This document shows, piece by piece, positions 1 through 64,000 of a stretch of DNA of 64,000 bases; position 1 is the first letter of the stretch, and each line of letters opens with the position of its first letter. Both the position numbers and the translations under genes were made by a program. Where the stretch lies: contig NZ_KB912879.1 in NCBI RefSeq assembly GCF_000383875.1, positions 124,001 to 188,000 on the forward strand, written 5' to 3'. The DNA is from Caldibacillus debilis DSM 16016. GTDB taxonomy: Bacteria; Bacillota; Bacilli; Bacillales; Caldibacillaceae. A model generated the notes under the pieces. It did no database searches and was not told the DNA's origin. It saw only the letters and a list, made by a program, of their open reading frames with translations.

Positions 1-508
1 CAAAGAATATTAAAAAGGCTGATGGAAAACCTTTGAGAACAGCCCCGCATTAACGCCCGATGCGGGGATTCTTGAACGCCCGGCCCAGCGGCTTCGCATC
101 GCCCGGGGGATGGGGTCTCCCGGCTTGGACTGGATTGGGAAAAAATGTCCAAGAGCGGCACAACGGGAGACGGCATCCTTTTCCGGCCCGATGTCATTGC
201 GGAGGGGCCTTCCTAGGCGGCTCCAAGCCGGCCTGCGCAAAGAAAGAAGATCGGCGGGTTGGGACCCGGTGCTGTAAATGTGCTGAATCCGCCGGCCTGC
301 GCAAAGGAAGATGAACGCCCCGGCCGGGACGACATAACCCCCGCCTTCCGTGCCTGCCGGTCTGCCCGCGGATGAAGGGAAAGTTCCCCGCCTTTCCAGG
401 AGGGGATATTGTTATGGAAGCGAAACGGAATTGCCGGATCCGGCGGCACGAACCGTTTCCGGGCGGACATCCGCAAGCGGGCTTTGAAGCGCTCCGATTT
501 TTTCCAAA
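1..508. other. No gene recognised
   Basis: GC-rich stretch in which all open frames look like shadows of high-GC sequence without a ribosome binding site. A perfect 8-bp hairpin (ccccgcat at 43-50, atgcgggg at 60-67) is present but has no T tract. Nothing else seen. Confidence 0.5.
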
Positions 509-533
509 GAAAAAAAGGGGATGGAACCCCCTT
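509..533 (-). terminator. Intrinsic terminator after the NatB-like permease
   Basis: On the minus strand an AAGGGG/CCCCTT stem with a 6-7 nt loop is followed by a T tract (plus-strand A run 510-516). It lies about 35 nt downstream of the permease stop at 567. Confidence 0.65.
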
Positions 534-566
534 CTTTCCGGTTCCGGGGCAAAATCCTCGGGAGGA

Positions 567-1805
567 CTATGCCCGGATCCACTTCCAAATCTCCTTCGGC
601 GTCGCGTTTTTCCCGTAGAGGAGGATGCCGATTTTAAAGATCTTTCCGGCGAGCTTCATGAACAGCCAAACGCTCGCGGCGAGGACGGCCAGGGACAGGA
701 CGATCTCCATCCAGCGCCATTCGTCCAAAAGAACCAGGCGCAGCAGCAGAATCACCGGCGAGGTAAAGGGGACATAGGTTAACACCTGCGCCAAGGTTCC
801 GGACGGATCCGCGGAAACCGGCCCGATAAAGAACAGGGGGATAAACGGAAGCATGATCACCAGCCCCTGGAAGTTTCCGGCGGTGGAAATATCCGACATC
901 GTCGCCCCGATCCCGACAAAGAGGGCGGCAAAGAGCAAATAGCCGAGAACGGCGATCAAAAGGAACAGCAGCAATTCGGGCACAAACAAGTATCGGAAGA
1001 GGGGAAAATCCGTTTTCCACAGGACAAAGGGAATGCCGAAGGCGATGAATACGGCGACCTGGATCAGTCCCAATACGAAATAGCCGACGATTTTCCCCTG
1101 CATCAATTCGTTCGGGGTGACGGAAGAAAGGAGGATCTCCGCGATTTTGTCCTTCTTTTCCTGGGAGGCGCTCTGGAAGATCATCATCCCCGAAAAGATG
1201 ATGCAAAGCAGGATGACCCCCGCAAAAATCCCGGGAACCGCTTTTTTCATGGCGGCTGCTTCGCCGCCGTCCTTATTCCTTTCCGGGCTTTGCGCCCCTT
1301 CATCCGCCCGCACGGGCTGGACGGAAATCGGCTTTGTGACAACGGCCAGCTGTTCTTCCGTCAGGCCGAGCCTTTGCAGCTGCAAAAATTTGACCGGTTC
1401 TGTCAGCATCTGGATCTGGCTGATGGCTGCGTCGGGAAAATCGTCGCCTGTATAGAGGGGCAGAACCCCTTCCGAAAAGGCGCGCTCATCCGCGAACAGA
1501 AAAGCCGCTTTCTCCCTTTTCGCCAGTTCCTTGCCGACGTCCGCTTCCTTCACGTCCGTCCGGAACAATCGCAAGGGGAGATGATACCGGTCCGCCGTTT
1601 CTTCCAAGCTTTCAAAAACCCCCAGTCCATCGTTGACGTAGATTTTCATCGCCTGCTTTTCGTCCTCGGCCCCGCCGCCGGACAAGCTTCCCAAGATCCC
1701 GAAGACCACCATCAGCGCCGGGGTCAGAAACAGGCTGATAACGAAGGTTTTGTTTTTTAAATTCCGTTTGATTTCCCATCTGGCCACTTTCATCGTATTA
1801 AGCAT
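567..1805 (-). CDS. ABC-2 exporter permease, NatB/YhaP-like
   Basis: Membrane subunit (412 aa) of an ABC-2 exporter that would pair with the ATPase just upstream. A first hydrophobic helix follows the start, then an extracytoplasmic segment of about 150 residues, then a block of five or six helices in the C-terminal half, which is the NatB/YhaP layout. The ATG at 1805 is chosen because GGGTGA lies 5 nt before it; an in-frame ATG at 1793 is possible. The start overlaps the ATPase stop (1798-1800), so the two are translationally coupled. The substrate is unknown; Na+ export (NatAB) and antimicrobial export are both known for relatives. The reading frame is continuous with the upstream ATPase only because of the frameshift there. 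Confidence 0.8.
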   Translation of the reverse strand: MLNTMKVARWEIKRNLKNKTFVISLFLTPALMVVFGILGSLSGGGAEDEKQAMKIYVNDGLGVFESLEETADRYHLPLRLFRTDVKEADVGKELAKREKAAFLFADERAFSEGVLPLYTGDDFPDAAISQIQMLTEPVKFLQLQRLGLTEEQLAVVTKPISVQPVRADEGAQSPERNKDGGEAAAMKKAVPGIFAGVILLCIIFSGMMIFQSASQEKKDKIAEILLSSVTPNELMQGKIVGYFVLGLIQVAVFIAFGIPFVLWKTDFPLFRYLFVPELLLFLLIAVLGYLLFAALFVGIGATMSDISTAGNFQGLVIMLPFIPLFFIGPVSADPSGTLAQVLTYVPFTSPVILLLRLVLLDEWRWMEIVLSLAVLAASVWLFMKLAGKIFKIGILLYGKNATPKEIWKWIRA

Positions 1806-2753
1806 CAATTTCACCCGCTTCCTGCAGTTTTTCCTTTTCCTCCGCCAAAAGCATCCTTCTGTCCGTCGCCACATCCAAGAAGATTTCATGCAAGGAAATC
1901 CGGTCCATCGCCAGTTCCCGGATGTCCAGATCCTCCGGCAAATTTTCAGCCAGCGGGCCGGGTTCACGGATTTCGTCAAGTACAAAACCGAAACGTCTTC
2001 CTTTTGCTCCACCCGCTGCACGTCGGGGATCCGTTCGAGCCGGGACGCGTCGTTGTTTCCCCGGATCGTGCATTTGAAATTGGCGTATTCGGTCTTTACT
2101 TCATCCAAGGTGCCGTAAATGACCTTTTGCCCCCGTTGGATCATGAAAAGCCGGTCGCAGATTTCTTCCACCAGGTTCATTTGATGGGAAGACAAGAGGA
2201 TCGCCGTCCCCTGCTTCGCCAAATTCCGGATCTCTTCCTTAAAAAGTTCCTGGCTGACCGGATCGAGCCCCGAAAAGGGTTCGTCCAGGATCAGCAGTTC
2301 CGGTTCATGCAAGATGGCAGAAATGAACTGCACTTTTTGGGCCATGCCCTTGGACAGCTCTTCCATTTTCATCTGTTCCTTACCTTCCAGATCGAATTTT
2401 TTCAAATAGGCAAGGGCCCGCTCCTTTGCCTTTTTTACCGGATAATCTTTCAAATCGGCCAGATACAGCAAAATATCCATGACTTTGACGTTTTTATACA
2501 ATCCCCTTTCCTCCGGCAAATACCCGATTTTATGCCGGGGAATGCCCCTTCCTTCGTAGCCGTGGAAGGTGATCTTTCCCGCGTCCGGGTACATGATCCC
2601 CATAATGTTCCGGATCGTGGTCGACTTGCCCGCTCCGTTCGGCCCCAAAATCGCCATGATTTCTCCCTTGCGGACTTCGAAGGAAATATGATGAAGGACT
2701 TTTCTGTCTTTAAACGATTTTTCCAGCCCTTCGACGGTCAATAAGACTTCCAT
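1798..2753 (-). pseudogene. ABC exporter ATPase, NatA/YhaQ-like, frameshifted near its C-terminus
   Basis: ABC ATPase with Walker A GPNGAGKST, signature LSKGMAQKV, Walker B LLILDEPFSGLD and H-loop SSHQ, followed by the usual C-terminal extension. ATG at 2753 with GGAGAGGAG about 9 nt upstream. The coding potential changes frame near 1955-1962: the upstream frame reads LTKSVNP, and the expected family tail (GPLAENLPEDLDI...HEIFLDVA) continues in the other frame to the stop at 1798. Restoring one base in the CCCGG run repairs it. As written, the ATPase frame runs through the linker into the permease, giving an apparent 770-residue fusion. Sequencing error, recent mutation and programmed slippage cannot be separated here; the ATPase core is intact. 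Confidence 0.75.
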
Positions 2754-2912
2754 CGCCAGTTCTCCTCTCCAATGGGTAATTTCTAAAACCGTAAAAATCG
2801 CGGACGTTCCCGAATAGGCTACCGGTGCGGACGGCGCCCGAGGCGGAGCGGAAGTCGTCCCCGTCTCCCGGCGCGGCAAAAAGATGCCCCTTTTCCGTTT
2901 TCCCGTCCGCCC

Positions 2913-3557
2913 CTACTTTAAATCTTTCTTCATAAAGATCCTTTGCGAAAGGAACAGCGAGAGCAAATACGAAGCCAAGGCCGCCGGCGCCGCGATGAGA
3001 AACGGGTGGTCCGAAAATGATGCGAAAATTCGTCCGGCCCCATGGAACAGCCATGGGACGTCCCCTTTCACCAACAGCTTCAGGGCGAGGAAAAAGGCGC
3101 CCGGCAGCAGAATAAAGAGCAAAACTTGCACCACGAGAGCGAGAATATAGGAAAATCGGAAGTAAATCGGAAACGAAAGGGCATAGATGACCAATGACAC
3201 ACAGACAAAAATGAAGGCGGTGCGGCCGGAAACCGGCGGATATTCGAAATAAGGAAGAAAACGATGGGCCAGTTGGTCAATCAGAACCAAATAGGCCAAA
3301 GTCAGGAAAGCAAAGAGGGCGGCAAACAAGTATCTCGCCCGGATAATTTCCCGCCTGCTGACCGGAAGGCTGACCAAAAACTGGTTGATCCCCGCTTGCT
3401 GGTCACAATAAAACATACCGATCAGCAAACCGATCTGCAGCCCCACAAAGGAAGCCGCGGGGGAAATATTCATCACATACAGATACGGAATCAGAAATAG
3501 AATCATAAGCAAATAGTTCCTATTAATGAATAAATCCTTTTTCAACAAAGCGGTCAT
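2913..3557 (-). CDS. ABC-2 type permease, PmtB/YtrC-like
   Basis: Integral membrane protein (214 aa) with about six helices and short loops; FLVSLPVSRREI after the second helix is typical of small ABC-2 permeases (ABC2_membrane_5 type). Its ATG overlaps the stop of the preceding ATPase in an ATGA arrangement, so it is the obligate partner of that ATPase. With the GntR gene upstream and a second ATPase/permease pair downstream, the order GntR-ATPase-permease-ATPase-permease resembles the staphylococcal pmtRABCD exporter of amphipathic peptides. The last permease here is larger and NatB-like, so the parallel is organisational only. The substrate is unknown. Confidence 0.8.
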   Translation of the reverse strand: MTALLKKDLFINRNYLLMILFLIPYLYVMNISPAASFVGLQIGLLIGMFYCDQQAGINQFLVSLPVSRREIIRARYLFAALFAFLTLAYLVLIDQLAHRFLPYFEYPPVSGRTAFIFVCVSLVIYALSFPIYFRFSYILALVVQVLLFILLPGAFFLALKLLVKGDVPWLFHGAGRIFASFSDHPFLIAAPAALASYLLSLFLSQRIFMKKDLK

Positions 3558-4408
3558 CGGCCATTTTCCTTTCTCGTCATGAAATACAGGATGTCCTCCA
3601 GCGACGCCGGTTCGACGAGAAAATCTTCCAATCCGGCAAGGAAGGACGGATCGCCCGCGTAAAGCCCGGTGAACCCGCCGGACGTCTGTTTCCAGCCGGC
3701 GAACAGATTTTTCAGATCGCTATCCAGCTGCTCGGCCGATCCTTTCACAAGGAAAAATTGTTCCCGGATCTCTTCCATGCTTTTTTGGAATTCCAGTTTC
3801 CCCCGGTTCATGAAAATGATGTAGTCGGCGATTTGATCGAGATCTTGCGTAATATGTGTGGAAAAGAATACGGTTTGCCGTTCATTCACCATCAATTCCT
3901 GCAGCTCTTCCAAAAGTTCGCGGCGAAAAACCGGGTCGAGCCCCGATGTCGGTTCATCCATGATGATCAATTCGGGCCGGTGGGACAGGGCGAACAACAG
4001 GGAAGTTTTCATTTTCATGCCCTGGGAAAATTTTTTTATCTTTTTCCCTTCGGGCAGCTCAAATTTATGCAAATATTTTTGGTACAGCTCCTCCTCCCAG
4101 TCTGGATACAGCGGGGCGATCATCGCCTTCGCCTTTTTGATGTTGAACTCTTCGTACAAAAACAGCGTGTCGTAGACGAAACCGATCTTTTGTTTCAGCT
4201 TCACGTCGTCATTCGGCCTGCCGAAGATCCGGATTTCCCCTTTGTCCGGCTTCATCACGCCCATGATCATCCGGATGACGGTGCTTTTTCCCGAACCGTT
4301 GGGGCCGATGAACCCCGTTATGTAACCTTGCGGCACGGTAAAATTTAAATTTTCGATGCGAAACCCTTTCCACTGTTTCGTTACATTTTCCACCTTGATC
4401 CCATCCAT
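3554..4408 (-). CDS. ABC transporter ATPase, YtrB/PmtA-like
   Basis: ATP-binding subunit (284 aa) with Walker A GPNGSGKST, signature FSQGMKMK, Walker B LIIMDEPTSGLD and H-loop STHIT, then the roughly 70-residue C-terminal extension seen in YtrB-type ATPases. The ATG at 4408 is chosen because GGAAGGGG lies 9 nt upstream; an ATG at 4414 would be only 3 nt from it. The gene follows the GntR regulator after 175 bp of GC-rich sequence without a gene and overlaps the permease by 4 bp. It probably energises export of a hydrophobic or peptide substrate; which one cannot be read from sequence. Confidence 0.85.
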   Translation of the reverse strand: MDGIKVENVTKQWKGFRIENLNFTVPQGYITGFIGPNGSGKSTVIRMIMGVMKPDKGEIRIFGRPNDDVKLKQKIGFVYDTLFLYEEFNIKKAKAMIAPLYPDWEEELYQKYLHKFELPEGKKIKKFSQGMKMKTSLLFALSHRPELIIMDEPTSGLDPVFRRELLEELQELMVNERQTVFFSTHITQDLDQIADYIIFMNRGKLEFQKSMEEIREQFFLVKGSAEQLDSDLKNLFAGWKQTSGGFTGLYAGDPSFLAGLEDFLVEPASLEDILYFMTRKENGR

Positions 4409-4583
4409 TCCCATGATCCCCTTCCCAGATGAAAGCGTGAATCGATCGATCTTTCTCTCCCGTCCCGGACGGCTTCCATCCCGCCGCAGCATTTGCCGCG
4501 CCCTTTCGTGCCGGTTCGGGTTAACGGCGCGTTCCGGCGGCCGGTCCGGCCGGCAAAGGTCCGTTCCCGTTTTCCATTTCCGG

Positions 4584-4964
4584 CTAACGGCCCCCTTCCT
4601 TGTAGTAAATTCGGACCATGTCCACCAATTCTTGTTCGGAAAGCCCGATCCGTTTTCCTTCGCTAACGAGGTTCTCCAGTTGATTCTCCAGCTCCCGTAT
4701 CCGCCACTCCCGCAGGACATGGGTCTGTTGCCCCGCGACGAAGGTGCCTCTTCCTACCGTCGAAACGAGAAACCCCTCCTGTTCCAATTCTTCGTAAGCC
4801 CGTTTGGTCGTAATGACACTGACCCTCAGTTCTTTGGCCAGCTCACGCATCGAAGGTAGGGGGTCGCCTTCTTTCAATATTCCTTTCATGATCTGTTCCT
4901 TGATCTGCTCTTTGATCTGCAAATACAGCGGTGTTTTGCTCGTTTGGGAAAGAAGGATGTTCAT
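4584..4964 (-). CDS. GntR-family regulator, YtrA subfamily
   Basis: Short GntR protein (126 aa). The winged helix-turn-helix occupies roughly residues 10-80 (PLYLQIKEQI, GDPLPSMRELAKELRVS, TTKRAYEELEQEGF, GRGTFVA), followed by a helical tail of about 45 residues, as in YtrA/PmtR, which usually repress their own ABC exporter operons and are released by a drug or peptide ligand. ATG at 4964 with AAGGGGGT 8 nt upstream. It is the first gene of the leftward operon; a near-palindrome overlaps its promoter (4991-5013), which fits autorepression. Confidence 0.9.
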   Translation of the reverse strand: MNILLSQTSKTPLYLQIKEQIKEQIMKGILKEGDPLPSMRELAKELRVSVITTKRAYEELEQEGFLVSTVGRGTFVAGQQTHVLREWRIRELENQLENLVSEGKRIGLSEQELVDMVRIYYKEGGR

Positions 4965-4990
4965 GGCCGCACCCCCTTCGATTGTAAATA

Positions 4991-5040
4991 TTGTATATAT
5001 TATCTATACACAATATATATATTATTAACAATGTTGTCAA
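4991..5040 (-). promoter_or_regulatory. Sigma-A promoter with a palindromic operator for the GntR-ABC operon
   Basis: On the minus strand: TTGACA (5040-5035), 17 bp, TATATT (5017-5012). Overlapping and just downstream of the -10 is the near-palindrome TTGTGTATAG...TATATACAA (5013-4991), with arms of the TTGTnTA/TAnACAA kind expected for YtrA-type GntR proteins. Its position over the start site fits repression. Confidence 0.75.
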
Positions 5041-5241
5041 CCTCCTCCTCGTCCCGTCCTCCGCCAAAAGGATTGGGAAGAAACCGGGCGAGGTGTCACC
5101 CGCCCGTGCCTTCGCCCATACCATATACTGTACTGTTCGGGAAAACGGAAACGGGAACCTTGCGCCCGGATGCGGCGCCACTCTATGATGCGCTGCCGCA
5201 GTAAATAAATGGGGAAATTCTTTGCGAAGGAGATGGTTTCT

Positions 5242-7086
5242 TTGTGCGGGATCGCAGGCTGGTTCGATTTGAGGGACGATTTGTCCGGGAAAAAAGTGGT
5301 CATCGGAGACATGTGCGAAACACTGGCCAACCGGGGGCCGGATGAAGAAGGGTTTTGGCTGAATTCCCATGTCGCTTTCGGTCATAAGCGTCTCGCCGTC
5401 ATCGATCCCGAGGGCGGGCAGCAGCCGATGGTCCGCCGATACGGGGACAATGCCTACGTCATTACTTACAACGGAGAATTGTACAATACGCAGGAATTGA
5501 GAAAGGAATTGGAAAATTTGGGGCATCGGTTTACCACGGACTCCGACACGGAAGTTTTACTCGTCAGCTTCGTCCAATGGGGGCCGAAGTGCGTCGAATA
5601 TTTGAACGGGATTTTTGCCTTCGGCATTTGGGACGGGAAAGAAAAGCAATTGTTTTTGGCCAGGGACCGTTTCGGCGTCAAACCCCTTTTCTACGCTTTG
5701 CGGGGCGGAGGAATCATCTTCGCTTCGGAATTAAAAGCGATCCTGGCCCATCCGGCGGTGAAGGCGGAGATCGACCGGGACGGCTTGAGCGAGGTCTTTT
5801 CATTGGGCCCATCCCGCACCCCCGGCTCCGGGGTATTCAAGGACGTCTTTGAAGTCAAGCCCGCCCACTGTCTCCTCTTCAACGGGGACGGCTGCAAAAC
5901 GTGGAGGTACTGGCAGCTGACCAGTGAAATGCACACGGATTCCTTGGCGGAAACCGTGGAAAAAGTCCGCTTTCTTGTCACGGATTCCATCAAGCGGCAG
6001 CTGGTTTCCGACGTGCCGGTCTGCACCTTTTTGTCCGGCGGGCTCGATTCGAGCACCATCACCGCCTTGGCGGCCAGGCATTTTCACGAGACGGGAAAGG
6101 GAAGGCTGCACACGTATTCCATCGATTATGCGGACAACGATAAATTTTTCCGGGCGAACCTGTTCCAGCCCGATTCGGACAATGAGTGGATCCGCCTCGT
6201 CTCCGAAACCTTCGGGACCGAGCATCACCGGATTACCGTCGGGACGACCGCCCTCGCCGAAGCCTTGGAGGACGCCCTCATCGCCCGCGATCTGCCGGGC
6301 ATGGCCGACATCGATTCGTCCCTTCTCCTGTTTTGCCGGGAGGTGAAAAAAAGGGCGACCGTCGCCCTGTCCGGGGAATGCGCCGACGAAATCTTCGGCG
6401 GCTATCCCTGGTTCCACCGGCCGGAATTGGCCGATGACGATTCCTTCCCATGGATCCGTTCGAAGCGGCTGCGGGCGAGGATCCTTTCCCGGGAAACGAA
6501 GGCGTTGATCGACCCGGAGGCTTATATCAAAAGGCGCCTCGGCGAAACGCTGAAGGAAGTGCCCCGCCTCGCGGGGGAAGGACCGGATGAAGCGAAAAGA
6601 AGGGAATTGTTTTATCTCAACATGATGTGGTTTATGGCGACCCTCCTTGACCGGAAAGACCGGATGAGCATGGCGGCGGGTTTGGAAGTCCGGGTCCCCT
6701 TCTGCGACCACCGCCTCGTCCAATATGTGTGGAATATTCCTTGGGAAATGAAGATGCTCGGCGGGAGGGAAAAGGGGATCTTGAGGAAGGCGATGGAAGG
6801 CGTCCTGCCCGGGGAAGTGCTGCAGCGGAAAAAGAGCCCCTTCCCGAAAACCTTCCATCCGGAATATGAGCGCATCGTCGGGCGGCGGCTGGAAGAAATC
6901 CTCCATGACCCCGCATCTCCCATTTTGGATTTCATCGATAAGGAGGAAGTGTTAAAACTGATCCGGGAACAGCCGGAGGACGACAGCCCTTGGTTCGGGC
7001 AGCTGATGGCCAAAGCCCAGCTGCTGGCCTACCTGATCCAGGTAAACCTTTGGCTGGAAAAATACAAGATCGCATTTTCCGGTTGA
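5242..7086 (+). CDS. asnO: Asparagine synthetase (glutamine-hydrolysing), AsnO/YisO type
   Basis: Converts aspartate, glutamine and ATP to asparagine and glutamate in the cytosol. It has an N-terminal class II glutaminase domain (CGIAGW..., RGPDEEG, FGHKRLAVID, YNGELYN) and a C-terminal PP-loop synthetase domain (LSGGLDSS, SGECADEIFGGYPWF). The TTG at 5242 is the right start because it makes Cys2 the catalytic N-terminal nucleophile after Met removal, and AAGGAG lies 9 nt upstream. The longer frames from 5209 or 5233 would bury the Cys. The resulting 614 residues match the length of B. subtilis AsnO. It is monocistronic, divergent from the GntR operon. Confidence 0.93.
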   Translation: MCGIAGWFDLRDDLSGKKVVIGDMCETLANRGPDEEGFWLNSHVAFGHKRLAVIDPEGGQQPMVRRYGDNAYVITYNGELYNTQELRKELENLGHRFTTDSDTEVLLVSFVQWGPKCVEYLNGIFAFGIWDGKEKQLFLARDRFGVKPLFYALRGGGIIFASELKAILAHPAVKAEIDRDGLSEVFSLGPSRTPGSGVFKDVFEVKPAHCLLFNGDGCKTWRYWQLTSEMHTDSLAETVEKVRFLVTDSIKRQLVSDVPVCTFLSGGLDSSTITALAARHFHETGKGRLHTYSIDYADNDKFFRANLFQPDSDNEWIRLVSETFGTEHHRITVGTTALAEALEDALIARDLPGMADIDSSLLLFCREVKKRATVALSGECADEIFGGYPWFHRPELADDDSFPWIRSKRLRARILSRETKALIDPEAYIKRRLGETLKEVPRLAGEGPDEAKRRELFYLNMMWFMATLLDRKDRMSMAAGLEVRVPFCDHRLVQYVWNIPWEMKMLGGREKGILRKAMEGVLPGEVLQRKKSPFPKTFHPEYERIVGRRLEEILHDPASPILDFIDKEEVLKLIREQPEDDSPWFGQLMAKAQLLAYLIQVNLWLEKYKIAFSG

Positions 7087-7141
7087 TGCAGCCCGCTCCA
7101 TTTCCGCATAAAAAACCGAAGGCCGGAAAGCCGTTTCGGCG

Positions 7142-7240
7142 GCGGCCGATCCGGCCTTCCCAAAAACTTCCTTCGGGTTCCCGAGATTTTCATCCCCGGC
7201 GACCGATCCGGCCTTCCCGATGACCTCCTCCGGGCTCCCG
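7142..7240. repeat. Imperfect direct repeat, 57-bp offset
   Basis: Two copies of about 42 bp (7142-7183 and 7199-7240) share a 20-base block containing gatccggccttccc with one mismatch, then a similar cttcctycggg tail. They lie in the gap between asnO and the next gene, which holds nothing else except the terminator at 7261-7318. Confidence 0.6.
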
Positions 7241-7260
7241 CGTTCGCCGGCGTCCGGAAA

Positions 7261-7318
7261 CAAAAAGGGCGGAAGGAAAGGAATGGCAACCATCTGCAAC
7301 CATCCTTTCCTTCCGCCC
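7261..7318 (-). terminator. Intrinsic terminator of the DUF6176-like gene
   Basis: Perfect 16-bp stem (7267-7282 with 7303-7318, core ggcggaaggaaagga) with a 20-nt loop. On the minus strand it is followed by TTTTT (7266-7262). It lies 80 nt beyond the stop at 7399. Confidence 0.75.
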
Positions 7319-7398
7319 CGACCTCGGCAATCGGCGGAAGCGGCCGCATGCCGGCCGCGGGCGGCCCCGCCCCTTCCGTTTGGTTTATCCGGCCGCTT

Positions 7399-7743
7399 TC
7401 ACTTCATGGCCTTGCGGACATGATCCGGGATCATGACCACCTCGGTCGTGATGGATGGCGAAGGATAATCCTCATCGATGCACTCGTACCAAAAAGCCAA
7501 ATGCTTTTTGTCAATTTCGTGCTCCGATTCTTCCACATCGATTCCCCCTTCGCCTTGTACGGAAAACCAATAGAGGTATTCCCCCGTCTCATCTTTTTCG
7601 CGAAAGATCGCCTCCACATACATCTTTTCATCTTTCAGGGTGAGAAGCACCTTATCCATGTTCTGGTTGAGCAATTCCATCCATTCATCGACCCGGTGGG
7701 ATTTCCCTTCTTTCACACGAAATTTGCTCAATTCAACCTTCAT
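7399..7743 (-). CDS. Conserved protein, DUF6176-like
   Basis: Soluble acidic protein of 114 aa whose pattern (MKVELSKFRVKEGKS, VDEWM, MYVEAIFRE, YLYWFSVQGEGG, ITTEVVMIP) I recognise as the Bacillaceae DUF6176 family. That looks like a dimeric alpha/beta-barrel monooxygenase-type fold, but no catalytic function is established. The ATG at 7743 is preceded by GGAGGG at 6 nt; the frame extends 48 codons further upstream but that part is low-complexity without homology-like features. Single gene ending in a strong terminator. Confidence 0.75.
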   Translation of the reverse strand: MKVELSKFRVKEGKSHRVDEWMELLNQNMDKVLLTLKDEKMYVEAIFREKDETGEYLYWFSVQGEGGIDVEESEHEIDKKHLAFWYECIDEDYPSPSITTEVVMIPDHVRKAMK

Positions 7744-7902
7744 GGCAACCCTCCGGTGGAAAATATTCTGAATTCGCCGATCACGGCCGGATCCGTTCCG
7801 TCGGGCAAAATTGCCCCGATGAAAAATATTTCCGGATCCCCCGCTGCCGGAATTGGCCGCAGCAGGCCGCAAACGGCCATCCTTCAAAAGACGCCCCGCT
7901 TT

Positions 7903-9201
7903 TTATAAAACCTTGTTATTCTCCCTCAGGTCAAAATCCCGTTCCCCGGACAATCCGGGATAAATTTTCCGCATCTTTGCCGGGCCGAGCATGAAGAGGG
8001 TGACCGCAAGCAGACAGAGGGAGGAAGGAATGATCGTCCAAACCGATCCCACATAGTCCATCAACAGGCCGTAAATCATCATGGAAAAGGGAATCAGGGC
8101 CTGGGCCATCGTTTCCACGACCCCGAAAATCCTTCCCCGGTAGGCCTCATCGACGGACTTCTGCAGCATGACCAGGACCGGCGTATTGATGGTCGTGATC
8201 GCGATGCCGTACAGGATGGCCAAAAGAAGATAATAGGCCATCAACGCGAAACCATCCATCGAAACGAACAAGGGCGCCGTACACAGGGAGATGATGGCGG
8301 AATAACTGATCAATCCCCGCCGGGCGACCAGCAGCGGATACTGGAATTCCTTTCTCACGGTAAAATAAAGGGAACCCAGCAGCATGCCGACGGAAAAGGT
8401 GCCTTCGATGATCCCGTACTGTTCCGGCGTCATTTTCAGCTGCCGGATGAGAATAAAAGGGAACCCGACGAGAATGGCGGGCGTGAAAAAATTGACGACG
8501 AGCGCCGTCCAAACGACGAGCCAGGCGGAGGCGTGGTTTTTTAGGTAGCGCAATCCGGAAACGACGCCCTTCCACATGCCTTCGGAATGTTTTTCCTCCC
8601 CTTGGCCTTTCGAAAACAGGCGAAAATCCATCGTGCTCTCCAAAAGGACGGCGACCGTATAGGAGATGGCATGGATCAGCAGGAAAACATTCATGGAGAC
8701 GGCTCCGTATAACATCCCCGCGATTACCGGCCCGCCGACGGAAGAAAGGGAAACCACCGCCTGGTTCAGGGCCGTCGCCCTCTGCACCCTTCCTTCGTCG
8801 ACCAAATTCAAAATCGATGAAGTGAACGCCAGGCCGTTAAAAGTGATGAAAACGGAAAGGGCGGCGGTCGTCAAATAAATCCCCCACAGGGACAACCCCT
8901 GATACAGGCAGAAGAGCAGAAGCCCGGAAACGCTCAAGGCCGCCAAAAGCTGGGAGACGATGACGATCATCTTTTTCGAATAACGGTCGACGATATATCC
9001 GGCAAAGGGGGACAATAACGCCCTCGGAACCGTGCCGCAAATCATGTTGAGGGCGAAATTCGCCGCCGATCCGGTCAAGTTCAATACATAAAGGCTGATC
9101 CCGAAGGTATATATGCTGTTTCCCGTCAAAGAAATCAATTTGCTGACGGTAAACGTCCACAGGTGATAGGCCGCCTTCCTTAATTGATACCCTTCATTCA
9201 T
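7903..9201 (-). CDS. MFS exporter, MefA/MFS_3-like
   Basis: Polytopic transporter of 432 aa with about 12 helices. Hallmarks are the loop between helices 2 and 3 (AGYIVDRYSKKM), TALNQAVVSLSSVGGPVIAGML in helices 4-5, and the second-half loop RGRIFGVVETM. This is the arrangement of the proton-driven drug exporter group that includes macrolide MefA. The ATG at 9201 is chosen because GGGGGG ends 6 nt upstream; an ATG at 9207 is directly abutting. The substrate cannot be predicted. It stands alone between the DUF6176-like gene and a 700-bp gap. Confidence 0.82.
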   Translation of the reverse strand: MNEGYQLRKAAYHLWTFTVSKLISLTGNSIYTFGISLYVLNLTGSAANFALNMICGTVPRALLSPFAGYIVDRYSKKMIVIVSQLLAALSVSGLLLFCLYQGLSLWGIYLTTAALSVFITFNGLAFTSSILNLVDEGRVQRATALNQAVVSLSSVGGPVIAGMLYGAVSMNVFLLIHAISYTVAVLLESTMDFRLFSKGQGEEKHSEGMWKGVVSGLRYLKNHASAWLVVWTALVVNFFTPAILVGFPFILIRQLKMTPEQYGIIEGTFSVGMLLGSLYFTVRKEFQYPLLVARRGLISYSAIISLCTAPLFVSMDGFALMAYYLLLAILYGIAITTINTPVLVMLQKSVDEAYRGRIFGVVETMAQALIPFSMMIYGLLMDYVGSVWTIIPSSLCLLAVTLFMLGPAKMRKIYPGLSGERDFDLRENNKVL

Positions 9202-9780
9202 TCCCATCCCCCCGAATCTTTCGCATTCCGAATCCAATGAAAGGGACACCTGTGCCCGCGTGTGCCCTCCGCTCGGGTTTCTCGCGGAAAAAACGAACTT
9301 CTTTGGGAAATGTTTTTCCCTCCGGTTCCGGGTCATGTGCCTCCCCGGACGGAAGGAGCGCGGAAAACCGCTTGGAAAGGAAACTTGGAAAGGATTGTCC
9401 GGCACCGCCGGCCGAAAGCACGGACGGCCGCCAAAAATAAAACGCGACCGGCGTTTCCGGCCCGGCCGCCGGCTGAAGCACGCGGGAAAAACCGACCGGA
9501 ATGGAACCCTGTCCATCCGCCTCCGGTGCCGCTAAACCGGACGGGAAAAACGTCTCCGGCTGTCCGGACGGTCAGCGCCGGAAAGAGGGTTCCGTCCGTA
9601 TCCGGGCTCCGTTTCTGTTTCACATGCCTTAATTAAAATTTCACGTACCTTAATTAACCCTTCGATAAAGGCTCTCCCTTTTCCTGTTTTTTTACGAAAA
9701 TCCCTTCTTTCCGTTTCACGGAAAAAATCGGGAAATATCGACATCCGCCGACAACCTTGCGGTCCGATCCCATGAAAAGG
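9202..9780. other. No gene recognised
   Basis: GC-rich spacer in which open frames lack ribosome binding sites and family features. It contains the 21-bp-spaced repeat listed separately at 9618-9658. Confidence 0.5.
9618..9658. repeat. Two direct repeats spaced 21 bp (possible regulator site)
   Basis: Copies TTTCACATGCCTTAATTAAA (9618-9637) and TTTCACGTACCTTAATTAAC (9639-9658) differ at three positions and are offset by 21 bp, two helical turns. AT-rich in a GC-rich gap, which suggests a protein-binding site, but no gene start is close. Confidence 0.55.
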
Positions 9781-9806
9781 GAAAAAGCGGCGGAAAATTC
9801 CGCCGC
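9781..9806 (-). terminator. Intrinsic terminator of the phn-nucleotidase operon
   Basis: Perfect 9-bp stem gcggcggaa/ttccgccgc (9787-9795, 9798-9806) followed on the minus strand by TTTTTC. It lies 126 nt downstream of the nucleotidase stop. Confidence 0.7.
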
Positions 9807-9931
9807 CGCCCGTTCCCGGGAAAATCTTCCGGACGAAGCGCATCCGCCTGCAAACGGGGGAATCCTTGCTTCCTTCCGCGTTTCGGGCAAGTCTTTTCCA
9901 AATCGTTTTTTCGGAGAAGAGATGATACGGG

Positions 9932-11551
9932 TCATATCCGGTTTTCCGGATGCAGCCCTTCCCCATCCCCTGCCCGGATTTCCCAATTATGGTTGCAGAC
10001 GGCCTTTACGGTTTTCTTTTCCAAAAAATAATTGGCCAAAAGTTCCGTCATATCCGTCTGGATCTCCCTGACCACTTCCCGGTTTTTAAACATGGTGTAT
10101 TCCCCGCCGCCGCTGGCGCGGTAATTGTTGATGACGACGAGCAATTCCTGGTCGTCTTCCACCTTCTGATTCTTATAGGTGAGACGGACCACCCTTTCCC
10201 CGACCGGTTTCGAAACATCGATGACATATTCGATGCCTTCCCACATGTCGTAATTGTAATGCTGGGGCTTCGGATGGCTGAACGCGGGATTTATGGCCAG
10301 TTCCCCCTTCTCGTTCAGACAGAAATAGGACGCCGACCGTTCCAAAGCGGCTTTCAAATCTTTCCCGGTGATTTTCACCACGACCAAGGTGTTCGGATAA
10401 ACATAGCTTGATACGATGTCCCGCATCGTCACTTCATGCCGGAAACCCTTCACTTCATCATGAAACAGGGCCGTTCCGGAAATATCCGCACCGCTCGCCT
10501 CCATTTGCACCCGGTTGATCAGTTCGATAAAGGGATGTTCCTTTACCCGCGCTTCAAAGGGATCTTTGATCGTCATGTCCCCTTCGATCCGGCCGATCGG
10601 ACGGTCGAGCCATTTTTGGGTGGCTTCCTCATATTTTTCGCACAGCCGGATCACTTCCCGGTCTTCCGGCACATTTTCCAATGGAAGGATTTCCGAGCGT
10701 TTTCCGATGATTGTCCACCGGCCCTCCGCCTTCTTCAGGCGGATCGTTGCCTTTCCCAAATATTGGCCGTTGCATCCCGGCTGGAGGACGACGACCCCGT
10801 TGATCGTTTTCCCCCAAATCTTCCGGTGCTGATGGCCGGTTAGCAGGCAATCGATCCCCTCCACCTCCATGCAAAGCCGGTACGCCACATTTTCCCCCGT
10901 CTCCGCTTCATCCGGCGCCCCGGTATCCGGATCCCTTTCGAAGCCGCCGTGATAGGAAAGGACGAGGACATCGGGTTTTTCTTCGGCGCGGATTTTTTTC
11001 ACCCATCTTTTTGCGCTTTCCACCGTATCCTCGAATCGGAGGGACCGGATATGTTCCGGTTTTTCCCAATTGGGTATGTAATGGGTCGTTAAGCCCAGTA
11101 CCGCGACTTTCAGGCCGCCCTCGAAAAGCTTTATGATATAGGGTTTCCCGAAATAGGGCTCCCCCGTCCCCTTATCCAGGAGGTTGGCGGAAAGCCAGGG
11201 AAAATCGGATTGTCCCACCGCCCGTTCCAAAACTTCCATCCCGTAATTAAATTCATGATTGCCGACGACCGCCGCGTCATACCGCAAATGATTCATCACT
11301 TTGACCACCGGGTTCATTTCGCCGGACATGAACTTGACATAATGGTAGGTGAGGGGAGTGCCTTGGATGTTGTCGCCGTTGTCGATCAGCAGCACGTTTT
11401 TTTCCTTGCGGCGGATCTCCTTCACGAGGGTCGCGATCTTCGCCATGCCGAGCCCGGCGTAGGCGTTCGTTCCGTAATTGACGGGAAAAATATGCCCGTG
11501 GACATCGCTCGTCTCCAATACGATTAAGGTCGTTTCCGTTTCACGCTCCAT
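9932..11551 (-). CDS. Cytosolic 5'-nucleotidase / 2',3'-cyclic phosphodiesterase family metallophosphoesterase
   Basis: Two-domain enzyme of 539 aa. The N-terminal calcineurin-like phosphoesterase has the metal ligands in SDVHGHIFP, DNGDNIQG, GNHEFNYG, SYHGGFERD and TGHQHRK; the C-terminal 5'-nucleotidase substrate domain ends with NNYRASGGGEY. Family members hydrolyse nucleoside monophosphates, cyclic nucleotides or UDP-sugars. There is no signal peptide, so it acts in the cytosol, unlike most relatives. ATG at 11551 with AAAGGAG at 9 nt. It is the last gene of the PhnDCEE operon behind a PyrR attenuator, which suggests that it processes an imported phosphorylated compound linked to pyrimidine supply. 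The exact substrate is not determined. Confidence 0.85.
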   Translation of the reverse strand: MERETETTLIVLETSDVHGHIFPVNYGTNAYAGLGMAKIATLVKEIRRKEKNVLLIDNGDNIQGTPLTYHYVKFMSGEMNPVVKVMNHLRYDAAVVGNHEFNYGMEVLERAVGQSDFPWLSANLLDKGTGEPYFGKPYIIKLFEGGLKVAVLGLTTHYIPNWEKPEHIRSLRFEDTVESAKRWVKKIRAEEKPDVLVLSYHGGFERDPDTGAPDEAETGENVAYRLCMEVEGIDCLLTGHQHRKIWGKTINGVVVLQPGCNGQYLGKATIRLKKAEGRWTIIGKRSEILPLENVPEDREVIRLCEKYEEATQKWLDRPIGRIEGDMTIKDPFEARVKEHPFIELINRVQMEASGADISGTALFHDEVKGFRHEVTMRDIVSSYVYPNTLVVVKITGKDLKAALERSASYFCLNEKGELAINPAFSHPKPQHYNYDMWEGIEYVIDVSKPVGERVVRLTYKNQKVEDDQELLVVINNYRASGGGEYTMFKNREVVREIQTDMTELLANYFLEKKTVKAVCNHNWEIRAGDGEGLHPENRI

Positions 11552-11587
11552 CGTTTCCGCTCCTTTCCCAATCTGAAGGGATGGAGA

Positions 11588-11613
11588 AAGGGCGCCGCCC
11601 TTTAGGCGCCCTT
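11588..11613 (-). other. Intercistronic hairpin
   Basis: Perfect 9-bp stem aagggcgcc/ggcgccctt with an 8-nt loop between phnE and the nucleotidase gene. There is no T tract, so it looks like a processing or stabilising hairpin rather than a terminator. Confidence 0.5.
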
Positions 11614-11615
11614 CC

Positions 11616-11640
11616 TTAAACAATCCGTTCAGGGATATAC
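11616..11640 (-). repeat. Remnant copy of the phnE 3' end
   Basis: On the minus strand this encodes YIPERIV followed by a TAA stop, matching the true phnE end GYIRKRIV-stop at 11701-11677 (20 of 25 bases). The two copies are offset 61 bp. It is either a small duplication or what is left of a further phnE copy. Confidence 0.6.
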
Positions 11641-11676
11641 AGTCATTCCGCTTCCATATGTACCGGCATCTCACCC

Positions 11677-12474
11677 TCAAACAATCCGTTTCCGGATATA
11701 ACCCGAGAGCAAATCGATGACGGTCACAACGAGGATGATGACGAAGAGGATCATGCCCATGTCGTTCCAATTCCGGTTCGCCGAGGCGAAGTAAATCAAC
11801 GTCCCGATGCCACCCGCTCCCACATAACCGAGGACGGAGGAAGCGCGGACATCGATTTCGAAACGGTAAATGGCATAAGAAAGGAATTCCGGAATGATTT
11901 GCGGAAGGATTCCGTGAAACAGGATCTGAATTTTGTTCGCCCCGTTCGCTTCCATCGCCTCGACCACCTTCATGTCGATGGATTCGAGCACTTCCGAATA
12001 CAGCTTCCCGAGCATGCCGATGGAACCGACGGCAATGGCCAATACCCCGGCGAACGGCTTCGCTCCCACCGCCACGACGAACAATATGGCCAAAATCAGA
12101 TCGGGAAAAGCGCGGATCGCGCTCAAAATCCACTTGCCCGCCACCGTCAAAACCCGGTTCCTCGTCATGTTCCGGGCGGAAAGAAAGCCCAGCGGGACGG
12201 CAAGGACGGCGGCGGAAAGGGAACCGATGAAGGCGATAAACAGGGTTTCCATCATTTTGTCCATCACTTGGGGGAAGGTTTCCCAATTCGGGTCGAACAG
12301 CCTGGGGATGACCCGGTGAAAGTTATTGGCCATCCTTTCCCCCGCTTTGGCAAAATCGATTTCAATGCCGGTGAAGGTCCAGATGTAAATGGCGATGACA
12401 GCCAGGGCGATCAGCCAATTTCTGGCCCGCTTCGCAAAGGGCCGCTTCTTTTTAGGCGGTAACTGGAGCGCCAT
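11677..12474 (-). CDS. phnE: Phosphonate-type ABC permease, second PhnE
   Basis: Membrane subunit (265 aa) of a PhnDCE-type importer. A charged N-terminus precedes one helix (IALAVIAIYIWTF), a polar segment, then a five-helix core with the ATPase-docking EAA-like loop (EAMEANGANKIQILFHGILPQIIPEF) and the PhnE signature SVLGYVGAGGIGTLI. The ATG at 12474 overlaps the stop of the first phnE by one base, so they are co-translated. The paired phnE genes probably form a heterodimeric channel. The family imports phosphonates, phosphite or phosphate esters; here the PyrR-type leader and the nucleotidase partner argue for a nucleotide-related substrate (inference). Confidence 0.9.
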   Translation of the reverse strand: MALQLPPKKKRPFAKRARNWLIALAVIAIYIWTFTGIEIDFAKAGERMANNFHRVIPRLFDPNWETFPQVMDKMMETLFIAFIGSLSAAVLAVPLGFLSARNMTRNRVLTVAGKWILSAIRAFPDLILAILFVVAVGAKPFAGVLAIAVGSIGMLGKLYSEVLESIDMKVVEAMEANGANKIQILFHGILPQIIPEFLSYAIYRFEIDVRASSVLGYVGAGGIGTLIYFASANRNWNDMGMILFVIILVVTVIDLLSGYIRKRIV

Positions 12475-13292
12475 TACACGATCGCCTCCCTGATCTTCGT
12501 GCTGATGAACTCGATAATGACCACGGCGGCAAAGATGACGATGATGATCGCCATCGCCTGCGGATAGTTATAAAACTTGATCTGCTGGTCAAGCAAAAGC
12601 CCGATGCCGCCGGCCCCGACCAAACCAAGCACGACCGAAGCGCGGATATTGATTTCCAGCACATATAAAACAAAGGAGAAAAACTGCGGCAGCACCTGGG
12701 GGACTAGCCCGAAGCAAATCGTCTGCAAGGAATTGGCTCCGGAGGCCCGCATCGCTTCGATCGGCTTCATATCCACCGCTTCGATGGTTTCGCTGATCAA
12801 TTTGGCCAGGATGCCTAAGGAAAAGATGATCAACGCCAAGATCCCCGACAATGCCCCGATCCCGAAAAGGCCGACAAAAATGACCGCCAACACGATATCC
12901 GGGATCGTCCGCAAGATGTTCAGGAAGGTGCGGACCGTAAAATAAACCCACCGGTTGGGCATGATATTCCGCGCGGCCAGCAGGCTGAGCGGGACGCAAA
13001 GCAGGGCGGCGAAGGTGGTGGCGATGACCGCCATCTGGATCGTTTCCGCAAGCCGTTTGATCACGGCGTCCATAATGTCAAAATCGGGCGGGAAAAATTT
13101 CACAAAAACCTGCACCATATTGGGAATCCCCGTGGCCAAAGAGGAAAAGGTGACTTCCGTCCGTTGCGAACTGTAGATCAAAAGGCCGACCATCACGACG
13201 AAGAGGACGGTAATCCTCGTTTTCGTTTTCATCGGATAGACAGGGGGCGCGTAAACTTGGCCGGAAACGGGTTGATCCTGCTTCTTCACCAC
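12474..13292 (-). CDS. phnE: Phosphonate-type ABC permease, first PhnE
   Basis: Permease subunit of 272 aa with about six helices; the EAA-like loop is EAMRASGANSLQTICFGLVP and the PhnE motif is SVVLGLVGAGGIGLLLD. It is clearly paralogous to the next gene, with a proline-rich N-terminus of its own. The GTG at 13292 overlaps the phnC stop (TAGTG), and GGAGGT lies 8 nt upstream of it. Second gene of the phnC-phnE-phnE translationally coupled block. Two different PhnE subunits encoded side by side are common in Firmicutes systems. Confidence 0.9.
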   Translation of the reverse strand: MVKKQDQPVSGQVYAPPVYPMKTKTRITVLFVVMVGLLIYSSQRTEVTFSSLATGIPNMVQVFVKFFPPDFDIMDAVIKRLAETIQMAVIATTFAALLCVPLSLLAARNIMPNRWVYFTVRTFLNILRTIPDIVLAVIFVGLFGIGALSGILALIIFSLGILAKLISETIEAVDMKPIEAMRASGANSLQTICFGLVPQVLPQFFSFVLYVLEINIRASVVLGLVGAGGIGLLLDQQIKFYNYPQAMAIIIVIFAAVVIIEFISTKIREAIV

Positions 13293-14062
13293 TATTCAGC
13301 ACCTCCGCGGAAATCTTCCTCGCGAATCGGACGCCCGTAGATGTCCTCAAAGGTCTTCTCCGTCACCTGCGACACCGGCCCGTCAAACACGATTTCCCCT
13401 TCCCGCATGCCGATGATCCGCTCCGCGTATTCCATCGCCATATCGATGAAGTGGAGGTTGACGATCGTCGTGATTTTATCCTCCTGATTGATCTTTTTCA
13501 AATATTTCATCACCTGATGGGAGGTGGGCGGATCGAGGGAAGCGACCGGTTCGTCGGCCAGTATGTATTTCGGCCGCTGGGTCAATACCCGGGCGATGCT
13601 GACGCGCTGCTGCTGGCCGCCGCTCAATTCATCCGCCCGGCTGTACAGTTTGTCCTCGATGTTGACCCGTTTTAGGCTTTCATAGGCTAAAGCGAGATCT
13701 TCCTTTTTAAACAGGTTGAAAATCGACCGGAGCGTGCCGGTGTGCCCCAATCTCCCCGCCAATACGTTCTTCAGGACACTGGACCGTTTGACCAGATTGT
13801 AATCCTGGAAAATCATCCCGACTTTCGTGCGGAGACTGCGCAATTCCTTTCCTTTGTAGTTGAGGATGTTTTCCCCGTCGACGAACAGCTCTCCCGACGT
13901 CGGGGTCACCAGCCGGTTGATGCTGCGGATGAAGGTCGATTTTCCGGCACCGGATAAGCCGACGATGACGACAAATTCCCCGTCATTGATCGTGACGTTG
14001 ATGTTTTTCAGGCCCTGCGTGCCGTTCGGATACACGAGAGAGACGTTTTTAAACTCGATCAC
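13292..14062 (-). CDS. phnC: Phosphonate-type ABC ATPase PhnC
   Basis: ATPase of 256 aa with Walker [11 protein letters not shown]-loop MIFQDYNLV, signature [15 protein letters not shown], Walker [13 protein letters not shown] and H-loop NLHFI; the sequence [20 protein letters not shown] is typical of PhnC. The GTG at 14062 is used because AGGGGTGG lies about 8 nt upstream and the alignable family start ([14 protein letters not shown]) begins there; further upstream are non-coding repeats. It energises the two PhnE permeases. The 200-bp gap to phnD contains a terminator and a tandem repeat, so the ATPase block may be expressed at a lower level than phnD. Confidence 0.92.
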
Positions 14063-14100
14063 AGAAATTCCACCCCTGGTTTTCGATTTCATCCGTATGA

Positions 14101-14189
14101 ACCGTGAAAGCGGATTGGGCAAAAAATGCGCCGCATCTTGCTTCAGGTGCACCGTGGAAACGGATCGGGCGAAAAATGCGCCGCATCTT
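14101..14189 (-). repeat. 39-bp tandem repeat between phnD and phnC
   Basis: Copies 14101-14139 and 14151-14189 (50-bp offset) begin accgtg and share a 19-base block ending atgcgccgcatctt, differing at about five positions. They lie in the phnC 5' untranslated region, downstream of the phnD terminator. Confidence 0.75.
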
Positions 14190-14207
14190 CCCATCCGTTG
14201 CAGTTTT

Positions 14208-14236
14208 AAAAAAAGAGGGAATCGCTTCCCTCTTTT
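14208..14236 (-). terminator. Intrinsic terminator after phnD
   Basis: Minus-strand stem AAAAGAGGGA/TCCCTCTTTT around a TCGC-type loop followed by seven T residues, 25 nt beyond the phnD stop. Partial readthrough would let phnD, the binding protein, exceed the membrane components. Confidence 0.85.
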
Positions 14237-14260
14237 CAGTCGGAAAAACCTTCCCGTTTT

Positions 14261-15181
14261 TTATTCCAAAGAAATATCTTCCTTGAATTTTTCATAGGTT
14301 TCCTTGACGACTTGATATTCATCATCCGATGCTTCCGCGATGGCGTCCCAGTTGTAAACCTCGTTCATGATTTTGATCATTTCCTTATCGTCGTTGAAGG
14401 ACAGGAAAATTTCCTTGATTTTTTGCACCAGTTCATCGTCCAATTCTTTCGTTACGGAGATCGTGTCATTGGGGATCGGATCGGTATAGCCGATGACCTT
14501 CAGTTTTTCCATGACATCCGGATATTCGTCCTTCAGCTCCGTCCGCACATCTTCAAAGGTCGTCGCCACGTCCGCATCGCCTTCGTAAACGGCGATGGCC
14601 GCGTTGTCATGCCCGCCGGCAACCAAGTAATCTTTAAAAAATTTCGTTTGCAATTCTTCCTTGGATTTGAGATTAAATTTTTCCATCAGCTGGGAGGCCG
14701 GGAACAAAAAGCCCGAAGTGGAGGTCGGATCGGCGTAGGCCCAAACCTTCCCCTTCAAATCTTCCAGCGAGTCGATGCCGGAATCGGCCCGAACCACGTA
14801 TTGCGCCCGGTAAGTTCCCGATCCGTAGCGGATCGACTTCAACAGCACTTCCACGCCGTACTGTTCATGGGCGATCACGTAGCCGAAGGCCGGGATGAAG
14901 CCGATTTGCACCTGATTGGCTCCCATGGCTTCGATTAAGGCATTGTAGCTGGTCATCGTGACGGCGCTGACCTTCATGTCCAATTCTTCGCTCAAACGGT
15001 CGGCCAAGGGCTTCACCGTTTCAGCGATTTTGTCGGAATCTTGGGAAGGGACGAACCCCATGACCAATTCTTTCGGTTTATTTTTCTCTTTTCCGCCTTT
15101 TCCTTCGTCCGAGTCGGATCCGCAGGCCGAAAGGCCAAACACCAAGGCGAAGACGGCAATCAGGCTGAAAAACTTTTTCAT
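14261..15181 (-). CDS. phnD: Phosphonate-type substrate-binding lipoprotein PhnD
   Basis: Extracellular solute-binding lipoprotein of 306 aa with a signal peptide ending in lipobox LSAC (Cys20) and an acidic/lysine linker. The periplasmic-binding-protein fold of the PhnD/PtxB family follows: LVMGFVPSQD, YNALIEAMGANQVQIGFIPAFGYV, and the anion-binding DPTSTSGFLFP. ATG at 15181 with AGGGGGG at 9 nt; a TTG at 15187 is too close to it. It delivers substrate to PhnE/PhnC. About 150 nt upstream is the PyrR-type attenuator, with no gene in between, so phnD is the first gene under that control. Whether the ligand is phosphonate or a nucleotide-like phosphate is open. Confidence 0.92.
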   Translation of the reverse strand: MKKFFSLIAVFALVFGLSACGSDSDEGKGGKEKNKPKELVMGFVPSQDSDKIAETVKPLADRLSEELDMKVSAVTMTSYNALIEAMGANQVQIGFIPAFGYVIAHEQYGVEVLLKSIRYGSGTYRAQYVVRADSGIDSLEDLKGKVWAYADPTSTSGFLFPASQLMEKFNLKSKEELQTKFFKDYLVAGGHDNAAIAVYEGDADVATTFEDVRTELKDEYPDVMEKLKVIGYTDPIPNDTISVTKELDDELVQKIKEIFLSFNDDKEMIKIMNEVYNWDAIAEASDDEYQVVKETYEKFKEDISLE

Positions 15182-15333
15182 CCTCAATTTCCCCCCTAAT
15201 TTTTTTCCACGGTTTTATTATGACCGAAAGCTCGCCATATTTCTACATCACTCTTAAAATTTTAATCTTTCGTCTCCCCCCTTTTTCCGTTCAGGCGTCC
15301 CTTCAACCGTCCCCGGAAGGCGCGGAAACTGTC

Positions 15334-15368
15334 AAAAAAGCGCCCTGCCGTTCTGACGGCAAGGCGCT
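15334..15368 (-). terminator. Attenuator terminator of the pyr leader
   Basis: 13-bp stem agcgccttgccgt/acggcagggcgct with one mismatch and a short loop, followed on the minus strand by six T residues. It is the termination arm of the PyrR element. Confidence 0.85.
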
Positions 15369-15473
15369 CCTTTCGTTTTCAGGGAAAAGGGGCGCATCAT
15401 GCCCTTTCCCGTTTTTCCTCTATCATTTACCTTGCCAGCCTCGCGGGACTGTTTTAAAGGTATGCCTTTCTTA
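15334..15473 (-). ncRNA. PyrR-regulated attenuator leader (pyr RNA element)
   Basis: Transcript leader with the full pyr architecture. The PyrR-binding anti-antiterminator lies at 15460-15430, with CCTT and AAGG at its ends and AGTCCCGCGAGGCT in the middle, matching the consensus ARUCCNGNGAGGYU. Its 3' part GGCAAGG is complementary to CCTTGCC in the 5' arm of the terminator at 15368-15334, which gives a mutually exclusive antiterminator. High UMP/UTP with PyrR would favour termination. Only phnD lies downstream. The distance from the promoter at 15508-15480 to the terminator suits a leader of about 140 nt. Confidence 0.88.
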
Positions 15474-15479
15474 TTAGCC

Positions 15480-15508
15480 ATTATGGCAGTTATTCCCCGG
15501 CCTGTCAA
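15480..15508 (-). promoter_or_regulatory. Sigma-A promoter of the pyr leader
   Basis: TTGACA (15508-15503), 17 bp, CATAAT (15485-15480) on the minus strand. Transcription would start near 15473, just before the PyrR element. Confidence 0.85.
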
Positions 15509-15663
15509 TCGGATCTTGAAGGAGCCGGCCGGCAAAAGGCGGGGCTTGCCGCCAAAAAAGGAAGGTCTCGGCCCGACCATTCATGCGGGGTGCCGGCCCA
15601 TTTTTCACTTGGGATGCCATGCGGCGTTGCAACATGACCGATCGGCGGAGCAAAACGGCCCAA

Positions 15664-16641
15664 TCAATTTGAAACGATTTTGACATACACCCCCGCTTCC
15701 GCTTTTTTCCGCGCCTCTTCGGTCAGCCGCCTTACACGCTCCGATATTCGGGACGCCCGTACCGGCCCGTTTTCATAAAGGACGGCCGGGTCAATCCATC
15801 GCGCTTTGGCCTTCCAATGAAAATCATAATCGGATTTGTCTTCTTTAACTTTTACGTTCCGGTGGATTTGCTCCAGAAGCCGCATGATCTCCTTATCCCC
15901 CGATGCGCGCAGCAAGTCCAGCACTTCCTCATCGGTTCCGAGCAAGTCATTTCGGCCGATCAGCCGTTTCTCCAAAGCCAATTTTAACGTTTTGGCCAAA
16001 AGATGATAGCCGTACACATTCAAGGGATGCAGGAAAAATTCGATAACCTCTTTGTAATAGATGCCGGCAAACCATTCGGCGGCCGCAAGATCCTGAAGGA
16101 CGATTTTCCCGTCGATGACGGCCAGCCGGTTCAAAAAATGATGCACTTCTTCGATCGTGATGTTTCCGTGTTGATACATGTCCCGCAGCGTATAATCGAT
16201 CCGGTCGGCGCACAGCTCGGGGGCCGGCCGCTCCAGCAATTTCCAACGGGCGCCGCCGGAAAGCAGGCTTTGCGCATCATAGCCATATTTTCCCAGGATG
16301 GCAGGGATTTCAGAATCCGCGATGATTCGCTGAAAGATCTTTTCATGGTAATCTTCCTTTTCATTGTCAAAAACGAAATCAACCACGTGGGAGAATGCGG
16401 TATGGGATACATCGTGAAGCAGGCCCGCGATTTGTTCCTCCAAGGAGCCGCCGAGTTTCCGGATGAGGAGCATGACCCCGACGGAATGTTCGTATCTCGT
16501 GACATTCCATTTCCCATTGACCAAATAACTTGCCCCGCCTTGGCGGATGCCTTTCAATCTTTGAACGGGCCCGCTGAAAACAAGCGCTTCAAGAATCCCT
16601 TCGATGACAAATTCCCCGTAAATTTTATCCTTGATTCTCAT
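15664..16641 (-). CDS. HD-domain phosphohydrolase
   Basis: Protein of 325 aa with an HD domain in the N-terminal half: TRYEHSVGVMLL supplies the first His and GLLHDVSHTAFSHV the HD pair, and a further Asp lies in CADRIDYTLRDM. This pattern is like the dNTPase/YwfO group of HD hydrolases, which act on nucleotides, though the substrate is not deducible. ATG at 16641 with GGGGG about 7 nt upstream. The pyr leader promoter starts 155 bp beyond its stop on the same strand, so the genes are adjacent but have separate control. A nucleotide-related role would fit the neighbourhood. Confidence 0.82.
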   Translation of the reverse strand: MRIKDKIYGEFVIEGILEALVFSGPVQRLKGIRQGGASYLVNGKWNVTRYEHSVGVMLLIRKLGGSLEEQIAGLLHDVSHTAFSHVVDFVFDNEKEDYHEKIFQRIIADSEIPAILGKYGYDAQSLLSGGARWKLLERPAPELCADRIDYTLRDMYQHGNITIEEVHHFLNRLAVIDGKIVLQDLAAAEWFAGIYYKEVIEFFLHPLNVYGYHLLAKTLKLALEKRLIGRNDLLGTDEEVLDLLRASGDKEIMRLLEQIHRNVKVKEDKSDYDFHWKAKARWIDPAVLYENGPVRASRISERVRRLTEEARKKAEAGVYVKIVSN

Positions 16642-16750
16642 TTCCTCGCCCCCAGATCGGATCGGAAAAAAACGAATGCAAATGTCGGGACCGGGTTTTC
16701 CCGCCTCCGGCCCTTGGGATGCCGGTTTGTTGAATCGGGACAACCGCGTT

Positions 16751-16912
16751 TTACCGCCTTCGATGGATTTGATAAGCCCTTCGTTCGGCATATTCCGCGC
16801 ACGCCCGGCAAATCTTTACCGTTTTTCCCCGGGGATCGATGGATTTGCGGAGAGGGGAAATCTTTCGTTTGCAGATCGCGCATCTTCTCCCGAAAAAATC
16901 GAACAGTCCCAT
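16751..16912 (-). CDS. Small zinc-ribbon protein, 53 aa
   Basis: Short protein with two CxxC pairs, CAIC and CRAC, separated by 21 residues rich in basic side chains (KRKISPLRKSIDPRGKTV), ending in ERRAYQIHRRR. This is a treble-clef/zinc-ribbon layout, and similar small proteins beginning MGLFDFF occur in Bacillaceae. ATG at 16912 with GGGGAGGT 5-6 nt upstream, a better signal than any upstream start in the longer frame. It lies 109 bp upstream of the HD hydrolase on the same strand and may be its operon partner. No function can be assigned. Confidence 0.7.
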   Translation of the reverse strand: MGLFDFFGRRCAICKRKISPLRKSIDPRGKTVKICRACAEYAERRAYQIHRRR

Positions 16913-17039
16913 AGTCCACCTCCCCGGCCGCATTTTCCCCTGCGGAAGCCTCCTTCCCGGGAGTCTGCCGCCTGGAAAAAATTCTCCTGCCTCCATTTTA
17001 AGGTCCCGGATGCAAAACCGGAAATCCTTTTTGAACAAA

Positions 17040-17068
17040 TTGACCGTTTCTGTTCCATTTGATATGAT
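17040..17068 (+). promoter_or_regulatory. Sigma-A promoter of the purine permease
   Basis: TTGACC (17040-17045), 17 bp, TATGAT (17063-17068). It would start transcription near 17075, about 250 nt before the permease start. Confidence 0.7.
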
Positions 17069-17074
17069 GAAAAC

Positions 17075-17236
17075 CGGATTTACGGATGGACTTTGCGCCT
17101 TTCCACAGCCTGCGGCAAAGGATGGGAGCCGCCCCGCCATGCCGGCGGAAACGCCGGGCGAAAAGGAGGCTTTCGGCAGCCTTGCCGCTTTCCGTCAGAA
17201 AGGCTGCTTCAAAGGTTGAGGCGCGCTTTTTTTTAT
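17075..17236 (+). promoter_or_regulatory. Structured leader with terminator-like end, class unknown
   Basis: About 160 nt of GC-rich 5' leader: paired blocks ccgcc/ggcgg, cgcc/ggcg, and gcagcctt (17176-17183) with aaggctgc (17200-17207), ending in gaggcgcgc followed by eight T residues. This looks like an attenuator or riboswitch in front of the purine permease. I could not fit it to the guanine, ZTP or PRPP consensus. Confidence 0.5.
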
Positions 17237-17326
17237 GGATAAATAACAAGGAAACAAATAAGGAATTCTAAAAAGGGCAGGGAACAAACCGTCGCAAAAA
17301 GTCGCTGCCCGGATGGAGGAACAACC

Positions 17327-18619
17327 ATGCGCCGTTTTTTCGCCTTTCAGGAAAGAAACACATCCTATAAACAGGAAACGATCGCGGGCATCACCACCTT
17401 CCTTTCCATGGCCTATATCCTGATCGTGAACCCTGCGATCCTCAGCCAGGCGGGAATGGACAAAGGGGCCGTCTTTACGGCGACCGCCCTGACCGCCATC
17501 ATCGGCACGCTGATCATCGGCCTTTTCGCCAATTATCCGGTCGTCATCGCGCCGAGCATGGGGCTGAATTCCTTTTTCACCTTCACCGTCTGCCAGGCGA
17601 TGGGCATCCCCTGGGAAATCGCCTTGACCGGGGTATTTGTCTCCGGGGTCCTGTTTTTGCTCCTCAGTTTATTGAAGATCCGGGAAATGATCATCAACAT
17701 GATCCCGCAGGATCTGAAGCATGCCATCGCTGCCGGGATCGGCTTTTTCATCGCCTTCATCGGGTTGAAAAACGCGGGGATCATCACGGCCAACGGGGGA
17801 ACGATCATCGGCCTGGGCGATCTGGCGACCCCGGAAGCGCTGTTGGCCCTTTTCGGCTTCGGGGTCACTTATTTGCTGTTCGTCCGCGGCGTAAACGGAG
17901 GAATCTTTTTGGGCATGGGGATCGCGACGATCGCCGGCATCGCGACGGGCGTCATCGAAAAACCGGCCTCCTTCATCGGATCCATCCCGAGCCTGAAGCC
18001 GACTTTCGGTGTCGTCTTCAGCCATCTTCATGAGCTTTGGACCCCGGAAATTTTCGCCGTCATTTTTACTTTTTTGTTCGTAGCCTTCTTCGATACCGCC
18101 GGCGCCCTGATCGCCGTCGCCAGCCAGGCGGGGCTCGTCAAAGACAACAAAATCCCGAACGCGGGACGGGCGCTCGTGTCCGATTCGGCGGCGACGATCA
18201 TCGGCTCGATTCTCGGGACTTCGACGACGGCGACGATGATCGAATCCAACGCCGGGATCGCCGCCGGCGGAAGGACCGGCTTTACTTCCCTCATCACCGC
18301 CGCACTGATTTTTCTGTCGATGTTTTTCTCGCCGGTTTTGAGCGCGATCACCGGGGAAATCACCGCCGCGGCGCTGATGATCGTCGGCGCGCTGATGGCG
18401 ATGGAGGTCAAGAAAATCAACTGGAAGAATCCGGAAATCGTCATTCCCTGCTTCATGACCATCCTCATGATGCCCTTGTCTTCCAGCGTGGCCACGGGGA
18501 TTGCCGCCGGCTTCATCCTGTACCCGATCGGGATGATCGTTGCGGGAAAAGGAAGGGACGTGCATCCGGTCATGTATATCCTCTTTCTCGCCTTCCTCGC
18601 CTATTTTCTTTACATGTAG
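17327..18619 (+). CDS. Guanine/hypoxanthine permease, NCS2 (AzgA) family, PbuO/PbuG-like
   Basis: Nucleobase:proton symporter of 430 aa with 12-14 helices. Family marks are the N-terminal ERNTSYKQETIAGITTFLSM, the substrate-site regions PSMGLNSFFTF and FLFVAFFDTAGALI, and the motif GTSTTATMIESNAGIAAGGRTG. The length matches B. subtilis PbuO (about 432). ATG at 17327 with GGAGG at 7 nt. It is monocistronic: a long leader with a terminator-like end precedes it and a terminator follows, consistent with control by purine supply, although the leader is not the canonical guanine riboswitch. Confidence 0.9.
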   Translation: MRRFFAFQERNTSYKQETIAGITTFLSMAYILIVNPAILSQAGMDKGAVFTATALTAIIGTLIIGLFANYPVVIAPSMGLNSFFTFTVCQAMGIPWEIALTGVFVSGVLFLLLSLLKIREMIINMIPQDLKHAIAAGIGFFIAFIGLKNAGIITANGGTIIGLGDLATPEALLALFGFGVTYLLFVRGVNGGIFLGMGIATIAGIATGVIEKPASFIGSIPSLKPTFGVVFSHLHELWTPEIFAVIFTFLFVAFFDTAGALIAVASQAGLVKDNKIPNAGRALVSDSAATIIGSILGTSTTATMIESNAGIAAGGRTGFTSLITAALIFLSMFFSPVLSAITGEITAAALMIVGALMAMEVKKINWKNPEIVIPCFMTILMMPLSSSVATGIAAGFILYPIGMIVAGKGRDVHPVMYILFLAFLAYFLYM

Positions 18620-18651
18620 GAGCTTTCGGGGGCCGTGCAGAAGGTTCGGCC

Positions 18652-18674
18652 GGCCGGCATCAGGCCGGCTTTTT
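18652..18674 (+). terminator. Terminator of the purine permease
   Basis: GCCGGC (18653-18658) and GCCGGC (18664-18669) form a stem with a 5-nt loop followed by TTTTT, 33 nt beyond the stop. Confidence 0.75.
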
Positions 18675-19170
18675 CCCGCCGGATGAACCGTCTTTGGACA
18701 GAGGAGGAGGGCAAGGGGCGTTTCTTTTTATGGGCGCCGGACGCGGTCCTTCTATGGGTTCGTAAAACCGGGTTGAGACCGCCGGCCTTGCGGATGACGC
18801 GAGCGCTGATTTTCCCCTCCCCCGTCGGCATGGGGACGGCCTTCGGCGATCCCCTGTTCAGCCTTTTCCTAATTGAAAAGAATCGGACTTCCGGATCGGG
18901 CGATCCGGGGGACCGCTTTTCAGCGCCAACATCCGCATCGCAAGCGAAGACCTTCGCCGTCCACCTTCCTCCGAAAGCGGCAGGCTGTTCGTCCGGAAAC
19001 GGCCTCAAGCCTTGGCAACGGCTGTGGAGACGAGATGAAGATCCCTCCCTCCTTCTGCATCCTTCCAAGAGAACCTCACCCGCCATTTCCCTATCTTTGA
19101 AAACGGGTTCTCTCCTTATCGCTTTTGTCCATACCCCGCCTCTTCCCTTACATACGATATTGAAAAAGGG
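18675..19170. other. No gene recognised
   Basis: About 500 bp of GC-rich sequence with long open frames on both strands, but none has a ribosome binding site or recognisable protein features. No clear repeat or RNA element seen. Confidence 0.45.
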
Positions 19171-19187
19171 AAAAGGGGTTGGATTTT

Positions 19188-19433
19188 TTGTCTTCCGAGT
19201 ACATGTATCATCATTGCATCAGGCACGTCGGCAAGCCGGTCGCCATCCGGACGCGGGACGGATTTCTGCACAGGGGAATCATCACCCATGTCAACCGTTC
19301 CCATGCGTTTTTGCGGCCATTCCCGAATCGGGGGAATTACGGTTATCACTTGTTCTGGGGATTCGGCTTGGGATTGGGCATCGGCATCGCTCTCGGTGCG
19401 ATCGTATCGTTGTCCCTCATTCGGTTTTGGTGA
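19188..19433 (+). CDS. Small conserved membrane protein, 81 aa
   Basis: The N-terminal half is polar (MYHHCIRHVGKPVAIRTRDG, then GIITHVNRSHAFLRP), resembling a small SH3/LSm-like barrel. The C-terminal half is one glycine-rich helix (FGLGLGIGIALGAIVSLSLI). Proteins of this shape occur in several Bacillaceae without assigned function. The TTG at 19188 is chosen because AAAAGGGG ends 9 nt upstream; a TTG at 19179 abuts it, and an ATG at 19203 lacks a site. A strong terminator follows, so it is a single-gene unit. Confidence 0.7.
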   Translation: MSSEYMYHHCIRHVGKPVAIRTRDGFLHRGIITHVNRSHAFLRPFPNRGNYGYHLFWGFGLGLGIGIALGAIVSLSLIRFW

Positions 19434-19515
19434 TCGCACCCCGCCCGGTCAAATTCGGCCATTTGATCAATGCGTCCGCCGGCCCATGTTTAACGGTCCT
19501 TCCGGGGACAATCAC

Positions 19516-19547
19516 ACATTTCCGTCAAAAGACGGAAATGTTTTTTT
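19516..19547 (+). terminator. Strong intrinsic terminator
   Basis: Perfect 11-bp stem acatttccgtc/gacggaaatgt with an aaaa loop and a run of T residues. Confidence 0.9.
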
Positions 19548-19732
19548 ATCCCGGAAAAAACCGTTTTCCCGGCCTTTTGGCCCCCCTCTTCCCGGCCATC
19601 AGAATCGACATTTTAAAGGCGATTTGGATTTGGCCGCATTTTACGAATATAATGAAGGTATAATTTAGGAAAAAGGGGCTTCTTCCCGAAAAAGCAGTTG
19701 GAACGTTTTCGGCAATAACATTAAGGAAAGAA

Positions 19733-22399
19733 GTGATCTCGTTGGAAAAGTGGCATGCGCTTTCTGCCGAAGAAACGGTTGAAAAATTAAAAACCGATCC
19801 GGAAAAAGGACTGTCGGAACGGGAAGCGGAGGAGCGTTTGAAAACCTATGGGGAAAACCGCTTCGCCGAACAAAAAAAGCCGACCATTTGGAAGATGCTG
19901 TGGGAACAAATGAACAGCCTCCTCATCTACATCCTGATCGCGGCGGCAGCCATTTCCGCCGTTGTCGGCGAAATCAGCGATGCGGTCATCATCCTCCTCG
20001 TCATCCTGTTAAACGCCGTCATCGGGGTCGTCCAGGAGTCCAAGGCGGAAAAGGCGCTCGAGGAATTGAAAAAGATGGCCTCCCCGAAGGCCGTCGTCCG
20101 CCGGGACGGGATCGTGCGGGAAATCCCCTCCGAGGAAATCGTTCCCGGAGACATCGTCCTTATCGATGCGGGACGCTTCATTCCCGCCGATCTGCGCCTC
20201 ATCGAAACGGCCAACTTGCAAATCGAGGAATCGGCCTTGACGGGGGAATCGGTGGCCGTGGAAAAGGATGCGGCTTGGCGTTCCGACGATGAAGTTCCGC
20301 TGGGGGACCAAAAAAACATGGCCTTCATGTCCACCCTTTCCGTTTACGGCCGGGGCACGGGCGTCGCCGTCCGCACCGGGATGAACACGGAAATCGGCAA
20401 AATCGCGAAAATGCTCGGAGCGGAGAAAAAGGAAGAAACGCCCCTGCAAAAAAAGCTGGATCACTTGGGAAAGGTGCTCGGCATCGGAGCCATCGCCATC
20501 TGTTTGATCATGTTTTTCATCGGCTTTTTCCAAGGACGTCCGCCGCTGGAAATGTTCCTGATCGCCGTCAGCCTGGCCGTCGCCGCCATTCCGGAAGGTC
20601 TGGTCGCCATCGTCACCATCGTTTTGGCCATCGGCGTGCAAAAGATGATCAAACACCACGCCATCGTCCGCAAACTGCCCGCCGTGGAAACGCTCGGTTC
20701 GGTCAGCGTTATCTGTTCGGATAAAACCGGGACGCTGACGCAAAACAAGATGACGGTGACGAAGGTCTTTACCGGGGAAAAATACATATCCGCCGAAGAA
20801 CTCGATCCGGAAACGGACGGGCAGTTTTTGAAAGCGGCGATGCTGTGCAACGACGCGCAAGTCAGCGAAAAGGAAAGCTCCGGCGACCCGACGGAAATCG
20901 CCCTCGTCCGGCTCGGCTTGAAACATGGCCTGAAAAAAGAAGCATTGGAGAAGGAATATCCGCGCGTCTTCGAAATCCCCTTCGATTCCGGGCGGAAAAT
21001 GATGACGACGATGCATGAGCGGGAAGGCGGCTATATTTCCTTCACCAAAGGGGCGCTGGAAAGCGTTCTGCCGAGAATCACCCGCATCGAAAAGGGCGGC
21101 AAAACCGCCGCCATCACCGAAGAAGACAAGGAAAAAATATTGGCCGTCGCCGATCAAATGTCCGATGAGGCGCTCCGCGTGCTGGCCGTCGCCAAAAAGA
21201 CGGTGAACGGCATGGAGGAGGCCGACGGTTCGCTGGAAGAAGATCTGACATTCCTCGGCCTGGCGGGGATGATCGATCCGCCCCGGGAAGAAGTCAAACC
21301 GTCCATCGAACAGTGTAAAAAGGCGGGCATACGGACGGTCATGATCACCGGCGACCACCGGAAGACGGCGTTGGCCATCGCCAGGCAACTAGGCATCGCC
21401 CAAGACGAGGAAGAGACGATGACGGGCCAGGAACTGGACGCCGCGAGCGATACGGAACTGAGGGAAAAGGTGAAATCGGTCCGCGTCTTTGCCCGGGTGT
21501 CGCCGGAACATAAGGTCCGGATCGTATCGGCGCTGAAAGAAAACGGCTTTATCACCTCGATGACCGGCGACGGGGTCAACGACGCCCCTTCCCTGAAGCA
21601 GGCGGACGTGGGCGTCGCCATGGGCATCACCGGCACCGACGTCGCCAAAGGGGCCTCGGATATCATCCTGACCGATGACAATTTTGCCACCATCGTCCGG
21701 GCGGTGGAACAGGGACGAAACATTTACAACAATATTAAAAAGTCCATCCTGTTCCTGCTCTCGTGCAATCTCGGGGAAATCACCGCCCTCTTTTTCGGCA
21801 TTTTGCTCGGGCTCCCCGCCCCGCTGACGGCCGTGCAGATCCTCTGGGTGAACCTGATCACCGATACCCTGCCCGCCGTCGCCCTAGGCATGGACCCGGA
21901 TGATCCGGATGTCATGAAAGAAAAGCCGCGGGATCCGAAGGAAAGCATTTTCGCCAAAGGGAACGGGGCGTATGCCTTGCTGAACGGGATGCTGATCGGC
22001 TTTATCACCCTGTTCGCCTTCCTGGAAGGGCTGCGCTATTATTCCGGGGCGGATTCCCTATTCGCCGTCGATTTTGCCCGCCTTTCCGCGGACACCGTCA
22101 CCCACGCCCAAACGATGGCGTTCATTACCTTGAGTTTTGCCCAGCTGTTCCATTCCTTCAATTTGCGGAGCAGGAAAAAATCGATATGGAAAGTCGGGCT
22201 GTTTTCGAACCGCTATTTGCTGGGGGCGTTCTTGATCGGGGCCGCCATCCAATGCCTTTTGGTCTACACTCCCTTTTTCAACCGGGTCTTCGGCATCCAC
22301 GTTTTATCCGGTGCGGATTGGCTCTTCATTCTCGGCATGTCCGTGTTGCCGGTCGTCTTCAACGAATTGGTGAAAGCGGGAAAGCGGATTTTTTCCTGA
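19733..22399 (+). CDS. Calcium-translocating P-type ATPase, SERCA/PMCA-like
   Basis: P2-type cation pump of 888 aa with an N-terminal cation-ATPase domain, actuator TGES (ALTGESVAV), helix 4 PEGL (AAIPEGLVAIVTIVLAIGV), phosphorylation site CSDKTGTLTQNKM, nucleotide-binding KGALESVL, hinge TGDGVNDAPSLKQADVG and a six-helix C-terminus. The helix 4 and helix 6 sequences (LWVNLITDTLPAVALGMD) carry the Asn/Asp ligands of Ca2+ pumps, as in B. subtilis YloB, which has nearly the same length. It exports Ca2+ from the cytosol and is linked to spore properties in Bacillus. The GTG at 19733 follows AAGGA by 5 nt. TATAAT at about 19649 may be its promoter. Confidence 0.9.
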   Translation: MISLEKWHALSAEETVEKLKTDPEKGLSEREAEERLKTYGENRFAEQKKPTIWKMLWEQMNSLLIYILIAAAAISAVVGEISDAVIILLVILLNAVIGVVQESKAEKALEELKKMASPKAVVRRDGIVREIPSEEIVPGDIVLIDAGRFIPADLRLIETANLQIEESALTGESVAVEKDAAWRSDDEVPLGDQKNMAFMSTLSVYGRGTGVAVRTGMNTEIGKIAKMLGAEKKEETPLQKKLDHLGKVLGIGAIAICLIMFFIGFFQGRPPLEMFLIAVSLAVAAIPEGLVAIVTIVLAIGVQKMIKHHAIVRKLPAVETLGSVSVICSDKTGTLTQNKMTVTKVFTGEKYISAEELDPETDGQFLKAAMLCNDAQVSEKESSGDPTEIALVRLGLKHGLKKEALEKEYPRVFEIPFDSGRKMMTTMHEREGGYISFTKGALESVLPRITRIEKGGKTAAITEEDKEKILAVADQMSDEALRVLAVAKKTVNGMEEADGSLEEDLTFLGLAGMIDPPREEVKPSIEQCKKAGIRTVMITGDHRKTALAIARQLGIAQDEEETMTGQELDAASDTELREKVKSVRVFARVSPEHKVRIVSALKENGFITSMTGDGVNDAPSLKQADVGVAMGITGTDVAKGASDIILTDDNFATIVRAVEQGRNIYNNIKKSILFLLSCNLGEITALFFGILLGLPAPLTAVQILWVNLITDTLPAVALGMDPDDPDVMKEKPRDPKESIFAKGNGAYALLNGMLIGFITLFAFLEGLRYYSGADSLFAVDFARLSADTVTHAQTMAFITLSFAQLFHSFNLRSRKKSIWKVGLFSNRYLLGAFLIGAAIQCLLVYTPFFNRVFGIHVLSGADWLFILGMSVLPVVFNELVKAGKRIFS

Positions 22400-22412
22400 A
22401 GGGAAACGGATC

Positions 22413-22443
22413 GGGCTTGGCAAATATGGCCAAGCCCTTTTTT
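22413..22443 (+). terminator. Terminator of the Ca2+ ATPase
   Basis: 9-bp stem gggcttggc/gccaagccc followed by six T residues, 14 nt after the stop. Confidence 0.88.
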
Positions 22444-22593
22444 GAAATCCGCGGACGCCTTTTCGGCACCCTCTCCTTTTCCCCATTCCCGTGAAGGAAA
22501 AAACGCAAAGGAAATCCTCTTTGCGGAACCTTTTCCCTTCCCTTTCCGTCTAATTGCAAACGGATGGGAAAACGAAGAAAAGCGGGTGGGAAA

Positions 22594-23859
22594 ATGAAAA
22601 AACTGCTTCTCCTTTTCATGGCCTTCGTTTTGGCGGGATGCGGGGAAACCGGTTCCGTCACAGAAAGGGATCTCGAAGAGGACGTCCAAAATTTGCCCGG
22701 TGATAACGGGAACGCTCAAAAACCGGCCGATCGTAACGGGGCCGTTCAAAAACTGGCCGCCGCCGTCAACGGGTTCGCCTTCGATCTTTATCCCCTTTTG
22801 CACGAATCCGCGGAAGGAAAAAATCTGTTTTTCTCGCCGGCGAGCATCCATCTGGCGCTGGCCATGACCTATAACGGGGCCGCCGACGGAACAAAGGAGG
22901 AAATGGCCGCCGTCCTGCATGCGGACGGGATGGAGACCGGGGAATTGAACGGGTCGTACGCCTCCTTCCTGAACATGGCGGAAGCCAAAAAGGGGAAAAA
23001 CGAACTCAAGCTGGCCAACTCGCTTTGGCTGAAGAAAGGATATCCTTTTTTGGAAATCTACAAAAAGACCGTCCGGGAAAATTACGGGGCATCTCTGCAC
23101 GAGGCGGATTTTGCCGATCCGCAAACCGGGGAAGCGATCAACCGTTGGGTGGAAGAAAACACGAAGGGAAAAATCAAAAATATGGTGAACCGCATCCCGC
23201 CCGGCACCGTCGCCTATTTGTTGAACGCCGTTTATTTCAACGGGAAATGGGCGTTTCCCTTCAACAAAGAACAGAATTTTGAAGACGATTTTTACGCCGG
23301 AGGAAAAAATCCGGTCACCGTCGAATACATGACCAACGAGCGGGAATATCCTTACTTTGAGAACGGGCAATTCCAGGCCGTCGAACTGCCGTACGCGGGG
23401 AAGGAATTTTCCCTGGCGGTCATCCTGCCGAAGGAGGGGGAATCCTTGGAAGAAATCGTCGGGCAGTTGACGCCGGAGGAATGGGAGAGATGGAGCCAAT
23501 CCTTCACCCCCAGGCGGGGAACCGTCACTTTGCCGAAATTCCAAATGGAATACGAAACCTCGTTGAATGAACCCCTTCAGCGCTTAGGGATGGAATCGGC
23601 CTTCAGCGGGCTGGCGGATTTTTCAAACATGGTGGAAAACGGCGGGGTTTCCATCGATGAAGTCAGGCACAAAAGCTACGTCCGGGTGGACGAAAAAGGG
23701 ACGGAAGCCGCCGCAGCCACCTCCGTGGCGATCGTAGAATCGGCCGCAGGCGACAGTTTTCACTTCAAAGCCGACCGCCCGTTCCTCTTTCTGATCCGGG
23801 AAAACCGTTCGGGCATGATCCTGTTTATCGGGGAACTGACGGAGCCCGGGGCAAAATGA
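22594..23859 (+). CDS. Serpin (serine protease inhibitor) lipoprotein
   Basis: Secreted, membrane-anchored serpin of 421 aa. The signal peptide ends in lipobox LAGC (Cys16), then an Asn/Asp linker, then the full serpin fold: NLFFSPASIHLALAMTYNGA, NSLWLKKG, LLNAVYFNGKWAFPF, VELPYAG and the C-terminal DRPFLFLIRENRSGMILFIGEL. The reactive loop hinge EKGTEAAAATS is canonical, so it should be inhibitory. Counting from P17 (E) puts P1-P1' at Ser-Ala after IVE, suggesting an elastase- or subtilisin-like target. The ATG at 22594 gives a proper signal peptide; an ATG at 22564 lacks a binding site. Serpins are uncommon in Bacillaceae and mostly found in thermophiles. Single gene. Confidence 0.92.
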   Translation: MKKLLLLFMAFVLAGCGETGSVTERDLEEDVQNLPGDNGNAQKPADRNGAVQKLAAAVNGFAFDLYPLLHESAEGKNLFFSPASIHLALAMTYNGAADGTKEEMAAVLHADGMETGELNGSYASFLNMAEAKKGKNELKLANSLWLKKGYPFLEIYKKTVRENYGASLHEADFADPQTGEAINRWVEENTKGKIKNMVNRIPPGTVAYLLNAVYFNGKWAFPFNKEQNFEDDFYAGGKNPVTVEYMTNEREYPYFENGQFQAVELPYAGKEFSLAVILPKEGESLEEIVGQLTPEEWERWSQSFTPRRGTVTLPKFQMEYETSLNEPLQRLGMESAFSGLADFSNMVENGGVSIDEVRHKSYVRVDEKGTEAAAATSVAIVESAAGDSFHFKADRPFLFLIRENRSGMILFIGELTEPGAK

Positions 23860-24221
23860 GCGGTTGTCCCTAGAGGGTTCCAGGATTCGAACCGGCAGAA
23901 TCAGGGGCAAAATGTGGGACGGGCCCCCCTCCGGGAACCGGGGAAACCGGCGCCTGCCCTGATCCCCGGATCGCCGCCGGGGAAACGAAGGGAAGCATCC
24001 GTCGTCGTTGACCGTCAAAGGTGGGCTTCGAAATTCCCAAGAATCCATGAATGTTTTTCTGCCCATTCCGCGCGAGATACGCGGAAGAGATCCCCGCAGA
24101 TTTGCCCTGTGCCATTTGAGCGCGACCGAAACCCTATTTTTCAGTGAAAATGCCGACGGGGCGGAAGGATTCACTTGCTCTGATTTTGAATGCGCCAACC
24201 GGGAGCGTGTGCGAGATGCCG
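23860..24221. other. No gene recognised
   Basis: Spacer after the serpin gene. Frames on both strands are short and have no ribosome binding sites. A tRNA-like GGTTCGAATCC on the minus strand at about 23880 has no cloverleaf around it. Confidence 0.45.
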
Positions 24222-24464
24222 ATGCAAAAAAAATGCCCTTACTGTAACCGCCAATAGCCGTCAAACGACTATTTTTGAAACATCGTATTTACAAGATTAC
24301 TTGTCCGAATTGTGAAAAAAGTTAAAATCAACTTTCGCATCAAGATTTATTTTTCCATCGTTTTTATCATCCCCTTTGCCATCCTTTTGGTCATGAGCCG
24401 GGATCGGATGATAAAAATGTTTCTTCTGTCCGTATGGGTCATCATCAGTTTTTTTTATCCTTGA
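24222..24464 (+). pseudogene. Decayed CXXC-20-CXXC zinc-finger membrane protein gene
   Basis: The start (MQKKCPYCNRQ) hits a stop after 11 codons. Another frame then gives YKITCPNCEKS, and the original frame resumes as KVKINFRIKIYFSIVFIIPF with a hydrophobic tail to the TGA at 24462. Joining these gives CPYC, about 20 residues, CPNC, then one or two membrane helices, the pattern of the Bacillus CXXC-20-CXXC family. At least one in-frame stop and two frameshifts are needed, so this is a real relic rather than one sequencing error. The sequence is more AT-rich than its surroundings. Confidence 0.7.
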
Positions 24465-24495
24465 ACCTTTGTTGCTTCAATACAAATGAACGCCG

Positions 24496-24519
24496 GGTCC
24501 TTTGACGGACCTGTTTTTT
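24496..24519 (+). terminator. Terminator-like hairpin after the zinc-finger relic
   Basis: Short stem ggtcc/ggacc with a 6-nt loop followed by TGTTTTTT. Confidence 0.55.
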
Positions 24520-24850
24520 CTGCATTCGTTTTTCCGCCGTCCGACTCCGATCATTCATCCGCCTTCCGCCGCCGGATTCGACCGGTACGGAACTTTTCCC
24601 TTTTTCCGCTCCGATGACCGCCGACAAGCGTTCCAACATGGACGCGCGAATAGGCATCAAGGCCTCAACCGCCGGACGCCTCCCCGCGGCGAGGAACTTT
24701 TTGTGGAAGCGATTGCATCCGGTGTAGTCTCCGCAGCAACCGCTCCGCCCGCCCGGAATCCGGCCCTTAAAAGCGGAGCCTTTGGCATGGCGGTTTGTCC
24801 CGGTCGGACAGGCGGAAATGGGGAAAAAATTTTAAAATAATTTTTGCTCT
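24520..24850. other. No gene recognised
   Basis: GC-rich spacer in which the one longer plus-strand frame has no ribosome binding site or recognisable motif. It leads into the MATE promoter. Confidence 0.45.
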
Positions 24851-24857
24851 TTTCTTC

Positions 24858-24885
24858 TTTACATTTTCGGGAAAGAGGTTAAAAT
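24858..24885 (+). promoter_or_regulatory. Probable promoter of the MATE exporter
   Basis: TTTACA (24858-24863), 16 bp, TAAAAT (24880-24885), about 36 bp before the gene start. Confidence 0.6.
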
Positions 24886-24921
24886 AGGGGTATTGTTAAA
24901 TATGGAAATGGGGTCTTCTGT

Positions 24922-26289
24922 TTGTCACTCGTTTCACATGAATCGAACGAATACCGGAAACAGACGCTGTTCAGCCTGACTTGGCCGTTGTTCGTGGAAC
25001 TTTCCCTCCATATGGGCATCGGCATCATCGCCACTTTGATGATCAGCCATTATTCCGATTATGCGGCAGCGGGGATTGGCGTCGCCAACCAACTGTTGAC
25101 CATCTTCATCCTTCTTTTCAACATCACGTCGATCGGCGCCACGATCCTGATCGGCCAGCACCTGGGAGCGGAAAGTTACGATGCGGCGCGAAGGCTGGCC
25201 CGTTCGGCGGCGGGGATGAACTTTTGGATCGGCATGGTGCTATCCGTCTTCGTCCTTTTCTGGGGGAAATATTTACTGAACTTCTATGCCATTGAGGGCA
25301 GCGTGCTCCGGCATGCCGTCACTTTCATGCAAATCACCGGCGCTTCCCTCTTCCTGGAATCCGTTTCCCTGGCCTTCGGAGCCGTTCTGCGGAGCCACGG
25401 ATACACGAAGGAATCGATGATCGTTTCCCTGTTCATGAACGGGATCACGGTCGCGGGAAACTTCCTCGCCATCTACGGCCCCTTCGGGCTGCCCGTAACG
25501 GGCGTCGCCGGGGTTTCCTGGGCGATCGTGGCCGCCCGATTGTTCGTCGCGGGCGCCCTCATCTACTTGCTGAACAAAAAGATCGCTTTGCGGCTCCATA
25601 TCCGGGATCTTCTTTCGATTTCGAAAAGGGACATGAAAGATCTGCTGGCCATCGGCGTCCCCTCCGCGGGCGAAAACCTGTCCTATCAGTTTTCGCAAAT
25701 CGTGATCACCAGCTTCGTGTCCGTCATCGGCGCGGAGGCTTTGGCCGCCCGGGTCTATATTCTCAATATTTCCATGGTTTGCTACCTGTTTACCGTCGCC
25801 GTTTCCCAAGGTTCGCAAATCTTGATCTCCCGTTCCATCGGCGCCCGGGATTTTGAAGGAGCCTTTCAGCGGGGAATCCGCACTTTGAAGATGTCCTTTT
25901 GCATCTCCGCCGCCATTTCCCTGATCATCGCCTTTACCGGATCGCCCTTGCTCCGGATCTTTACGGACAATCCGGAAATCATCGCCATCGGCGTCCCCGT
26001 CCTGTGGTCGATCGTCTTCATCGAACCGGGCCGGGCGTTGAACATCGTGTTGATGGGGGCGCTGAAATCGACGGGGGACGTGAACTTTCCCGTGATCATC
26101 GGGATGATCTCCATGTGGGGAATCGCCGTGGTGTTCAGCTATCTCCTCGGCATCTCCTTCGGTCTGGGGCTTTTGGGGGTCTGGATCGCCCAAGGCCTGG
26201 ACGAATGGTTCCGCGGCGCCTTCGCCTACCGCCGCTGGCTGTCCCAGCCGTGGCTGAAAGTCAAAGTGAAAGTGCCCGTCAATCATTGA
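24922..26289 (+). CDS. MATE-family multidrug/metabolite exporter
   Basis: Cation-coupled exporter of 455 aa with 12 helices in two homologous halves. Features are SLTWPLFVELSLHMGIGII in helix 1, the helix 2-3 loop (IGVANQLLTIF), QHLGAESYDAARR between helices 3 and 4, and the repeat of that loop in the second half (SRSIGARDFEGAFQRG). The TTG at 24922 is the only start near the upstream AATGGGG; translation gives MSLVSHESNEYRKQTLFSLTW. It is a monocistronic gene with its own promoter. Substrate unknown; relatives export cationic drugs or metabolites. The C-terminus ends in a short basic tail. Confidence 0.88.
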   Translation: MSLVSHESNEYRKQTLFSLTWPLFVELSLHMGIGIIATLMISHYSDYAAAGIGVANQLLTIFILLFNITSIGATILIGQHLGAESYDAARRLARSAAGMNFWIGMVLSVFVLFWGKYLLNFYAIEGSVLRHAVTFMQITGASLFLESVSLAFGAVLRSHGYTKESMIVSLFMNGITVAGNFLAIYGPFGLPVTGVAGVSWAIVAARLFVAGALIYLLNKKIALRLHIRDLLSISKRDMKDLLAIGVPSAGENLSYQFSQIVITSFVSVIGAEALAARVYILNISMVCYLFTVAVSQGSQILISRSIGARDFEGAFQRGIRTLKMSFCISAAISLIIAFTGSPLLRIFTDNPEIIAIGVPVLWSIVFIEPGRALNIVLMGALKSTGDVNFPVIIGMISMWGIAVVFSYLLGISFGLGLLGVWIAQGLDEWFRGAFAYRRWLSQPWLKVKVKVPVNH

Positions 26290-26730
26290 AATCCGCCCGC
26301 CGGATGCGCTTCTTTCGGCGGGCGCGGCATCCGGAAGGGAAAGGGATATCGTCCGCCCGGATGTCGAACCGTTCCCGGAAAAATTCCCCGGGAAACCGCG
26401 GCGATCTGGGGCGGCCGGCCGCTTCAACCGCGGGCGGCTTGGGCCGCATCATCCGGGGAGATCTGTGCCCGCTCCCGGCGGTCGGCAAGCCGTTTCCGCT
26501 GACGAACCGCAAACTCCTTGCCCGATTTGAAGTCCGAAAATTCGGGCAAAAAGAAGCGGGGACAAAGCGATTCCATTTCCGGAAGGCTTTGTCCCCCGGC
26601 CGAGAGCAGGATGTCACGCAAACATGCGACTTGTTTTCGCACGGCGGACGAATCGAGCCGTCCGGGCGGAGCCGCTTTCGCCGACGGGCGTTTCCGCCGT
26701 CCGCCGTTCCGCGACCGGCTTTTTCGCCGG
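26290..26730. other. No gene recognised
   Basis: Spacer between convergent genes. A 9-bp hairpin cgcccgccg/cggcgggcg (26294-26302, 26316-26324) directly after the MATE stop lacks a T tract. Remaining frames are unsupported. Confidence 0.45.
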
Positions 26731-27117
26731 TTATTTGATTTTCACCGTAATCACCGGGGTGAATTTTCTCTCCTTATACTCGTCCAACTCGCCTTCGGAA
26801 AGGAGCCCGAGGGCGATCGCCGCCTCCAGCTTTCGGTAATCCGGCTTTTTGATGTATTGGATGCAGTCCCGCAAATTTAATTCTTCCAGCTTCCGGACCA
26901 CTTCCTCCTCCTTGTAGCTCTCCCTCACCCGGATTTGCCGCTGCAGACGGTAAGGGCCGATTTCCTTTTCCCCTTTTTCGGAGTTCCCTACCTTGGCGTC
27001 AAAATAATCGTTAAACTGCCGTTTTAATTGATTCAGTTCCTTCTCGATTTCCTTTTCCTTCTTCACCAGTTGAAAAAACCGCGCCACCATTTCCTCCGTG
27101 ATCACGATGCTTCCCAT
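26731..27117 (-). CDS. Hypothetical protein, coiled-coil, 128 aa
   Basis: Soluble, highly charged protein. Residues about 10-45 (VARFFQLVKKEKEIEKELNQLKRQFNDYF) are predicted coiled coil; a middle basic strand segment (GPYRLQRQIRVRE) and a C-terminal helical part follow. I do not recognise the family; the overall shape is like phage or plasmid-type nuclease accessory proteins, but this is not evidence of function. ATG at 27117 with AAGGGGAG 5-6 nt upstream. It lies 64 bp downstream of the ThrE-type exporter genes on the same strand and could be cotranscribed. Confidence 0.6.
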   Translation of the reverse strand: MGSIVITEEMVARFFQLVKKEKEIEKELNQLKRQFNDYFDAKVGNSEKGEKEIGPYRLQRQIRVRESYKEEEVVRKLEELNLRDCIQYIKKPDYRKLEAAIALGLLSEGELDEYKERKFTPVITVKIK

Positions 27118-27181
27118 TTTTTCTCCCCTTTATCCGTTTTCTGTTTTATTTGTATGACAACGGGAGAAAAATAGAAGCCGG

Positions 27182-27622
27182 TCATCCCTTTCTTTTCAAG
27201 AAGAGAAGGACGCTTCGGTAGATTTGGTTCAACACTTCGGAGAAAACGATGCCCATGGCGATGGCCCCCGCGATCAAAAAGACTTTTGCCGCCTCCTCGA
27301 CGGCCAGATTGTATTTGTTCTCCGCAAAATAACGCATGGCGTTGTAGGCCAGTCCCCCCGGCACGAGGGGAATGATTCCGCCGATGATAAAAACGAGGAC
27401 GGGGGTCTTGTACCGTTTGGCGAAGGCGATGCTGATGACCCCGGCGACGAGGGATGCGGCAAAACTGGCGGGAACGGGATCGCCCCCATTTTCCGTCGTG
27501 ACAAAATAGAGCAGCCAGGCGACGGAACCGACAAGGCCGCACTGGACAATCGACCGTTTCGGGACATTAAAGATAATGCCGAAACAGGCGGACGCGATAA
27601 AACTGGTGACCAATTGTTCCAT
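27182..27622 (-). CDS. Threonine/serine exporter small subunit, ThrE_2 (YjjB-like)
   Basis: Membrane protein of 146 aa with four or five helices (FGIIFNVPKRSIVQCGLVGSVAWL, SLVAGVISIAFAKRYKTP, FIIGGIIPLVPGGLAYNAM), which is the DUF3815/ThrE_2 domain. In Corynebacterium ThrE the same domain is fused to the larger one encoded just upstream here, so the two genes form a split ThrE-type exporter. The ATG at 27622 corresponds to the usual start MEQLVTSF; the frame opens with a GTG at 27637 close behind the upstream stop, and the binding site (AAAGGG) does not decide between them. Probable substrate: small amino acids. Confidence 0.82.
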   Translation of the reverse strand: MEQLVTSFIASACFGIIFNVPKRSIVQCGLVGSVAWLLYFVTTENGGDPVPASFAASLVAGVISIAFAKRYKTPVLVFIIGGIIPLVPGGLAYNAMRYFAENKYNLAVEEAAKVFLIAGAIAMGIVFSEVLNQIYRSVLLFLKRKG

Positions 27623-27650
27623 CAGCAATACGACCACATCCCTTTCCCGA

Positions 27651-28400
27651 TCACAAAAACATCTGCACCATGGCCACGCCCGAGCCGATGGCGAAGGCGG
27701 TCAAAAAAGCCTCCGCCCCTCTGGCGATGCCCGCCACGAGGTGGCCGGCCATCAAATCCCGGATGGCGTTCGTAATTAACAGGCCGGGCACAAGGGGCAT
27801 CACCGAACCGATGATAATTTTATCCGTCTCCGCCCCCCAGCCGATGCGGACGAAAAAAGCCGCGGCAAGGGCGATGACGACCGAGGCGGAAAACTCGGAA
27901 AAAAACCGGACCTTGGCCAGGCGATCGACGGTGAGAAACCAAAAATAGCCGATGCCGCCGGTGAAAAAGGCCGGGAAAAAATCCCCCCATTGCCCGCGGA
28001 ACATGATCAAAAAACAGGCGCTCGCCAATGCGGAGACAAAAATCTGCAGGGCGGGTGAATAGAGCAACGTCTCCTTTTCAATCCGTTTCAGCTCCACGAG
28101 GGCTTGTTCCACCGTCCATTTCCCCGCGCTGATTTCCCTGGACAGATGATTGACGGCGGCGATTTTATTCAAATCGGTCGTCCGTTTCACGACCCGGATG
28201 ATGTTGGTTTTGGGCGACTCCCCGCCTTGCAGGGAAAAAATGATCCCGGTCGGGGTCACATAGCTTTCGGCATTTTCCGCACCGAAGGAAGCGGCGATGC
28301 GGACCATCGTATCCTCCACCCGGTAGGTTTCCGCCCCGCTCTCCAACATGATCTTTCCTGCCAATAAACAGACTTCGCTGATTTTCAGAGAAGATTTCAT
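27651..28400 (-). CDS. Threonine/serine exporter large subunit, ThrE (YjjP-like)
   Basis: Protein of 249 aa. The N-terminal cytosolic domain of about 110 residues has MLESGAETYRVEDTMVRI and YVTPTGIIFSL, the ThrE/YjjP signature; five helices follow, including IIIGSVMPLVPGLLITNAIRDLMAGH. It pairs with the ThrE_2 protein encoded 28 bp downstream to form a complete exporter. ATG at 28400; the site GGGTGG is weak. In the ThrE/YjjP family the conserved N-terminal region is thought to be catalytic or regulatory. No regulator lies next to it; 900 bp of repeat-rich spacer lie upstream. Confidence 0.85.
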   Translation of the reverse strand: MKSSLKISEVCLLAGKIMLESGAETYRVEDTMVRIAASFGAENAESYVTPTGIIFSLQGGESPKTNIIRVVKRTTDLNKIAAVNHLSREISAGKWTVEQALVELKRIEKETLLYSPALQIFVSALASACFLIMFRGQWGDFFPAFFTGGIGYFWFLTVDRLAKVRFFSEFSASVVIALAAAFFVRIGWGAETDKIIIGSVMPLVPGLLITNAIRDLMAGHLVAGIARGAEAFLTAFAIGSGVAMVQMFL

Positions 28401-28829
28401 CCTGCCACCCTTTCCAAACGAACTGGCTCCCTGTTCCCCGTTTTTTCGAATTCCGGAACCGATGGAAAACGTGCCGAAAGGATTTGCGGCCCGGAAACGG
28501 GGCGAAGGAAGGAGTAGAAACATCGTCGGAGCGCGCGGAACGAACCCCATTTTCTCCGAAGGGAAACGGGCGCTCTCCCGTTTGTCCGGGAATGGCGGCA
28601 CAGGCCCGATGGCCGGCCGCGTCTTTGCGAAGGGTTTCGCCGAAAAGGATTCCTATTCATTGTAAAAGTTTCCGAAAGACCGTGTCAAACTTGTTCCTGG
28701 CGGAAATTGAGTCAAAAAAAGGAACTTTTTTTAAGCGCTTTCGCCGGTTGGAAACAAGATTAGCATCTTCTTACGAACTAGTCTTTAAAGCTTTTCCCCC
28801 GCCGGTCGAATCCTCCCGTGCCGGAGACG
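28401..28829. other. No gene recognised
   Basis: Spacer upstream of the ThrE operon. A cre-like sequence (28730-28743, 12 of 14 positions) points at no gene. Nothing else supported. Confidence 0.4.
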
Positions 28830-29107
28830 CCCGGCAAACGCTCCGCTTCCCGCCCTCCTGCTAAAAACCCGAGCAGGAGGGGCGACCGATCCCGTCCTGC
28901 CGACGGCAAACGCCCCGCTTCCCCGCCCGCAGATCCGTTCACTCCCTGCTAAAAAAAGGGACAGAAAGGACCGGCCATCCCGTCCGGCAGGCCCCGCCGG
29001 CTTCCGCCGGACTTTCCCCCGAAACATGCTTCCCTGCCATTCCGTCCGTGTCGGACTAGGGAACTTGGCAAAACTTTCCCCCGAAGCATCCCCCCCTGCC
29101 GCTCCGT
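28830..29107. repeat. Cluster of degenerate direct repeats
   Basis: Two overlapping sets: cggcaaacgcyccgcttccc near 28833 and 28904, and a 35-bp element beginning actttcccccga (29011-29045 and 29073-29107, offset 62 bp). An imperfect hairpin ccctcctgct/agcaggaggg (28853-28881) is included. No gene is present. Confidence 0.55.
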
Positions 29108-29319
29108 ACGAATTTCCTTTGAAGTTTGACTCCCTGCCCGGCGTTTGAAAACGGGAGCCGGCGCTTCCGCCCCGTTCAATGGTTGGCGAACCCGTCTTTT
29201 TTCCCTTTCTCCCAGTTCCGGGAAAACCGGTCCGGGATAAATGCCCGATCACCCCACGCTTTGCCGTCATATCGTATAGGGAAAATATCCAAATGAAACG
29301 AAAAGAGGAGGGATGCCCG

Positions 29320-29706
29320 ATGTTCCCGAACGGCTATTATCTTCCCCAGGATGTTTCCGGTTTCTATTTTTACGATCCGCAGGCAAGCGCCTACCCCGAA
29401 TACCCGGCCGATCATTTCCAACCCGATATCCGGCAGCAGCAGCCGCTGGAACGGCGGGTCGAACGGATGGAAAGGGAACACGGACGGATGGCCCAGGAAG
29501 TAACCAGGCAAAACAACGAGATCCGACGCCTGGCCCAGGAAGTCCGTAGGCTCAATGACGAGATCGGCAGGATCAATCAGGAAATCCGGAGGATCAACGA
29601 GGTAAACCAACTGCAAACGAGGCGCCTGATGCGGTTGAATCAAAGGCTTCGCGCGGTCGAAAACCGGTTCAATTTCCCCTTCGTCCCGACGGAAGACGGG
29701 TTTTAA
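29320..29706 (+). CDS. Small coiled-coil protein, 128 aa
   Basis: The N-terminal 45 residues are Tyr/Pro/Gln-rich (FPNGYYLPQ, FYFYDPQASAYPEYP), like spore-coat or matrix proteins. A long heptad-repeat coiled coil from about residue 45 to 115 follows (QEVRRLNDEIGRINQEI, RRINEVNQLQ), then an aromatic tail FNFPFVP. The ATG at 29320 is chosen because GAGGAGGG lies 7 nt upstream; the frame continues upstream without a better site. A terminator follows. No family recognised; a structural role in spore coat or cell envelope is a guess from composition only. Confidence 0.65.
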   Translation: MFPNGYYLPQDVSGFYFYDPQASAYPEYPADHFQPDIRQQQPLERRVERMEREHGRMAQEVTRQNNEIRRLAQEVRRLNDEIGRINQEIRRINEVNQLQTRRLMRLNQRLRAVENRFNFPFVPTEDGF

Positions 29707-29752
29707 ACGGGGAGTCCATCGCCCGCAGCCGACGGATGTGATCTTCCAGCGG

Positions 29753-29789
29753 AAAGGAGTGCCGCCTAAAAACGCGGCGCTCCTTTTTT
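29753..29789 (+). terminator. Terminator of the coiled-coil gene
   Basis: 12-bp stem aaggagtgccgc/gcggcgctcctt (one G-U pair) followed by a T run. Confidence 0.85.
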
Positions 29790-30306
29790 GCCTCCTTTTA
29801 GCCGGAATGCGCCAACCGTCCCTTTCGCGAGGGGCTGCTTCCCGCTGCGGTTTTCCCCCGGCGGTTGTCCCGCCGATTCGGCTTTGCCAACACAGGATGA
29901 GAACCGCGAACCGTTTCCTTCGGTCCGTTGAAAAAGAATCCTACTTTAAAACGAAGGCGGATTTGTTTTTGGACAAATCCGCTTCACGGGGACGATAAGA
30001 GGGCCCAAGAAGCCCGGCCATTGCGGCGACAGCTAAAAACTTTCACGGGGATAGAGAATGTGGGAACTTTACGATGTTCTTTCCGATGGTTCATTCTCCC
30101 TTTCCCTCGCCCTTTTTTCGGAGATAAAGCCAAGAATTCAGGTAAAACGAAGCGGGCGCAGAGCTGTTCCGTTACCGGAAGACTATGTTCCCTGGACCGG
30201 GATTCTGCCCAAACATGAGGACATGGTCTCTTCGAGGGACTCGTTCGCTGCCGCGCCCCGCATCCCGGAGATTTTTAAACGATTCGGCAAATCTCCACGC
30301 AAAAAC
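29790..30306. other. No gene recognised
   Basis: Spacer in which one perfect hairpin stands out: gcggatttgt (29957-29966) with acaaatccgc (29973-29982), without a T tract on either strand. Short open frames have no convincing starts. Confidence 0.45.
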
Positions 30307-30335
30307 TTGTGATTTCGGACGCCATTCTATATACT
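30307..30335 (+). promoter_or_regulatory. Promoter of queT
   Basis: TTGTGA (30307-30312), 17 bp, TATACT (30330-30335). Start expected about 20 nt before the riboswitch. Confidence 0.7.
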
Positions 30336-30364
30336 TGTTTTGTTACCTGCGGAGGAGGCGCCGG

Positions 30365-30397
30365 CGCGGTTCGCGACAACCCGCGAAAATGCCAAGG
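30365..30397 (+). promoter_or_regulatory. PreQ1 class I riboswitch overlapping the ribosome binding site
   Basis: P1 CGCGG (30365-30369)/CCGCG (30381-30385), loop TTCGCGACAAC with the ligand-pairing C at 30380, then an A-rich tail AAAATGCCAAGG whose AAGG is also the start of the AAGGAGG ribosome binding site of queT. This is the compact H-type pseudoknot seen in the Thermoanaerobacter tengcongensis riboswitch, so preQ1 would block translation initiation. Confidence 0.78.
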
Positions 30398-30407
30398 AGG
30401 AATGGAT

Positions 30408-30893
30408 ATGAAGCTGAAGACGATCGCTGTCAACGGAATAATCGCCGCGTTATACGTGGCCGTATCGGGCGTGATCCAGCCGATCGCCTTTACCAACATT
30501 CAGTTAAGGATTCCGGAAATTTTCAACCATCTCATCGTGTTCGATAAAAGATATTTTTTCGGGATTGTGACCGGGGTGTTTTTCGCCAACCTGTTTTTCT
30601 CCCCGATGCTCCCTTATGATCTGTACTTCGGCGTCGGGCAATCGGCCCTCGCCCTTCTGGCAACCATCTTTTTCAGCAGGCTGACCAAAAACATTTGGGC
30701 GAGACTGCTGTTCAACACGGGCGTGTTCACCTTCACCATGTTTCTGATCGCCTGGGAATTGAAAATCGCCCTGGATCTTCCCTTCTTTCTCTCCTGGCTG
30801 ACGACGGCGGCCGGGGAATTCATCGTCATGGCCATCGGCATGCCGTTGATGCACGCCATTCATAAAAGAGTCCGTTTCGACAAACTCCTTTAA
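30408..30893 (+). CDS. queT: Queuosine precursor transporter QueT (ECF S component)
   Basis: Membrane protein of 161 aa with five or six helices (IIAALYVAVSGVIQPIAF, FFGIVTGVFFANLFFSP, YFGVGQSALALLATIFFS, NTGVFTFTMFLIAWELK). The pattern NIQLRIPEIFNHL with FFANLFFSP is the QueT family, the substrate-binding component of an ECF importer for preQ1/preQ0 that works with shared EcfAA'T units encoded elsewhere. The ATG at 30408 is 7 nt from AAGGAGG; the ATG at 30402 is too near it. The riboswitch just upstream fits the assignment: uptake is repressed when preQ1 is abundant. Single gene. Confidence 0.9.
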   Translation: MKLKTIAVNGIIAALYVAVSGVIQPIAFTNIQLRIPEIFNHLIVFDKRYFFGIVTGVFFANLFFSPMLPYDLYFGVGQSALALLATIFFSRLTKNIWARLLFNTGVFTFTMFLIAWELKIALDLPFFLSWLTTAAGEFIVMAIGMPLMHAIHKRVRFDKLL

Positions 30894-31411
30894 ATTCGGG
30901 AAAAGGGGGCTCCTTGCTCCCTCCTTCCCCGGATTGTTTTGGAACGTCCGAAGATGTCTTCCCGTGAACGGAAAACTTGAATTTTTAAAACCGCACGAGA
31001 CCTTCCCCCTGCAAAAATTTCCTCGAGAACCGGCAAAGAGCCCCGTCGCTTCTGCCCGAAGGGAATACCGGACATTCCCCCATCTTCCGGCAGGAATTCT
31101 AAGCCGCGGCCATGTCCTAAGCCGGCTGTCATTGGCATACCAAAAGAGGATCCTTGTCCGTTTCCGTAAATTTCCGGCTTCCTTTCCCGACCCGACGACT
31201 AATGAGCCTGCCCTATCAAAACCCTTGTTTCCGGCAGGAGTGAAATACGAGAAGTTGTTTCGCACAGGGCAAATCCCATGCCCTTTCGGACCAAACCAAA
31301 AGTTGCGCTTATGTCTTGCAAAGGAGGGCGCCGAAAAGACCTGGGAATCCGGCCGCCTCCCCTTTCCGGGACTTGCGCCCTCCCAATTCTGGCGCCGTAC
31401 TTTTTACCTGT
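30894..31411. other. No gene recognised
   Basis: Spacer between queT and the LnrL-like gene. Long frames here are high-GC artefacts without ribosome binding sites. No tRNA or repeat recognised. Confidence 0.45.
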
Positions 31412-31444
31412 CCCTTCCCGCTTGTCCGGGGAAGGGCCTTTTTT
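31412..31444 (+). terminator. Intrinsic terminator upstream of the LnrLMN-like operon
   Basis: 8-bp stem cccttccc/gggaaggg, then CC and six T residues. It is 115 bp before the ATPase gene, so it either ends a queT transcript or acts as an attenuator. Confidence 0.7.
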
Positions 31445-31559
31445 ATTTGCAGATTACAGAAAAAAGGAATTTCTCGCTTTTTACCGAAATAAGTAGAAAC
31501 GCAGGATTTTTCGGCATGATCCGGCGACAACTTTACATGAAAACGAGAGGAGGACGGCC

Positions 31560-32492
31560 ATGCTGGAGACCCTTCATTTGACCAAACAATTCAAGCGTTT
31601 GAAAGCCGTCGATGATGTCAACCTTCATTTAAACAAAGGCGAGATTGTCGGGCTGCTCGGGCCGAACGGGGCGGGGAAATCGACGACCATCTCCATCATC
31701 TCCACCCTGATGCCGCCCACTTCCGGAGAGGTGCTGCTGGAAGGGGAAAGCGTTTTGCAAAACCCGGGGAAGATCCGGAAAATCATGGGGGTTGTTCCCC
31801 AGGAAATCGCCCTTTACAACGATTTTTCCGCAAGGGAAAACCTGCATTTTTTCGGCAGGATCTACCGGATGTCCGGGGAAAGATTGAACCGAAAAATCGA
31901 CGAAGTGCTGGAGATCATCGGGCTTTCCGAACGGCCGAAGGATCTTGTCAAAACCTTTTCCGGCGGAATGAAGCGGCGGTTGAACATCGGCGCCGCCCTT
32001 TTGCATGATCCGGAATTTCTCATCATGGACGAACCGACCGTCGGCATCGATCCCCAATCGCGAAACTACATCCTGGAGACGGTAAAAAAGCTGAACGAGG
32101 AAAAAAGGATCACCGTCCTTTATACGAGCCATTACATGGAAGAAGTGGAATTTTTGTGCGACCGGATCTACATCATGGACCAGGGCAGGATCATCGCCCA
32201 CGGGACGAAGGAGGAATTGAAGCGGCTGATATCCGGGGAGACCACGATCCTCCTGAAAGTCGGGCAGGTGAACGAAAGGTTCATGGGAGCCTTGGGGAAT
32301 CATCCGGTCGTAAAAAACTTCACGGCGGAAGACAACCATTTTACCATCCTTACGGAAAAGGAAGGCAACGTCTTTTCCCACTTATTCAAACTGGCGGAAG
32401 AGACGGATACGGACATCACAAGCGTGGAAATCAAAACCCCGACGCTGGAGGACGTATTTTTGCACCTGACCGGAAAGGCATTGCGGGATTAA
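31560..32492 (+). CDS. ABC exporter ATPase, LnrL/YfiL-like
   Basis: ATPase of 310 aa with Walker A GPNGAGKST, Q-loop VVPQEIALY, signature FSGGMKRRLNIG, Walker B FLIMDEPTVGIDP, H-loop TSHYMEE, then the DrrA-type C-terminal domain ending LEDVFLHLTGKALRD. Gene order ATPase-permease-permease matches B. subtilis lnrLMN (yfiLMN), which exports polyene antibiotics such as linearmycin. The two-component genes lnrJK are not adjacent here, so the substrate may differ. ATG at 31560 with GAGAGGAGG upstream. First gene of a three-gene operon, 11 bp before the permease. Confidence 0.87.
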   Translation: MLETLHLTKQFKRLKAVDDVNLHLNKGEIVGLLGPNGAGKSTTISIISTLMPPTSGEVLLEGESVLQNPGKIRKIMGVVPQEIALYNDFSARENLHFFGRIYRMSGERLNRKIDEVLEIIGLSERPKDLVKTFSGGMKRRLNIGAALLHDPEFLIMDEPTVGIDPQSRNYILETVKKLNEEKRITVLYTSHYMEEVEFLCDRIYIMDQGRIIAHGTKEELKRLISGETTILLKVGQVNERFMGALGNHPVVKNFTAEDNHFTILTEKEGNVFSHLFKLAEETDTDITSVEIKTPTLEDVFLHLTGKALRD

Positions 32493-32503
32493 GGGGTGAA
32501 AGG

Positions 32504-33766
32504 ATGCTCGGCACATTTCTGAAAAAACAAATTTTGCTGATGGTGAGAAACAGGCAGGAGATCATCGTCCTGTTGATCATGCCCTTCGTCTTGATCTCCA
32601 TCCTCGGTTTCGCCCTGGGAAATCTCCTGAATCGGGGAGAAATCGATTTGAACGCGAAACTCGCCGTCGTCCACCACGGCGATGAAGAGGAGGATTTGGC
32701 AAAGATCAAAAAGGAAACGGCCGAATGGCAAATGCCGGCGGAGCAGCAGCGGGCGATGGAGGAAGCCCTGCGGGCGATGGCGCCGCTTTCCCTCCTGAAA
32801 AAAGAAGTATTTCCGCCGTTGGAATCGGAAGGGCTGTTAAAAGTGGAATACATCAGCGGCGATGAAGCGGAAAAGCGAAAGAAGGATTTCGCCGCCATCT
32901 TGGAAATCCCCGAACATTTTACCTATGACCTGCTGCATTATTTTCTTTTCGAAGAAGGGGAAAAACCGAAACTGTCCCTGACCGTCCGGGAAGGCAATGA
33001 AATCTCTTCGCAAATGATTGAAGATATTCTCCTGCAAGTGGAAAAACAATATGCCATCTTCCGGGCGATCGGCAAAACGGGCGGCGAAGGCGCCCCCTTA
33101 CAGCTGACGGATGCGCCCATGGAAGGGTCTTTCGAAACGGTTTCCAAAAGCGAACCGATCAACGCCTTCACCTATTACACGGCGGGGATGGGCGTCATGT
33201 TCGCCCTGTATATCGCTTCCAACATGGCCTCCTATGCCTTGCGGGAAAAACGGTCGAACGTTTTCCACCGGATCATGCTGGCCGATGTGAAACGGGGCGC
33301 GTACCTATTCGGCATTTTTGCCTCCGGGGCAATGTTAGCCTTCATCCAAATCATGATCTTGTTCGGGCTTTCCTTTTTCGTCTACAAGGTCAAATGGCCG
33401 GATCTTGCGTCCTTTTTCCTCGTTTCGGCCTTTCTCAGCCTTGCGGTGGGGAGCATCTCCGTCTTGCTGACTTCCGTCAATTACAAGTTGAATTCGGAAA
33501 ATGCCTCGAATCTGTTCAGCAGCATCATCGTTTCCATCTTTGCTTTCCTGGGGGGAAGCTATTTTCCGGTCAGCCAAATATCGGAGACATTGCAGAACCT
33601 GGGCAGCTACACGCCGAACGGGGCGGCCTTCAGCGGGTATTTGAAAATTTTGCAAGGATACGGGATTTCCGAAATCAGTCCGTCGCTCCTGGCCCTGGGC
33701 ATTTTCACCGCAATCATCTTTTGCATCGGGATCTTCCTTTTCCCGGGAAGGAGGAATGAAGCATGA
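32504..33766 (+). CDS. ABC-2 exporter permease, LnrM/YfiM-like
   Basis: Permease of 420 aa: one N-terminal helix (IIVLLIMPFVLISILGFALG), a large extracytoplasmic domain of about 170 residues, then five or six helices beginning FTYYTAGMGVMFALYIASNM. The motif REKRSNVFHRIMLADV is the cytoplasmic coupling region of ABC2_membrane_3 proteins. The ATG at 32504 follows AAGGGGTGAAAGG. The stop overlaps the next gene's start by 4 bp (ATGA). It probably forms a heterodimer with the next permease for export of a lipophilic compound. The middle segment is rich in Glu/Lys. Confidence 0.87.
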   Translation: MLGTFLKKQILLMVRNRQEIIVLLIMPFVLISILGFALGNLLNRGEIDLNAKLAVVHHGDEEEDLAKIKKETAEWQMPAEQQRAMEEALRAMAPLSLLKKEVFPPLESEGLLKVEYISGDEAEKRKKDFAAILEIPEHFTYDLLHYFLFEEGEKPKLSLTVREGNEISSQMIEDILLQVEKQYAIFRAIGKTGGEGAPLQLTDAPMEGSFETVSKSEPINAFTYYTAGMGVMFALYIASNMASYALREKRSNVFHRIMLADVKRGAYLFGIFASGAMLAFIQIMILFGLSFFVYKVKWPDLASFFLVSAFLSLAVGSISVLLTSVNYKLNSENASNLFSSIIVSIFAFLGGSYFPVSQISETLQNLGSYTPNGAAFSGYLKILQGYGISEISPSLLALGIFTAIIFCIGIFLFPGRRNEA

Positions 33767-34866
33767 CGGCAGTGCTCGCGGCAAAATTCCGTCTGTTTCT
33801 GCGGAAACCTTGGCCTTTCCTCGCCATGACCGGTTTCTGCATCGTTTTCGCCTTTCTGTTCGGCGGGATGAAGGTCACCCATATCGAAATTCCCGTCTCG
33901 AGCAAGCTTTCCGAGGCGGAAACAAAATCCATGCTGAAAGAACTGAATCAATCGGATTTATTCATTTTCACCGAAAAGAAGGAAGAAGAGTTGAAAAGGC
34001 TGGTCCGGGACGGGCGAAGCGAAGCCGGGCTCATCTTGGAAGAGGATCATTTCCGCATCATCCGGGCGACCCACACGCCGAATATCCTTTTGCTCAGCCA
34101 GTTCGTCGGGCAAATTTACCGGCAGGAACTTCTGAAAAAACAACTGGCCGAAAACGCCGGACCGGACGGTTCCAAAGATGCGGAACAAGCGTTCGAAACG
34201 TCCCTGTCCGATCCCCTCTTTTCCGTCGAAAAGAAAAGCTACCGGAGCGACGGGACGGTTGTCATCAACACCCGGCTCCAGTCCCTTTTCGGTTTTTCCC
34301 TGTTTTTCGTCATCTACACCATCGCCTACAACCTGCTCGGGATCTTCATCGAAAAACGGGAAAAAATCTGGGACCGGCTGATCATTTCTTCAGTAAAAAA
34401 ATGGGAGATTTACGCCGGAAACCTGATTTACGGGTTTTTAACCGGCTATGTTCAAGTCGCGATTGTTTTCTTCGTCTTCCGTTTGGCCGGGGTCGATTTC
34501 GCCGGGCGTTTGGGCGAGGTTCTCCTCGTTTTGATTCCCTATGTCCTGGCCATCGTGGCCTTGTCCGTCTTCATCATCGGCATCGTAAAAACGATCGAAC
34601 AGTTCCATGCCATCATTCCCCTTGTTTCCGTCGCCATGGCCATGATCGGCGGGGCTTACTGGCCGATCGAGATCGTGACATCCAAGGCGATGCTTTTCCT
34701 CTCCAAATTGATGCCGATCCGATACGGCATGGATTTGCTGAAGGGGGTCGTCATCTATCGGGAATCCCTCGCGGAGCTATGGTTCCCGACCTTGATCCTT
34801 TGCTCTTTCGGGATCGCCTTTACCGCCCTCGGCATCGGCCTGATGGAAAGAAAGTCGGCCGGTTAA
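33763..34866 (+). CDS. ABC-2 exporter permease, LnrN/YfiN-like
   Basis: Permease of 367 aa with the same architecture as its upstream partner: one N-terminal helix (FLAMTGFCIVFAFLFGG), an extracytoplasmic domain of about 150 residues, then five or six helices with the coupling loop IEKREKIWDRLIISSVKKWE. It starts inside the stop of the preceding gene, showing translational coupling. Third gene of the LnrLMN-like set. The following acetyltransferase gene begins 52 bp later on the same strand, so it may belong to the same transcript; whether it modifies the exporter's substrate is unknown. Confidence 0.87.
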   Translation: MTAVLAAKFRLFLRKPWPFLAMTGFCIVFAFLFGGMKVTHIEIPVSSKLSEAETKSMLKELNQSDLFIFTEKKEEELKRLVRDGRSEAGLILEEDHFRIIRATHTPNILLLSQFVGQIYRQELLKKQLAENAGPDGSKDAEQAFETSLSDPLFSVEKKSYRSDGTVVINTRLQSLFGFSLFFVIYTIAYNLLGIFIEKREKIWDRLIISSVKKWEIYAGNLIYGFLTGYVQVAIVFFVFRLAGVDFAGRLGEVLLVLIPYVLAIVALSVFIIGIVKTIEQFHAIIPLVSVAMAMIGGAYWPIEIVTSKAMLFLSKLMPIRYGMDLLKGVVIYRESLAELWFPTLILCSFGIAFTALGIGLMERKSAG

Positions 34867-34918
34867 GCAAGCGGCGGCAGCGCGGCTGGCCGAACTTCCT
34901 GAAGAAGGAGGGAATAAG

Positions 34919-35452
34919 ATGACCATTCGAAGGGCAAACCCATCCGACGCCAAGGGAATCGCCAGGGTGCACGTGGACAGCTGGCGGACGACCTATGCCG
35001 GGATCGTCCCCGATGGCTATTTGCAGCGATTATCCTATGAATCGCGGGAAAAACTTTGGCAAGCGGAAATCGCCCGCAGCGCCGTCTTTGTGGCGGAAAA
35101 CGAACAGGCACAAATTATCGGCTTCGCAAGCGGCGGGAAGGAGCGGACCGGAAAATACCCGGGCTACGAAGGAGAGCTATACGCCATTTACCTTTTAAAA
35201 GAACATCAAAGAAAGGGGATCGGAAAGAAGCTGGTAAGAGCGGTGGCGGAAGATCTTTTGCGCCAGGGCTTTTCCTCGATGACCGTGGCCGTGCTGAAGG
35301 AGAATCCTTCCCGCTTCTTTTACGAATCCATCGGCGGGATACGGATCGGCGCCGAGGAAATTGAAATCGGCGGGAAAAAACTGGAGGAATGGATTTACGG
35401 CTGGAAGGATCTCCGGTCATTCCTCGCGGCGCTTGCAGAAGATTCATCATGA
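34919..35452 (+). CDS. GNAT acetyltransferase
   Basis: Acetyl-CoA-dependent N-acetyltransferase of 177 aa. N-terminal MTIRRANPSDAKGIARVHVDSWRTTY is typical of the PhnO/Eis-like group (the DSWRTTYAGIVP motif); the acetyl-CoA loop is KEHQRKGIGKKLV, and the C-terminal part is NPSRFFYESIGG. ATG at 34919 with AAGGAGGG 7 nt upstream. It follows the LnrLMN-like permeases and ends in a strong terminator, so it is probably the last gene of that operon. The substrate is unknown; self-resistance by acetylation is one possibility given the exporter context. Confidence 0.85.
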   Translation: MTIRRANPSDAKGIARVHVDSWRTTYAGIVPDGYLQRLSYESREKLWQAEIARSAVFVAENEQAQIIGFASGGKERTGKYPGYEGELYAIYLLKEHQRKGIGKKLVRAVAEDLLRQGFSSMTVAVLKENPSRFFYESIGGIRIGAEEIEIGGKKLEEWIYGWKDLRSFLAALAEDSS

Positions 35453-35498
35453 AAAAGCCGCGGCGGGAAAGCACCTTTTGAGAGGGTGCGGAAAAGGA

Positions 35499-35540
35499 AA
35501 CAAGATGACCCCCGAAACCGGGCGGTCATCTTGTTTTTTT
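35499..35540 (+). terminator. Strong terminator after the exporter-acetyltransferase operon
   Basis: 12-bp stem aacaagatgacc/ggtcatcttgtt with a short inner helix, followed by a T run. Confidence 0.9.
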
Positions 35541-35762
35541 GCCGAACCCAGTTCAATCCAAATTCGGAACGCCCGCGACGGAAGGCGGCCGCCGGAGGCT
35601 TCCGGTCGGGTGAAGCAGCCGCCGCCTTTCGCATCGAAAACGGCGTTTCCCTTGATCGCATAAGCGTCCGGGCCGCTTTTCAGATGCGGAAATGGGAACC
35701 CGCAGCCAAAAAGGGGAAGCGGAAAACAAGGCAGAGCGGTCCTTCCTAAGTCAGGAACGGAA

Positions 35763-36216
35763 TCATTCCCTGGCTTGAAATTCGATTTCGAAAAATGGAA
35801 ACCCTTCCTCTTCTTCCGGAACCGGGACAAATCCCAAACGTCCGATTAAAACTTGCGGATGCGGGATTCGCATTCCACTGCAGCCAGGAGGCGCCGTTTT
35901 TTTCCGACCATTCCCGGATCCGCTGAAACAGCAAGGCCCCGATCCCCCTGTTTCTGTATTCCGCGAGCACAAACAAATCATGAAAGCGATGGATGCTTTT
36001 CCCCGTCCGCAAATGGGGGCCGTAATCTTGCACCCAGGCATAGCCGACGGCTTGATGGCCGGCATAGGCGACCGGTATGTAGTGGCTCGGGCTCTGGACA
36101 TAGGCCAAAAACCGTTTTTCCGCCGATGTCCGGGCATCCGTTCCCCCTCTTTTTTCCAAAAGAAACCATAAATTTTCCCAATCTTCTTCCTTTGCCGTCC
36201 TTACGACAACGTCCAT
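35763..36216 (-). pseudogene. GNAT acetyltransferase with a +1 frameshift
   Basis: The N-terminal 100 residues (MDVVVRTAKEEDWENLWFLL, LFVLAEYRNRGIGALLFQRI, GASWLQWNANPAS) are a normal GNAT domain with the acetyl-CoA loop. Near 35838-35845 the frame must shift by one base to reach the expected ending RLGFVPVPEEEEGFPFFEIEFQ, which stops at 35763; the unshifted frame gives an unrelated tail to 35746. One extra base in the TCGGACG stretch explains it. The break lies at the point where GNAT proteins have NxxAxxFYxxLGF. Sequencing error or recent inactivation. Confidence 0.72.
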
Positions 36217-36324
36217 TTTCCTCTTTTCCCCTCCCTAAAAATGCATCCGCTCAAATTTCCTGCTTTTTGAAACGTCAGCGGAAAATCTTTCGTCTAAACC
36301 GGCAAAAAAGAAGGTGAGCCGTTG

Positions 36325-36750
36325 ATGATGAGAAAAGCACTGATTCTTCTTTGCACCGCCTTATTTTTGGGAGGATGCCTGGAACAGCCCCTCAAAAAAC
36401 CGCCCCAGGCGGAAATAACGATCGAGGGCCGGCGCGTCTCCGCCGTCCAGGGCTCCTATTGTTGGGAAGAAGTTTGCGCGGATGCGAAGTATTCCTCCGC
36501 CTTTGAGGCGGGGACGGAAATCCGGCCGGTCGAAGTTTCCCCCGGCACACGGGTCAAGATCCGTTTTCCGGAAGAGCCGGACCATTTGACCGTCGCGCAA
36601 TGGACGGATGAGCATTCCTCGTCGGAAGTGAGAATGAAAGACCATGCCTTTGCCGTCCCGGACAAAGAAGGACTGTATGTTTATGAACTTTCCGCCCGCT
36701 GGAAAGAAGGCGAAGCAAGCTTTGCCTTTTCCGTCGAGGTAAAGGAGTGA
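36325..36750 (+). CDS. Small lipoprotein of unknown function
   Basis: Exported lipoprotein of 141 aa with a signal peptide ending in lipobox LGGC (Cys18), then a beta-rich domain with GSYCWEEVCAD (two Cys that could pair), PGTRVKIRFPEEPDHLTV, and a C-terminal YVYELSARWKEGEASFAFSVEV that looks like an immunoglobulin-type strand pair. Similar single-domain lipoproteins with a SYCW motif occur in Bacilli without assigned function. The ATG at 36325 lies 7-8 nt from GAAGGTGA. It appears to be monocistronic, and nothing around it suggests a role. Confidence 0.75.
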   Translation: MMRKALILLCTALFLGGCLEQPLKKPPQAEITIEGRRVSAVQGSYCWEEVCADAKYSSAFEAGTEIRPVEVSPGTRVKIRFPEEPDHLTVAQWTDEHSSSEVRMKDHAFAVPDKEGLYVYELSARWKEGEASFAFSVEVKE

Positions 36751-37300
36751 GGCGCCGTATCCGGATTGCGGCCCCGGACCTTCCCGGATGCAACAGGCGG
36801 AAAGGACGGATGGGCCTCATGAATGTTTCCGAACGGAAAAAGCGGAAAGGATGGATAAGGTCCGATGAAAATTTTCCGGAACGGAAATCCGCCGGAAGAT
36901 TAACCCAAACGGTTGATCGTGCCGCAGGATCGGGAAGGATCCCGCAAAAAAAATGCAGCGCGGATGAAAGACGTCGGCGAAACGAAGGGGTTCTCCAAAA
37001 AATGAAAGGAGATCTTGCCCCCATCCGGAACTTCCGGAGGAACCGATCGGTCCGAATATTGAAACGGCTGATTCCCAGCCGGGCATAGGCCCGCTTTTTG
37101 ACGCCGCGCCCAAAGGGACAAAACCGGAGAGAAAAATTACGGATCAAACAAAGCGCGGCCGTTCCCGCTCTTTTCCCAGGAAATCTCCGCCGGCATCCGG
37201 CCTGCCTCCATCAGACTCCCCTTCGCTGCGAACGGAAGCTCCCCTTCGGTTTCGCCGAAGGAAAGATGCGTCCCGACGCCGCCCTTGATGCTGAAGGGAA
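36751..37300. other. No gene recognised
   Basis: 550-bp spacer. A plus-strand frame starting inside the lipoprotein stop gives a basic 113-residue product without motifs and was not accepted. No terminator with a T tract seen. Confidence 0.45.
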
Positions 37301-37714
37301 TCATCCGTTTTTTTTAAAAAAAGATTTCAAAGACCCGAGCAAATCGCTGAAGAAAAGGATGGAAAGCAGCCCGCTGATCGTCAATACATTGGCGATCTTG
37401 CCATCGAAAGCGAGCGTGCCGATTAAGATTAAGATCATGCCGATGTAAAACCCGGGATCGGACAGTTCTTCCATAAAATCCTTTTTTTCGTCAATTTTAA
37501 TTTTTTCTTGCAATGTTTTATCGTTTTTTATCAAATCGTCAATCGTCACCTGGAACATATCGCTGATTTTGATCATATTGCTTATATCCGGATAGCCCTT
37601 GTCCGTTTCCCACTTATAGACGGCCTGGCTGGAAACATTCAACGCCTTCGCCAAATCATCCCGAGACATCCCCCTTTCTTCCCTCAGCTTCTTTAACTTG
37701 CTGCCAAACCCCAT
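37301..37714 (-). CDS. XRE-family regulator with C-terminal membrane anchor
   Basis: Protein of 137 aa: the Cro/CI-type helix-turn-helix occupies residues about 5-60 (LKKLREERGMSRDDLAKALNVSSQAVYKWE), then the linker KIDEKKDFMEELSDP and two hydrophobic segments (FYIGMILILIGTLAF, NVLTISGLLSILFFSDLLG). Membrane-tethered XRE proteins of this size are common in Firmicutes and often sense envelope conditions. ATG at 37714 with AAGGAGG 6-7 nt upstream. It is divergent from the lactonase operon across a 350-bp AT-rich gap and may regulate it or itself; the target is unproven. Confidence 0.88.
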   Translation of the reverse strand: MGFGSKLKKLREERGMSRDDLAKALNVSSQAVYKWETDKGYPDISNMIKISDMFQVTIDDLIKNDKTLQEKIKIDEKKDFMEELSDPGFYIGMILILIGTLAFDGKIANVLTISGLLSILFFSDLLGSLKSFFKKNG

Positions 37715-37923
37715 CGATTTGCCTCCTTAAATTGTTCTCTTTAAAAACAGGCTACAACAAATCCCCTTTTTTTGAAATAAACTTTTGGTTGAAACGAAAA
37801 ACTTTAAGTTATTTTCGCACCAACGCCGCTTTTTGCTTTCCGGTACATGCCTCCCCGGCTTTTTTCGGTCCGGTTCCCACAAATTTTTCTAAAATATTTC
37901 ATAAGAATAAATATATTAATATA
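37715..37923. other. AT-rich divergent intergenic region
   Basis: Unusually AT-rich for this window. It contains AACTTTAAGTT (37801-37811), a 5-bp inverted repeat with a 1-bp centre that could be an operator for the divergent XRE gene. Confidence 0.4.
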
Positions 37924-37952
37924 TTGAAAATATTAAATAATTCCAGTAAAAT
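37924..37952 (+). promoter_or_regulatory. Promoter of the lactonase-ADH operon
   Basis: TTGAAA (37924-37929), 17 bp, TAAAAT (37947-37952). Expected start about 37959. Confidence 0.7.
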
Positions 37953-37996
37953 GACTTTAAATTCCGTATCTTCCGGGTTTTTCCTCGGACCAGAAA

Positions 37997-38010
37997 TGGA
38001 ATCGCTTACA
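37997..38010 (+). promoter_or_regulatory. Probable CcpA cre site
   Basis: TGGAATCGCTTACA matches TGWAANCGNTNWCA at 13 of 14 positions. About 40 nt downstream of the predicted start site, where CcpA acts as a roadblock, and 58 nt before the lactonase ATG. Confidence 0.65.
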
Positions 38011-38067
38011 TCCTTCGCGCCGGACCCTTTTCCCATTTTATGAAATTCAAAATAAAGGAGGTTTCTT

Positions 38068-38901
38068 ATGAGCAAGCCGAAACTCTATGTCCTGGACACG
38101 GGGACGATGAAGATGGACAAGAATTACTTGATAGCCATGCATAATCCGGCGAGCATCGACAACCCGAACCCGCCGGGGGAATTTATCGAATTTCCCGTTT
38201 ATGCGGTGCTCATCGACCATCCGGAAGGGAAAATTTTGTTCGATACCGGATGCAATCCGGAAGGCATGGGAAAAAACGGAAGATGGCCGGAAAAGGTGCA
38301 AAAGCTCTTTCCCGCCTTCCAAGATGAATCCTGCTACTTGATCAACCGGCTGGAACAATTGAAGGTCAGTCCGAAAGACATTAAATATGTGGTGGCCTCC
38401 CATCTCCATCTCGACCACGCGGGCTGCCTGGAGCTGTTCACCAACGCGACGATCATCGTCCATGATCTGGAGCTCGCCAACGTCATGAAACAATACGCGA
38501 TGACGAAAGACATGGGCGCCTATATTTGGGCGGACATCCATGCATGGATTAAAAACGATTTGAAGTGGCGGACGATCACGGAAGAGGAGGACGAAGTCGA
38601 ACTCGTCTCCGGCGTGAAAATTTTAAACTTCGGCCCCGGTCACGCTTACGGCATGCTCGGCCTGCACGTGGTTCTGCCCGGCAAGGGGGGAATCATCCTG
38701 GCTTCGGATGCGGTGTACACGAAAGAAAACTACGGACCGCCCGTGAAGCTGCCCGGGATCCTTTACGATTCCATCGGATTTTCCAAGACGGTCGAAAAAA
38801 TAAGAAGATATGCAAAAAAGACGAATTCGGAAGTCTGGTTTGGCCACGACGCGGAACAGTTCAAAACCTTCATCAAATCCACCGAAGGGTATTATGAATG
38901 A
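38068..38901 (+). CDS. Metallo-beta-lactamase-fold lactonase, N-acyl homoserine lactonase (AiiA/AttM) family
   Basis: Zinc hydrolase of 277 aa. The dinuclear zinc motif is SHLHLDHAG (HxHxDH), followed by GPGHAYGMLGLHV (third His) and ASDAVY (bridging Asp) and a C-terminal WFGHDAEQF; the Tyr typical of this family is in the YTKENYG region. There is no signal peptide, so it is cytosolic. ATG at 38068 with AAAGGAGG. Relatives open acyl-homoserine lactones or simple lactones such as gamma-butyrolactone. The alcohol dehydrogenase encoded 51 bp downstream and the cre site upstream argue for a catabolic lactone rather than only quorum quenching. Substrate not proven. Confidence 0.85.
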   Translation: MSKPKLYVLDTGTMKMDKNYLIAMHNPASIDNPNPPGEFIEFPVYAVLIDHPEGKILFDTGCNPEGMGKNGRWPEKVQKLFPAFQDESCYLINRLEQLKVSPKDIKYVVASHLHLDHAGCLELFTNATIIVHDLELANVMKQYAMTKDMGAYIWADIHAWIKNDLKWRTITEEEDEVELVSGVKILNFGPGHAYGMLGLHVVLPGKGGIILASDAVYTKENYGPPVKLPGILYDSIGFSKTVEKIRRYAKKTNSEVWFGHDAEQFKTFIKSTEGYYE

Positions 38902-38952
38902 CCGAAAACGCTTCTTTTTTTCATTTTCCTGCGGGAGTGGAGGGATCGGAGC

Positions 38953-40077
38953 ATGAAAATCAAATCGGCGGTTTTGCGGGCGTCCGGTTTGGAACGGCCT
39001 TACGCAAAAAGCCAACCGATCAAGATCGAAACGCTGGAACTGGATCCCCCCGGTTACGGAGAAGTATTGGTGCAGATCAAGGCGGCCAATCTTTGCCATT
39101 CCGATCTGTCCGTCATTGACGGATCACGACCCCGGCCATTGCCGATGGCCCTCGGCCATGAAGCGGCGGGAGTCGTCGTCGAGGCCGGCGAAGGGGTCGA
39201 GGACCTGGAACCCGGCGACCATGTCGTCTGCATCTTCGTCCCGAGCTGCGGCCAATGCCTCCCCTGCAAAGAGGGGCGGCCCGCCTTATGCGAAAAGGGC
39301 GCCGAAGCCAATGGGAACGGCACCCTGATCAACGGGTCAAGGCGATTGCACAAAGGGGATGAGCCGATCCACCACCATCTCGGCGTATCGGCCTTTTCCG
39401 AATACGCGGTCCTCTCGAGACATTCATTGGTCAAGGTGGACCCCGGCATCCCCTTTGAAAAAGCCGCTTTATTCGGATGCGCGGTCATTACCGGCGTGGG
39501 CGCGGTCGTGAACACGGCAAACATCCGATTGGGCAGCACCGTCGCGATCGTCGGCCTCGGCGGAGTGGGATTGAGCGCATTGCTGGGCGCCTCCGCCGCC
39601 GGGGCAAGCCGGATCATCGCCGTGGACATCAACGAAACCAAACTGCAAAAGGCCAAAGAACTTGGCGCGACGGATACGTTTAATTCCCGAGACAAAGAGG
39701 TGGTGGAAAAGATCAAAGCGGCGACGGACGGCGGCGTGGATTACGCCTTCGAAACCGCCGGAGCCGTGCCGGCCATGGAAGTGGCCTACGCGATTACAAG
39801 ACGGGGAGGCACCACCGTCACGACGGGCCTGCCCCACCCGGAACATCATTTTTCCTTCCCCCAAGTGACGCTTGCGGCGGAAGAAAGGACGATCAAAGGT
39901 TCTTATTTGGGAAGCTGCGTGCCGCAGCGGGACATCCCCCGATATATCGAATTGTTCAAACAGAACCGGCTGCCGGTCGACCGCCTGGTCTCCCACATCA
40001 TTTCCTTGGAAGAAATCAACGAAGGCTTCGATCGATTGGCCGACGGCGAAGCGTTTCGGATCCTGGTTCGATTTTGA
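38953..40077 (+). CDS. Zinc-dependent alcohol dehydrogenase (MDR family)
   Basis: NAD-dependent dehydrogenase of 374 aa. The catalytic-zinc region is NLCHSDLSVIDG with GHEAAGVVVEAGEGV, the structural-zinc loop is CGQCLPCKEGRPALC (four Cys), and the Rossmann motif is GLGGVGLSALLGASAAGA; overall closest in style to class III/aryl-alcohol dehydrogenases. The ATG at 38953 follows GGAGGG by 9 nt. It is co-transcribed with the lactonase and ends in a terminator. It would oxidise the hydroxy acid released by lactone hydrolysis to an aldehyde acid, comparable to the second step of the Agrobacterium BlcABC pathway. That pairing is an inference. Confidence 0.87.
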   Translation: MKIKSAVLRASGLERPYAKSQPIKIETLELDPPGYGEVLVQIKAANLCHSDLSVIDGSRPRPLPMALGHEAAGVVVEAGEGVEDLEPGDHVVCIFVPSCGQCLPCKEGRPALCEKGAEANGNGTLINGSRRLHKGDEPIHHHLGVSAFSEYAVLSRHSLVKVDPGIPFEKAALFGCAVITGVGAVVNTANIRLGSTVAIVGLGGVGLSALLGASAAGASRIIAVDINETKLQKAKELGATDTFNSRDKEVVEKIKAATDGGVDYAFETAGAVPAMEVAYAITRRGGTTVTTGLPHPEHHFSFPQVTLAAEERTIKGSYLGSCVPQRDIPRYIELFKQNRLPVDRLVSHIISLEEINEGFDRLADGEAFRILVRF

Positions 40078-40090
40078 CGGGAAAAAGGAA

Positions 40091-40119
40091 GCCCCGTCCT
40101 CCGTTGAAGGCGGGGTTTT
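40091..40119 (+). terminator. Terminator of the lactonase-ADH operon
   Basis: Stem gccccgtcct/aggcggggt with a 7-nt loop followed by TTTT, 14 nt after the ADH stop. Confidence 0.75.
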
Positions 40120-40297
40120 CGCCATCTTCTGGCCGCTTTTCTGTTCCGCGGGCCCGCTGCCCGGCCGGCGCCATCCTCTTTTTTCCCTGGCTGACGCGGT
40201 ACATCCCGATGGAAAACGGGCCGAACCTTTCATTTTCTCTCCGGTCTTCTTCACGCGAAGCAAGGTCTTTCCCGATGAAAGCTGACCGGACCCGGCT

Positions 40298-40720
40298 TCA
40301 GCGTTTTTTCCTGTACAGCCACTCCTCCGACCTTTGATACCCGTTTTTTTCATAAAAGGCCTGGGCGGCCTTGTTGTTCTGTCCCGTCAATAACTGAAAA
40401 CCCTTCACATTCTTGTCTTTAAAATAATCTTCGGCAAATGCCAGGAGGGCCGTCCCGACGCCCTGCCGGCGGTATTCTTCTTTGACAAACAGCTCCGTGA
40501 TCTCCGCATAGTTCATCGCATAGCACACGGATTTGAAAAGTTGAACGCAGCAAAAGCCGGCTGGCACTCCGTCAACGAATGCGAGAAAAACCTTTTCCCG
40601 GTCGTTGTTCATCAGGGAATCGGCCATAAGTTCCTTCGTCGTGACACCCTGGCCGTTAAATTGCTCATTGAGTTCGAACAATGGATCCACATCATGGATC
40701 GTGGCGAGCTTGATCTCCAT
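40298..40720 (-). CDS. GNAT acetyltransferase
   Basis: Compact GNAT of 140 aa: N-terminal MEIKLATIHDVDPLFELNEQF, acetyl-CoA site EEYRRQGVGTALLAFAE, and the C-terminal NNKAAQAFYEKNGYQR, a complete fold with the usual Tyr. This layout is found in aminoglycoside 6'-type and general protein/small-molecule N-acetyltransferases; the substrate cannot be inferred. ATG at 40720 with GGGAGGAG 5 nt upstream. It is convergent with the alcohol dehydrogenase gene and has no obvious operon partner. Confidence 0.85.
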   Translation of the reverse strand: MEIKLATIHDVDPLFELNEQFNGQGVTTKELMADSLMNNDREKVFLAFVDGVPAGFCCVQLFKSVCYAMNYAEITELFVKEEYRRQGVGTALLAFAEDYFKDKNVKGFQLLTGQNNKAAQAFYEKNGYQRSEEWLYRKKR

Positions 40721-40812
40721 AAAACTCCTCCCTCAAAACCCGAATCGATGGGCATCCGTTATTCGTCCCGGGACCGTTCATCGGAAAGTTCGGTTCTCAA
40801 GGTAACTCGCGC

Positions 40813-40841
40813 CGCTCTCCTCAACTCGCGGTTTCTTGTTC
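40813..40841 (-). repeat. Duplicate of the pcp 3' end
   Basis: Reads EQETAS-stop on the minus strand and is identical in 28 of 29 bases to the true end of pcp at 40877-40905. Offset 64 bp. The 35 bp between copies is AT-rich (gagtaaaaaagagccaatttttt). Confidence 0.85.
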
Positions 40842-40884
40842 TATTTAAAGAGTAAAAAAGAGCCAATTTTTTGCAACGCTCTCC

Positions 40885-41505
40885 TCAACTCGCGGTTTCC
40901 TGTTCAGCGAGCACTTCGATCATCAAGACCACGGCCCTTTCCAAATCCGCCTGGGACCAGCTCGGAAGGGCAGGCTGCCGGACCGCCAGCTCGTGGGAGG
41001 CGGGCAAATGGACAAAACCGCCGAGCACGGGCCTGTTTTCGCTCTTTATCTTATGCAGCACCGAATACATAATATGGTTGCAAAGATACGTCCCGGCCGT
41101 ATTGGAAATTTGGGCGGGATATCCCTTTTCATTCAGCCGGTCGACCATCCGGCGGATCGGCAGCGTGGAAAAATAGGCCGCCGGGCCGTCCGGAACAATC
41201 GGTTCGTCCCGGACAAAAACGCCGCGATTATCCGGTCCCCCGTCCTTGCAATTGATGGCGACCCGCTCCGGGGTGATCTTCGTCCTTCCCGCCGCAAGAC
41301 CGAGGGAAAGGACGATATCCGGTTCGATCTCCTCCAGATGGCCCAAACAAACGTCGGCCGATTCGGAAAAATCCACGGGAAGGACCCGCCCAAAAATTTG
41401 CAGGCCGCCGATCCTTTTCCCGTCCAGATGTTTGACGATCGGTTCCGTCGGATTCACCGGGTGATCTTGGAACGGAACGAAACCGGTCAGTAACAGCTTT
41501 TTCAC
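40885..41505 (-). CDS. pcp: Pyrrolidone-carboxylate peptidase
   Basis: Cysteine peptidase of 206 aa that removes N-terminal pyroglutamate from peptides in the cytosol. Catalytic residues: Glu in the TPERVAINCKD region, Cys in SNTAGTYLCNHIMY and His in GFVHLPASHEL; the start LLLTGFVPFQDHPVNPTE is the family signature (FEPFGG-like). The GTG at 41505 is chosen because GGGGAG lies 8 nt upstream and the mature family start VKKLLLTGF begins there; the frame extends further without a site. The C-terminal six codons and stop are duplicated 64 bp downstream. Single gene. Confidence 0.93.
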   Translation of the reverse strand: MKKLLLTGFVPFQDHPVNPTEPIVKHLDGKRIGGLQIFGRVLPVDFSESADVCLGHLEEIEPDIVLSLGLAAGRTKITPERVAINCKDGGPDNRGVFVRDEPIVPDGPAAYFSTLPIRRMVDRLNEKGYPAQISNTAGTYLCNHIMYSVLHKIKSENRPVLGGFVHLPASHELAVRQPALPSWSQADLERAVVLMIEVLAEQETAS

Positions 41506-41591
41506 TTGAACCACTCCCCCGTATGATTTTCTCCAAGCGAAGCAGCCGCTTCTTTTCCCAAATTCACCGGCCTTTTTGCGCAAAAAGCGGA

Positions 41592-41858
41592 TTAAAATTC
41601 AACGGCCTTCCATCGTTGCAAAAACGAACAATTCAACCTTTCCGCCAGTCCCTTTTTCACGGACTCCAGGTTCAAACGGTGAACCTCCCTCTCATCCCGG
41701 ATGAATCGGCGGACCGCCTGGATTCGGTAAAAGGGAACCTTCGCTTTTCCATCTCGGCCCGAATGGGCCGACCAACCATCTCGGATCTGTAAAACGGTAA
41801 ACCTCTCCTGTTTGATCCCCTTGAGCCGAATGTGGTCAAAAATGTGGTCAAAATGCAT
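41592..41858 (-). CDS. Hypothetical protein, 88 aa
   Basis: Small basic protein starting 9 bp after the rlmCD stop: ATG at 41858 with AAGGAA 6 nt upstream. The sequence FDHIRLKGIKQERFTVLQIRDG is beta-strand-like, followed by RIQAVRRFIRDEREVHRLNLESVKKGLAERL, helical and strongly charged. I do not recognise a family. Its position and binding site suggest translation with rlmCD. No cysteines, signal peptide or membrane segment. Confidence 0.5.
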   Translation of the reverse strand: MHFDHIFDHIRLKGIKQERFTVLQIRDGWSAHSGRDGKAKVPFYRIQAVRRFIRDEREVHRLNLESVKKGLAERLNCSFLQRWKAVEF

Positions 41859-41867
41859 GTTGATTCC

Positions 41868-43256
41868 TTAAATTTCTTGTTCCTTCAACGTCATTCGGAC
41901 GACGGCTTCCACATGCTTCGTCTGGGGAAACATGTCCACCGGCTGCACCGCTTCCGTCCGGTAGCCGCCGTCTTCCAAAATCCGCAAATCCCGGGCCAAG
42001 GTGGCCGGGTTGCAGGAGACGTAAACGACCCTTTGCGGGGACATCTTCAGGATCGTTTCAAGCAGGGAAGGTTCGCAACCTTTCCTCGGCGGGTCGACGA
42101 CGATGCAATCGGGCCGCAGGCCCGCTTCGTACCATTGTTCCATCACCGTTTCCGCCTTTCCCACGGCAAATTCGGCGTTCCGAATGCCGTTTAATTCGGC
42201 GTTCCGCTTTGCATCCGCGACCGCTTCCGGAACGACTTCCACCCCGTATATCTTTTTCGCCCTTCCGGCGAGGAACAGGGCGATGGTTCCGATGCCGCAA
42301 TAGGCGTCGATGACGGTTTCTTCGCCGGTCAATCCGGCGTATTCCAACGCCTTTTCGTACAACACCCGGGTCTGGACCGGGTTGACTTGATAAAAGGATT
42401 GGGCGGATATGGCAAAACGGATGTCCCCGATCTTGTCGTAAATCACGTCCCTTCCCCAGAGCACCCGCGTTTCCTCGCCCAAAATGACGTTGGTCCGCTT
42501 CGGATTAATGTTTTGGACAATCGATTTCACGTCCGGAAAGGCCTCCACGATCCCGCGGACCAATTTTTTCCTGTTGGGGATCTCATCGGTGCGGGTAATG
42601 AGGACGACCATGATCTCCCTCGTGGCAAGGCCATATCTCACCATGATATGGCGGAGGACGCCCTCGTGCCTTTCCTCATCATAAGGCGGAATCTGCAAGT
42701 TCCCGCACAGCTCCTTTACCTTCTGCACCACTTCATCGGTTTTTTCCATCTGGATGAGGCACCGGTCCATGTCGATGATCTTGTGGGTGCGCTCCCGGTA
42801 AAAACCGGCGACAAGCTCCCCGTCCTTCATCCCGACGGGCACCTGCACCTTGTTCCGGTACCGCCACGGGTCCCCCATGCCGATGATCGGCCGGATGTCG
42901 GCGTGGGCAATCTTCCCGATCCGCTGCAGACAATCCCGGACATGTTTTTCCTTCATGCGCAGCTGGGCGGCATAGGACATATGCTGGAGTTGGCACCCTC
43001 CGCATTGATGATACACGGGGCAGGGAGGGATCCGGCGATCGGGGCTTTCGACCGCAAGTTCCAGCAGCTTCCCGTAGCCGTAGCTTTTGTTGGTTTTCAA
43101 CACCCTTACGGTGCCCCTTTCCCCCGGCAAGGCGCCGGGAACGAAAAGGGGATAGCCGTCCGCTTTGGCCACGCCTTGTCCGTCATGGGTGACATCTTCA
43201 AATTCGGCCTCGATGGTTTGATTTTTCGCAACGGGTATGTCCGCTTTCTTCGCCAT
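41868..43256 (-). CDS. rlmCD: 23S rRNA (uracil-C5) methyltransferase RlmCD
   Basis: SAM-dependent enzyme of 462 aa that in B. subtilis methylates both U747 and U1939 of 23S rRNA. An N-terminal TRAM domain ([21 protein letters not shown]) is followed by the Fe-S cysteines [10 protein letters not shown] with a fourth in DMDRC, then the SAM site ([14 protein letters not shown]), the catalytic motif [12 protein letters not shown] and the nucleophile Cys in [12 protein letters not shown]. The ATG at 43256 is 5-6 nt from GGGTGG; a GTG at 43265 abuts it. It follows dgkB on the same strand, the conserved Bacillus order. Confidence 0.95.
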
Positions 43257-43433
43257 CTTTTCCACCCTTTTATTCCCGCATCGGAGCGGGCAGACTTCCT
43301 GTACGGTTCCGTCTACAAAAAAAATTTCGGCCGGACGGGCCTGCCGTTAAAAAAGTTTCCATTGAAACATTCCGGATTTTCACGAAAAAAGGGCAAAAAG
43401 ACCTCCGGCCGCCTTCCGTTGATTCGGCAGCAT

Positions 43434-44363
43434 CTATAGATTCTCTTCCAAAATTTTCTTGTCTTCCGGACGGAGTTGATCGATCGGTGCAAATACCTGT
43501 AAATGACGGCAAATATTGGTAAACGTTGCGGGGGTTTCCCCGCCCAATTCCCCGTCCAGATTGATCAAAACCTTTTCCGGTGAAGAAACTTTAATCCGGG
43601 AAGCCTTGGCAAAAATGATTTTCGGATCGTTTAAATGTTCCCCGCGGAGGGCCATTGTCGCCAGCCGGATAAAATCCGCCAAATTCGTCTTCTTCAGGAT
43701 GAGCAAGGAAAAATAACCGTCGTTGATCGAAGCGTAGGGAAACAGTTTTTCAAAGCCGCCCACGGAGTTCGTCAATCCGATCAAAAACAGCATCGCTTCC
43801 CCTTCAAACATCTGGTCGTCATATTCGAGATTGATGTAAGTGGGCCGTATCGAAGGCAGGATCTCGATCCCCTTCAAATAATAGGCCAGCTGGCCCAACA
43901 TCGTCTTCAGTTTGCTGGGCACCTCGTAGGTCAGCTCCGTCAGCCGGCCCCCTCCCGCGATATTGATAAAATATTTATCGTTCATCTTCCCGATATCCAC
44001 CGGGATCGTTTCTCCCTGGAGGATGATCTCCGTCGCCCGCAGCACGTCGCGGGGGAGATGGAGGGCGCGGGCGAAGTCATTGGTCGTCCCGACCGGAATG
44101 ATGCCGAGCTTCGGCGGATTCTTCTGCCGGGCAAGGCCGTTGACCACTTCGTTCAACGTTCCGTCGCCGCCGGCCGCCACCACGATGTCGCAGCCCCGTT
44201 CCACGGCGGATATGGCGGCCTCCGTCGCGTCCCCTTTGCCCGTGGTGGCATGGCAGGAGGTTTCAAACCCGGCCTGCTCGAACCGCTGCAGCACCTCCGG
44301 CAAATATTTTTTAAAGATTTCCCGCCCGGAAGTCGGATTATAAATGATCCTTGCTCTTTTCAT
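43434..44363 (-). CDS. dgkB: Diacylglycerol kinase DgkB
   Basis: Soluble lipid kinase of 309 aa that phosphorylates diacylglycerol back to phosphatidic acid, which is needed for lipid turnover with lipoteichoic acid synthesis. It has NPTSGREIF at the N-terminus, the nucleotide-binding GGDGTLNEVVNG, GIIPVGTTNDFARAL, and the metal/active-site region INDGYFSLLIL. The MKRARIIYNPTSG start (44363) matches the B. subtilis protein; upstream in-frame ATGs at 44369-44384 exist and no start has a good ribosome binding site. It lies directly upstream of rlmCD. Confidence 0.95.
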   Translation of the reverse strand: MKRARIIYNPTSGREIFKKYLPEVLQRFEQAGFETSCHATTGKGDATEAAISAVERGCDIVVAAGGDGTLNEVVNGLARQKNPPKLGIIPVGTTNDFARALHLPRDVLRATEIILQGETIPVDIGKMNDKYFINIAGGGRLTELTYEVPSKLKTMLGQLAYYLKGIEILPSIRPTYINLEYDDQMFEGEAMLFLIGLTNSVGGFEKLFPYASINDGYFSLLILKKTNLADFIRLATMALRGEHLNDPKIIFAKASRIKVSSPEKVLINLDGELGGETPATFTNICRHLQVFAPIDQLRPEDKKILEENL

Positions 44364-44695
44364 CGTCATCATCCATTTTTTCATGAATTCATCGAATTAA
44401 TTCTTTATAATAAAATCATATAATAAGGCCGGTTTCCTTGCAAATTTTTCAAGGCGTTTCCAATCCGCCGCCGGGCCCGCCGGGCAGGACGGAAAAGGGC
44501 GGCCTGGGCCGTTTCATCGGCAAAGCCTGGCGAATAACCATTATGCCCATCCTTCAACCGTTTGATGATCGATCATCTCCGGAGAGACGGGACGGCCGTA
44601 AAGGACGGCAATCCCTTGCCCTTTTCCGCTTGCGCGCCGCACCCGCCTTTCCCGCCGGACCCGATTCATGCCGGCAAATTCCAGGGAAAGAAGCA

Positions 44696-44724
44696 TTTAC
44701 TTATTCCCGCAAATCTTTTAATAT
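44696..44724 (+). promoter_or_regulatory. Promoter of the dicarboxylate symporter
   Basis: TTTACT (44696-44701), 17 bp, TAATAT (44719-44724), 35 bp before the ATG. The preceding 330 bp (44364-44695) holds no recognisable gene. Confidence 0.6.
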
Positions 44725-44758
44725 TTTAATTAGTTTGTTTATAAAGGAGAAGTGAGTC

Positions 44759-45997
44759 ATGAAAGATGCGTTAAAGGCTTACCGGTTTCCCATCATCCTG
44801 CTCTCATCCATCATCCTCGGGAGCGCCATCGGGCTGATTTTCGGGGAAAAAGCCGCTGTGCTTAAACCTTTGGGCGACCTGTTTTTAAACCTTTTATTCA
44901 CCATCGTGGTCCCGCTCGTGTTTTTTTCCATCGCTTCGGCCATCGCCAATATCGAAAGCATGAAAAGGCTGGGGAACATCCTCGGTTCGATGATGGTCGT
45001 GTTCGTGGCGACCGGCATTATCTCTTCCATTCTTATGCTCATCGCCGTCATCCTGATTCCCCCCGCCCAAGGCGTCCACATCACCCTCACGGAGCCGGAA
45101 AACGCGGAAAAGCTTTCGCTGGCGGATCAGCTGGTGAAAACCTTTACCGTTTCCGATTTCGTCAATATTTTTTCCCGGGAAAATATGTTGGCGCTGATCG
45201 TCTTTTCCGTGTTGGTCGGCCTTGCCGCCGGATTGTCGGGGGAGAAGGGGAAAGCCTTTGCGAAATTTCTCGACAGCGGAAGCGAAGTGTTTGTGCGATT
45301 GACCCAAATCATCATGTATTACGCCCCCGTCGGTTTGGGCGCCTACTTTTCCTCGTTGATCGGGACTTTCGGGGCCCAATTGCTTGGGGATTACGCCCGG
45401 GCCTTTCTCATCTACTTCCCCGTTTCCATTTTCTATTTTCTCGTCGGCTTCACCCTATATGCCTTTTTGGCCGGCGGCAAAAAGGGAGTTGTTACCTTCT
45501 GGAAACATATTTTATCCCCCGCCGCCACGGCTTTGGCGACGGGAAGCAGCATCGGCACGCTGCCGATCAATTTGGAAGCGGCCCGGAAGATCGGGGTGCC
45601 GAAGGACATCCGGGAAACGGTGTTGCCCATCGGCGCCACCATTCATATGGACGGTTCCTGCCTTTCCGCCATATTGAAGATCGCGTTTGTCTTCGGCATC
45701 TTTAACATGGATTTTTCCGGCTGGGATACCTTTTTGACCGCCATCGGCGTCGCCGTCCTTTCCGGCGTGGTCATGTCGGGCATCCCCGGCGGCGGTTTTA
45801 TGGGTGAAATGTTGATCGTGTCCCTGTACGGGTTTCCGCCGGCCGCCCTCCCCATCATTTCCGCCATCGGCGTCGTCGTGGACGCCCCGGCGACCATGAT
45901 CAATTCCACCGGGGACACGGTGGCCGGGATGCTCGTCACCCGCCATCTGGAAGGAAAAGACTGGATGGAAAAGGCCGAAGAAGCCGAACTTGTCTGA
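44759..45997 (+). CDS. Dicarboxylate/amino acid:cation symporter (DAACS family)
   Basis: Na+- or H+-coupled importer of 412 aa with eight helices and two re-entrant hairpins. HP1 is in TGSSIGTLPINLEAARKIGVP; HP2 is SGIPGGGFMGEML, and the Na+-site helix 7 motif is the NxD variant around MDGSCLSAI. Substrates in the family are glutamate, aspartate, C4-dicarboxylates or cystine; the sequence does not settle which. ATG at 44759 with AAAGGAGA 8 nt upstream. It precedes a succinate-semialdehyde-type dehydrogenase, but a strong terminator separates them. Divergent from dgkB; it marks the start of the accessory segment. Confidence 0.87.
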   Translation: MKDALKAYRFPIILLSSIILGSAIGLIFGEKAAVLKPLGDLFLNLLFTIVVPLVFFSIASAIANIESMKRLGNILGSMMVVFVATGIISSILMLIAVILIPPAQGVHITLTEPENAEKLSLADQLVKTFTVSDFVNIFSRENMLALIVFSVLVGLAAGLSGEKGKAFAKFLDSGSEVFVRLTQIIMYYAPVGLGAYFSSLIGTFGAQLLGDYARAFLIYFPVSIFYFLVGFTLYAFLAGGKKGVVTFWKHILSPAATALATGSSIGTLPINLEAARKIGVPKDIRETVLPIGATIHMDGSCLSAILKIAFVFGIFNMDFSGWDTFLTAIGVAVLSGVVMSGIPGGGFMGEMLIVSLYGFPPAALPIISAIGVVVDAPATMINSTGDTVAGMLVTRHLEGKDWMEKAEEAELV

Positions 45998-46029
45998 CAA
46001 AAAACGAACAAAGATTCATGCCCCTTTGC

Positions 46030-46077
46030 CGAAGGGCGCTCCGGGCACCGAGTCCGGTGCGCCCTTCGTATTTTTTT
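46030..46077 (+). terminator. Strong terminator after the symporter
   Basis: Long stem cgaagggcgc/gcgcccttcg with an inner ccgg/ccgg helix, followed by seven T residues. Confidence 0.88.
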
Positions 46078-46139
46078 ATAGTAATATTTTCATAAAATTT
46101 TGTATAATGGAAGAAGAGAAACGAAAGGAGGTGCGGTGG

Positions 46140-47588
46140 TTGGCTTACCATACCGTGTTGTTAAACCGGATGTACGTGAACGGCAAATGGGTCAAGGCGA
46201 AAGGCAATCAAACCTTTCCCGTCACCAACCCGGCCACGGGAAAAACGATCGGCTCCGTCCCGGACGGAGGGAAAGAAGACGCACGGCTCGCTGTTGACGC
46301 CGCCCATGCCGCTTTCCCAGTCTGGTCCGGCAAAACTGCCGAGGAACGGAGCTATTATTTGAGGAAATGGCATGACGCGATTTTAGATAACAAAAATGAG
46401 ATCGCGGAGATTCTCGTTCTCGAACAGGGCAAACCGATGAAGGAAGCGCTGGGGGAAATTACATATGCGGCCAGCTTCCTGCTGTGGTATGCCGAAGAAG
46501 CGAAGCGCATATACGGGGAAACCATCCCCGCATCGGCGCCGGACAAACGGATTTTGGTTTTCAGGCAGCCGGTGGGCGTAACGGCGGCGATCACCCCTTG
46601 GAATTTCCCCGCCGCCATGATCACGAGAAAAGTGGCCCCCGCTCTGGCGGCCGGCTGCACCGTGGTCATCAAACCCGCCGAACAGACGCCATTGACGGCG
46701 TTAAAGCTCGCGGAAGCGGCGGAGATGGCCGGATTTCCCCGGGGTGTCATCAATGTGGTCACGGGAAACCCGGAAGAAATCGGTGCAGCCTGGCTCGAGG
46801 ATCCCCGGGTGAGAAAGATCACCTTCACCGGTTCCACCGAAGTCGGCAAATTGTTAATGAAGGGCGCGGCGGACACGGTCAAAAAAATTTCGCTGGAATT
46901 GGGGGGACATGCCCCGGTCATCGTTTTTGAAGACGCCGATTTGGATCTGGCCGTGCAAGGCACCATCCTGTCCAAATTCCGGAACGCGGGCCAAACTTGC
47001 ATATGCGCCAACCGGGTTTACGTCCAGGAATCCATTTTCGAACCGTTTGTTGAAAAACTGGCGGAAGAAACGAAAAAATTGGTCGTCGGCTACGGCCTCG
47101 AACCGGAAACCCAAATCGGGCCCCTGATCGATGAATCGGCTTACCTGAAGGTAAAAAGCCATATCGAAAACGCCGTGGCCATGGGGGCGAAGATCGTCTG
47201 CGGCGGGAACCGGGTGAACGATTTTGAAGGCGGTTACTTCCTGGAACCGACGGTATTAACCGATGTGAAAGACGACATGAAAATCATGAAGGAAGAAACC
47301 TTCGGACCCGTGGCTCCCGTTCTCACCTTCCGGGACATGGAGGAAGTGATCGAACGGGCGAACGATACGCCCTACGGGCTGGCCGCCTATGCGTTCACTT
47401 CGAATTTAAGGACGGCCTTCCTCGTTTCGGAACGGCTGGAATACGGCATCGTCGGAATCAACGATCCCCTTCCTTCCGTCGCCCAAGCCCCCTTCGGCGG
47501 ATTCAAGGAAAGCGGGCTGGGACGGGAAGGCGGCCATCACGGCATCGACGAATTTTTGGAAATCAAATATGTTTCGATGAAGTTGTAA
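46140..47588 (+). CDS. gabD: Aldehyde dehydrogenase, succinate-semialdehyde dehydrogenase (GabD) type
   Basis: NAD(P)-dependent aldehyde dehydrogenase of 482 aa. Motifs: ITPWNFPAAMITRKVAPALAAG, KPAEQTPLTA, ITFTGSTEVGKLL, catalytic Glu in LELGGHAPVIVFEDAD, nucleophile Cys in NAGQTCICANRVYV (the CxC pair is typical of GabD), EETFGPVAPV. The TTG at 46140 is used because AAAGGAGGTG lies 6-7 nt upstream. It oxidises succinate semialdehyde to succinate or, more broadly, omega-oxo acids. It could supply the last step for the lactonase-ADH pair 6-8 kb away, or serve GABA breakdown. TATAAT at 46103 is its likely -10. Confidence 0.9.
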   Translation: MAYHTVLLNRMYVNGKWVKAKGNQTFPVTNPATGKTIGSVPDGGKEDARLAVDAAHAAFPVWSGKTAEERSYYLRKWHDAILDNKNEIAEILVLEQGKPMKEALGEITYAASFLLWYAEEAKRIYGETIPASAPDKRILVFRQPVGVTAAITPWNFPAAMITRKVAPALAAGCTVVIKPAEQTPLTALKLAEAAEMAGFPRGVINVVTGNPEEIGAAWLEDPRVRKITFTGSTEVGKLLMKGAADTVKKISLELGGHAPVIVFEDADLDLAVQGTILSKFRNAGQTCICANRVYVQESIFEPFVEKLAEETKKLVVGYGLEPETQIGPLIDESAYLKVKSHIENAVAMGAKIVCGGNRVNDFEGGYFLEPTVLTDVKDDMKIMKEETFGPVAPVLTFRDMEEVIERANDTPYGLAAYAFTSNLRTAFLVSERLEYGIVGINDPLPSVAQAPFGGFKESGLGREGGHHGIDEFLEIKYVSMKL

Positions 47589-47720
47589 AATAGATTTTTC
47601 GTTCCCCGGTTTTTTCGGTGCTTCTTTTCGCTTCCGCATTTTTTCAATGCGAACCCTTCGATCCCGCGGCTTCGCCGGAATCCGCCGCTTCCGCTCCGGG
47701 ATGGACGGGCCCCAATGGGA

Positions 47721-47948
47721 AGGACAATAAGTCCGGAATGAACGGTCAAGCCAGATGAAACGGACGATAAATTTCGGCCCGGGATAAAGGGACCCGTCTA
47801 ACGGAACGGACGATAAAACTTGGCCTCGGATGAACGGGCCCGCCCATGGGACGGGCGATAAAACTCCCTTTAGGATGTACGCCCCGATGAGACGGCCGAA
47901 AAACTTCGGCCCAGGGCAAACGGTCCGCCCAATGAAACGGGCGATAAA
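47721..47948. repeat. Six-copy degenerate repeat array, period 39-46 bp
   Basis: The core ACGGnCGATAAA recurs at 47760, 47806, 47851, 47892 (ACGGCCGAAAAA) and 47937, with a weaker copy at 47721 (aggacaataa), each followed by a partly conserved ctTcGGCC...GGATgaACGGgCC tail. Spacings are 39, 46, 45, 41 and 45. The period is not constant modulo 3, so it is not a coding repeat. The gap 47589-48256 holds no gene besides this array. Confidence 0.7.
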
Positions 47949-48193
47949 ACCAGGAAATATATCGGATGCGCACCCGGGTTTTCACTTCTTCGCCGGCTGT
48001 CCCGGCTTGACGGGACGGCTTTTTTTCGTCTTTTTCCGAAAATCGCCCGGCGGAAAATCCGCAAGACAAGCCGTGCGCCATCCGCGGGACAAAACCCCCC
48101 ACAGTCCCCATGCCTTCCCTCCGCCTAAAAATCCCGTTCGGAAAAAACCAATCTTCAACACATTCTTGTAAATTGAACCGACAATATTTGTGA

Positions 48194-48207
48194 TGAAATC
48201 GCATTCA
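48194..48207 (+). promoter_or_regulatory. Possible CcpA cre site upstream of the PRD regulator
   Basis: TGAAATCGCATTCA matches TGWAANCGNTNWCA at 13 of 14 positions, 50 bp before the regulator's start. This would tie the PTS regulon to catabolite control. Confidence 0.6.
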
Positions 48208-48256
48208 TGATCGGGTTGAACCATTGTATGCTAAAGATAAGGGAGGTGGCTGCGGA

Positions 48257-50311
48257 TTGATCACATTGGATGACCGAAGTTTGCTGATCTTCAAAGAATT
48301 GCTCGTTTCCCCGCGCATCAAAGGGAAAGACTTGGAAAAAAAACTGAATCTCACAAGAAGGCAAATCAACTACAGCATCCAAAAAATCAACGACTGGCTT
48401 GCGGACAACAGCCTCCCGATCATCGAAAATCAACGGAATGTCGGATTTATCGTCGACCGTTCCATCATCGAAAGGGTACCGGAATTGCTCCAAATCAGAC
48501 CGGCGCTTGAATACATCCCGACGAAGAAGGAACGGATGAATCTCCTGTTGCTCATGATCCTGGCGCGCCGGGAGGAGCTTTCCCTGTTCCATCTGGCATC
48601 GGCATTAAAGGTGAGCAAAAATACGGTCTTACATGATTTGAACCTGATGGAAAAAAAGTTGAAAGAAAGACAGCTGGCATTAAAATACACGCGGCGCGAC
48701 GGTTACTTTATCGAAGGGAAAGAGATCGCGAAGCGCAAACTGATCGTCGACACCGTCAATAAAATTCTCCACATGCCGGAGGGATGGAAATGGATCAACG
48801 CGATCACCGGCATTACCGAAGAAGATCTCAACCGTCTGAAGCGGAAACTGGAGGTGGTTGAAAAACGGTTGAACAAGCGGTTTACGGACCAGCAGCTGAA
48901 CACGTTGGCCGTCATTTTCTTGATTCTTTTGCAACGGATGAAGGACGGAAAACACCCGGAACCTTTCGACATCAGCTATGTGGATATTTCGAACACAAAA
49001 GAATACCAGGCCGTGGAAGATTTGTTCGGCAACGATGAAAAACTGACCGAGCAAGACCGGCTCTATATCGCCTTGCATCTCCTTTCGTCGAGCGTCGTCT
49101 CCACGGAAATGGACCAAGTGAATTTTAAAGAAAAACTGTACGGCGCCATCGAACGGTTCGTCGCCAATTTCGAAAAAGTGGCCTGCGTGAATTTCCAAAG
49201 CAAGCACACCCTCTATCAAAAGCTTTACCAGCATTTAAAGCCGGCCTTTTACCGGGTGACCTATGAACTTTCGGTGGAAAACCCTTTGCTGGACTTGATC
49301 AAGCAGGAATACGGGGATATCCATCACTTGGTCAAACAGAGCATCGGCCCTTTGGAAAAGTTTTTCTCCGCGCCGATTCCGGAAGACGAACTCGCCTATT
49401 TGACTTTGCTGATCAAAAGTTCCCTGCAGCAGCAAGGCGATGATCTTTTGAAAAAGCCGAAAGCGATCGTCGTCTGCCCGAGCGGGATTTCCGTCTCAAA
49501 GCTCGTCTTCGAAGAATTAAAGCAAATGTTTCCCGACATCATCTTCCTCGACCATATTTCGGTGCGGGATTTTCCGGCCTTTGAACCGGATTACGATATC
49601 GTGTTTTCCACCGTGTTTTTAAATACAAAGAAAAAATTATTCCTGATTCCTCCCGTCTTCACGGACCAAGAAAAACAAAACCTGAAAATCGCCGTGGAGC
49701 AGGAACTGAAAAAGAAGAGCCCGGCGCTCATCAATTATGACCGGCTGATGAACATCATCGAAAAACATGCGTCGGTGAAAAACCCGGCTTCCCTGAAAGA
49801 AGAACTGAAATCCTTTTTCTACCACACCCAATTTCCGGATGAGAACTACGGGGAAGATTACAAGCCGAATCTGACCGATCTCGTTCCCGTCGAATTCATC
49901 CGGCTGCAGCAACCGGCAAGGGATTGGAAGGAAGCCATCCTTTTGGCCTCCCGGCCGCTTCTGCAAAATTCCATCATCGACATGAGCTACATCGATGCCA
50001 TGATCCGGGTCATCCAGGAGTACGGGACGTACATGATCGCGCCAAAGGTCGTCATCCCCCATGCCAAACCGGAGGACGGCGCCCACAAACTGTGCATGAG
50101 CGTGCTCACGCTGAAAAATGCGGTCCGTTTTCCGAAAAATATCTTCATTCAAGTGCTGATCGTCATTGCCGCCGTCGACCGGAAGTCCCATATCAAGGCA
50201 TTGACCCAGCTGTACGATTTACTGATGGATAAAAACAATGTGGAAACGATGATCGGAACGGACAACCCGATGGTGATCCACCGGCTTTTCCGGGAGTATT
50301 CCACCCATTGA
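48257..50311 (+). CDS. BglG/ManR-type PRD transcriptional activator with EIIB and EIIA modules
   Basis: Multidomain regulator of 684 aa: two N-terminal winged helix domains (about 1-75 and 90-150; KVSKNTVLHDLNLMEK), PRD1 and PRD2, a GatB-like EIIB domain with Cys in IVVCPSGISVSK, and a C-terminal EIIA domain with His in VVIPHAKPEDGAHK. PRD1 keeps only its second regulatory His (YIALHLL) and PRD2 only its first (LYQHLKPAFYR), so phosphorylation control is simplified. The TTG at 48257 lies 8 nt from GGAGGTG. It precedes the PTS operon on the same strand and should activate it when the PTS substrate is present. Its 3' end is copied 64 bp downstream. Confidence 0.9.
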   Translation: MITLDDRSLLIFKELLVSPRIKGKDLEKKLNLTRRQINYSIQKINDWLADNSLPIIENQRNVGFIVDRSIIERVPELLQIRPALEYIPTKKERMNLLLLMILARREELSLFHLASALKVSKNTVLHDLNLMEKKLKERQLALKYTRRDGYFIEGKEIAKRKLIVDTVNKILHMPEGWKWINAITGITEEDLNRLKRKLEVVEKRLNKRFTDQQLNTLAVIFLILLQRMKDGKHPEPFDISYVDISNTKEYQAVEDLFGNDEKLTEQDRLYIALHLLSSSVVSTEMDQVNFKEKLYGAIERFVANFEKVACVNFQSKHTLYQKLYQHLKPAFYRVTYELSVENPLLDLIKQEYGDIHHLVKQSIGPLEKFFSAPIPEDELAYLTLLIKSSLQQQGDDLLKKPKAIVVCPSGISVSKLVFEELKQMFPDIIFLDHISVRDFPAFEPDYDIVFSTVFLNTKKKLFLIPPVFTDQEKQNLKIAVEQELKKKSPALINYDRLMNIIEKHASVKNPASLKEELKSFFYHTQFPDENYGEDYKPNLTDLVPVEFIRLQQPARDWKEAILLASRPLLQNSIIDMSYIDAMIRVIQEYGTYMIAPKVVIPHAKPEDGAHKLCMSVLTLKNAVRFPKNIFIQVLIVIAAVDRKSHIKALTQLYDLLMDKNNVETMIGTDNPMVIHRLFREYSTH

Positions 50312-50359
50312 ATACCCATTTTCTTGCATCGGAAAGGTGAATGGCGGGGAAAGGATCCC

Positions 50360-50387
50360 GTATTCCGCCCATGGAATGCCCATATTC
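50360..50387 (+). repeat. Duplicate of the PRD regulator 3' end
   Basis: gtattccgcccatggaatgc and onward matches the gene end at 50296-50323 in 23-24 of 28 bases, offset 64 bp, with 36 bp between copies. Confidence 0.7.
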
Positions 50388-50539
50388 CCGGCGTCATCTT
50401 TCGGGCCTATTTCGGCTGCGGGATTTCCCGGACTTTGCACCGTCTCATGACATCGAGTTTTCCACCGTTATAACGAATGGCACTTGAAGGAGGTGATGGA
50501 TTTTTCCGCAAACGCCACCATTCGAGAGGAGGGAGCAGC

Positions 50540-51241
50540 ATGACGCAGCAAAAAAAATTGCTGATGGAAGAAGAACGAAAAGCGATTGTCCATTATGGGA
50601 AAAAACTGATCGAATCCGGCCTGACGACCGGAACGGGAGGCAATTTGAGCATTTACGACCCGGAAACCGGATATATGGCGATCAAACCGACCGGCATCGA
50701 TTATTTCGAAATTCAACCGGAAGATGTCGTCATCACCGACCTCAACGGCAACATCGTCGACGGCCGGCTGAAACCGTCCAGCGAGTATGAAATGCACGCC
50801 ATCGTTTACCGGAACCGCGACGATGCCAGGGCGATGATCCATACCCACGCCTTGTATTTGACAACGATCGCCTGCCTGCGCTGGGACTTGCCCGCCGTCG
50901 ATTACCTTGTCGCCCATGCCGGCGGAAAAAACGTGCGTTGTGCGGAATACGCCACTTACGGAACGAAGGAACTCGCCGAAAATGCATTGAAGGCGATGGA
51001 AGGGCGCAAAGCGGTCCTCCTGGCCAACCACGGCGTCAATGTGATCGGGGAAACCCTCGAACAGGCCTTTGCCGTGTTGGAACAGCTGGAGTTTTGTGCA
51101 AAGCTCTACTGGCAAGCCAAGGCCATCGGCGAACCGGTCATCTTGCCGGACGAAGAAATGGAGCACATGGTTTTCAGATTCAAAGATTACGGTCAAAAGA
51201 AGAAACCACAGCAAGGAAGGGAACAACATGGGATTATTTAA
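50540..51241 (+). CDS. Class II aldolase, L-fuculose/ribulose-phosphate type (AraD/FucA family)
   Basis: Zinc-dependent aldolase or epimerase of 233 aa. GTGGNLSIYD, IKPTGIDYFE, the Glu in SSEYEMHAIVY, zinc ligands HTHALYLT and the third His in LLANHGVNVIG are all present, so it is active as far as can be seen. The family cleaves L-fuculose-1-P or related ketose-1-phosphates to dihydroxyacetone phosphate and an aldehyde, or epimerises ribulose-5-P. ATG at 50540 with GGAGGGAG upstream. The gene overlaps the EIIA start by 14 bp. A second, different class II aldolase lies at the other end of the same operon. Confidence 0.87.
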   Translation: MTQQKKLLMEEERKAIVHYGKKLIESGLTTGTGGNLSIYDPETGYMAIKPTGIDYFEIQPEDVVITDLNGNIVDGRLKPSSEYEMHAIVYRNRDDARAMIHTHALYLTTIACLRWDLPAVDYLVAHAGGKNVRCAEYATYGTKELAENALKAMEGRKAVLLANHGVNVIGETLEQAFAVLEQLEFCAKLYWQAKAIGEPVILPDEEMEHMVFRFKDYGQKKKPQQGREQHGII

Positions 51242-51695
51242 CGAATTGTTCAGCGAGGATCTGGTCTTCCTCGATTTCCCATGCCGGGACAAATACGAAT
51301 TCTTTGAAAAAATTTCCCGTCTGCTTCTGGAAAAAGGCTATGTAAAATCCAGCTTTCAAAAGGCTCTCGTCGAAAGGGAAGAAAAATATCCGACCGGCTT
51401 GCGGACGACGCCGTTCCATGTGGCCATCCCGCATACCGATCCGGCAAACATCGTCCGTCCCTTCATCGCCGTGATCCGTCCGGAGCGCGCGGTCGAATTT
51501 AACGAAATGGGAATGAGCGACGAAAAAGTGGAAGCCAGATTTTTGTTCCTGTTGGGACTGAACCGCGGGGAAGGCCAAACGGAACTGCTGTCCCGGCTGA
51601 TCCATTTATTCAACAACCGGGAAGCCATGGAGCGGCTGATCAAGGAAAACGACAAAGGGAACGTCATCCGGCTGTTGAAGGAAAACATCAACTGA
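51228..51695 (+). CDS. PTS EIIA component, galactitol/fructose type
   Basis: Soluble phosphocarrier of 155 aa. Residues about 45-75 contain the phosphorylation site TPFHVAIPHTDPANI (His in the PH pair) and the C-terminal half RFLFLLGLNRGEGQTELLSRL, as in GatA/FruA-type EIIA domains. It accepts phosphate from HPr and passes it to the EIIB encoded next. ATG at 51228, inside the end of the aldolase gene (14-bp overlap, so translationally coupled), with AAGGAAGGGA upstream. Named EIIA here to avoid confusion with amidotransferase GatA. Confidence 0.9.
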   Translation: MGLFNELFSEDLVFLDFPCRDKYEFFEKISRLLLEKGYVKSSFQKALVEREEKYPTGLRTTPFHVAIPHTDPANIVRPFIAVIRPERAVEFNEMGMSDEKVEARFLFLLGLNRGEGQTELLSRLIHLFNNREAMERLIKENDKGNVIRLLKENIN

Positions 51696-51740
51696 TCCCA
51701 TCGGAACCCAAAAAACTTCAAAATATTGGAGGTTTTCATC

Positions 51741-52016
51741 ATGAAAAAGATTATCGTTGCCTGCGGATCCGGCGTGGCCACGTCACAAACGGTGGCTTCC
51801 AAAATCCAGAACCTGCTCCGGGAAAGAAACATCCAAGCCCAAGTGGAAGCCGTCGACATCAAATCGTTGGATACCCATATTAAAACATCCGCCGCCTATG
51901 TCGCCATCACGAAACCCGACAAAGAATACCCCATCCCGGTGGTCAACGGCATCGCCTTCCTGACGGGCGTCGGCATGGAAGCGGAACTGGAAAAGATCAT
52001 CCGCGCACTACAATAA
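51741..52016 (+). CDS. PTS EIIB component, galactitol type
   Basis: Small phosphotransfer protein of 91 aa; the phosphocysteine is Cys8 in KKIIVACGSGVATSQ, the GatB/SgcB signature. The rest is a flavodoxin-like fold (ENIQAQVEAVDIK region, VAITKPDKEYPIPVVNG). It receives phosphate from EIIA and donates it to the sugar during transport through EIIC. ATG at 51741 with TTGGAGG upstream. It lies between EIIA and EIIC with 45- and 24-bp gaps, so all three are one unit. Confidence 0.92.
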   Translation: MKKIIVACGSGVATSQTVASKIQNLLRERNIQAQVEAVDIKSLDTHIKTSAAYVAITKPDKEYPIPVVNGIAFLTGVGMEAELEKIIRALQ

Positions 52017-52040
52017 AATATTTGAAAGGAGAAATCATTC

Positions 52041-53405
52041 ATGGATGTGATCCGCTCGATCTTCCAATTCATCCTGGACATGGGCGCCTCCGTTTTCGTC
52101 CCGCTCATTTTGCTGGTCATGGGCCTCATCGTCCGCATGAAATTCAAAGACGCTTTCACGAGCGCATTGACCCTCGGCGTGGCGTTCGTGGGCATGAACA
52201 TCGTCGTCGGTTTCATGATGAACTCGATCGGCCCCGCGGCCCAACAATTTGTCAAAAACACCGGCATTCAATTGAATGTCATCGACGGCGGCTGGACTTC
52301 CATGGCGACCCTCGCCTGGGCCTGGCCGCTCGCGTTCCTCATGTTTCCGTTCCAAATCGGCGTAAACCTGCTCATGCTTTTAACGAAACAAACGGATACG
52401 TTGAATGTGGACCTCTGGAACGTATGGGGAAAAATTTTCACGGCCGTTCTTGTCATCGGGGTGACCGGAAGTCCGACTGCGGCCTTTGCGGTGGCAATCA
52501 TTCAAATGTTTATTGAATTGAAAATTGCCGACGTAAACCAAAAACAAATTGAAAGGCTGACGAACATTCCCGGGGTGACCACAACCCACAGCATGAACAT
52601 CATCGCCGTCATCCTCTATCCGATCAACCGGCTGATGGATTACATCCCCGGCTTGAACAAACGGATTGACGCCAACTGGCTGAAAGGGAAAATCGGCGTC
52701 TTCGCGGAAAACCACGTCATGGGCTTTATGATCGCCATTTTGCTTGGAATCTTTGCCAAATATTCGGTCCAGGAAACTTTAATTCTCGGCGTGCAAGGCG
52801 GAACGGCATTAACCTTGTTCCCGATGGTGGCGAAGCTGTTCATGCAAGCGTTGGCCCCGATTTCCGACGCCACGAGCGAATTCATGAAAAAGCACTCCCG
52901 CGGAAGAAATTTCTATATCGGGTTGGACTGGCCGATCCTTGCGGGCTGCAATGAAATCTGGGTCACCACGATCCTTTTGGTGCCGATCACCTTGGTGTTG
53001 GCCGTCATATTGCCGGGCAACAACATTTTGCCCTTTGCCGGCATCATCAACTTGTCCATTGCCGTGCCGGCGCTGCTTGTGACGGGAGGAAACCTGCTCC
53101 GGATGGTCATCCTGGGGACCTTGGCGACACCGATCTTCCTGTATGCGGCCACCGAGTTCGCCCCGACCATCACCCAATTGGCGCTCGACACGAAAGCCTT
53201 GGAAATTCCCTCCGGGCAAATGCTTTCCTGGAGCACGATCGAATATCCTGTATTCCGTTATATCTTCGCCCATGCGGCAAATATCATCAACGGCGAATTC
53301 ACCGGATTCATCGCGGCGATCATCTGGCTCGGCCTGTTCGCCTGGTATATCAAAGGCATGCGGGCACGGACAAAAGCCTTTGAAGAAGAAGAAAAAGCGG
53401 CATAA
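52041..53405 (+). CDS. PTS EIIC component, galactitol (GatC) family
   Basis: Membrane permease of 454 aa with nine to ten helices, typical of the EII-Gat family (VIRSIFQFILDMGASVFVPLILLVMG at the start, FPFQIGVNLLMLLTKQTDTLNVDLWN, ending ARTKAFEEEEKAA). It transports and, with EIIB, phosphorylates its substrate. Gat-family substrates include galactitol, arabitol-type pentitols and other polyols or ketoses, so the exact sugar cannot be read from it. ATG at 52041 with GAAAGGAGA upstream. A hairpin with a weak T tract follows, before the kinase gene, and may tune downstream expression. Confidence 0.9.
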   Translation: MDVIRSIFQFILDMGASVFVPLILLVMGLIVRMKFKDAFTSALTLGVAFVGMNIVVGFMMNSIGPAAQQFVKNTGIQLNVIDGGWTSMATLAWAWPLAFLMFPFQIGVNLLMLLTKQTDTLNVDLWNVWGKIFTAVLVIGVTGSPTAAFAVAIIQMFIELKIADVNQKQIERLTNIPGVTTTHSMNIIAVILYPINRLMDYIPGLNKRIDANWLKGKIGVFAENHVMGFMIAILLGIFAKYSVQETLILGVQGGTALTLFPMVAKLFMQALAPISDATSEFMKKHSRGRNFYIGLDWPILAGCNEIWVTTILLVPITLVLAVILPGNNILPFAGIINLSIAVPALLVTGGNLLRMVILGTLATPIFLYAATEFAPTITQLALDTKALEIPSGQMLSWSTIEYPVFRYIFAHAANIINGEFTGFIAAIIWLGLFAWYIKGMRARTKAFEEEEKAA

Positions 53406-53449
53406 TTCATCCCGGAAAGGATCATTGAATCATGCCGCACTCGGGAACG

Positions 53450-53484
53450 GGGCTCCTTTTCCCACGGGGATCGGGAGCCCTTTC
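53450..53484 (+). terminator. Weak terminator or attenuator between EIIC and the kinase
   Basis: 7-bp stem gggctcc/ggagccc with a 17-nt loop followed by TTTCT. Probably leaky. Confidence 0.5.
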
Positions 53485-53566
53485 TAAAAAAATATCATGA
53501 ACCTTGGAGAAATTCAATTACCAATTTCCAAATAATTCCGTTTCTACAGATAAGGTGTGGATAGTC

Positions 53567-54508
53567 GTGATCTATACGGTGACTTTGAATACGGCCATCG
53601 ACCGGGTTATTTATATCGATGGCATTTTAAGCCGCAAAAAAAACAATAAGGTGAAACGGACCTTTTACGATATCGGCGGAAAGGCCACCCATGTCTCCGT
53701 CGTCCTTTCCCGGCTGCGCATCCCGAATATCGCCACGGGATTTGTCGGGGAAAAAAACAAAGAAAAGCTGATGCAATTATTGGAAGAAAAGGGCGTTGCC
53801 TGCGACTTCATCGCGCAGGCGGACTGTCCGACGCGGGAGACCCTCGTCATTCTTGATGACGCCGGCGAAGGCAGCTTCATGATTACGGAAAAGGGATTTT
53901 CCGTTCATGGGGATACCTTGGAAAAACTGAAAAGGAAATTATCGGAAAAGGTGACGGAAGGCGATTTTGCCATATTCGCCGGGAGCCTTCCCCCCGGGCT
54001 GGACGGCGATCAATACCGGGAACTTTTGCAAGCGGCCGCCGAGAAGGGCGGAAAACTCATTCTCGATACAACCGGCGCGCAATTGCGCTCCGCCATCCGA
54101 CTGAAGCCATATGCCATCAAACCCAATGAAGACGAATTTCAAGAGCTTGTCGGAAAACGGCTGAACACGCCGGACGAATATGCTTCCGAAATCAAAAAAC
54201 TCCTGCAAGCCGGCATCGAATACGTCATCGTGACTTTAGGCAAAAAGGGCAGCCTGGTCGGGCACGGGGACGAAGTTTACCGGGTCCTTCCGCCCAAGGT
54301 GAAGGAAGTCAACGACACGGGCTGCGGCGATGTATTTGTCGGGGGGTTCGTCGCCGGACTGCACCAACGCTTTCCCTTGGAGAAAATGATCCGCTTCGCC
54401 ACCGCGTTAAGCGCATCGAAAGCCGAGCAGCCGGAAAGTTCCGCCTTTTCCCCGGAAAGGGCAGAACAGCTGGAGGGAGAGGTCGTCATCCGGCGATTGC
54501 CGGCATGA
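53567..54508 (+). CDS. PfkB-family sugar phosphate kinase (1-phosphofructokinase / tagatose-6-P kinase type)
   Basis: Kinase of 313 aa: NTAIDRVIYIDGI at the N-terminus, substrate site FYDIGGKATHVSVVLSRL, FAGSLPPGL, KPNEDEF and the ATP-site/catalytic GCGDVFVGGFVAG (base Asp). LacC/FruK/TagK enzymes phosphorylate a ketose-1-P or ketose-6-P to a bisphosphate. The GTG at 53567 follows AAGGTG by 9 nt and gives the family start VIYTVTLN. In the operon it fits between the PTS and an aldolase, but the catalytic DTG reads DTGCGD rather than the usual GAGD, with Cys in place of Ala. The real sugar is open. Confidence 0.88.
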   Translation: MIYTVTLNTAIDRVIYIDGILSRKKNNKVKRTFYDIGGKATHVSVVLSRLRIPNIATGFVGEKNKEKLMQLLEEKGVACDFIAQADCPTRETLVILDDAGEGSFMITEKGFSVHGDTLEKLKRKLSEKVTEGDFAIFAGSLPPGLDGDQYRELLQAAAEKGGKLILDTTGAQLRSAIRLKPYAIKPNEDEFQELVGKRLNTPDEYASEIKKLLQAGIEYVIVTLGKKGSLVGHGDEVYRVLPPKVKEVNDTGCGDVFVGGFVAGLHQRFPLEKMIRFATALSASKAEQPESSAFSPERAEQLEGEVVIRRLPA

Positions 54509-54684
54509 CGAGCCTTTTGCTGAAAGGAAGAACAATAGGCTGAACGGGTTTGCGTGCATTTATTCGAAATGAAGCCAAAGAAGCGCCCGGCCCGGAAGAA
54601 GGGAACCGAATCCTTCGGCCCATGCAGGTAGGCCGCCCGTTCCAACCGGCTTTCGAAATACTTCGGATCGGAGGTAGGCAATTG

Positions 54685-55329
54685 ATGATGTTTCTTGATG
54701 AACGGATCGATTTGTGCGAAGTCGCAAGAATGATGTTTGACCGGTACCTGACCAACGCCGCCGGCGGAAACATCACGGTCAAGGTGAGCGAGGAACTATT
54801 TCTTATGACCCCCACGCTCATGTCCCAGGCGAAATTTTGCCGGTTGACCCCGGAGGATATCCTCGTTGTCGACAAACATGGAAACATTTATGAAGGAAAG
54901 GGGAAATTGACAAGGGAATTCAACATGCATATGGCCGCCTATGAGGCCCTTCCCGAGGCCGGCGCCGTCATCCACGGCCATGCGAAGGAATCCATGGTCT
55001 TTGCCTCCCTGGGGATGCAGATGCCGAACTTGACCGAAGCGACACAAAAATTGGGCGATATCGCCACCCTCGAATTCGCCCCGGCGACGACGAAAGAACT
55101 GGCGAAGATCGTGCGCGAGCATTTATTGTCCCGGAACGGACAGCTTCCCGTCGCCGCTTTATTGAACAAACACGGGGTGATCGTTGTCGACCGGACATTG
55201 CGCAAGGCGTACGATATGTTCGAGCGGCTGGAATACAATGCCTACGTGGGCATCCACGCGAAAATCTTTTCCGCCTTGGGCCTTTATAAGGAAGAGAGGA
55301 AGGCGTACAATTATAACCTGGAGGAATGA
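54685..55329 (+). CDS. Second class II aldolase (AraD/FucA family)
   Basis: Protein of 214 aa: NAAGGNITVKVSEELFLMTPT, Glu in TREFNMHMAAYEA, zinc ligands HGHAKESM and the third His in NKHGVIVVD. All catalytic residues are present, but it is clearly divergent from the other aldolase of this operon, being shorter with a different lid, so it probably has another substrate or is a bisphosphate aldolase. ATG at 54685 with GAGGT 9 nt upstream; the 170-bp gap after the kinase is GC-rich. The last gene of the operon starts directly after it. Confidence 0.85.
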   Translation: MMFLDERIDLCEVARMMFDRYLTNAAGGNITVKVSEELFLMTPTLMSQAKFCRLTPEDILVVDKHGNIYEGKGKLTREFNMHMAAYEALPEAGAVIHGHAKESMVFASLGMQMPNLTEATQKLGDIATLEFAPATTKELAKIVREHLLSRNGQLPVAALLNKHGVIVVDRTLRKAYDMFERLEYNAYVGIHAKIFSALGLYKEERKAYNYNLEE

Positions 55330-55330
55330 C

Positions 55331-55591
55331 ATGAACAAATGGCTTTGGTATTTCCTCGTCGTCGTCGCCACGGTGCTCCTGATCCTTTCTTTTCTGAAAG
55401 GGAACGCCCTGCTGGCTGTCCTCGCCTTCCTGTTGGCGCTGTTTCTGCGCCGCTTCTACGATTCCATTCCGCTTCCCAAATCGATCCGGGAACGGATGGA
55501 AGCCGCTGAGGGAAGAAGCAAGGGCGCGGTCCCGCCGGTTAATTCCACCGAAAAGGGCGCAAGCAGCCGTCGGGCACAAGAATCAGAATGA
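55331..55591 (+). CDS. Small membrane protein, 86 aa
   Basis: Two adjacent hydrophobic helices at the N-terminus (WLWYFLVVVATVLLILSFL, ALLAVLAFLLALFLRRFYD) and a polar tail with PLPKSIRERMEAAEG. ATG at 55331 with GGAGG 6 nt upstream, overlapping the end of the second aldolase, so it is co-translated. No family recognised; it may be an accessory of the PTS or just a hitch-hiker. No terminator directly after it; the hairpin at 55702 is 110 bp on. Confidence 0.65.
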   Translation: MNKWLWYFLVVVATVLLILSFLKGNALLAVLAFLLALFLRRFYDSIPLPKSIRERMEAAEGRSKGAVPPVNSTEKGASSRRAQESE

Positions 55592-55701
55592 CCGCGCTGT
55601 CCAGCATCCATGAAAAAAGATATTTCCATGATTATCCAAATGAATGAAGCCAATGAATTGCCGGCAACTAGACATTCATCCCAGCCAAAGAAAAAAATGG
55701 G

Positions 55702-55737
55702 GCGGCCTTTTTCCGTATACGACCGGAAAAAGGCCGC
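55702..55737 (-). terminator. Bidirectional hairpin with a T tract on the minus strand
   Basis: 14-bp stem gcggcctttttccg/cggaaaaaggccgc with an 8-nt loop. On the minus strand it is followed by CCATTTTTTT, so it best terminates leftward transcription from the ABC relic. Confidence 0.7.
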
Positions 55738-55886
55738 TCTGTCGAAAAACGGAAATAACGGCACGTGCAGTCTAATCTCTTTCCCATTTACCTTATGCTT
55801 ATCGCTCAATCAATCATTTTCTGGAAAATTTTCGATTGCAAACCGATCACAAGTACATGAACAATACCATCGATAACAAACTGCAG

Positions 55887-56320
55887 CTAAAACGTATCGC
55901 TGATGAACAGCTTCACGGTCCAATACGGCGGCAGCACCATGCCAAGCGCCGACGACGATCTTGAATCGATCAAATGGATCACGAACGGTGTGAGGAGAAG
56001 ATCGTTGTCCCTTCTTTTTTCTTCTGCAAAATCAAATTTTTTTATTTCGCGCGTTAACCGGATCCAATCCGGATGTCGGTTCATCCAGAAATAATATTTT
56101 CGGATGATTTAATAATGCTCGGCAAAAATTCAGGCGCATTTTCATTCCCTTCGAAAAATGGGATAAACGAACATCCGCAGCATCCGCCAACCCGACAAGC
56201 TTTAGCAGTTCCACCGGATCCGCTGTCGGTTTCGTATACAGCTTTCGAAAAAAAGTAAATTTTCGAGCGCCGTCAATCGGGCATAAAATTCGGAAATTCA
56301 AATTTGTTTTTGATGATTTT
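55887..56320 (-). pseudogene. Remnant of an ABC exporter (ATPase joined to permease fragment)
   Basis: Only parts survive: FFRKLYTKPTADP and ELLKLVGLADAADVRLSHFSKGMKMRLNFCRALLNHPK with Walker B ILFLDEPTSGLDP, truncated before Walker A. A frameshift lies in a T run near 56253, a different frame gives the upstream FYARLTALENLL, and after GLDP the frame shifts again into REIKKFDF and a permease-like VIHLIDSRSSSALGM tail. At least three breaks, so it is genuine decay. The parent would be a bacitracin- or lantibiotic-type exporter. Confidence 0.7.
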
Positions 56321-56447
56321 TTTATTCCTTCTCATCCTCCTTTTCGGACGGTCGCAACCGCCTGCATGTCAAGGCGCCCCGCAAATGCGCCCCGTTCCAC
56401 GGCAATTTTCGGATAGCAAAAGCACCGGAATTGACGGTTTGCGATAA

Positions 56448-57172
56448 TCATTTCGTATGGACCGCCGTTTCGCTGATGAGATAACTCAGCCTAAGTCGCG
56501 ATAACCATCTCTCAGCTTCTGTCTTATTTTGTTCGGAATGATTAATATCTTCCCGATACATCAGGCCGTTCACTTTCATAAAACCGACCTTTCCCTTTTC
56601 CATGCGCTTGATGATCATCGGCCACTCCGCATCGGTGACCGAGGCCTTCGATTGCCCGGCAATTTTTAATAAACCGGCTTTGTTCAGGCCGCAGGAACCG
56701 GCCGTCACATCGATCTCATCCCGGCTTCCGAATTCGAGCGTAAAAATCTTGTTGGTAATCTTTTCCGTTTCCCGCCATGCGGCCGGATGGGACCGGAAGG
56801 CCGCTTCCGTTCTTCCGATGATCAGATAGTCGAATGTTCTGATCCTCTCCTTTACTTTTTCGAACTCCTCCGGATGGACAAGCACCAGGTGATCATACGG
56901 TCAAGATCACAATAATGAAAATGGGCATGACCGGTGTGTTGAACAAGCTGCAAAATGCTTCGCCGCGCGGCCGCGGCGCCCCTTTTTTCGATGAAAAATA
57001 CGACAAAACCGGCCCCTTCAAGCAGCCGCTTCAATTCCCGGTCCGTATTTTCGCTTAATGCAATATAGCCGTTGCTGTAATGCCTTTTTAAAACAGGCAA
57101 TGCTTCTTTCAAGCTGTTTGCCAATGATCCTTTTGGATCGTGCATGACAGAGATGAAGGCAACATCGTTCAA
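56448..57172 (-). pseudogene. Conserved unknown protein, single frameshift, about 240 aa
   Basis: The first frame (MNDVAFISVMHDPKGSLANSL, HYCDLDRMITW) and the second (LVHPEEFEKVKERIRTFDYLIIGRTEAAFRSHPAAWRETE...) join into one protein after restoring one G in the TGGTG run near 56890. The joined protein has an FDYLIIGRTEAA segment and SCGLNKAG with a Cys, reminiscent of a small glycosyltransferase-like or nucleotide-binding fold, but I cannot name the family. TTG at 57172 with GGGGAG 9 nt upstream. Sequencing error or early decay; the rest is well preserved. Confidence 0.6.
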
Positions 57173-57359
57173 TTTTATCTGCTCCCCAAATCATGTTCAA
57201 TCTTCCTTCCGCCGCAAAAAAACGGGGAGGGTCCTTCCCCGCCGGGATCGGCAATGACCGCCGGCCAATATCCAGCCGCGGCAATTTTTCACGGAAATTT
57301 TTCCCGAAAAGTTCGTGCCGCAAGAAAGCAAAACCGAAAGCGGCAAACGGCCCCTTCCG

Positions 57360-57719
57360 TCATCGCATGCTTCTTCTCTCGATGAACCCCCCTGTGACGA
57401 CGGTCAGTGAGCCGATTATCGACAGGGCATAAAAGGAAAACCGGGACAAGGCGACGCCGGCGGGATATAAGACGGCGGCGTAAAGCAAGAAAAAACCGAG
57501 GATTTGGATGAGATACGGATAATATTTCCGTTTCTTTTCCCCGCCGTTTCCGCCCTTTTTTCGGAGGATGATGCCTGCGTAGGCGGTCAACGTTCCGAAA
57601 ATCGCAAGGGGATAAAAGGAAAACAAGGGTATTCCTTCACCGACCAAATAGAAGAGGGAAAGCAGCATCAGGAGAAAACCGCCCCATTGCATGGCAAGTG
57701 GAACATAATTCTTTATCAT
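57360..57719 (-). CDS. Four-helix membrane protein, 119 aa
   Basis: Four hydrophobic helices in two pairs separated by a basic loop (GIILRKKGGNGGEKKRKYYPY): AMQWGGFLLMLLSLFYLVGEGIPL, SFYPLAIFGTLTAYAGIIL and their later counterparts, an internal duplication. No family recognised. The ATG at 57719 is used, with AAAGGAG 10 nt upstream. Its leader of about 200 nt and promoter (57968-57939) form one of the two degenerate element copies listed separately, which suggests controlled expression. Confidence 0.6.
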   Translation of the reverse strand: MIKNYVPLAMQWGGFLLMLLSLFYLVGEGIPLFSFYPLAIFGTLTAYAGIILRKKGGNGGEKKRKYYPYLIQILGFFLLYAAVLYPAGVALSRFSFYALSIIGSLTVVTGGFIERRSMR

Positions 57720-57749
57720 ACCGATCCCGCTCCTTTGCAAATGAACGCC

Positions 57750-57970
57750 GGAATCCGGTCAAACCCGGCGATGAGCCGCTGCGCCCAGGGCACGATTGGA
57801 CGGACCGCCGTTCGGAAACCTGGCGCTTAGGTGTAATCAAGCCATTCCCCCGCGGGGTGGATCTGCCCCTTAGCGGCGGATCAAGTAAAAATAGGAAACG
57901 GCTGTTGGGTGAAGGTAAATGGCGAAATAATTTAATTAATTATAATATTTCAATTCTTTTTGTGTCAAGG
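57750..57970 (-). repeat. Degenerate promoter-leader element, copy A
   Basis: About 220 bp resembling copy B at 58125-58350 in collinear blocks: agccgctg, cgattggac, the paired gcgccagg/cctgggcgc, ccccttagcggcggatca.gtaaaaa and aatatttcaattctttttgtgtcaagg. It contains the intact promoter and the 5' leader of the membrane protein at 57719. Confidence 0.6.
57939..57968 (-). promoter_or_regulatory. Sigma-A promoter of the four-helix membrane protein
   Basis: TTGACA (57968-57963), 18 bp, TATAAT (57944-57939) on the minus strand; a perfect pair of hexamers, which leaves a leader of about 210 nt. Confidence 0.8.
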
Positions 57971-58124
57971 CCGGTGAACGTACGGATATCCTGCCGGATC
58001 ATGGAGGTATACTTCTTCATCGCTTACTTCATATACGGCGCTCCACGCCTTGGGGATAACGGCGATTGGGATCGTAGGACGGAAATTCCATATCCGATGG
58101 GCCGACGGCAACCATTTCTTAAGA

Positions 58125-58350
58125 CCGGGATCCGATCAAAACCGCAAATAAGCCGTTGTACCCTGTGGTGCGATTGGACAACCTGCCCTCCGGCAACCTC
58201 GCACCCGCGGCGAAAGCAAACCTAGCCCCTGCCGGGGAAAAGTGCCGGGGGATCTCCCCTCGCCGGCGGATCCGGTAAAAACGGAAAAATCGAAATGGCG
58301 ATCGAGCGGCAATAAATGGTAATATATTTGAATTCTTCGTGTGGCAAGGC
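58125..58350 (-). repeat. Degenerate promoter-leader element, copy B
   Basis: Counterpart of copy A, but the promoter has decayed (TTGCCA and ATTACC). It retains the block gcgattggac and a 7-bp stem ggtgcga/tcgcacc. No gene follows it on the minus strand except copy A's unit, so its own gene has probably been lost. Confidence 0.55.
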
Positions 58351-58551
58351 GAAACTCCGGTTATCCAACCATTTCAAACGCCACATTGCCTGTCCCGGCT
58401 ACTTCCCCCGGGAGCGGCCGTCTTTCCTTTGCGAAGAAAAATGAGGGACGGGAGAAGCCGGTCCGACAACCATGATGGAACCTTTGCCCGGGAGGGCAGC
58501 CGGACCGGGACCGAATTCGCGGCCGGTCATCCCCGTCTTTCCCAAAAACAT

Positions 58552-58588
58552 GCGGCCCTTCCCCGGCCGGTCGCCGGGAAAAGGCCGC
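58552..58588 (-). terminator. Terminator of gatCAB
   Basis: gcggcc/ggccgc closing pairs with an inner ttccc/gggaa helix. On the minus strand it is followed by ATGTTTTT, 130 nt after the gatB stop. GC-rich, moderate T tract. Confidence 0.55.
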
Positions 58589-58720
58589 AAGCCTGATCCG
58601 CGTTTGATTGTCTGCCTGGACAGGTTTTTGTGTATTCCGGGAACCGTCTTTACTTTTTCCGGACTTCATCTTCGGCCGGATGCCGGCCTTCGCTCCATCC
58701 CCCGCCGTTTCTCTTCCGCT

Positions 58721-60151
58721 TTATCTCTTTCCGATTTCTTCCAACAGCAGCTTATTTACGAGCGGAGGGTTGGCTTGCCCCTTCGTCCGCTTCATGATCT
58801 GCCCGACCAGATAGGCCAGGGCCCGGTCTTTTCCGTTTTTGAAATCCTGGACGGATTGTTCGTTTTCATCCAAAACTTCCAGTACGATTTTCCTTAGCGT
58901 GGCTTCGTCGGAAATTTGGGCAAGGCCTCTTTCCTTGACGATTTCTTCCGGATCTCCGCCCTTTTCGATCAATTCCCGGAACACCTTTTTGGCGATCTTC
59001 GAGGAAATGGTGCCGTTTCCGATCAATCGGATCAATTTGGCCAGGCTTTCCGGCGTCAAGGCCGTATCTCCCAATTCCTTCTGTTCGGCGTTGAGATAAG
59101 CGGACACTTCCCCCATCAGCCAGTTGGAGGCTTGCTTCGGATCGGCGCCGTGCCCGACCGTCGCTTCAAAGAAATCGGACATTTCCTTCGTCAGCGTCAG
59201 TATCTTGGCGTCGTATTCGGGAAGCCCCAGTTCTTCGACGTACCGCCGTTTCCTCGAATCGGGAAGCTCGGGGATCTGGGCCCGGATTTCTTCCTTCCAC
59301 TTTTCATCAATATATAGCTCCACCAGATCCGGTTCGGGGAAATACCGGTAATCCTCGGAACCTTCCTTTACCCGCATTAAAACCGTCGTTCCCGTCGCCT
59401 CGTCGAACCTTCGCGTTTCTTGGCGGATGACCCCGCCCGAAAGGAGGATTTTTTCCTGCCTTGCCGCTTCATATTCCAGCCCTTTGCGGACGAAATTGAA
59501 GGAGTTCAAGTTTTTCAATTCCGTTTTCGTCCCGAAGGTTTCCTGGCCGAAGGGCCTGAGGGAAATGTTCGCGTCGCAGCGCAGGGAACCTTCTTCCATC
59601 TTGCAGTCGGAGACGCCGGTGTATTGGATGATCGACTTCAATTTTTCCAAATAGGCGTAAGCCTCTTCCGGCGAGCGGATATCCGGTTCGGAAACGATCT
59701 CGATCAGCGGCGTCCCCTGCCGGTTGAAATCGACCAGCGAGTAGCCGTCATCGGTGTGGAACAGTTTGCCGGCATCCTCCTCCAGATGGATCCGGGTAAT
59801 GCCGATCCTCTTCTTTTTCCCGTTCACTTCGATTTCGATCCATCCGTTTCTGCCGATCGGCTGGTCGTATTGGGAAATTTGATAGGCCTTCGGGTTGTCG
59901 GGGTAAAAATAATTTTTCCGGTCGAATTTCGTAACCGTGGCGATCTCGCAGTTTAAGGCCATCGCCGCCTTCAAGGCGTAATTCACCGCTTCCTTATTTA
60001 AAACGGGGAGAACCCCGGGATAGCCGAGATCGATCACATTGGTGTTCGTATTCGGTTCCGCGCCGAAATGGGCCGGGGCCGGCGAAAAGATTTTTGATTT
60101 CGTCTTCAATTCCACATGGACTTCGAGGCCGATTACGATTTCAAAATTCAT
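58721..60151 (-). CDS. gatB: Aspartyl/glutamyl-tRNA(Asn/Gln) amidotransferase subunit B
   Basis: 476 aa; binds the tRNA and carries the kinase-like active site that activates Glu-tRNA(Gln)/Asp-tRNA(Asn). N-terminal [22 protein letters not shown], the central catalytic cradle ([38 protein letters not shown]), then the helical and YqeY-like tail domains ([30 protein letters not shown]). ATG at 60151 just after gatA. The length is the normal family length. Last gene of gatCAB, and on the same strand as dgkB and rlmCD further left. Confidence 0.96.
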
Positions 60152-60163
60152 CCTTTTCCCCCC

Positions 60164-61624
60164 TTACAAATTTGGCCGTTGCCTGTGGTAGTCGGTCGCC
60201 TGTTCGAAGGCGTGCGCCACCCGGTAGACCGTCGTTTCGTCAAAGGGTTTGCCGATGATTTGCAGTCCGAGGGGCAGATGTCCCGCAAAACCGCACGGGA
60301 CGGAAATCGCCGGCAGCCCCGCCAAATTGACGGGAATCGTTAAAATGTCGTTGGCGTACATCGTCAACGGGTCGTCAATTTTTTCGCCGATCTTGAACGC
60401 CGGCGTGGGGGTCGTCGGCCCGATGACGACGTCGAAGGCTTCGAATACCCGGTCGAAGTCCTGCTTGATCAGCGTCCGGACCTGTTGCGCTTTTTTATAG
60501 TAGGCGTCGTAATAGCCGGAACTTAAGGCAAAGGTCCCGAGCATGATTCGGCGTTTCACTTCATCGCCGAACCCTTCCGCCCGGGTCTTTTTATAAAGAT
60601 CCCAAAGGTTCTCGGCATCCTTCGCCCGGTATCCGTAGCGGATCCCGTCAAAACGGGCGAGGTTGGAAGAAGCTTCGGAAGAAGCCAGCAAATAATAGCA
60701 GGCCACCCCGTATTTGGAATGGGGGAGGGAAACCTCTTCCCAGACGGCCCCCAGTTTTTCCAGCACTTTTAAGGCCGCGAGGACGGCCTGCCGCGATTCC
60801 TCGGATACGCCTTCGCCCAAATACTCTTTCGGCACGGCGATTTTCAGGCCTTTTACATCTCCGGTAAAGGCCTTCGTATAATCCGGGACTTCCACGTCGG
60901 CGGATGTGGAATCGTGGGGATCAACGCCGGCAATCAGCTGCAGCAAATAGGCGTTGTCTTCCACGTTTCGGGTGATCGGGCCGATTTGATCCAGCGATGA
61001 CGCGAAGGCCACCAGCCCGAACCGGGAAACCCGCCCGTAGGTCGGCTTCATGCCGACGACGCCGCAAAAAGCGGCAGGCTGCCGGATCGATCCGCCGGTA
61101 TCGGACCCGAGGGCGAAAGGCACTTCCCCCGCGGCCACGGCAGCGGCCGATCCCCCCGAAGATCCTCCGGGCACCCTTTCCAAATCCCACGGATTATACG
61201 TTTTTTTGAAGTGGGAGTTTTCCGTCGAAGAGCCCATGGCAAATTCGTCCATGTTCAGTTTCCCGATCATCACCGTTCCCGCGTTTTGCAGCTTCTCCAC
61301 GACGGTGGCGTTGTAGATGGGGATGAAGTTTTCCAGGATTTTGCTTGCGCATGTGGTTAGGACGCCCTTCGTGACGATGTTGTCCTTGATCCCGATCGGC
61401 ATGCCGTAGAAAAGGCTATGTACTTCCGCTTCTTCCCGCCGTTCGTCGAGCTCCTTCGCCCTTTTTCTCGCCCCCTCCTCATCGAGGGTGATAAAGGCTT
61501 GAACCTTATCTTCCACTTCGCGGATCCGGCGGAAGGATTCATCGACCAAATCCGCAGCGGATATCTCCTTTTTCACGAGCATTTCGTGCAAATCCTTCAG
61601 CTTATGTTCGAATAAACCCGCCAT
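60164..61624 (-). CDS. gatA: Glutamyl-tRNA(Gln) amidotransferase subunit A
   Basis: Amidase-signature subunit of 486 aa that releases ammonia from glutamine for transamidation of misacylated Glu-tRNA(Gln) or Asp-tRNA(Asn). Catalytic triad: Lys in [10 protein letters not shown], cis-Ser in [17 protein letters not shown] and the nucleophile Ser in [19 protein letters not shown]. The C-terminal half is intact to [21 protein letters not shown] at 61624 with GGAGGT. It is 10 bp downstream of gatC. Function is essential in organisms without GlnRS. Confidence 0.96.
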
Positions 61625-61634
61625 GGCGTACCTC

Positions 61635-61925
61635 CTATTCCAAGATGGACGGAACCCGTATTAAACCGTCCTTATGATCCGGTGCGTTTTTCAACACTTC
61701 TTCCCGCGGCAATCCCTTTTCCGGGATGTCCTCCCGCATGACGTTTTTTATATCCAATACGTGGGAAGTCGGCTTGACGTTTGTCGTGTCCAGCTCATTC
61801 AATTGTTCGGCGTACTCGATGATCGCCCCAAGCTGCGTCGCGAATTTTTCCGTTTCCTCTTCCGTAATGGCGAGCTTGGCCAATTCCGCCACATATTTTA
61901 CCTCTTCTTTGGAAATCTTGGCCAC
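61635..61925 (-). CDS. gatC: Glutamyl-tRNA(Gln) amidotransferase subunit C
   Basis: Small subunit of 96 aa that stabilises the GatA-GatB complex. Helical [31 protein letters not shown] at the N-terminus and the [15 protein letters not shown] extended tail that wraps around GatA. The GTG at 61925 is chosen because GGAGGT lies 7 nt upstream and it gives exactly the family length; the frame extends further upstream without homology. First gene of gatCAB. Confidence 0.95.
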
Positions 61926-62404
61926 CCCTGTCACCTCCGTATCAATGTTAAGGAAAAAATAAAAAATGGATATGTATTTGCACAAGACATAACTTATTTT
62001 ACCATGTTTTCAAAGGCAAGGGAAACCGGCCCGGGGCTGAAAAACCCGTGGCCGTCCCTCCTTGGAATCCCGCCCGGAAGGGATTGCCCACATCCGTTGC
62101 AGAGTTTTTGCCTGCGGTCCGCCGCTCCCGCTGGCCCCGGATCCGGTCTCGCCCATCAACGGCCGGAAGAGATGTGAACATAGCTTGGTTCCCCTCCCTC
62201 AACGGGTTCGGGATGCTGATCCCGCCGCGGAAAATCCAAATACTTCCTCCGTCCCGGACGGGGCGAACCCATGGGGTTTGGCCCGGACTTCGACGGCATC
62301 ATCCAAAAGGCGAAAACCTGTGTCGTCCGCAAGATGTCATTTTGGGATATTTCTTTGCTTGGGGCAGGCTCTTGTCCATAAAAGTTTTAGGGGGACCGTT
62401 GAAA
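61926..62404. other. No gene recognised
   Basis: Spacer upstream of gatC. Long frames on the plus strand are high-GC artefacts. The AT-rich stretch just before gatC (about 61950-62000) is the likely promoter region, without clear hexamers. Confidence 0.45.
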
Positions 62405-62427
62405 GAAAAAAGCCGGCCATTTGGCCG
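62405..62427 (-). terminator. Terminator of the 319-residue protein gene
   Basis: Stem cggcc/ggccg with an attt loop; six T residues follow on the minus strand (62411-62406). Confidence 0.65.
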
Positions 62428-62512
62428 TATGTTCCCATGCAGGGGGCTGAAGGGCAAATTCCGTTTTGGGGCAAAAGGTTCCGGCAATTCGCTTCCGGCA
62501 CCGCTCCGCCGT

Positions 62513-63472
62513 TCACCACATCTTCAAGATTTCCTCGAGATCAGCGACGTACACTTTATCCTCATGGAAAACCGCCATTTGGGACAGGCGGCAGCTCAGG
62601 ATATCCATGGGGATCTCTTTTCCTTTTTCATCGAGGAAGGATAGCCGCGCCTTCCTTTTCAGCTTTCCTATTTTCCCCATCTCGAACAAAACGAACCGAT
62701 TGTCGTCCCAGCCGGCTTTGAACAGGATGTACGGCTTATGGACGAGGAAGGCGGTCGAGCTTTCCACATCCGTTTTCCAGTAGGACAAGGCACCGTCGCG
62801 GTAACGGGCCAGCTCGAAATCGTTATAATCGTTATAATAATAAAACCAGACGTCCCGGTCGCCGCATACGTTCATCGCATAGCAGTCGACGATCTGATGC
62901 TTTCCTCCGTTCGGATATTCATATAGGATGTTCCCGTTGGCGTCCCACCGGATCAGCCCCGCCGATCCGACCGGTTCGTCCCAGCCGTAATTGCCGAAAA
63001 TCCCTTCATCGAAGTAGCCTGTCCAAATGTTGTTTTGTTCCGTCACAAAAAGGTGCTCGATCCCGTCGCCGAGAAGGAATTCGCGAACCAAGTTCCCCTC
63101 CGGGCCATACACTTTGGCATTCAAGTCGGCCGTACCGTCATCGTAACGGGTGCAGCGTGCGGCGGCGAGCAAATAGTTGCCGCCGTCGATCGGCTGGACG
63201 AAATGGAAATTCCAATGCTGGTCCGGGATGGAAATTTCTTCGCAGCCGCCGCCGGAATATCGGATGATTTTGTAATGGAACGGTCTCTCTGTCTGCGCCT
63301 CGGGGAACCGGTCCTCGATCAGCTCCGGCGGTTCATGGACCGCAAGAAGGAGGATTTCCCCGTCGTGCCCTTGGCCAATGTTCACCAATTGATAGTCTCC
63401 CAGATCCGCTTCAAAAACCGGGGAGAGGGTGACCGTGATTTCCCCTCTTTCAGACAACTGCCCTTTTATCAT
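62513..63472 (-). CDS. Hypothetical beta-propeller-like protein, 319 aa
   Basis: Soluble acidic protein with repeated short strands and aromatic residues (WNFHFVQPIDGGNYLLAAAR, LFVTEQNNIWTGYFDEGIFGNYGW, YAMNVCGDRDVWFYYYNDYNDFELARY). The pattern of roughly 40-50-residue units with DG turns and WF/WTGYF segments is like a small beta-propeller. No signal peptide or catalytic motif. ATG at 63472 with AGGTGAGG upstream and its own terminator. I have seen similar predicted propeller proteins in Bacillaceae, but I cannot assign a function. Confidence 0.7.
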   Translation of the reverse strand: MIKGQLSERGEITVTLSPVFEADLGDYQLVNIGQGHDGEILLLAVHEPPELIEDRFPEAQTERPFHYKIIRYSGGGCEEISIPDQHWNFHFVQPIDGGNYLLAAARCTRYDDGTADLNAKVYGPEGNLVREFLLGDGIEHLFVTEQNNIWTGYFDEGIFGNYGWDEPVGSAGLIRWDANGNILYEYPNGGKHQIVDCYAMNVCGDRDVWFYYYNDYNDFELARYRDGALSYWKTDVESSTAFLVHKPYILFKAGWDDNRFVLFEMGKIGKLKRKARLSFLDEKGKEIPMDILSCRLSQMAVFHEDKVYVADLEEILKMW

Positions 63473-63681
63473 GACCTCACCTTTTTCCCTTCGTTTGCTC
63501 CTATTATAAAAATTGAAAGAATGGAAGTAAAGCTGGGGGGATTTTGTCGGCCATGGTGTTCAAAGGGCGGTCATGCCAGCCGACAAACGCCGCACGCCGT
63601 TCCTAAACCTGTCGGCCAGATCCTCATTAATAAAGCGGATTGCTTTGCCCCACGGACTGCCGTTTCTGGGTTCCTCATATT

Positions 63682-64000
63682 ATGGCCATGCTTACCGTCG
63701 CCGGAGCGGAGTCCAATTCCCCGTCTATGACGAGGGAAATTTGCCGGTTGGATCACCGCGGCGGAAATCTCTTATCGGTTGAGAAGAACGTGGAAAACGG
63801 CCTGATCTCGATTGGGGATACCCGGGTGCGGGACGTGTTGGAATACGAAGAAGAGAAAGACAATTATCCTTTCATCGGCCGTGACGCCAATGGATACGAA
63901 GTGAAAGAATTGTTCAAAAAACGCTTGGACAAAGGGAAGCGGCCGGATGCCGTGCTGATCACCGAAAATGGGAACGCCGACGATGCGCCGCTCGGGATCA
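63682..64000 (+). CDS. CBS-domain-like protein, partial (runs off the window)
   Basis: Open reading frame continuing past the end of the window. The last 70 residues (VENGLISIGDTRVRDVLEYEEEK, then YPFIGRDANGYEVKELFKKRL, DAVLITENG) have the shape of a CBS domain: strand, helix, a G-D-turn and an A-V-L-I-T strand. The first 45 residues are not typical coding sequence, so the true start may be further right (a TTG at about 63741 after GAGGGAA) or the N-terminus may be damaged. CBS proteins bind adenosyl ligands and regulate transporters or enzymes. Neighbouring genes give no hint. Confidence 0.4.
   Translation, partial: MAMLTVAGAESNSPSMTREICRLDHRGGNLLSVEKNVENGLISIGDTRVRDVLEYEEEKDNYPFIGRDANGYEVKELFKKRLDKGKRPDAVLITENGNADDAPLGI

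Follow-up and report, generated by a model that had tools for sequence, protein, structure and literature searches.

The closest described counterpart of the structures reported here is the off-target spacer integration studied by Nivala and colleagues, reportedly in E. coli, where a spacer-sized insert is said to lie outside the array, within a duplicated target that is of repeat length and, by the same account, weakly repeat-like. Natural cases of off-target integration, such as those of Yersinia pestis and Sulfolobus islandicus, are to our knowledge few so far. Array-finding programs also return single-spacer calls, which are generally discounted as doubtful. Nivala, Shipman and Church (2018; as cited in PMC11788318 and PMC9456107) reported off-target integration in vivo, and the published in vivo events are tied, in an excerpt of PMC11788318, to over-expression of Cas1-Cas2. 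Off-target spacer integration is also known from test tubes, and an excerpt of PMC6895254 describes for the Cas1-Cas2 of S. thermophilus in vitro both a preference for guanine and a resemblance of off-target sites to the leader-repeat junction, as well as a molecular ruler that fixes the second integration site in S. thermophilus and in type I systems (PMC6895254).

This type of error is known mainly from the laboratory, and what is new in the genome of Caldibacillus debilis DSM 16016 is the number of such units and their natural origin; no report of such units across a natural genome was found among the matches listed in a search of the titles and abstract openings of the open-licence literature. 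With the case of Nivala and colleagues, as it is reported, the units described here share a spacer-sized insert outside the array, a target duplication of repeat length, and, possibly, weakly repeat-like targets. However, they are natural, apparently old, and present at about 50 detectable units per Mb, and they also differ in that two inserts match host genes, none of the 41 units tested lies inside a called gene, and stop codons are favoured. Compared with the canonical arrays of the same genome, the copies are of the same length and the inserts of similar length, but the 'repeat' differs from one ectopic unit to the next, and there is usually one insert. The anatomy is also that of doubtful single-spacer CRISPR-like calls, with two short repeats around one spacer; however, the number of units, the cut-off in copy length, and the two donors argue for real integration here. 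Judging from these sequence features, each unit is quite probably a scar from a single event in which a CRISPR Cas1-Cas2 integrase inserted a spacer off target.

Materials and Methods

The window is the whole stretch of 64,000 nt; together with 43 stretches of 20 kb from the same genome (3.06 Mb, 40 contigs), it makes up a sample of approximately 30% of that genome. CRISPR arrays and short-period tandem regions were masked before counting, and the main count also leaves out pairs longer than 33 nt, pairs lying within 12 bases of a CRISPR-repeat-like end motif, and stretch L155, which overlaps L154. Comparator genomes were counted by the same method (offsets 61-71, copies of up to 33 nt, arrays masked).

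The candidate set comprises 54 pairs, subsets of which were used in the individual tests: 41 for gene position (offset 60-72, copies of 20-33 nt, loci with gene calls, and with two rows of L038, a tandem duplication, dropped), 37 for targets and insert lengths (copies of 23-32 nt, score of at least 16), and 45 for the donor search and the mutual comparison of inserts. Genes were called with a simple purpose-written caller, which gave a coding fraction of 0.70 and missed some genes.

Results and Discussion

Repeat units in the window

The original prediction held that the end of pcp is repeated 64 bp away with one mismatch, and that the ends of a PRD regulator gene and of phnE are repeated in the same manner; all three repeats were recovered, at offsets of 64, 64, and 61, respectively (Table 1). 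In the pcp unit, the stop codon of the gene (40885-40887, minus strand) lies within one of the two copies. A fourth unit, overlooked in that prediction, has the same geometry as the pcp unit. Pairs with a score of at least 17 number 6 in the window over offsets 50-69 versus 3 over the 500 background offsets 500-999. When the whole pcp unit was used as a query, zero matches were found in phages or plasmids, and its matches to the rest of its own genome were weak (E of at least 1.6).

Table 1. Repeat units of the window and the genes that adjoin them (positions counted from the first letter of the window).
Feature	Position	Strand	Description
Fourth window unit, copy 1	227..253		24/27 identity to 291-317; offset 64
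Fourth window unit, insert	254..290		37 nt
Fourth window unit, copy 2	291..317		
phnE-like unit, downstream copy	11614..11639		22/26 identity to 11675-11700; offset 61
phnE-like unit, insert	11640..11674		35 nt
phnE-like unit, stop-codon copy	11675..11700		
ABC transporter permease (phnE in the original prediction)	11677..12474	-	Pfam PF00528
pcp unit, copy downstream of gene	40813..40841		29 nt target duplication; 28/29 identity to 40877-40905
pcp unit, insert	40842..40876		35 nt, A+T rich, spacer-like, unrepeated
pcp unit, stop-codon copy	40877..40905		
pcp, pyroglutamyl peptidase (Peptidase_C15)	40885..41583	-	Pfam PF01470, E 9.4e-64
PRD/EIIA transcription regulator gene	48224..50311	+	Pfam PF00874, PF00359
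PRD-regulator unit, copy with stop codon of regulator	50296..50323		24/28 identity to 50360-50387; offset 64
PRD-regulator unit, insert	50324..50359		36 nt
PRD-regulator unit, second copy	50360..50387		

Abundance in the sampled genome

The enrichment of direct repeats at this spacing was examined in the sample of approximately 30% of the genome, with other offsets as the control, and proved to be strong: isolated pairs at offsets 61-71 number 45, versus 1.63 expected from other offsets (890 unmasked kb). At a score of at least 15, offsets 61-69 hold 44 pairs versus 1.3 expected (Poisson p 3e-50, the control being other offsets of the same sequence), and at the looser threshold of at least 10 they hold 154 versus 60.1, an excess of 94 (888 kb). 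The proposal that a common mechanism, rather than chance, lies behind the repeats is strongly supported by these counts. Nothing was found in favour of chance or base composition, which the control at other offsets contradicts and to which we assign a negligible probability. Scaled up to the whole genome, the density of detectable units suggests roughly 150 clear units and 300 in total, both figures being extrapolations.

Anatomy of the units

The two copies of a unit agree over a fixed length. With the left edge as anchor, copy identity passes from 0.65 (position 29) through 0.47 (position 30) to 0.32 (position 31) and is 0.21-0.35 thereafter; with the right edge as anchor, the values at positions 29-31 are 0.65, 0.44, and 0.29, followed by 0.21-0.44 (34 pairs with a score of at least 18, four of which have copies of 36-46 nt). 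From either edge, identity falls to chance just past base 29-30. The left-anchored drop comes past base 29 for offsets 64-69 and past base 30 for offsets 61-63, and the right-anchored drop is less sharp for offsets 61-63.

This cut-off bears on replication slippage, one of the two mechanisms put forward in the original prediction, which would have left decayed tandem duplications with a unit of approximately 61-69 bp. True tandem repeats are present as well, and L038 6728-6850 looks like a tandem duplication of approximately 60 bp; however, similarity in the pairs ends at 29-30 bases and is absent through the rest of the 61-69 base unit, and slippage gives no reason to favour 61-69. The findings lend slippage no support, and we regard it as very unlikely.

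Inserts are 31-41 nt long, with a mean of 34.4 (37 units), and are mutually unrelated: among the 45 compared, no two share a stretch of more than 11 bases (9 for the reversed controls), and no two begin with the same five bases. The duplicated target keeps a constant length (29-30 bp), whereas the inserts differ in length by a few bases. The other mechanism of the original prediction, a small inserted unit, had the geometry right, but the 45 inserts are all different and it is the target duplication that stays constant. A shared inserted element was ruled out on the same ground. An insertion sequence or casposon was likewise rejected, as the inserts measure 31-41 nt and have no shared ends, and the duplications measure 29-30; the target duplication of casposons is 14-15 bp.

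Most of the events are probably old, given that the copies are on average 90% identical (45 pairs). Exact pairs number five, all with short copies of 16-25 nt. At two loci (L072 12322/12384/12448 and L088 2605/2668/2731), three copies stand in a row, the third matching in part, so that these loci (L072 12322-12478 and L088 2605-2763) possibly hold two inserts each, as would be expected if a new site were used again.

CRISPR arrays and the proposed mechanism

A pattern search found 64 copies of a 30-nt CRISPR repeat family in this genome, on contigs C4, C11, C18, and C39, and the length of the target duplication in the units equals the length of this repeat. The arrays have spacers of 34-41 nt and periods of 64-71 (mean 66.9 ± 1.3 in a sample of 52), versus 64.4 ± 2.4 nt for insert plus copy in the units (n = 48); the inserts are approximately 2.5 nt shorter than the array spacers, although the length ranges overlap. 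A type III-D effector operon (Csx1, Cas10, Cas5, Cas7, and Csx19) adjoins the C18 array, and Cas6 adjoins a C39 array. Profiles for Cas1, Cas2, and Cas4 (PF01867, PF09827, and PF01930) found none of the three in the assembly, which is not proof of their absence because long runs of N, which mark assembly gaps, interrupt two of the arrays. Since the assembly holds none of these genes, Cas1-Cas2 is an agent that we infer, and our claim concerns what an integrase left behind in the past and does not extend to a system that is still active.

In the off-target integration that we favour, the integrase would join a processed DNA fragment of 31-41 bp to both ends of an arbitrary chromosomal target of approximately 30 bp, by one staggered cut per strand, and gap filling would then duplicate the target. 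The outcome would be target-insert-target, where the canonical event gives repeat-spacer-repeat, and the distance of approximately 30 bp between the joining sites would be set by the integrase's own ruler, equal to the CRISPR repeat length of the genome. The duplication of approximately 30 bp, the unrelated inserts of spacer size, the 30-nt arrays, and the two host-derived inserts described below all fit off-target integration by Cas1-Cas2.

Donors of the inserts

Elsewhere in the sampled 30% or so of their own genome, 2 of the 45 inserts have a match of at least 38 bits, both to fragments of host genes. The insert of a unit in L076 copies L047 2179-2214 (33/36 bases), which is part of an 865-aa reading frame taken here to be a class II ribonucleotide reductase; the other, in a unit of L070, copies L029 3865-3895 (28/31, the likeness spanning the insert if one gap is allowed), in a frame that resembles a cob(I)alamin adenosyltransferase. 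The likeness ends at or near the insert borders, and the 20-base flanks match at 4 and 4 bases in one case and at 6 and 9 in the other. One more insert (L076 7200) agrees in part with L081, over 20/21 bases, and was left out of the donor count.

The plain rate of matches of at least 38 bits is not significant (2/45, versus 40/3000 random pieces and 13/1328 neighbouring pieces; array spacers gave 0/52). With confinement to the insert and near-full cover required, 2/45 compares with 22/20000 random 32-37-mers, but this control is support and not a test because the thresholds were fixed after both alignments had been seen. The ten control rows listed of these 22 all come from one piece of a CRISPR repeat. 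A donor search of three units against the whole genome yielded weak matches, the best being 84% over 31 bases (E 0.135).

Position relative to genes

None of the 41 units tested lies inside a called gene, versus 25.5 ± 3.0 by chance. Nine of them hold a stop codon, where 2.4 ± 1.5 are expected for a non-coding insert, and this number was reached in none of 500 simulations; start codons are held by 2 units versus 2.4 expected. The link to gene ends made in the original prediction stands: measured against the simulated control, the enrichment at stop codons is real, but 32/41 units are without a called stop codon. The target is therefore not defined by gene ends, although these are favoured or tolerated.

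Under off-target integration, units that hold a stop codon would persist because the gene, its stop codon restored by the duplication, stays intact; alternatively, the 3' ends of transcripts may be targeted. The excess of stop codons would also be in keeping with duplicated gene ends that selection maintains, perhaps in the role of a spare terminator or a 3' regulatory element. However, such selection sits badly with the many units that hold no called stop codon and with the divergence of the copies (mean identity 0.90 over 45 pairs), and we consider it extremely unlikely.

Target sequence

The 37 best targets, set in register with the CRISPR repeat, match it at 11.08 of 30 positions, versus 10.18 ± 0.31 for nearby sites (p 0.004, exploratory and uncorrected). 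When the register was shifted by -30 to +30, the match was best at 0, and a control with permuted repeats gives p 0.03, again exploratory and uncorrected. These values would fit a weak resemblance of the targets to the CRISPR repeat. A motif search of the 37 targets also gave a weak signal, with a total information of 4.95 from 60 starts; with 8 starts it was 4.70, versus 3.84 ± 0.31 and a maximum of 4.60 in 40 null sets. Target ends with an outward G number 24/54 versus 16/54 with an outward C, a difference that is weak when taken alone.

The units were also considered as canonical CRISPR arrays, a class that was rejected: each unit has its own repeat, and the match of the 37 targets to the CRISPR repeat is approximately 11/30 where chance gives 10.

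Other genomes

Among the comparators, G213 has 8 pairs, all at offsets 66-71, versus 1.3 expected at 61-71 (485 kb), and 7 under a stricter mask. Its arrays have a 30-nt repeat and periods mostly of 65-69. The copies reach 32 nt in 3/8 of its pairs, and a cut-off at 30 nt is not claimable in this genome because the pairs are so few. A DDE transposase gene (L171 4149-5558, in the locus L171 3682-6451) interrupts the cas1 of G213 and leaves it in two parts, with Cas4 and Cas3 genes upstream of the split cas1 in the same locus. For its inserts, a donor was found in 500 kb of G213 for 0/8 (E of at most 0.1).

G001 and G368 both have 30-nt arrays of the same repeat family as the genome studied here; G001, with an intact cas1 frame, has 1 pair in 398 kb, and G368 has 0 pairs in approximately 199 kb; Cas1 was not found in G368. 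G013 and G020, which are without this 30-nt repeat family, have 0 pairs each in approximately 199 kb. A 20-kb stretch of G014, outside the main comparator count, has 0 pairs at offsets 55-75, and a stretch of G023 that holds an array was excluded from the counts. The best 80 of 592 Cas1 loci served to ask whether duplication length tracks the repeat length of other CRISPR types. In these loci (1067 kb), there are 0 pairs of up to 33 nt outside arrays; without a length filter and at offsets 55-80, the same 80 loci give two non-canonical pairs, one in L202 (offset 60, 35 nt, score 15) and one in L204 (5599-5704), whose 36-nt copies are identical at offset 70 and lie next to a locus with a 33-nt array repeat call. 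The L204 pair may belong to another CRISPR type, or may be an off-target unit with a longer duplication. Among the sampled genomes, the phenomenon is clear only in the genome studied here and in G213, and the units are not tracked in every case by such arrays, by Cas1, or by the loss of Cas1.

The distribution among genomes also bears on the possibility that the units were made by some other integrase or transposition-like element, unrelated to CRISPR, that inserts 31-41 bp with a target duplication of approximately 30 bp. The missing Cas1 and Cas2 of the assembly, the slight departure of insert length from that of array spacers, and the best 80 of 592 Cas1 loci, which are without such units, are in its favour. 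However, the duplication has the length of the genome's own CRISPR repeat, the 45 inserts have no shared sequence and never use a 5-base start twice, and G213, the only other genome with several pairs, also has 30-nt arrays. We know of no such inserting element outside CRISPR, and this explanation appears unlikely.

Implications of off-target integration

Extending the reading of the units as Cas1-Cas2 scars, a broader proposal, to which we give somewhat less than even credence, is that a promiscuous CRISPR integrase was a past genome-wide mutator in this lineage. It would have left well over 100 inserts of spacer size (a number extrapolated from the 30% sampled), partly from host genes, with survival favoured at transcript 3' ends and with a few two-spacer 'new arrays', before its adaptation genes were lost or broken. 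If the units are indeed integration scars, these dozens to hundreds of them would form a natural record of the target choice of the integrase without CRISPR leaders. They would also show that adaptive immunity carries a cost that can be measured, and they might explain both where new arrays come from and why adaptation genes are lost. In addition, some single-spacer 'false CRISPR' calls may hold real biology.

Further repeats and features

The original prediction also listed two non-genic repeats of similar spacing. Both exist, but they belong to a different class, with longer copies and small gaps: the pair at 7140/7197 has 44-nt copies, a 13-nt gap, and an offset of 57, and the pair at 29011/29073 has 38-nt copies and a 24-nt gap, with further repeats in the region. 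Direct repeats of 42-44 nt at window positions 14098-14189 and 7140-7240 (offsets 50 and 57) lie beyond the 30-nt class and are tandem-duplication-like. At 47760-47950 of the window, a 59-nt sequence occurs in three diverged copies with spacings of 46 and 86. The end of a serpin gene (22564-23859) is repeated at an offset of 56 with 77% identity (window 23833-23914), and this repeat might belong to the class of approximately 30 nt, as a unit that has been shortened or has decayed.

Elsewhere in the genome studied here, tandem arrays with a 21-bp unit around GATGATGGACATTTTTT lie at L032 5644-5717 and 7438-7573, L033 19164-19201, L035 6750-6846, and L039 451-523; these may represent either a repeat family scattered over the genome or arrays with a regulatory role. 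G213 has long tandem arrays with a unit of 51-52 bp (L117 17580-17679 and 19553-19799, L122 7579-8231, and L123 15208-15501). Three units of the class described above lie within 430 bp at L076 6863-7294, apparently in an intergenic region, and one of them carries the ribonucleotide-reductase-like fragment. Finally, a PyrR binding site (RF00515) lies on the minus strand at 15332-15464 of the window and is its sole Rfam match at the gathering threshold.
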